Origin: a virus
IMG/VR virus record: IMGVR_UViG_3300030012_002523
Location: 1-21,536 of that record
DNA: 21,536 bases
Reading direction: 5' to 3' (one strand)
Below, in pieces: positions 1-21,536 of the stretch. The notes below the pieces were generated by a model. The model saw only the letters and a program-made list of their open reading frames with translations, made no database searches and was not told the origin of the DNA. How positions within the stretch are numbered: position 1 is the first letter of the stretch; the number at the start of each line of letters is the position of its first letter. The position numbers and the translations under genes are program-made.

Positions 1-3
1 CAT
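1..3 (-). CDS. Start codon of a leftward gene leaving the window
   Basis: Only the start codon lies inside the window: 'cat' at 1-3 reads ATG on the minus strand. It is called a gene start because an A-rich tract precedes it directly and a copy of the element found upstream of the other two leftward genes sits 8 bases further up. If that element starts transcription at 20, the leader is only 17 nt long. Nothing can be said about the product. Confidence 0.5.
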
Positions 4-10
4 TTTTTTA

Positions 11-37
11 TTATATTATCCGCAAGCGATCGTATTT
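11..37 (-). promoter_or_regulatory. T7-like promoter, copy 1
   Basis: On the minus strand this reads AAATACGA, then nine variable bases, then GATAATATAA. The AATACGA block, the 9-base gap and the GATAATATAA block are identical in the two other copies (402-428 and 577-603), while the 9-base gap sequence differs. Aligned to the T7 class promoter, AATACGA falls at -16 to -10 and the G of GATAATATAA (position 20) falls at +1. The -4 to -1 segment (TGCG) is not AT-rich in this copy. Promoter function is inferred from repetition and position upstream of the start at 3. Confidence 0.6.
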
Positions 38-68
38 ATTTTGTGTTGAGGTGCGGCGAAGCGAAGTG

Positions 69-86
69 CTATACATGCTATACATG
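69..86. repeat. Tandem 9-bp repeat, two copies
   Basis: CTATACATG occurs twice in direct succession (69-77 and 78-86). It runs directly into the left end of the long interrupted palindrome at 86-130. It may be part of the same protein-binding region; no function is visible. Confidence 0.6.
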
Positions 87-135
87 TGACATTAGCTAGT
101 TAAGATATATTAGTAACTAGCTTTTGTCACACTTT
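86..135. repeat. 50-bp direct repeat, copy A, an interrupted palindrome
   Basis: The first 45 bases (86-130) have nested arms: GTGACA, TT, AGCTAGTTA, an 11-base AT-rich centre, TAACTAGCT, TT, TGTCAC. Both the outer 6-base arms and the inner 9-base arms are perfect inverted repeats. The element recurs without gaps at 799-848, with 40 of 50 positions identical including ACTTT to the right of the palindrome. Copy A lies just after the stop of the leftward gene 371-144, so as RNA it would form a hairpin there. It has no T-run for an intrinsic terminator. It may be an RNA-processing hairpin, an operator or a recombination site. Confidence 0.75.
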
Positions 136-143
136 CTGTAGTA

Positions 144-371
144 CTACACGAGCTTTTTATCGCGTAGTATTACTGGTATTGAAGTGCTTGAAGTGTAAGA
201 CTTATACTTTTCGAAGCATGGCATAGTTTCAAGTTTACTTTTCATTATATCATATACTTTATCATGATTGTATGTTACTTGTTTACCATTTTTGAAAGTT
301 ACTTCAATGATTTGATTTTTTCCGATTAGTGATTTGCGTACAACAAATCTTTTTGATTTTAAATTTTGCAT
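144..371 (-). CDS. Small leftward protein of unknown function (75 aa)
   Basis: I do not recognise this protein. It is 75 residues long, basic, and begins MQNLKSKRFVVRKS. A segment 'IIEVTFKNGKQVTYNHDKVYDIM' (about residues 21-43) alternates hydrophobic and polar residues as in a small beta-sheet fold. There are no membrane segments or cysteine clusters. The gene is probably real: it has an ATG, a T7-like promoter copy ending about 30 bases upstream, and an identical promoter arrangement to the other two leftward starts. A strong palindrome follows its TAG stop. Its orientation and separate promoter suggest a non-structural gene expressed at a different time from the virion operon. It could be a host-interaction or regulatory protein. 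Confidence 0.65.
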   Translation of the reverse strand: MQNLKSKRFVVRKSLIGKNQIIEVTFKNGKQVTYNHDKVYDIMKSKLETMPCFEKYKSYTSSTSIPVILRDKKLV

Positions 372-401
372 AGTATTAATTATTAAGTTATTATTATTTT
401 A

Positions 402-428
402 TTATATTATCTTTATTACTTCGTATTT
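402..428 (-). promoter_or_regulatory. T7-like promoter, copy 2
   Basis: On the minus strand this reads AAATACGA, AGTAATAAA, GATAATATAA, the same spacing as copies 1 and 3. The predicted +1 G is at 411. That would give a 40-nt A/T-rich leader before the ATG at 371. The bases just before +1 (TAAA) are AT-rich, as expected for the melting region of a T7-type promoter. Confidence 0.65.
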
Positions 429-435
429 ACGTTGA

Positions 436-543
436 TTATCTCCAAGTTGTTTCATCTGGTGATGAACCCATTTCGATTACAACATAGTCAGATAGTTTAA
501 AGTTAGTAATTTTTAGAACGATAGTAGAAATAAATTTTCGCAT
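436..543 (-). CDS. Very small leftward protein (35 aa)
   Basis: The ATG is at 543-541 and the TAA at 438-436, giving MRKFISTIVLKITNFKLS followed by an acidic tail ending DETTWR. The N-terminal half is basic and hydrophobic; the C-terminal half contains 'SSPDETTWR'. I do not recognise it. It is too short to call on coding statistics, but it sits between two copies of the conserved promoter-like element. Copy 3 ends 33 bases before its ATG, matching the arrangement of the 75-aa gene downstream. It could be a small phage regulatory peptide, or the RNA itself could matter. Confidence 0.45.
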   Translation of the reverse strand: MRKFISTIVLKITNFKLSDYVVIEMGSSPDETTWR

Positions 544-576
544 GATATTAAGTTTTATTTTATTAGTTATTTACAT

Positions 577-603
577 TTATATTATCTATATCGCTTCGTA
601 TTA
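577..603 (-). promoter_or_regulatory. T7-like promoter, copy 3 (closest match)
   Basis: On the minus strand this reads TAATACGA, AGCGA, TATA, then GATAATATAA. The T7 class promoter is TAATACGA, CTCAC, TATA, then G at +1, so this copy agrees at -17 to -10, at -4 to -1 and at +1 with exact spacing. The predicted +1 is at 586, giving a 43-nt leader to the ATG at 543. The conserved initial transcribed block GATAATATAA is not part of the T7 consensus and seems specific to this phage. Confidence 0.7.
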
Positions 604-628
604 AATTTGTGCAGTAGTTAGTATATAT

Positions 629-710
629 GGGCAGGCTGGGGGCCTAGCCGGGGGCTAAATGCAGAAATAATACGGTAAAACTGGCAAAACAAGGGGCCCA
701 TGGGGCTAAA
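629..710. repeat. G-run-rich island with a duplicated GGGGCC...GGGGCTAAA module
   Basis: Runs of G occur at 629-631, 638-642, 650-654, 693-696 and 702-705, all on the plus strand, in an otherwise AT-rich genome. Two related modules are visible: one from 638 to 659 and one from 693 to 710. Each starts with GGGGCC and ends with GGGGCTAAA. Short stems are possible, for example AGCC at 646-649 with GGCT at 653-656, and CCCATGGG at 697-704 is a perfect palindrome. It may be a structured RNA leader, an origin or a packaging site; the sequence does not decide. Confidence 0.5.
666..687 (+). promoter_or_regulatory. Possible rightward promoter-like repeat, copy 1
   Basis: AATAATAC, two bases, TAAAAC, then G and AAA. 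The same pattern recurs at 866-887. It shares the AATAC core with the leftward T7-like promoters and points to the rightward genes. It lacks the GATAATATAA block, so its role is uncertain. Confidence 0.25.
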
Positions 711-798
711 AAAAGCGTTTACGTAACTGGCTGGTAGTCAATAAGTTAGGTGCAGAGCAAATACCCACTATTTATTACAACTTTTTAAATTAAAAACA

Positions 799-848
799 GT
801 GACATAAGCCTGTTAAAGTATATAAGTAACACCCTATTGTCACACTTT
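799..848. repeat. 50-bp direct repeat, copy B, a degenerate interrupted palindrome
   Basis: This matches copy A at 86-135 without gaps (40 of 50 identical). The outer arms GTGACA and TGTCAC and the inner GTTA and TAAC are conserved. The middle of the inner arm has two mismatched pairs (AGCCTGTTA against TAACACCCT). No gene ends directly beside it on either strand, which argues against a simple terminator role. A and B bracket the leftward promoters 2 and 3, both small leftward genes and the G-rich island. Confidence 0.75.
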
Positions 849-865
849 TGTAAAATTAAGTAAAA

Positions 866-887
866 AATAATACCTTAAAACCGTAAA
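866..887 (+). promoter_or_regulatory. Possible rightward promoter-like repeat, copy 2
   Basis: AATAATAC, two bases, TAAAAC, then CG and AAA, exactly 200 bases after the copy at 666-687. It lies 41 bases before the first rightward ATG at 929, a sensible promoter position. Evidence rests on a two-copy match only. Confidence 0.25.
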
Positions 888-928
888 TAACCGTGTGATT
901 AATACAATTGTAATTAAAAAATTAAATT

Positions 929-1168
929 ATGCCGCAAAAATTAACATCTAGAGCTCTAGTAGCTAAGCGAAAAAGAGATCTAGCCGCAGCCAATACACGT
1001 CGCCGCGAGAAAATGCGTGCAGAAAACCAGAGAAAGCGCAGAAAAGCTATAAAAGCTGGTAAAAATATTAAGGGCAAAGACTATGACCACACTAAAAAGC
1101 GTTTTGTGTCCGTAAAAGCTAATAGAGGTGGTCACGGAAAAGGAACTAGAAAAAATAATTGCAAATAA
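929..1168 (+). CDS. Small basic phage protein with DYDH motif (79 aa)
   Basis: The protein is 79 residues and strongly basic. Residues 1-40 are a KR-rich helix-like stretch ('KRKRDLAAANTRRREKMRAENQRKRRKAIKAGK'). A C-terminal segment follows with 'KGKDYDHTKKRFVSVKANRGGHGKGTRK'. That C-terminal pattern (a D-x-DH followed by 'RFVSVKxNRG') resembles tails seen on small basic phage proteins, and faintly the HNH 'DH' motif, but there is no second half of an HNH site, so no nuclease is claimed. It is the first gene of the rightward virion block and ends 9 bases before the first fibre. A nucleic-acid-binding or internal virion role is plausible but inferred. The ATG follows an A/T-only tract with no Shine-Dalgarno. 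Confidence 0.75.
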   Translation: MPQKLTSRALVAKRKRDLAAANTRRREKMRAENQRKRRKAIKAGKNIKGKDYDHTKKRFVSVKANRGGHGKGTRKNNCK

Positions 1169-1177
1169 AAACAAATA

Positions 1178-3394
1178 ATGGCAAGAATAAGTACATACAC
1201 AATTGACAGTAGCATCGACGGAACTGAGTTTCTGTTAGGAAGAGAAGCTGACGGTACAACAAAGCAGTTTTCATTGAGTGCGCTACAAACGTACTTAGCA
1301 ACTACAGCAGAAGACACAACTACATTTGGTACTGTTGACATAAACGGTGGTGCTATCGATGGCACGGTAATTGGAGGATCATCTGCAGCAGCAGGATCTT
1401 TCACAACAATATCAGCAAGTAGCAATGCTACTATAACAGGTAACGCGACAATAGGCGGAACATTAGGTGTTACTGGCGTAACTACGCTAGTTGATGTAAA
1501 CGTAACTGGTGAAATAAACTTTGACGGAGCACCTGGAACAGCAGGTCAATACTTACAGTCGCAAGGCGATGGCAATACTCCAATTTGGGACACATTGAGT
1601 TTAAATGATCTGTCCGATGTGCTTGTCGCTGACGGATCTTTGTACATTGGACATGATCCTACATCTACTGACAGTACGGCAGAAAACAACATTGCAGTTG
1701 GAGCTACAGCGCTTGACGCAATAACTACAGGTGATTCTAATATAGCCATAGGGCATAACGCTCTTGGCGCAGCTACAACATGTACAGGTGACGTTGCTAT
1801 TGGTCTTGACGCTGGAGCAGCTATAACTACTAATTCAGGAAAAAATGTTATAGTAGGTTTTCAAGCTGGTAAATCTATTACGTCAGGATCTGGATCTACT
1901 GCTATTGGGTATCTAGCATTAGCATCAAATACAACTGGTAATTACAGCACTGCTATTGGTAAAGACGCTTTAAGAACACTTAACACTAGTGGAAGTGATG
2001 TTCCAGAACACAATACAGCAGTAGGTTTTGAAGCTGGTTTTAATGCAACTTATGGAGATAAAGGTACTTATTTAGGTTCAAATGCTGGTCAGCAAGTTAC
2101 AACAGCTAGTAATAACACTTTTGTTGGAGCACTAGCAGGTACAGCTACTACTACAGGGGCTAATAACACTGCTATAGGCGCAGAAGCATTAGATACAAAT
2201 GTTTCAGGAACTGATTCTGTAGCTATAGGTTATCAAGCATTATTTACTTTTAATGATTCGACCGCTTACAACGTTGCTATTGGTAGTCAAGCTGGAAGGC
2301 TAACTACTACAGGAAACAGTAATGCTTTTGTAGGTTATCAAGCTGGAACGGCAAACACAACAGGATCACAAAATACAGCTGTTGGATCTGGTGCTTTAGG
2401 TTCTAACACCATTGGTGCTAGAAATATAGCCATAGGTGAAAGCGCTCTCTCAACTAACATAGACGGTAGTAAAGCCGTAGCAGTAGGTTATTCAGCTTTA
2501 ACAAATCAAGAGCCTAGTGGCGCAACGGACACTTATAACGTTGCTGTCGGTACTAATTCAGGCTTACAAGTTAGTACAGGAGTACAAAACACTATTATAG
2601 GTGGTTTAGCAGGTGATTCGCTTACAACAGGTTCTGGAAACACAGCCATAGGATATAACGCATCGTTTTCTGCTGTTGGTGCTTCTAACCAAACAGTAAT
2701 TGGTAACGGAGCTGCTGGACAAGGAGATAATATTGTTGTTATAGGTAATTCAAGCGTTACTAGTATAAATCCAGGTAATGCAACTATGGAGCTAGGTACT
2801 ACTGCAAATCCTTTTCAAGATTTAAATTTATCAAGAGAAATACATTCGTGTACTAACAGTTCGGATTTACTTATAACACAATTTGATAGTAATGAAGTAG
2901 CAAGAGTGCATGACGGCGGCACAAACCAAAACACTGGAGCTTTAAACGCTTTAGGACATGGCTTTGGGTTTAAAATGCCTATAATGATACTTAGCGCTGA
3001 CGGTGGAGACAAAACACTTACGCTAGATGCTAAGCAGTCTGGATCAATTATACATTGTGATGCAGATACTAATAACATTGTGTTTAATTTACCTGTAATT
3101 GATTCAGCTGATAAAGCAGGACTTACTTATACTTTTGTAAATACTACAGCTGTAGATAGTGGTCATACAGTTGTTATTAATACTAACGGTACTGATGGTA
3201 ACGATAAGTTTTTAATGTACGGATTTAATGGTGCTACGTCAATATCAGATGTTGCAGGTGATACGCTTACAATACCAAACAGTGCTGCAATAGGTACAGT
3301 AGTAAGAGTAACGTGTTTAGCTTCAGGAGCTTCTAATGCTGCTGAAATATGGCTTGCTGAAGTATTTGGTGCTAGTGCAGTGACAAACACATAA
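1178..3394 (+). CDS. Tail fibre or spike with YadA-head-like repeats (738 aa)
   Basis: This is probably a trimeric receptor-binding fibre on the virion surface. Residues 1-40 ('ISTYTIDSSIDGTEFLLGREADGTTKQFSLSALQTYL') resemble a fibre attachment domain. Residues about 75-165 are a Gly/Thr-rich shaft. Residues about 169-537 are many copies of a short repeat of the form 'NTAIGxxAL...TTGxxN', the left-handed beta-roll repeat known from YadA/Hia-type adhesin heads and phage fibres. Residues 540-738 form a separate C-terminal domain ('GGDKTLTLDAKQSGSIIHCDADTNNIVFNLP'). Unlike the second fibre (8473-11853) it has no S74 chaperone at its end. Both share the module opening 'IGHxxT...NNxAxGxxAxDAITTGDSN', implying common origin. 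Exact position on the virion is not visible. Confidence 0.75.
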   Translation: MARISTYTIDSSIDGTEFLLGREADGTTKQFSLSALQTYLATTAEDTTTFGTVDINGGAIDGTVIGGSSAAAGSFTTISASSNATITGNATIGGTLGVTGVTTLVDVNVTGEINFDGAPGTAGQYLQSQGDGNTPIWDTLSLNDLSDVLVADGSLYIGHDPTSTDSTAENNIAVGATALDAITTGDSNIAIGHNALGAATTCTGDVAIGLDAGAAITTNSGKNVIVGFQAGKSITSGSGSTAIGYLALASNTTGNYSTAIGKDALRTLNTSGSDVPEHNTAVGFEAGFNATYGDKGTYLGSNAGQQVTTASNNTFVGALAGTATTTGANNTAIGAEALDTNVSGTDSVAIGYQALFTFNDSTAYNVAIGSQAGRLTTTGNSNAFVGYQAGTANTTGSQNTAVGSGALGSNTIGARNIAIGESALSTNIDGSKAVAVGYSALTNQEPSGATDTYNVAVGTNSGLQVSTGVQNTIIGGLAGDSLTTGSGNTAIGYNASFSAVGASNQTVIGNGAAGQGDNIVVIGNSSVTSINPGNATMELGTTANPFQDLNLSREIHSCTNSSDLLITQFDSNEVARVHDGGTNQNTGALNALGHGFGFKMPIMILSADGGDKTLTLDAKQSGSIIHCDADTNNIVFNLPVIDSADKAGLTYTFVNTTAVDSGHTVVINTNGTDGNDKFLMYGFNGATSISDVAGDTLTIPNSAAIGTVVRVTCLASGASNAAEIWLAEVFGASAVTNT

Positions 3395-3398
3395 TAAC

Positions 3399-3773
3399 AT
3401 GGCTTTTAAAATGAAAACTATACCAGAAGTGCTTGGCTTTAATGCTGAGCACTCTGAGCAAAGATCTATAGTTTTCGAAAAAAAGCTACCAAAAAATGTT
3501 TGGGGTACTATCGATATGAACGGCGTTATAGAAATTAATAAAAATCTTAGCGCTAGACAAAAAGCAAAAGCTGTAATGCATGAGAGATTACACTTACAAC
3601 AAATACGCGATGGTGTTTTAAAGTTTGATAGAAACAACTACGAGTTTAAACCAAAGCATAGTAATAAAATGATTAAAGTGCCTACTAAATTAATAGACAC
3701 TAGAAGACGCGATCTTCCTTGGGAAGTATCAGTAGAACAAAAACTAAAAGAAATATATAAACGTAAAAAATAA
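3399..3773 (+). CDS. Small zincin-like protein with HExxH motif (124 aa)
   Basis: The centre carries 'AVMHERLHLQQIRDG', where H61-E62-xx-H65 is a canonical HExxH zinc-binding and catalytic motif at the end of a helix. 'LPWEVSVEQ' follows at 106-114, and E109 is a plausible third zinc ligand. The combination of a short HExxH protein with a downstream 'PWE' is a pattern I associate with small phage zincin-like proteins, so metal binding is likely. Peptidase activity is inferred and its substrate unknown; head or fibre processing, or peptidoglycan, are possible. It starts 4 bases after the fibre stop and is followed 5 bases later by the EF-hand protein. A start at the second Met (residue 5) is possible. 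Confidence 0.6.
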   Translation: MAFKMKTIPEVLGFNAEHSEQRSIVFEKKLPKNVWGTIDMNGVIEINKNLSARQKAKAVMHERLHLQQIRDGVLKFDRNNYEFKPKHSNKMIKVPTKLIDTRRRDLPWEVSVEQKLKEIYKRKK

Positions 3774-3778
3774 ATATC

Positions 3779-4060
3779 ATGCCAGGAAAACACGGTGATA
3801 AACCTATGCTAGTAGGTAATCAAAAAAAAATAGATATGAATAAAGACGGAAAAATAACTAAAGAAGATTTTTCTATGTTAAGAGCTAAAATGGCTATGCC
3901 TAAAAAAGATAGTCCTATGAACTTTAAAGCAATGGACTTTGAAATGGCTAAAGCTATGGATTATAATCAAGGCAAGCCTATGATGTATGATATGCCTAAA
4001 ATGGATCATGGTGACAAGCCTGGAATGTATAACCCAAAAGCTTACCACGATAAAAAATAA
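3779..4060 (+). CDS. Met-rich small protein with one EF-hand-type calcium loop (93 aa)
   Basis: Residues 19-30 read DMNKDGKITKED, a 12-residue EF-hand loop with D19, N21, D23, G24, I26, T27 and D30 at the standard coordinating positions (D rather than E at position 12, as in dockerin-type loops). The rest is rich in Met, Lys, Asp and Pro, with repeated 'AMDxxxAKAMD' and 'KPxMYxM' patterns, and is probably disordered. A single loop without clear flanking helices on both sides suggests calcium-dependent structure or dimerisation, not a sensor. It lies among small virion-module genes and is followed 2 bases later by the next gene. Its function is unknown. Confidence 0.65.
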   Translation: MPGKHGDKPMLVGNQKKIDMNKDGKITKEDFSMLRAKMAMPKKDSPMNFKAMDFEMAKAMDYNQGKPMMYDMPKMDHGDKPGMYNPKAYHDKK

Positions 4061-4062
4061 TT

Positions 4063-4311
4063 ATGCCAGCTAAAAGACCTACTTGGAAAGACTCTAAGTA
4101 CGCAGACGCTAAAGGTAAATTTAAAAGTTTATCACCTGGAGCATTAGCAACATGGCTTATTAAGTCTAGACGTGGTAACAAGCGAGCTATTATTGGCAGC
4201 TTAAATCAGCAAATTGTTTTTAATAGAAACAAAAGGCCTAGTTATGCGCGTAAAATGATTACAACTAGAAATATAGTAAATAAAAGATTAGGTACTAAAA
4301 AGAAAAAATAA
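4063..4311 (+). CDS. Small basic protein of unknown function (82 aa)
   Basis: This lysine/arginine-rich protein starts MPAKRPTWKDSKYADAKGKF. Residues about 23-65 ('LSPGALATWLIKSRRGNKRAIIGSLNQQIVFNRNKRPSYARKM') look like two amphipathic helices, and the tail 'KRLGTKKKK' is highly basic. It has no membrane segment or known catalytic motif. Its stop TAA shares its last base with the ATG of the next gene, so translation is probably coupled. The composition fits DNA binding or an internal virion role. I do not recognise a characterised family. Confidence 0.75.
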   Translation: MPAKRPTWKDSKYADAKGKFKSLSPGALATWLIKSRRGNKRAIIGSLNQQIVFNRNKRPSYARKMITTRNIVNKRLGTKKKK

Positions 4312-4433
4312 TGAGTATAGAGTTGCGTAGAACTAAGCTTCTTAAAAAAAAGAAACTGTCAAAAATTCAAAAAATTCCAAAAAAGAAAGCTGCTGAAGGA
4401 GGAAAAGGAAAAGCACCTGTAGAAAAAAAATAA
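4311..4433 (+). CDS. Very small lysine-rich protein (40 aa)
   Basis: The ATG at 4311 overlaps the previous TAA by one base. The protein begins MSIELRRTKLLKKKKLSKIQ and continues with a Lys/Gly/Ala-rich tail ending in VEKK. About 40% of residues are lysine. No family is recognised. It is accepted because it fills the gap exactly in a tightly packed row of lysine-rich genes and uses the same TAATG junction as its neighbours. It could be a virion-internal peptide neutralising DNA charge (inference). Confidence 0.6.
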   Translation: MSIELRRTKLLKKKKLSKIQKIPKKKAAEGGKGKAPVEKK

Positions 4434-4439
4434 TAAATA

Positions 4440-4616
4440 ATGAAAAAGCCAGGCAAAACATATAGAGGTGTTTTAAAAGCTAGGATAAGTAAGTTATACG
4501 GCGGAGATGTAACTATAGCTAAAGCTAGAAAGCTTAAAGCTAGAAAAACAGCAACGTCTAGAGACAAGCAGTTAGCCAACTGGTTTATTAACATGCAGAC
4601 AAGTAAAAAGAAATAA
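4440..4616 (+). CDS. Small basic protein (58 aa)
   Basis: It starts MKKPGKTYRGVLKARISKLY; residues 22-42 ('GDVTIAKARKLKARKTATSRD') are a basic helix candidate and the end reads 'KQLANWFINMQTSKKK'. It is separated from its neighbours by 6 bases upstream and 1 base downstream. No family is recognised. Its length, composition and spacing match the surrounding row of small basic genes, so it is probably expressed. Confidence 0.65.
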   Translation: MKKPGKTYRGVLKARISKLYGGDVTIAKARKLKARKTATSRDKQLANWFINMQTSKKK

Positions 4617-4617
4617 T

Positions 4618-4767
4618 ATGAAAGTAAAAGCACCTAAAGGTTATCACTGGATGAAGTCTGGTAAAGGTATGCCTAAGCTAATGAAAAATCCCGCTGGCGG
4701 ATATAAGCCACATAAAGGAGCAAGTTTATCTTTTAACTTTCCAATGCAAAAAGTGCATAAGAAATAA
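4618..4767 (+). CDS. Small glycine/lysine-rich protein (49 aa)
   Basis: It starts MKVKAPKGYHWMKSGKGMPK and continues 'LMKNPAGGYKPHKGASLSFNF', ending 'QKVHKK'. Aromatic residues, His and Gly-Lys pairs suggest a small beta-rich or disordered polypeptide. Its TAA overlaps the next ATG by one base (TAATG at 4765-4769). No characterised family is recognised; it is probably a minor virion or nucleic-acid-binding protein by context. Confidence 0.65.
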   Translation: MKVKAPKGYHWMKSGKGMPKLMKNPAGGYKPHKGASLSFNFPMQKVHKK

Positions 4768-5066
4768 TGCCTAGAAAAAAGAAGCCAGATCCTAAAAAAG
4801 GTACTGGTAAAAAACCAAAAGGTAGTGGAAGACGTTTATATACTGACGAAAACCCAAAAGATACAGTAAGTATTAAGTTTAAAACTCCTGCAGATGCTAG
4901 AGCTACTGTAGCTAAAGTAAAAAGAATTAAAAAACCATTTGCTAGAAAAATACAAATATTAACCGTATTAGAGCAGCGAGCTAAAGTTGCTGGTAAACCT
5001 CAACAAGCTGCAATAGCTAAAAGAGGTAAAGAAGCTATAAGAAAAAAGCATAAAGCCAAAAAATAA
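4767..5066 (+). CDS. Small basic protein (99 aa)
   Basis: The first 25 residues are Lys/Pro/Gly-rich ('PRKKKPDPKKGTGKKPKGSGRR'). A more ordered core follows, 'LYTDENPKDTVSIKFKTPADARATVAKVKRIKKPFARKIQILTVLEQRAKVAGK' (about 24-77), with a predicted beta strand and two helices. The tail is again lysine-rich. The core with a constrained acidic 'YTDENPKDT' patch is more protein-like than its neighbours, so it probably folds. I recall similar small proteins in marine phage genomes but cannot name a function. It is the last gene of the row of small basic genes; a 49-base gap follows. Confidence 0.75.
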   Translation: MPRKKKPDPKKGTGKKPKGSGRRLYTDENPKDTVSIKFKTPADARATVAKVKRIKKPFARKIQILTVLEQRAKVAGKPQQAAIAKRGKEAIRKKHKAKK

Positions 5067-5115
5067 ACCCGGCACGGGAAGTGCAAACCAAATAATAACA
5101 ATTAAACCAAAAACT

Positions 5116-5403
5116 ATGACGTTTTATTATCAGACTCAATCGTGGAGTAGTCAACCACAAATATCCGATGAAACCAAACAATTATGGGAGCATGTATCTG
5201 AAAAAGCCAATTGGCGTATAGTGCAGCTACCTAATGGATTTTATCAAACCGAGTACCAAGACCCTAAAAAAGAGACTTGGATCGACGTTACTCGTCGAGA
5301 AACTATTGAAGGCGCTGAGCAAGCAATTGACAGTTCAGTTGAGCATTACGTAAAAAAGCTTGACTATTTAAAAGGCCCAAAAGTAGTTAAAACATTTAAG
5401 TAG
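5116..5403 (+). CDS. Phage protein of unknown function (95 aa)
   Basis: This 95-residue, near-neutral protein is unlike the lysine-rich genes before it. It contains 'NWRIVQLPNGFYQTEY' (about 32-47) and 'WIDVTRRETIEGAEQAIDSSVEHYVKKLDYLKGPKVVKTFK' (55-95), suggesting a beta hairpin followed by a long helix. No catalytic motif or membrane segment is seen. It is preceded by a 49-base A-rich gap and followed by a 28-base leader to groEL that contains a tandem repeat. It may be co-transcribed with the chaperonin genes. Function unknown. Confidence 0.75.
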   Translation: MTFYYQTQSWSSQPQISDETKQLWEHVSEKANWRIVQLPNGFYQTEYQDPKKETWIDVTRRETIEGAEQAIDSSVEHYVKKLDYLKGPKVVKTFK

Positions 5404-5410
5404 TATTTTT

Positions 5411-5430
5411 AATTTAATCTAATTTAATCT
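5411..5430 (+). repeat. Tandem 10-bp repeat just before groEL
   Basis: AATTTAATCT occurs twice back to back and ends one base before the groEL ATG at 5432. It forms most of the 28-base gap after the preceding stop. It may act as an A/U-rich translation-enhancing leader or a binding site. It could also be chance in AT-rich sequence. Confidence 0.55.
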
Positions 5431-5431
5431 A

Positions 5432-6976
5432 ATGCAAAACTCACAAGAAATAGTGAAGCATTTGAATTTTGGCAGCGATGCTCAAGATAAAGTGTTCACT
5501 GGTATTACTAAACTCACAAAAGCCGTTAGCTCTACACTTGGAGCTAGCGGTAAATGTGTTATCCTGGAAGACTTCATGGGAAGACCTATGATTACAAAAG
5601 ATGGTGTTACTGTAGCTAACTCAGTAAACCTTCACGATCCAGTTGAAAACATAGGTGCTACGCTAATAAAAGAAGCAGCTAGAAAAACAGTTAGCGAAGC
5701 AGGTGATGGCACAACAACGGCTACAGTTCTTGCTCAAGCTATATTAAAAGAAGCTAAAGACTATAAAGGATCTTTACGTGATATTAAAAATGATATTAAT
5801 AAAGCTTATGAAAAAACTGTAAACTATTTAAACAAAGTGTCTATACCTGTTGAAGGTAAAATGATAGATCAAGTAGCTGCAATATCTTCAAACAATGATA
5901 AAGAACTTGGAGATATTATAGGTGAAGCATTTAAAAAAGTAGGTAAAAACGGTACGGTTTTTATGGATCCAGACGGTGCAGAAGAAACAAGTGTTGAAGT
6001 TGTATCTGGTTCTCAAATAAACCAAGGTTATGCAAATCCTAATTTTGTCACAGATGTTACTAAGCAAAACGTTACACTAGAAAAACCTCTAGTATTATTA
6101 GTATCATCACCTATAACTACTGTAAGAAAAATACAAACAGTATTAGAATATGCAGTAACAAACAACAGAAGCATACTTATAATTGGTGAACTTGAAAAAC
6201 AACCAATGAGTGCTTTGGTTATGAATAAAATTAAAGGTAATATTAAAGCTAATGTAGTTGCACCTCCAGGATTTAACTTTTGGAAAAAAGACTTTTTAGA
6301 TGATATTGCCGCGGTAACAGGTGCTACTCATATAAATGAAGAGTATGGCGATGACGTAGATTTAATTACACCAGATATGCTTGGCGAGTGTGAAAGAGCT
6401 ATATCTGATTCTAAATCAACTGTACTTAAAGTATCTAGCATACCTGATGTTGCTAAAGAAAGAATTAAGACAATAGAAGATCAACTAAGTTCTAACGCGC
6501 CAAGTTTAAAAACCGAAAAACTACAAGAACGTTTAGGCGTTTTATCAGGAAATGTAGCGGTTATAACTGTGGGCGCAAACTCTGATGTAGAGTTAAAAGA
6601 AAAGAAAGATAGAGTTGATGACGCGATACACGCTACTAAAGCAGCTATAAAAGAAGGTATAGTTTCAGGTGGTGGTGTTGCTCTTTTAAATGCTGCACAA
6701 AAATTAAGTGGTAGTAATGAAGGTGAAAAAATATTTATTAAAGCTATAAAATCACCTTATAAAACTATACTTAATAATGCGGGTTTAGAAAACATATCCG
6801 AACCTAATAAAAAAGGTTGGGGTACAAATGTTGTTACTGGTAAATCAGCAAATATGATTAAGTCTGGAATTATAGATCCAGTGCTAGTAACTAAAACGGC
6901 TTTAAAAAATGCCGTGTCTGTGGCAACTACAATATTATCAACTGACTGTGTAATCAATAATATGAGAGAACAATGA
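5432..6976 (+). CDS. groEL: Chaperonin GroEL, 60-kDa family
   Basis: This is a complete chaperonin subunit that would form an ATP-driven protein-folding ring. Diagnostic stretches are 'ITKDGVTVAN' (D57, matching E. coli D52), 'EAGDGTTTATVLAQAIL' (D92, matching D87) and 'DDAIHATKAAIKEGIVSGGGVALL' (D397, matching D398). All three ATP-site acidic residues are therefore present and it should hydrolyse ATP. At 514 residues it is shorter than the usual ~545 and lacks the Gly-Gly-Met tail, ending 'DCVINNMREQ'. The N-terminus is also divergent. It overlaps the GroES gene by 4 bases (ATGA). Its place inside the virion operon suggests it folds capsid or fibre proteins, as T4 gp31 does with host GroEL. 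Host-derived or phage-lineage origin cannot be decided here. Confidence 0.96.
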   Translation: MQNSQEIVKHLNFGSDAQDKVFTGITKLTKAVSSTLGASGKCVILEDFMGRPMITKDGVTVANSVNLHDPVENIGATLIKEAARKTVSEAGDGTTTATVLAQAILKEAKDYKGSLRDIKNDINKAYEKTVNYLNKVSIPVEGKMIDQVAAISSNNDKELGDIIGEAFKKVGKNGTVFMDPDGAEETSVEVVSGSQINQGYANPNFVTDVTKQNVTLEKPLVLLVSSPITTVRKIQTVLEYAVTNNRSILIIGELEKQPMSALVMNKIKGNIKANVVAPPGFNFWKKDFLDDIAAVTGATHINEEYGDDVDLITPDMLGECERAISDSKSTVLKVSSIPDVAKERIKTIEDQLSSNAPSLKTEKLQERLGVLSGNVAVITVGANSDVELKEKKDRVDDAIHATKAAIKEGIVSGGGVALLNAAQKLSGSNEGEKIFIKAIKSPYKTILNNAGLENISEPNKKGWGTNVVTGKSANMIKSGIIDPVLVTKTALKNAVSVATTILSTDCVINNMREQ

Positions 6977-7233
6977 AAGCAGTTGGATTATTTATAGTTG
7001 TAGAAGAAATAAAAGAAAAACCTACTAAAACAAAAGGTGGTTTACTTTTAACAGATAAAATAAAAGAAGATATTAGATACCGCAAAGGTATTATTAAATC
7101 TGCTGGAAGTTTAGTCGAAGGTGTTAAAGATGGTGATAATATATATTACGACAAACACGCAGGCTTTAATGTAGAAGTAGATGATAAAATATTTTTAGTT
7201 ATAAAACAGCATGACGTTGTTATAGTATTATGA
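6973..7233 (+). CDS. groES: Co-chaperonin GroES-like, single domain (86 aa)
   Basis: This lid protein would cap the GroEL ring. The order of elements matches GroES: an N-terminal strand 'VGLFIVVEEI', a mobile loop with 'KTKGGLLLTD' (residues 19-28) where GGLLL corresponds to the GGIVL hydrophobic tripeptide region of E. coli GroES, then 'RKGIIKSAGSLVEGVKDGDNIYYDKHAGFNVEVDDKIFLVIKQHDVVIVL', matching the GroES barrel 'GEVLAVG...VGDIVIF...VL...DILAIV'. It is slightly short (86 against ~97), with a shortened roof loop. It overlaps groEL and the following gene by 4 bases each, so the three are probably translationally coupled. The gene order groEL-groES is the reverse of the usual bacterial groES-groEL. 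Confidence 0.88.
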   Translation: MKAVGLFIVVEEIKEKPTKTKGGLLLTDKIKEDIRYRKGIIKSAGSLVEGVKDGDNIYYDKHAGFNVEVDDKIFLVIKQHDVVIVL

Positions 7234-7676
7234 GAAAGCTAGAAGCCAAAGATGTTAAAAATATTGGCTTATTTAAACACTATCGCATAGTTAGAAAGTG
7301 GGCTTGTAAAAATAATAACTTAAATGATGCTGATCTAGAGCTTTTAATTTATTTTGATTGCATGGATCTTTTCACACGTCAAGACTTTTTAAACGGAACT
7401 TATACATATTCTTGGGATAAAAGAAGATGGCAAAGGTTAGTAAGAGAAGGTTGGATCGTTGTTTGGAGACATAAAAATAACACAACACAAAAATATAACT
7501 TATACAAAACTTCGGTTAAGTGTAAGCTTTTGATAAACAAAATATATAGAATATTACTAGGTCAAGAAGATTTACCTACAAGCAAACAGCGTAATGTTAT
7601 TATGCAAGGTAAAACATATACTGACAAAGTAATGAGAAAAGCAATAGAACTAATTAACAAAGATAAAACTAGATAA
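7230..7676 (+). CDS. Probable winged-helix protein (148 aa)
   Basis: Residues 13-60 ('IGLFKHYRIVRKWACKNNNLNDADLELLIYFDCMDLFTRQDF') followed by 'WDKRRWQRLVREGWIVVWRHKNNTTQKYNLYKTS' look like a helix-turn-helix with a two-strand wing: helices, a recognition-like segment around 'DKRRWQRLVREGWI', then a hairpin ending in 'YNLYKTS'. This is a fold-level reading; no named family is assigned. The tail is basic ('DKVMRKAIELINKDKTR'). It overlaps the GroES gene by 4 bases, so it is co-expressed with the chaperonins. It may be a DNA-binding regulator of the virion genes, or a virion protein using the same fold. Confidence 0.55.
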   Translation: MRKLEAKDVKNIGLFKHYRIVRKWACKNNNLNDADLELLIYFDCMDLFTRQDFLNGTYTYSWDKRRWQRLVREGWIVVWRHKNNTTQKYNLYKTSVKCKLLINKIYRILLGQEDLPTSKQRNVIMQGKTYTDKVMRKAIELINKDKTR

Positions 7677-7688
7677 AACAAAATTAAA

Positions 7689-8309
7689 ATGGCATACGGA
7701 GATATAAATACCGCAGATCGCTCAAGAAACAGAACATACAGAGAAAAAAATGGTGTAGAAACTGTTAATAGAGCTGTATTAATAAAAGACGCAAGTACTA
7801 AAGGTAGTGCAGCAATAAACTTTTTAAGTGACACTTTAGATTTACAAAATATAACACTTGTTGATGCATCTAATAGAGCTGGAGTATATGTAGGAACCCA
7901 AGGTGATCTATGTGTATTACTTTCTGGGCAAAGTCAACCTATAGCTACAGGATCAGCAACAGCTACAGTTAGTAATAAATTACAAGATAATACTAAAAAT
8001 TTTTCTATTACTATAGGAGGTACAGGAAATGGAACTGATATTAAAATACAAAAAAGAGATATAGTAGTTAATACTACAGATTCAACATCTGCTTTTGTTT
8101 CACAGATAAGTGGTGGAACAAGTGGAAATACTCTTGAATTAGTAGACGTTAGTAACTCTTCTTCCAATATAATGGCAAGTGGTGAAGAATATGAAATATA
8201 CAGGGCTATATTATTTCAAAATGTAGCTGCTGGATCTTTTTTACCAATACAAGTAGATAGAATATTTGCTTTAGGTACAACTGCAGATGATATAATTGCA
8301 ATATACTAA
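7689..8309 (+). CDS. Virion decoration or fibre-like protein (206 aa)
   Basis: Residues 1-35 are polar ('INTADRSRNRTYREKNGVETVNRAVLIKD'), the middle is Thr/Ser/Asn/Gly-rich and beta-like (about 90-165), and the C-terminus 'ILFQNVAAGSFLPIQVDRIFALGTTADDIIAIY' is a pattern common at the end of small phage surface proteins, where a strand-rich domain packs as a trimer or on the capsid. No membrane segments, cysteine motifs or catalytic residues are seen. It sits directly before a 47-residue gene and the big fibre. It could be a head decoration protein, a tail-appendage base or a fibre connector. The structural assignment is by composition and context. Confidence 0.55.
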   Translation: MAYGDINTADRSRNRTYREKNGVETVNRAVLIKDASTKGSAAINFLSDTLDLQNITLVDASNRAGVYVGTQGDLCVLLSGQSQPIATGSATATVSNKLQDNTKNFSITIGGTGNGTDIKIQKRDIVVNTTDSTSAFVSQISGGTSGNTLELVDVSNSSSNIMASGEEYEIYRAILFQNVAAGSFLPIQVDRIFALGTTADDIIAIY

Positions 8310-8312
8310 GTT

Positions 8313-8456
8313 ATGAGTATAATAGGTAATAAAATATTATTAACATATTGGCGTAATGTACGTAACCTTGTAGAAGAAGTTTTTAACTTATTTGCAGATA
8401 ACACTGAAATAAAAGCTGACAGCACTATATTTTCTGCTGACGATACAATAATGTAA
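8313..8456 (+). CDS. Very small phage protein between structural genes (47 aa)
   Basis: ATG 8313, TAA 8454-8456. It begins MSIIGNKILLTYWRNVRNLV and continues 'EEVFNLFADNTEIKADSTIFSADDTIM'. The N-terminal half is a helix candidate with a basic face; the C-terminal half is acidic. It begins 3 bases after the previous stop and ends 16 bases before the fibre ATG, so it fits the operon exactly. No family is recognised; a small virion linker or assembly cofactor is possible. Confidence 0.55.
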   Translation: MSIIGNKILLTYWRNVRNLVEEVFNLFADNTEIKADSTIFSADDTIM

Positions 8457-8472
8457 AAAATTAAAATAAAAA

Positions 8473-11400
8473 ATGGCTAAACAATCAATAAATATAGGCT
8501 CTTCCGCTAATGACGGCACCGGAACTCCTTTGAGAGATGCATTTGATATATGCAACGACAATTTTACAGAAATATACGCTGTCAACGGTGGTTCAGCTGC
8601 TTTTCCTAGTTTAGGTTCTGCAGGGCAAATACTACAAGTAAATTCAGGTGGAAGTGCATTAGAGTTTGCCGCTGCTTCAACTGGTATAGCTGGTATAGTA
8701 GAAGGTACAAATTTTACTGGATCTATAATAGTTGGTCATGAAACTACTGGTACTTTAAATGCTGCTCAAAATAATACTGCTCTTGGTATAAACGCAATGG
8801 ACGCTATAACAACTGGTGATAGCAATGTTGTTATAGGTTTTGACGCTGGTACGGCTTTAACTACTGCTAGTAACAATGTACTTATAGGTAAAGATGCTGG
8901 TAAAGGTACTGGTAATCCTGGTACAACTATAGCTATAGGTCAAGGTGTTTTATCGGCTTCAAGTGTAGTAACTGGCTCTGTATTTATTGGAAATTATATG
9001 GCTGCTAACTGTACTTCAGGAGCAGGTTCAACTGTAGCTATTGGTACAAACTGTTTATCGGTTACTGGCTATAGCGGATCAAATAATGTTGTGCTGGGTC
9101 ATCAAGCTGGAAACAACTTAAGTACAGGTGAAGAAAATGTTGTAGTAGGTAGCTTAGCGGGTGATGCTTTAACAACAGGTGGTAAAAACGTAGCTATGGG
9201 CTATCAAGCGCTAGGCGCTGAAGATGCTCACGGGCATAATGTAGCTATAGGTTGGTATGCACTAAGCTCTTTAGATGCAGGTGCTAATGCTCATAATGTA
9301 GCTATAGGTTATAACGCAGCAGACAGTATGACTACTGGTGTAGAAAATACAATAATTGGAGCAGAAGCAGGAAGTGGTTTTACTATTGGTAATTATAACG
9401 TAGCTTTAGGTCGTAACGCTTTAAAAACATCAGTTGATGGTGATTATAATACAGCTATTGGTTACAAAGCGCTAGAAGATTACGAAGACGGAGATGGTAA
9501 TGGCCACAATACAGCTGTAGGAGCAAATTCGCAATTAAATGCTACAACCGGTGAGTTTAATACAAGCTTAGGAAGTGGAAGTATGGGCACAGGTGTTGTT
9601 ACTGGAGATGGTAATGTTTCTATAGGTTACTTAAGTGGTAACGCTTTAACAGGAGGAAGTTCTAATACTTTGCTTGGAAGACAAGCTGGTAACGCTTTAA
9701 CAACAGGTAATCAAAACGTTGCTATTGGTAGATATGCTTTAGAAGACGAAGACGCGCACGGTAGAAATGTAGCTATAGGCCACGAAGCTTTAAGAAATCA
9801 AGATGCTGGAGCTGATGGTTACAACGTTGCTATTGGGTATGAAACAGGTGTAAATATTTCTACAGGAACACTTAATACATTAGTAGGTGGAGGTTTTTGT
9901 GCAGACGCTTTAACTTCAGGCGCTAGAAATGTTGCTATAGGTTACTTAGCTTTAAGCACTGAAGACGCTCATGGTAAAAACGTAGCTGTTGGATATGGAT
10001 CTTTATTTTTCTTAAATGCTGGAGCAGATGGTTATAATACTGCTATAGGATATCAGGCTGGTACATCAGTAACTACCGGTGTAAATAACACTTTTGTTGG
10101 AGCAGACGCTAGTACAATTACAACTGGTAGTAATAATATTGTTATAGGCGCAAACGCTGCTGCTTCTGCAAATAGCGTAAGCAACGAAATAACTTTAGGT
10201 GACTCAAATGTTAACCTACTTAGAATACCAGGTTTAGGATCATCAGATGGTCACGTATTAACTTACAGCTCATCATCAGGTGGTATAGTATTAGCTGCTG
10301 CTTCAGGCGGTGGTGTTAGTGGTAAAGTAGAAGGTACTAATTTTACTGGTTCTATTATAGTAGGTCACAGCACAACAGGTACTTTAAGTAGTGCTGAAAA
10401 TAATACAGCATTAGGTTTAGCTGCTATGGATGCTATAACATCAGGTGATAGTAATATAGCTATTGGTAGTTCAGCACTTACAGCTTTAACAGAAGGTGGT
10501 AAAAACACTGCTATTGGTCATCTTGCAGGTGATGCAATTACTAGTGGTGGAGATAATATAGCTATTGGTCATCAAGCTTTAAGCGCTGAAGACACTGGGT
10601 CTAGAAGTATAGCTATAGGTAATGATGCTTTACTTGTTCAAAATAATGACGCTCAAAATGTTAATATTGCAGTAGGTTATTTTGCAGGAAGAGGAGTTAC
10701 TACTGGTCAACATAACATACTTATAGGTGGTGAAGCTGGAGAAGCTTGTACAACTGCAGCTAGAAACGTTTTTGTCGGTCATCAAGCTGGACACACTACT
10801 AACAACGCGGTTGCAGATTTAGTTGCTATTGGTTACCAAGCTGCTCATAGTGCAGCATCAGGTAGTAATGTTCATATAGGTAGAGAATCTGGTAGAAGTA
10901 ATTCAGGTAATGGTTTTGTTGGTGTAGGTTTAAAATCAGGATATTCAAATACTTCAGGTTCTTGGAACACAATTTTAGGTTATTTTGCTCACTATTCTAA
11001 TACAACAGGTATACAAAATGTTGTAGTTGGTACAGAGGCTGGGTATAATAACACACAAAATGATAATATTTTTATAGGTTACCAATCTGGTTATGGTCAA
11101 GTAGGTACTTCAGGCTCTGATGATAATATTGTTATCGGTACACAAGCTAAATATAAAAATACAACTAATTTCCAAAAAAATGTTTTAGTAGGTTATCAAG
11201 CAGCTTATAATACAGAAGCAACGGCTTACAATTATAATGTTACACTCGGTTATCAAGCTAATTATAACAGTGGGGTAAATTTTGATAGTGTAGCAATAGG
11301 TTATCACGCAGGTTATGCTGATAGTTCAGAGGGTAGTGTTATTATAGGTTATAATGCACAAAACGGAACAATGACAGGTGATTTTAACACTATTATTGGA

Positions 11401-11853
11401 AAAAATGCTAAAGTTGGAGCTTCTTCTGTAACAGGCTCAAATAATACAGTAATAGGTTATAATGCCGCTTCGTCTGCAGTAGACGTAGATAATGAAATAA
11501 CATTAGGAAATAGTAGTATATCAGCTATTAGAGCACAAGTAACATCAATAAGCTCGCTATCAGATAAGCGTGATAAAAAAGATATTAAAGATTCTACATA
11601 TGGATTAGATTTTGTTGACAGTTTAAAACCTGTAACGTTTGAGTGGGATCAAAGAGATGGTAATAGATCAGGTGTAAAAGACGTAGGATTTATTGCTCAG
11701 GATTTACAAGAAGTTGACGATGAATTTACAAGATTAGTATATGAAAGTAATCCTGATAGATTAGAAGCAACATACGGTAGATTAATACCAATATTAGTAA
11801 AAGCAGTTCAAGATCTTTCTGCTAAAGTAAAAGAGTTAGAAAACAAACAATAA
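8473..11853 (+). CDS. Large tail fibre with YadA-like repeats and S74 intramolecular chaperone (1126 aa)
   Basis: This is probably the main trimeric receptor-binding fibre. The N-terminus 'QSINIGSSANDGTGTPLRDAFDICNDNFTEIYA' is a known phage fibre anchor pattern. Residues ~95-570 and ~630-1010 are two long arrays of YadA-head-like 'NVAIGxxAL...TTGxxN' repeats. Each array is introduced by the same module (V76 onward and V619 onward, both 'VEGTNFTGSIIVGHxTTGTL'), so the protein contains an internal duplication of about 543 residues. The C-terminus is a Peptidase_S74 / endosialidase-type chaperone starting at S1030 ('SDKRDKKDIKD'), with 'VGFIAQDLQEV' and a final coiled coil 'LVKAVQDLSAKVKELENK'. 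Such domains trimerise the fibre and then cut themselves off before the motif's Ser, leaving ~1029 residues on the virion (family knowledge, not shown here). Confidence 0.9.
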   Translation: MAKQSINIGSSANDGTGTPLRDAFDICNDNFTEIYAVNGGSAAFPSLGSAGQILQVNSGGSALEFAAASTGIAGIVEGTNFTGSIIVGHETTGTLNAAQNNTALGINAMDAITTGDSNVVIGFDAGTALTTASNNVLIGKDAGKGTGNPGTTIAIGQGVLSASSVVTGSVFIGNYMAANCTSGAGSTVAIGTNCLSVTGYSGSNNVVLGHQAGNNLSTGEENVVVGSLAGDALTTGGKNVAMGYQALGAEDAHGHNVAIGWYALSSLDAGANAHNVAIGYNAADSMTTGVENTIIGAEAGSGFTIGNYNVALGRNALKTSVDGDYNTAIGYKALEDYEDGDGNGHNTAVGANSQLNATTGEFNTSLGSGSMGTGVVTGDGNVSIGYLSGNALTGGSSNTLLGRQAGNALTTGNQNVAIGRYALEDEDAHGRNVAIGHEALRNQDAGADGYNVAIGYETGVNISTGTLNTLVGGGFCADALTSGARNVAIGYLALSTEDAHGKNVAVGYGSLFFLNAGADGYNTAIGYQAGTSVTTGVNNTFVGADASTITTGSNNIVIGANAAASANSVSNEITLGDSNVNLLRIPGLGSSDGHVLTYSSSSGGIVLAAASGGGVSGKVEGTNFTGSIIVGHSTTGTLSSAENNTALGLAAMDAITSGDSNIAIGSSALTALTEGGKNTAIGHLAGDAITSGGDNIAIGHQALSAEDTGSRSIAIGNDALLVQNNDAQNVNIAVGYFAGRGVTTGQHNILIGGEAGEACTTAARNVFVGHQAGHTTNNAVADLVAIGYQAAHSAASGSNVHIGRESGRSNSGNGFVGVGLKSGYSNTSGSWNTILGYFAHYSNTTGIQNVVVGTEAGYNNTQNDNIFIGYQSGYGQVGTSGSDDNIVIGTQAKYKNTTNFQKNVLVGYQAAYNTEATAYNYNVTLGYQANYNSGVNFDSVAIGYHAGYADSSEGSVIIGYNAQNGTMTGDFNTIIGKNAKVGASSVTGSNNTVIGYNAASSAVDVDNEITLGNSSISAIRAQVTSISSLSDKRDKKDIKDSTYGLDFVDSLKPVTFEWDQRDGNRSGVKDVGFIAQDLQEVDDEFTRLVYESNPDRLEATYGRLIPILVKAVQDLSAKVKELENKQ

Positions 11854-11861
11854 TAAAAAAA

Positions 11862-12119
11862 ATGTATAAAAACACAATTACATCAGAAAACACACCAAAT
11901 GATCACAAAGCAGTAGTTGTAAATCAAATAAACGATCAACTAGTAAAAGCCGCAGATGAAGATACTACAGAAGAGCAATTACAAGCAATTAAAGATCACT
12001 TTAAATGGTTGTTAGCAAACGACTTTTATAAAAACGAATGTAGTGCTGAACAGATAACTAGCATGGAGTCTTATTTACCAGCTAATTATAAAGACGGTTA
12101 CGAAGATTTACCTAGTTAA
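11862..12119 (+). CDS. Small acidic protein, unknown (85 aa)
   Basis: The protein is 85 residues and mostly helical in appearance: 'HKAVVVNQINDQLVKAADEDTTEEQLQAIKDHFKWLLAND' (about 15-54), then 'CSAEQITSMESYLPANYKDGYEDLPS'. It is acidic overall, in contrast to the lysine-rich cluster upstream. It starts 8 bases after the fibre stop. Position directly after a fibre gene is where fibre-assembly chaperones often sit in phages, but the fibre already carries its own S74 chaperone, so that role is only a possibility. Confidence 0.7.
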   Translation: MYKNTITSENTPNDHKAVVVNQINDQLVKAADEDTTEEQLQAIKDHFKWLLANDFYKNECSAEQITSMESYLPANYKDGYEDLPS

Positions 12120-12145
12120 AATTAATAATTTTTTAAAAAAACAAA

Positions 12146-12373
12146 ATGGAAGAATACACGCAAGAACAAGCAACGTTTGACGTAGCGGCATCAATGGATA
12201 ATATTGTAATATGCGAAACTATACAAGCTATTGCTGAATCTGATAGAACTGAAGAGCAAGCTGGAGATTTATTTAGAAGCGAAGGTCATTTAAGATTAAA
12301 AATGGCAGTGCCTTTATTTGTATCTACACTTTCCTCTGATCAAAAATCTCGTATTGAAGCTTTAAATTTGTAA
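12146..12373 (+). CDS. Small acidic helical protein, unknown (75 aa)
   Basis: The protein begins MEEYTQEQATFDVAASMDNI and is probably all helical ('VICETIQAIAESDRTEEQAGDLFRSEGHLRLKMAVPLFVSTLSSDQKSRIEALNL'). Charge and length resemble the preceding 85-aa protein and both contain 'TEEQ' segments, but no real alignment is visible. It lies 26 bases after that gene and 6 bases before the next. No motif or family is recognised. Confidence 0.7.
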   Translation: MEEYTQEQATFDVAASMDNIVICETIQAIAESDRTEEQAGDLFRSEGHLRLKMAVPLFVSTLSSDQKSRIEALNL

Positions 12374-12379
12374 TACAAA

Positions 12380-12670
12380 ATGGCTAAGCTAAATAAAAGT
12401 AAAATGGCTTGTAATAAGCCAAAGCGAACACCTAAGCATAAAACTAAATCACACGTAGTCAAAGCTTGTTCTGGTGGTGTTCAGAAAATTATAAGGTTTG
12501 GTCAGCAAGGCAAAAAAGTTGGTTCGCTTTCTGGTACTGCAGGTAAACCTAAAAAAGGCGAGTCTGCTCGTATGAAAGCTAAAAGAAAAAGTTTTAAAGC
12601 AAGACACGCTAAAAACATAGCTAAAGGTAAATTAAGCGCAGCTTACTGGGCTGATAAAGTTAAATGGTAA
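12380..12670 (+). CDS. Conserved-looking small basic phage protein (96 aa)
   Basis: This is a strongly basic protein with an ordered pattern: 'CNKPKRTPKHKTKSHVVKACSGGVQKIIRFGQQGKKVG' (11-48), a Gly/Lys linker, then 'ESARMKAKRKSFKARHAKNIAKGKLSAAYWADKVKW' to the C-terminus. The 'SHVVK...IIRFGQQG...RRKSFKARH...SAAYWADxxKW' arrangement is one I recall as widespread in marine phage genomes among virion-module genes, with no known function. Two cysteines (C11, C30) and several His could bind metal. The tryptophan-ended tail overlaps the holin gene start. A DNA- or capsid-binding role is inferred from charge. Confidence 0.75.
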   Translation: MAKLNKSKMACNKPKRTPKHKTKSHVVKACSGGVQKIIRFGQQGKKVGSLSGTAGKPKKGESARMKAKRKSFKARHAKNIAKGKLSAAYWADKVKW

Positions 12671-13134
12671 TGAGCGATAAAAAGAAAAAGTTTAAAGACA
12701 CAACTGTAGGTAAATTATTGTTAGGAGCAGCTGGTATGATTAATCCAGCACTTGGTAGTGTACTTGAAGGAGTTGTATCACCTAAAGAAGCCATAGCTGA
12801 AATAACTAAGGCAGATGTTTCTAATGAGGATAAAATAAAATTACAACAATTAATATACGAACAACAAAATAAAGAAATAGAAGCCATAACGACTCGTTGG
12901 CAAGCAGATAGTATGTCTGATTCTTGGCTTTCTAAAAATGTACGTCCTTTAGTTTTAGTATGGTGTATATGTATATTTTCTTTAGCTGGAATATTAGATA
13001 GTGTTGAATCTATACCTTTTAACATAGGTGTTACATGGAACGACACTTTCGAGAAGGTTATGATGGCGGTCGTTTTAGCCTATTTCGGAGGTCGCACGAC
13101 AGAAAAGGCTACAAATGTTTTTAAAAGTAAATAA
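12670..13134 (+). CDS. Holin-like protein with up to three membrane segments (154 aa)
   Basis: This resembles the 3-TM holin family of gene-transfer agents and phages. A first hydrophobic segment is near 'VGKLLLGAAGMINPALGSVLEGVV'. A helical linker follows ('NEDKIKLQQLIYEQQNKEIEAITTRWQADSMSDSWLSKNVRP'), including the typical 'RWQADxxSDSWLSKxxRP' signature. Two more membrane segments follow, 'LVLVWCICIFSLAGILDSV' and 'FEKVMMAVVLAYFGGRTTEK'. It would sit in the host inner membrane and release lysis enzymes or assist lysis timing. No endolysin gene is seen nearby. I chose the ATG at 12670, which shares its first base with the previous TAA as at other junctions here. An ATG at 12664 would add two residues and a 7-base overlap. 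Confidence 0.75.
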   Translation: MSDKKKKFKDTTVGKLLLGAAGMINPALGSVLEGVVSPKEAIAEITKADVSNEDKIKLQQLIYEQQNKEIEAITTRWQADSMSDSWLSKNVRPLVLVWCICIFSLAGILDSVESIPFNIGVTWNDTFEKVMMAVVLAYFGGRTTEKATNVFKSK

Positions 13135-13191
13135 AGTATATTATAAGTGATTAATATATAGTAAATTAAATAATAATTAAATAAAATCAAA

Positions 13192-13452
13192 ATGAGTAAA
13201 AAAATTGAAGAAAAAGAACTAGAGCAGTTAAGAGCTCAAGAATCTACTAAATTAAAATTAATATCTGATATAGGTGTTGTAGAAGCTCAAAAGCACGAAC
13301 TACTTCATGCATTTGCAGAAGTTGTAGGTAAGTCAAAAGAGCTAAACGCTACTCTTGAAGAAAAATACGGTAAAATAACTGTAAACCTTGAAGACGGATC
13401 TTACGAAGAAATCGTAGAAGAAGAAGTTGAAGAAGATGGCGAAGCTAATTAG
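13192..13452 (+). CDS. Coiled-coil acidic protein, unknown (86 aa)
   Basis: Residues 1-60 form a clear helical coiled-coil candidate ('KIEEKELEQLRAQESTKLKLISDIGVVEAQKHELLHAFAEVVGKSKELNATLEEKYG'), followed by 'KITVNLEDGSYEEI' and a poly-Glu-like tail ('VEEEVEEDGEAN'). No function is recognised. It follows the only longer gap of this stretch (57 bases at 13135-13191, almost pure A/T), where a promoter for the downstream packaging genes could lie, although no copy of the leftward T7-like element is present. The next gene starts inside its 3' end. Confidence 0.75.
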   Translation: MSKKIEEKELEQLRAQESTKLKLISDIGVVEAQKHELLHAFAEVVGKSKELNATLEEKYGKITVNLEDGSYEEIVEEEVEEDGEAN

Positions 13453-13663
13453 AAAAATAAGCATAGGCGCAGATTATAAAAATGAAGCAATGCATTACTC
13501 CGTAGGCCAACAAGTTTACGGAGGCCATTGCATATCTGATATATTACACGATCAAAAAGACGGATCATATAATATATATATCAAAAAAAACAATGAAGTC
13601 ATACCTTGGAAAAAATTTAATTCTAATATGGCTATATCAATTGAATATAATCTAGAATATTAA
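13436..13663 (+). CDS. Small protein of unknown function (75 aa)
   Basis: I use the ATG at 13436 (MAKLIRKISIGADYKNEAMH), which overlaps the preceding gene by 17 bases. An upstream TTG at 13427 is in frame but less likely. The protein looks beta-rich: 'HYSVGQQVYGGHCISDILHDQKDGSYNIYIKKNNEVIPWKKFNSNMAISIEYNLEY'. The mix of short strands and turns is compatible with a small barrel. Its stop TAA overlaps the next ATG by one base, tying it to the double GroES-like gene. No family is recognised. Confidence 0.7.
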   Translation: MAKLIRKISIGADYKNEAMHYSVGQQVYGGHCISDILHDQKDGSYNIYIKKNNEVIPWKKFNSNMAISIEYNLEY

Positions 13664-14286
13664 TGCAAAGTTTATACAACTTTATTATAGAACCAGAAAA
13701 CAACAGGTATAATAATGAAGTAGATATTAATGGTAAAAAACTTATTGTTAACACAACTATGGACGATCATAAGTTTGTTAATAGAGTTGGTATAGTAAAA
13801 TCAATACCTTTAGTTGGTAAAACAAATATAAAAGTTGGTGACAAAGTAATAGTGCATCATAATGTTTTTAGAAGGTTTTATGATATAAAAGGTAGAGAAA
13901 AAAACAGTAGTTCATATTTTAAAGAAGATATGTATTTTTGTTATTACGATCAAATATTTTTATACAAGCAAAATAACGAGTGGAAAGCTCCTTTAAACTA
14001 CTGCTTTGTAAAACCTATACTTAATAATAAAAAAGACATTATAACGACTGAAAAAGAAAGAAAACATATTGGGGTATTAAAATATGGTAATAAGTCGTTA
14101 GAAGCGTTAGGAATAAACGAAGGAGACTTAATAGGATTTAACCTTAATAGCGAATATGAATTTGTTATAGATAATAATAGATTATATCGCATGCAGTCTA
14201 AAGACATTACAATTAAATATGAATACAAAGGAGACGAAGTTGAATATAATCCAAGCTGGGCAAAAGGCTGTGGAAGAACTTATTAA
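13663..14286 (+). CDS. Probable tandem (double) GroES-like co-chaperonin (207 aa)
   Basis: Two successive halves each read like a GroES barrel. Half 1 (1-~103): strand 'LYNFIIEP', a loop with 'NGKKLIVNTT' in mobile-loop position, then 'NRVGIVKSIPLVGKTNIKVGDKVIVHHNVFRRFYD' and closing 'DMYFCYYDQIFLYK'. Half 2 (~108-200): 'LNYCFVKPILNNKKDIITTEKERKHIGVLKYGNKSLEALGINEGDLIGFNLNSEYEFVIDNNRLYRMQSKDITIKYEY'. The order of elements 'GxVxxxG...VxxGDxVxF...I...LYxM...DI' matches GroES in both. Neither half keeps the exact GGIVL tripeptide; LIV and DII may replace it. This would be a second lid protein besides the 86-aa GroES. The evidence is pattern-level. Alternatively it is a virion protein using the same fold. 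Confidence 0.55.
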   Translation: MQSLYNFIIEPENNRYNNEVDINGKKLIVNTTMDDHKFVNRVGIVKSIPLVGKTNIKVGDKVIVHHNVFRRFYDIKGREKNSSSYFKEDMYFCYYDQIFLYKQNNEWKAPLNYCFVKPILNNKKDIITTEKERKHIGVLKYGNKSLEALGINEGDLIGFNLNSEYEFVIDNNRLYRMQSKDITIKYEYKGDEVEYNPSWAKGCGRTY

Positions 14287-14494
14287 GGTTGCAAAAGAAC
14301 CTATAGTTGATTCAGATGATGATATATCTGCTGATCGTTTAAAAAACGCAGCAGCAACAAAAAAGCTAGCTATATTCGATGCCTTTGAAATACTTGCTCG
14401 TATACAAGAAGAAGAAGATATGTTGAATGATAAACCTAAAGAAGTTAAAGAACAAAGAACTTTTAAAGGTTTTGCTGAAGGTAGATCTAAATAA
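14219..14494 (+). CDS. Small acidic helical protein before terminase (91 aa)
   Basis: The ATG at 14219 overlaps the previous gene by 68 bases, unusually long for this genome. In-frame TTG (14240) and GTG (14270) are alternatives, and the protein-like part begins at 'NIIQAGQKAVEELIKVAKEPIV' (residue 9 on). The core 'DDDISADRLKNAAATKKLAIFDAFEILARIQEEEDMLN' (about 33-70) is a helical region with an acidic patch; the tail is 'RTFKGFAEGRSK'. Its size and position two genes before the large terminase would suit a small terminase subunit or packaging partner, but no DNA-binding motif is visible. Its stop overlaps the next ATG by one base. Confidence 0.7.
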   Translation: MNTKETKLNIIQAGQKAVEELIKVAKEPIVDSDDDISADRLKNAAATKKLAIFDAFEILARIQEEEDMLNDKPKEVKEQRTFKGFAEGRSK

Positions 14495-14787
14495 TGGAGT
14501 TTTTATGTTCACAATGTGGTGCTTGTTGCAGGGCTGCAGGTAAAATGAACGGTGCTAAGTATGGCTTACCTATAAAAAAAGATGGTAGTTGTGCTAATTT
14601 AGTAGGTAATATTTGTTCTATTTATAGTAAAAGACCAGATATATGTAGAGTAGATTCAATGACACATAGTAATTTGTATAAAAACAAAAAAGATTATTAT
14701 ATTAAAGCAACTAAAAATTGTCATATATTAATCGACGCTGAAGGTTTAGATGCTAAATATAAAATAGACATTAAGAAATATAATTAA
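14494..14787 (+). CDS. YkgJ-like cysteine-cluster (zinc/iron-binding) protein (97 aa)
   Basis: The sequence C5-x2-C8-x2-C11-C12, then C33, C41 and 'YSKRPDIC51R' matches the CxxCxxCC family ('putative zinc- or iron-chelating domain', YkgJ type), including the 'IYxxRPxxCR' signature. The family binds a metal cluster; biochemical roles are mostly unknown. At 97 residues this is a minimal version. It lies one base-overlap after the acidic small gene and 3 bases before terminase, a position where I have seen this family in marine phage genomes. Its role in the phage (metal storage, redox or modification of a virion protein) is not shown by the sequence. Confidence 0.85.
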   Translation: MEFLCSQCGACCRAAGKMNGAKYGLPIKKDGSCANLVGNICSIYSKRPDICRVDSMTHSNLYKNKKDYYIKATKNCHILIDAEGLDAKYKIDIKKYN

Positions 14788-14790
14788 ATT

Positions 14791-16998
14791 ATGTATAAGC
14801 AAACTTTAGTAAAAATACTAAAAGATTATATAAAACCTAAAACTTTAAATAAAAAGAATAGATATAAAAAGTGGGAGTATGGATATAACGAAGACTATGA
14901 TATGGTTGTTATATCTAAAACAGGTGAGATAGGTGATATATACGAAATACAAAATTTAAAAATAGCTTTACCTAAGCCTGTTAATATAAAAAAATTTAAT
15001 TCAAACACTTGGGAATATACAGAATATCCTAAAGTATTGAAAAAAATAAAGTCAGTATTTGATTGGGAACAATACCCTACAGAATTTAAAGAACAATGGT
15101 ATGATTACATCGATAATGAGTTTACCCGTAGGGAAGAAGGTTTTTGGTTTTATAACAAAGACGTTCCTACTTATATTACTGGTACTCATTACATGTACTT
15201 GCAGTGGAGTAAAATTGATGTCGGGCAGCCAGACTTTCGCGAGTCAAATAGATTATTCTATATATTTTGGGAGGCTTGCAAGGCCGATGCACGTTGCTAT
15301 GGATTGTGCTACCTTAAGAACAGACGTTCTGGGTTTTCGTTTATGGCCTCAGGAGAGGTGGTTAACTTGGCAACCATATCCTCTGACTCTAGATATGGAA
15401 TATTATCTAAATCTGGACCTGATGCGAAGAAGATGTTTACAGACAAGGTGGTACCGATATCGGTTAATTACCCCTTCTTTTTCAAACCAATACAGGACGG
15501 TATGGATCGCCCCAAGACCGAGCTTGCCTATCGCGTCCCAGCGACCAAATACACCCGTAAGAAACTTGAGACCAACGAGAAGTTACAGGAGCTCGACGGA
15601 CTTGATACCACGATCGACTGGAAGAATACCGGTGACAACTCGTACGACGGTGAGAAACTCAAGCTCCTTGTCCACGACGAGAGCGGTAAATGGGAAAGGC
15701 CGAACAACATCCTCAACAACTGGAGGGTTACGAAAACGACATTAAGATTAGGTAGTAAAATTATAGGTAAGTGCATGATGGGTTCAACTAGTAACTCATT
15801 AGATAAAGGTGGTGATAACTTTAAAAAACTCTATTATGACTCAGATGTTACAAAAAGAAACCGCAATGGACAGACTAGCTCAGGATTATATTCTTTGTTC
15901 ATACCTATGGAATGGAACTACGAAGGATATATTGATATGTATGGAGCACCTGTCTTCGACACTCCGAACACACCGGTACTCAATGCATTTAAAGACAAAA
16001 TACAACAAGGTGTAATAGAGTATTGGCAGAACGAAGTTGAAGGCTTAAAAAACGATCAAGACAGTTTAAATGAGTTTTATAGACAGTTTCCTCGTACTGA
16101 AAGTCACGCTTTTAGAGATGAAGCAAAACAGTCGCTTTTTAACTTAACAAAAATATATGAGCAAATAGATTATAACGACGATATTAATAATTCTAGCATT
16201 ATATCTACAGGCTCGTTTCAATGGAAAAATGGTATAAAAGATACTACTGTAGAGTTTATGCCAAATAAAAATGGAAGATTTAAAGTATCTTGGGTACCTA
16301 TAGTTGAAATGCAAAACCGTATGCGATTAAAAAACGGTGTTAAATATCCTGCTAATGATCACATAGGTGCTTTTGGTTGTGATAGTTATGATATATCAGG
16401 TACTGTAGATGGTATAGGCTCAAACGGTGCATTACACGGGCTTACTAAGTTCTCAATGGAAGAAGCACCTTCTAATATGTTTTTTTTAGAATATGTTGCT
16501 AGGCCACAAACAGCTGAGATGTTTTTTGAAGATGTACTTATGGCTTGTGTTTTTTATGGAATGCCAATACTTGCTGAAAATAATAAACCAAGACTATTAT
16601 ACCATTTTAAAAGAAGAGGTTATAGAGGTTATTCTATGAATAGACCAGATAAAATTTATAATAAGTTATCTGTAACTGAAAAAGAAATAGGTGGTATACC
16701 TAATTCATCTGTAGATATGAAACAGTCTCATGCTGCAGCTATAGAGTCTTATATAGAAAAACATATAGGGCAAAACGAACAAGGCTACGGTAATATGTAT
16801 TTTAGTAGAACACTAGAAGACTGGGCTAAGTTTGATATAAATAATAGAACAAAATTTGATGCTTCAATAAGTTCTGGGCTTGCTATAATGGCTTGTAATA
16901 AAAATCTTTACGCGCCAACGCAACAAAGAAAGGTTATGAACATAGACCTTGGAATAAGAAGGTATGACAACAAAGGATCAAGATCAAAAATAATTTAA
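14791..16998 (+). CDS. terL: Terminase large subunit (735 aa)
   Basis: This is the DNA-packaging motor with an N-terminal ATPase and a C-terminal RNase H-like nuclease. A degenerate Walker A is seen at 'LKNRRSGFSFMASGE' (175-189) and Walker B at 'LLVHDESGKWE' (D296, E297). A coupling-motif candidate 'CMMGSTSN' lies near 328-335. Nuclease acidic residues are probably D531 ('FGCDSYD'), E596 ('ILAENNKPR') and D642 ('SSVDMKQSH'). At 735 residues it is longer than most (450-650). Codons ~161-314 are markedly GC-richer than the rest: positions 15541-15660 are 50% GC by hand count, against 28% for 16561-16620. AAG, GAG and CTC replace AAA, GAA and TTA. This patch covers exactly Walker A to Walker B, suggesting recombination or strain mixing. 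The portal gene follows 4 bases later. Confidence 0.9.
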   Translation: MYKQTLVKILKDYIKPKTLNKKNRYKKWEYGYNEDYDMVVISKTGEIGDIYEIQNLKIALPKPVNIKKFNSNTWEYTEYPKVLKKIKSVFDWEQYPTEFKEQWYDYIDNEFTRREEGFWFYNKDVPTYITGTHYMYLQWSKIDVGQPDFRESNRLFYIFWEACKADARCYGLCYLKNRRSGFSFMASGEVVNLATISSDSRYGILSKSGPDAKKMFTDKVVPISVNYPFFFKPIQDGMDRPKTELAYRVPATKYTRKKLETNEKLQELDGLDTTIDWKNTGDNSYDGEKLKLLVHDESGKWERPNNILNNWRVTKTTLRLGSKIIGKCMMGSTSNSLDKGGDNFKKLYYDSDVTKRNRNGQTSSGLYSLFIPMEWNYEGYIDMYGAPVFDTPNTPVLNAFKDKIQQGVIEYWQNEVEGLKNDQDSLNEFYRQFPRTESHAFRDEAKQSLFNLTKIYEQIDYNDDINNSSIISTGSFQWKNGIKDTTVEFMPNKNGRFKVSWVPIVEMQNRMRLKNGVKYPANDHIGAFGCDSYDISGTVDGIGSNGALHGLTKFSMEEAPSNMFFLEYVARPQTAEMFFEDVLMACVFYGMPILAENNKPRLLYHFKRRGYRGYSMNRPDKIYNKLSVTEKEIGGIPNSSVDMKQSHAAAIESYIEKHIGQNEQGYGNMYFSRTLEDWAKFDINNRTKFDASISSGLAIMACNKNLYAPTQQRKVMNIDLGIRRYDNKGSRSKII

Positions 16999-17002
16999 AT
17001 AA

Positions 17003-19426
17003 ATGGTTAACAAAGCTATAAAAAGTTCTTTTCCCAGCCAAGCGGTTAGTGATTTAGAAAAAATGACATCTGAGTATGGCGCTAAAGTTGGTAGAGCTAT
17101 TGAGCATGAGTGGTTTAATAATAAAACAGACTACAACGATAAAAACGGATCTGGTAGATATGGTTCGTCTAGAAGAGCTTATAACTCTCTAAGACTTTAT
17201 GCTAGAGGAGAGCAATCAGTTAGAAAATATAAAGATGAATTATCTATTAATGGTGATTTGTCTTATTTAAACTTAGACTGGAAGCCAGTGCCTATTATAC
17301 CAAAGTTTGTTGATATTGTTGTTAATGGCATGGCTGATAGATCTTATGATATAAAAGCATACTCACAAGACCCAGCTTCTATAAAACAAAGAACTGATTA
17401 CGTTACTAAAATTGCTGAAGATATGGTTGCTAAACCATTTAACGATGCTGTAGCTAGTCAACTAGGCATAGACATATACCAAACAGATCAAAATAAACTA
17501 CCTGAATCTACACAAGAGCTTGAGCTTCATATGCAGTTAGATTACAAACAGTCTGTTGAAATAGCAGAAGAAGAAGCTATAAATAGTATTTTTGACAAAA
17601 ACAAATACGAATATATATCTAAAAGAATAAATAATGATTTAGTTGTTTTAGGTATTGGTGCTGCTAAAAGCTCTTTTAATAAAGCAGAAGGTATTAAAGT
17701 ACAATATGTAGATCCTGCTGATTTAGTTTATTCTAATACTGATTCACCTTATTTTGATGATATTTACTATGTAGGTGAAGTAAAAGAAATATATTTAAAC
17801 GAGCTTAAAAAAGAGTTTCCTGAGTTAACAGATGATCAGTTAAAAGAGTATGGTGGTTATAAAGGCTATAACAATATGGCTTACAAACATAATTCAAAAG
17901 CTGAAGAAGAAAATAGTGTTTCAGTATTATATTTTGAATATAAAACATATGCTAATCAAGTTCATAAAATAAAAACTACAGCTAGTGGCGGTAGAAAAGC
18001 TATTGAAAAAGATGACACCTTTAATCCACCAGATGCAGAAGATTTTGAAAAAGTAGATAGAGCTATTGAAGTTATATATGAAGGTGTAAAAGTAATTGGT
18101 AGTAAAGATGTTTTAAAATGGGAGTTGAAGAAAAACATGATGCGACCAAAAGCAGATACTACTAAAGCTCAAATGAGTTACGCTATATGTGCACCACGTA
18201 TGTATGAAGGTCGTATTGAAAGTTTAGTTAGTCGTATGACTAGCTTTGCTGATATGATACAAATAACACATTTAAAGCTACAACAAGTATTATCACGCAT
18301 GGTACCAGATGGTGTTTATTTAGATGCTGATGGTTTAGCTGAAGTTGATCTTGGTAATGGAACAAATTATAATCCTCAAGAAGCTTTAAACATGTATTTC
18401 CAAACAGGTAGTGTTATCGGTAGATCAATGACTCAAGATGGTGATATGAACAGAGGTGCTTTACCAATAAGAGAAATAAACACAAGTGGAGGTAGTAATA
18501 AAATATCTTCTTTAATAAGCACATATAATTATTATTTACAAATGATGCGTGATGTTACTGGTTTAAACGAAGCTAGAGATGGTAGTTTACCAGATAAAAA
18601 CGCACTAGTAGGTATACAAAAAATTGCTGCTGCTAATTCTAATACAGCAACAAGACACATATTGCAGTCAAGCTTGTATATAACCCTAACGATGGCAGAG
18701 TGTATTGCAATGCGTGTTTCTGATGTAATAGAATATTCACCAACTAAAGAATCATTTATAAAAACTTTAGGTAAATTTAATGTCTCTACTTTAGAAGAAA
18801 TGTCTAATTTACATTTACATGATTTTGGTATATTTTTAGAATTAGCTCCTGATGAAGAAGAAAAGTCAATGCTTGAAAATAATATACAAGTTGCTTTAAA
18901 GTCTAATCAAATACAATTAGAAGACGCTATAGATATTAGAGAAGTTCGTAACATTAAGCTAGCTAATCAACTACTTAAAATAAGACGTAGAAAAAAACAA
19001 GAGCTAGATCAACAACAAGCTCAGCAAAATATTCAAGCTCAAAGTCAAGCTAATGCACAAGCTGCTCAAGCCGCTGCACAAGCAGACATGCAGAAGCAGC
19101 AAGCGCTTACAGAATCAAAAGCTCAGTTAGAGCAAATTAAATCTCAGCTTGAAATATCTAAAATGGAAAGAGAAGCTGAAATTAAAAGAGAACTGATGCA
19201 ATATGAGTTTGAAATTAATAAACAATTACAAGAAGGACAAATAGCTATTGTTAGAGAAAAAGATAAGTTCAAAGAAGATCGTAAAGACGAAAGAACTAAA
19301 ATACAAGCATCACAACAAAGTGAGCTTATAAATCAAAGAAAAACAAACGCGCCGCCTAAAAACTTTGAGTCTGCAGGACAAGATACATTAGGTGGGTTTG
19401 GACTTGAACAGTTTGAGCCGCGTTAA
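17003..19426 (+). CDS. Portal protein (807 aa)
   Basis: This would be the dodecameric ring through which DNA enters and leaves the head. It directly follows terminase and precedes the scaffold and capsid, the standard order. Recognisable stretches include 'LNLDWKPVPIIPKFVDIVVNGMADRSYDIKAYSQDP' (about 90-125) and 'MRDVTGLNEARDGSLPDKNALVGIQKIAAANSNTATRHIL' (about 515-555), the latter a hallmark of this portal type. Residues ~665-770 are a long Gln/Ala/Glu-rich coiled coil ('QQQAQQNIQAQSQANAQAAQAAAQADMQKQQALTESKAQLEQIKSQLE'). That would suit a barrel extending into the head as in P22-type long portals (analogy). The tail 'DTLGGFGLEQFEPR' is probably flexible. Codon use is uniformly AT-rich, unlike the patch in terminase. 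Confidence 0.88.
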   Translation: MVNKAIKSSFPSQAVSDLEKMTSEYGAKVGRAIEHEWFNNKTDYNDKNGSGRYGSSRRAYNSLRLYARGEQSVRKYKDELSINGDLSYLNLDWKPVPIIPKFVDIVVNGMADRSYDIKAYSQDPASIKQRTDYVTKIAEDMVAKPFNDAVASQLGIDIYQTDQNKLPESTQELELHMQLDYKQSVEIAEEEAINSIFDKNKYEYISKRINNDLVVLGIGAAKSSFNKAEGIKVQYVDPADLVYSNTDSPYFDDIYYVGEVKEIYLNELKKEFPELTDDQLKEYGGYKGYNNMAYKHNSKAEEENSVSVLYFEYKTYANQVHKIKTTASGGRKAIEKDDTFNPPDAEDFEKVDRAIEVIYEGVKVIGSKDVLKWELKKNMMRPKADTTKAQMSYAICAPRMYEGRIESLVSRMTSFADMIQITHLKLQQVLSRMVPDGVYLDADGLAEVDLGNGTNYNPQEALNMYFQTGSVIGRSMTQDGDMNRGALPIREINTSGGSNKISSLISTYNYYLQMMRDVTGLNEARDGSLPDKNALVGIQKIAAANSNTATRHILQSSLYITLTMAECIAMRVSDVIEYSPTKESFIKTLGKFNVSTLEEMSNLHLHDFGIFLELAPDEEEKSMLENNIQVALKSNQIQLEDAIDIREVRNIKLANQLLKIRRRKKQELDQQQAQQNIQAQSQANAQAAQAAAQADMQKQQALTESKAQLEQIKSQLEISKMEREAEIKRELMQYEFEINKQLQEGQIAIVREKDKFKEDRKDERTKIQASQQSELINQRKTNAPPKNFESAGQDTLGGFGLEQFEPR

Positions 19427-19457
19427 ACAAAAACAAACAATTATATAATATTTTATC

Positions 19458-20654
19458 ATGTCAGAACAAACACAACCGATCGAAGAGATCAAAGATGAAG
19501 TTGTAGATCAAGTTGAAACTACGGCTGAAGAACCTAAAAAAGAAGAAATTACTTATAAAGAAAAAACAGAAGACGGTACAATAAAGCTTGATTTAGGTAA
19601 ACTTAAAAAATTTAAAGAACAACAAAACGCTGATACAGATGTTAAAGAAGAAGTGCGGGTGCAAGCACAAGATGAAAAACCGCAAGAGTCAGACGATAAA
19701 GAACAGGTTGAACAGCAAGCTGAGGAGCAAGTTATACAAGAAATAACAGAAGAAGAGCCTGTTGAACAAAAACCTGTTGTAGAGCAACCTGTTGTAGAAG
19801 AAACAAAACCAGTACAAGAACAAAGACAGTTACCAGAAAACATTGAAAGTTTGGTAAAGTTTATGGAAGAAACTGGTGGAAGTATAGAAGATTATGCAAG
19901 ATTAAACGCAGACTATACAAATGTAGATGACAATACATTATTAAAAGAATATTACAAGTCAACCAAGTCTCACTTAGATAATAGCGAGATTGATTTTTTA
20001 ATTGAAGATAGTTTTTCATTTGACGAAGAATTAGATGAACAACGTGATATTAGAAAAAAGAAGTTGGCCTTGAAAGAAGAAGTTGCGAAAGCTAAAAAGT
20101 TTCTTACTGGTTTAAAAGACGAATATTACAAAGAAGTTAAGTTAACTTCTAAGTTGTCTAAAGATCAGCAAGATGCTATTAACTTTTATAACGAATATAA
20201 CCAAAAACAAACCGCTACCAATGAGATCCAAGAAAAGCAGTACAAGCAATTTGAGCAAAGTACCAATAATGTTTTTAACGAAAACTTCAAAGGTTTTGAT
20301 TTTAGAGTTGGAGACAAAAAATATAGGTATAATGTAAAAGATGCCGCTGCTGTTAAGGATTACCAGAGTGACATATCTAATTTCGTTAAGGAGTTCTTAG
20401 ATGAAAATAATATGATGAAAGACGCTGCTGGTTATCATAAAGCTTTATATGCTGGTAAAAATATTGACAAAATAGTTCAACATTTTTATGAACAAGGTAA
20501 AGCTGACGCTATAAAAAACACCGCTATGAAGTCAAAAAATATTGACATGGGTGCTAGAACTGTAAAACCAGTTGTAGACACAAGCGGTATGAAAGTTAGA
20601 GTGTTAGGTGGTGATAATAGTTCAAGGTTAAAATTTAAAATTAGAAAAAAATAA
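19458..20654 (+). CDS. Probable scaffolding protein (398 aa)
   Basis: It lies between portal and capsid, the usual scaffold position. Residues 1-130 are highly acidic and Glu/Gln/Val-rich with repeated 'EEPVEQKPVVEQPVVEE' units, probably disordered. Residues ~190-270 are helical and coiled-coil-like ('FDEELDEQRDIRKKKLALKEEVAKAKKFLTGLKDEYYKEVKL'). The C-terminus is basic ('SGMKVRVLGGDNSSRLKFKIRKK'), suited to binding the inner capsid surface, as scaffold C-termini do. No protease motif is seen, so any capsid maturation protease would be elsewhere. It could alternatively be an internal head protein. The ATG follows a 31-base A/T gap. Confidence 0.65.
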   Translation: MSEQTQPIEEIKDEVVDQVETTAEEPKKEEITYKEKTEDGTIKLDLGKLKKFKEQQNADTDVKEEVRVQAQDEKPQESDDKEQVEQQAEEQVIQEITEEEPVEQKPVVEQPVVEETKPVQEQRQLPENIESLVKFMEETGGSIEDYARLNADYTNVDDNTLLKEYYKSTKSHLDNSEIDFLIEDSFSFDEELDEQRDIRKKKLALKEEVAKAKKFLTGLKDEYYKEVKLTSKLSKDQQDAINFYNEYNQKQTATNEIQEKQYKQFEQSTNNVFNENFKGFDFRVGDKKYRYNVKDAAAVKDYQSDISNFVKEFLDENNMMKDAAGYHKALYAGKNIDKIVQHFYEQGKADAIKNTAMKSKNIDMGARTVKPVVDTSGMKVRVLGGDNSSRLKFKIRKK

Positions 20655-20675
20655 ACAATTTAAAAATTTAACAAA

Positions 20676-21536
20676 ATGGGATTTAACACATCTTTAGGTT
20701 TAGGTGGATCATATTCACTTACTCCACACCCAACAGCAGATGTTTTGTCTACAAACTATATTAGCTTTGTTGACGGAAGTGCTGATTGGTCACAACAATA
20801 TCTACCTGAGTTGTACGAGCAAGAAGTAGAACGCTACGGAAACCGTACTATCAGTGGATTTTTACAAATGGTAGGCGCTGAAATGCCTATGAGCTCTGAT
20901 CAAGTTGTTTGGTCTGAGCAAAACAGATTACACATTGCATATAAAAGTGCAGGTGCTGCTGGAAGTACAACAAGTGTAGAAGTAGAAAGTGCTTCTGGTA
21001 ACACTATTTCACTTGGTACTGCATTAAACAACTCACTAAGAGTTGGTGATACAGTATTAGTTACTGACGCTGCTACTGGCCTTAAAACTTTAAAGTGCTA
21101 TGTATCTACAACAGCTGCTTCTGCTACACAAACTGCAGGTCAAGGAGCTGGTAACACAGATGCTACTTTATTGCCATATTCTAAAGCTGCTATGACAGGT
21201 ACATTTGCTGACAACGATCAGTTAAATATATTTGTATACGGTAAAGAATTTGCTAAAGGTAGCGCTAGCCAAAGCGGTGAGCTTAAGCCACAGTTCCAAC
21301 AGTATAACAACAAGCCAATAATTATTAAAGATCACTTTAAAATTAATGGTTCTGATACTGCTAGAATCGGATGGGTTGAGACTACTGACGAAGCTGGACA
21401 AGTGGGATATTCTTGGTATTTAAAGTCTGCTGGAGAAACTAGACTACGTTTTATGGATTATTTAGAAACTTCATTAATTGAAGCTGAAAAAGGAGATGCT
21501 GCTTCTTTAATTCATGATGCATCAGGAGGTTTAGGA
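20676..21536 (+). CDS. Probable major capsid protein, 5' part (287 aa, runs off the window)
   Basis: The frame from ATG 20676 stays open to the last base. It begins MGFNTSLGLGGSYSLTPHPT. Next comes 'YISFVDGSADWSQQYLPELYEQEVERYGNRTISGFLQMVGAEMPMSSDQVVWSEQNRLHI' (about 28-88), a helix-rich N-terminal arm. A beta-rich Thr/Ala/Gly section (about 95-200) could be an inserted surface domain. Then comes 'YGKEFAKGSASQSGELKPQFQQYNNKPIIIKDHFKINGSDTARIGW'. An HK97-type fold is expected from position after portal and scaffold but cannot be confirmed from this part. Codon use includes more GAG, CAC and AAC than neighbours, consistent with high expression. Confidence 0.75.
   Translation, partial: MGFNTSLGLGGSYSLTPHPTADVLSTNYISFVDGSADWSQQYLPELYEQEVERYGNRTISGFLQMVGAEMPMSSDQVVWSEQNRLHIAYKSAGAAGSTTSVEVESASGNTISLGTALNNSLRVGDTVLVTDAATGLKTLKCYVSTTAASATQTAGQGAGNTDATLLPYSKAAMTGTFADNDQLNIFVYGKEFAKGSASQSGELKPQFQQYNNKPIIIKDHFKINGSDTARIGWVETTDEAGQVGYSWYLKSAGETRLRFMDYLETSLIEAEKGDAASLIHDASGGLG

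Follow-up and report, generated by a model that had tools for sequence, protein, structure and literature searches.

A direct-repeat promoter element of uncultured, mostly aquatic phages that is probably read by a phage-encoded sigma factor

What reads the element that stands three times ahead of the leftward genes at one end of this viral contig? The window, which is the whole stretch of DNA analyzed here (21,536 nucleotides), is a 21.5-kb IMG/VR virus fragment that encodes a terminase, a portal protein, and proteins resembling holins and GroES, together with a reading frame similar to GroEL. The relatives of its terminase in our phage collection are phages of Flavobacterium, Cellulophaga, Tenacibaculum, and Maribacter, and the nearest of them is MW202828 (65%). 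The initial annotation described the element as a T7-class promoter and expected a single-subunit RNA polymerase gene elsewhere in the genome. Our analysis indicates that the element is a promoter common to hundreds of uncultured, mostly aquatic phages. From its sequence and its neighbors, these are probably early or middle promoters of a tailed phage at which the host core RNA polymerase uses a phage sigma as its specificity factor.

Table 1. Features of the window; +1 coordinates of the three promoter copies were transferred from the family logo
Feature	Coordinates	Strand	Details
Promoter copy A	6..45	-	CACAA 45-41, TACGA 34-30, -10 hexamer GATAAT 20-15, inferred +1 8
Gene behind copy A	ATG 3-1	-	Continues past contig end
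Promoter copy B	397..436	-	ATCAA 436-432, TACGA 425-421, -10 hexamer 411-406, inferred +1 399; precedes 75-aa gene
75-aa gene, family 38, behind copy B	144..371	-	In 16/16 motif-bearing genomes compared; absent from MW202828 and elemoA
Promoter copy C	572..611	-	CACAA 611-607, TACGA 600-596, -10 hexamer 586-581, inferred +1 574
35-aa ORF behind copy C	436..543, start 543	-	Not conserved among genomes compared; coding status uncertain
45-bp imperfect palindrome	86-130, 799-843		Two copies
Large virion proteins	1178-3394, 8473-11853		Two proteins made of NTAIGYQAL-type repeats
GroEL	5432-6976		
Short protein	6973-7233		After GroEL

The pattern AATACGA-N9-GATAATATAA was recovered free of mismatches in all three copies (11-36, 402-427, and 577-602, minus strand), as the initial annotation had reported. 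Searching the window for AATACGA-N9-GATAAT with at most one mismatch gave three matches, against 0.03 expected by chance. A weight matrix built from other genomes only picked out exactly these three sites, with scores of 39.7, 25.2, and 39.5 bits for copies A, B, and C; the best score on 30 simulated windows was 7.7 bits. The third copy had further been read as TAATACGA-N5-TATA-G, and these letters are correct, but the TATA is a chance feature whose positions vary across the family. Two features had gone unnoticed: a further half-site, which lies 11 bp upstream and reads CACAA in copies A and C and ATCAA in copy B, and conservation from -37 to +3 relative to the start that we infer below. An Rfam search of the first 1.2 kb of the window gave no match. 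The 75-aa protein that adjoins the first promoters has a conserved core (xRFVVRKSLIGKN), and its only Pfam match was weak, below the cut-off, and not meaningful.

In 2.9 million viral contigs scanned, at least 119 stretches with the motif were found. When at most two mismatches were allowed, 43 of the 45 long IMG/VR records searched contained it, with about 290 matches compared to 4 for a reversed control pattern in the same records; it is important to note that these records were largely picked for having the motif, so that the count is biased, while the set of loci chosen by their sigma gene (see below) is free of this bias. Within each record, the copies lay on one strand, with a single exception, and this was almost always the early strand. 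Thus, it was recurrence that we found and not the absence of further copies that the initial annotation had named as contrary evidence, and the idea of a recurrent promoter ahead of leftward genes was borne out in related genomes.

We described the full element from an alignment of 524 sites, numbered such that AATACGA occupies positions 1 to 7. Sites were collected by the presence of AATACGA and GATAAT, which accounts for part of the conservation at these positions, whereas the first alignment involved no selection for the upstream half-site or positions 23 to 31. The conserved stretch covers ∼38 bp. It contains the half-sites TACAA (positions -8 to -4) and TACGA (positions 3 to 7), 11 bp or one helical turn apart from C to C, followed by GATAATAT at positions 17 to 24, a T at position 28, and an A or G at position 29. 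The hexamer GATAAT is one base off TATAAT, the textbook -10. Relative to the inferred start, the direct repeat TACAA-N6-TACGA is centered at -29.5, with its half-sites at about -35 and -24. A purine stood 7 nt after the -10 hexamer (position 29) in 285 of 288 sites of a later per-genome set. Further, the base before GATAAT (-13) was strongly genome specific (85% within-genome agreement versus 46% in shuffles).

A purine 7 nt past the last T of the -10, preceded by a T and often forming the A of an ATG, is the mark of a multisubunit RNA polymerase start and of leaderless messages. Among 355 strong sites, an ATG lay exactly at position 29 in 59, compared to 2 at position 30 and 5 at position 27, and this peak remained when conserved genes alone were counted (11 of 89). 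The purine at a fixed distance and the ATG peak at position 29 together point to a start 12 nt downstream of the +1 that had been proposed. Transcripts in the window would therefore start at 8, 399, and 574 and not, as the initial annotation had it, at 20, 411, and 586, and many messages of the family would be leaderless. The distance from the element to the ATG varies from 29 to about 80 nt. If the element were not a promoter, it might be a conserved translation-start or operator sequence ahead of the leftward genes, and indeed start codons follow it closely and the leaders are A rich. However, the fixed 11-bp repeat, the -10 hexamer, the purine at a fixed distance, and the variable distance to the ATG fit a promoter and not a ribosome signal, which makes this alternative very improbable.

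The same alignment bears on the T7-class reading, in which the polymerase would be a single-subunit enzyme of the phage. The element shares with T7-class promoters AATACGA and a G at equal distance, and the third copy also has TATA. In a T7 promoter, the specificity bases are at -9 to -5 and TATA is at -4 to -1, whereas the equivalent logo positions (8 to 16, T7 -9 to -1) hold 0.01 to 0.38 bits over background and are almost unconserved. The conserved region is also too long, extending from 25 bp before to 14 bp after the +1 of the initial annotation, and the predicted starts cluster 12 nt downstream of that +1. The predicted polymerase gene was not found in the 65 motif-bearing or related records searched, a finding that the initial annotation had itself said would speak against it: PF00940 matched neither the 45 records that were motif rich or related nor 20 further relatives and re-searched records (3 records were in both sets), although it detected T7 itself with an E value of 9.9e-110. 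This search covers other records, and the window itself is a fragment. Finally, a distant lineage (L331, with a sigma 51% identical) has nine promoters of the form GCAGA-N6-ACGA...TATAAT, which keep the 11-bp direct repeat overlapping the -35 and the 12-nt distance between half-site and -10 but have lost AATACGA. Thus, the constant feature is a sigma-type architecture and not the T7-like letters, and a T7-class promoter is scarcely credible here. An N4-like or crAss-like giant polymerase was also considered and rejected; the 2.6- to 3.9k-aa virion protein was aligned for conserved blocks, and the MW202828 copy was without a Pfam polymerase domain.

Protein clustering of 16 motif genomes yielded a 251-aa family that was present in 15 of the 16 and absent from MW202828 and elemoA. 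This family matched PHROG 351, "RNA polymerase sigma factor" (E = 8e-18), and PF04542 (Sigma70_r2; 1.8e-6, above the cut-off), with PF04545 below the cut-off. Its profile matched SigA (2.9e-9) and, over residues 29 to 239, FliA in the PDB, and the top Foldseek matches of the protein model, which is of moderate confidence (pLDDT, 70), were to sigma70/sigmaA only. These matches identify the 251-aa protein as a predicted sigma70-family factor with regions 2 and 4 and a sigma fold. A tblastn search of the phage collection with this sigma found no match; no cultured phage there has one.

Motif and sigma gene occurred together in both directions of comparison. In 49 records examined, 42 bore the motif and 33 of these had the sigma gene; the nine others were shorter contigs with motif copies at the end where sigma should follow, and by position they lack it because the contigs end just past the motif. 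The window likewise ends before the sigma gene. Sigma was absent from all six cultured or complete relatives that carry no motif array (Panino, phi38:1, phi18:3, Gundel_1, elemoA, and MW202828). As the reverse test, we fetched 80 loci by the sigma gene alone and counted the 58 with enough upstream sequence. The motif was found in 53 of these. Of its sites, 332 preceded the sigma gene on its own strand, a single one was on the opposite strand, and 14 followed the gene. For two apparent gaps among the sigma loci (L370 and L388), the promoter was present with a TATAA-like upstream half-site. In residue-level and distance tests, covariation of the -13 base and half-sites with sigma, a 206-aa protein, ERF, exonuclease, and helicase was dominated by shared ancestry, and none stood out.

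Some contigs carried duplicated modules. Two sigma genes that were nearly identical in regions 2 to 3 and different in region 4 were observed (G039, a 129.5-kb record; L326 and L327). Each lay close to promoters of its own, with C versus A as the -13 base; these are probably two phages joined in assembly. Two records (G040 and G004) carried replication modules twice in diverged form, with the primase-helicase duplicated in both, ribonucleotide reductase also in G040, and sigma also in G004. These contigs were probably joined from related phages, or the duplications may be real.

We propose that host core RNA polymerase, joined by the phage sigma (about 250 aa), would start transcription at GATAAT and that the repeat at -35/-24 would strengthen or permit initiation, being read by sigma region 4 and/or a partner. 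The proposal is built on the observed architecture, recurrence, strand and place of the element, on the sigma gene, and on their co-occurrence; the start site, the reading of the motif by sigma, the partner, and the timing are our interpretation of these. The sigma gene sits at the downstream end of the motif-bearing gene cluster. With the arrays placed ahead of it on the same strand, the sigma gene would be transcribed from these promoters, and sigma would increase its own supply in a positive feedback, as proposed for phage 7-11 (PMC4331800). Phages phiEco32 and 7-11 resemble this family in that a lytic phage encodes a sigma and has promoters upstream of the sigma gene that are readable from sequence (PMC4331800). 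They differ in that their motif is short (TAATGTATA or TGATGT) and their early genes have host-type promoters (PMC4331800), whereas the family described here has a 38-bp direct-repeat element in as many as about a dozen copies, and host-type promoters were not found.

A 206-aa protein with a C-terminal helix-turn-helix is encoded just upstream of sigma, and its gene overlaps the sigma gene in several genomes; it had no significant sequence or fold match (confident model; pLDDT, 88). Since -24 is not normally contacted by a sigma factor, the second half-site would call for another reader or unusual contacts, and the 206-aa protein may be a candidate for this reader. We also observed a 45-bp imperfect palindrome, GTGACAwTAGsCTrTTA...TAAyAGsCTAwTGTCAC, which occurs twice in the window (Table 1) and recurs at the early/late divergence, within the early module, and, in about ten genomes, over the start codon of the 206-aa gene. 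It is possibly an operator or an RNA hairpin controlling sigma.

Two further points speak against reading by the phage sigma. First, the sigma cannot precede the first round of transcription, and the host-type promoter for that round was not found; this round may depend on a factor carried in the virion, on weak recognition by the host, or on a host promoter that escaped detection. Second, the sigma could serve the late genes instead, which carry a different AT-rich element. The late genes share TTAATTwTATTATATTATG directly before the ATG, often just past a hairpin (structural families 66 and 69; e.g., G040 at 43923 and 47057). TATTATA was present in 43 of 213 late upstream regions versus 14.5 expected, and the late element is a possible second promoter class.

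In an alternative explanation, a host sigma, its main one or an alternative one, would act with a phage or virion protein that binds the direct repeat as SARP, PhoB, or MotA do, and the phage sigma would be for late genes. The genes concerned are nearest the divergence point and so probably first expressed, the -10 is one base from TATAAT, and a separate late element exists. Moreover, SARP (AfsR) promoters have two repeats 11 bp apart, centered at -29.5 and 8 to 9 bp upstream of the -10 (PMC10936776), and the geometry of the repeat here equals that of SARP boxes. AfsR differs in being a Streptomyces activator that works with a host sigma and in the sequence of its boxes, and a SARP homologue was not found here. 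The alternative is also weakened by the position of the arrays, which lie upstream of sigma on the same strand at nearly all sigma loci.

The identity of the host bears on the same question. Genes of the motif family showed no excess of Shine-Dalgarno sequences and had A at -3 in about 60%, like those of Flavobacterium phage elemo, in agreement with the earlier remark that no Shine-Dalgarno is used. These translation signals and the relatives suggest, without proving, a Bacteroidota host. The main Bacteroidota sigma (sigma-ABfr) reads TTTG/TAnnTTTG, with TAnnTTTG as the -7 element (PMC6847099). TAnnTTTG was not enriched in the motif family, either in early regions (14 of 249 versus 14.0 expected) or in late regions (6 of 213 versus 12.6), and full host-type promoters were scattered and chance-like. 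Host-type promoters were thus rejected as the early promoters of the motif family. This family and sigma-ABfr promoters have in common the presumed host group of the relatives and genes that do not use a Shine-Dalgarno, but TAnnTTTG is absent from the promoters described here, while it precedes late genes in MW202828 and elemo (TATCTTTG, 4 of 13 and 6 of 15 late genes, respectively). If the host is of the Bacteroidota, its main sigma would therefore look for a sequence that is not enriched here (PMC6847099), and a host sigma with an activator is possible but on balance unlikely. We also tried to derive the host from sigma matches in bacterial assemblies and set this aside, as the five MAG contigs bore five organism names and are probably misbinned phage contigs.

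With the phage sigma as the probable specificity factor, the promoter can be recognized from sequence alone in the genomes of hundreds of uncultured phages, the 5' ends of transcripts (many of them leaderless) are predicted exactly, and the likely specificity factor can be named. More tentatively, and with somewhat less than even confidence, we suggest that a large, uncultured lineage swaps the unusual sigma of its probably Bacteroidota host for a sigma70-like factor of its own and a repeat-binding partner, with a -35/-24 plus -10 code in which the lineage-specific -13 base and upstream half-site serve as a private key. We know of no such two-part code, a -35/-24 repeat plus a -10, in described phages. 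With its likely sigma, the promoter described here would let the phage bypass the unusual promoter of the Bacteroidota and might yield an orthogonal promoter-sigma pair for use in bacteria in which Escherichia coli parts fail.
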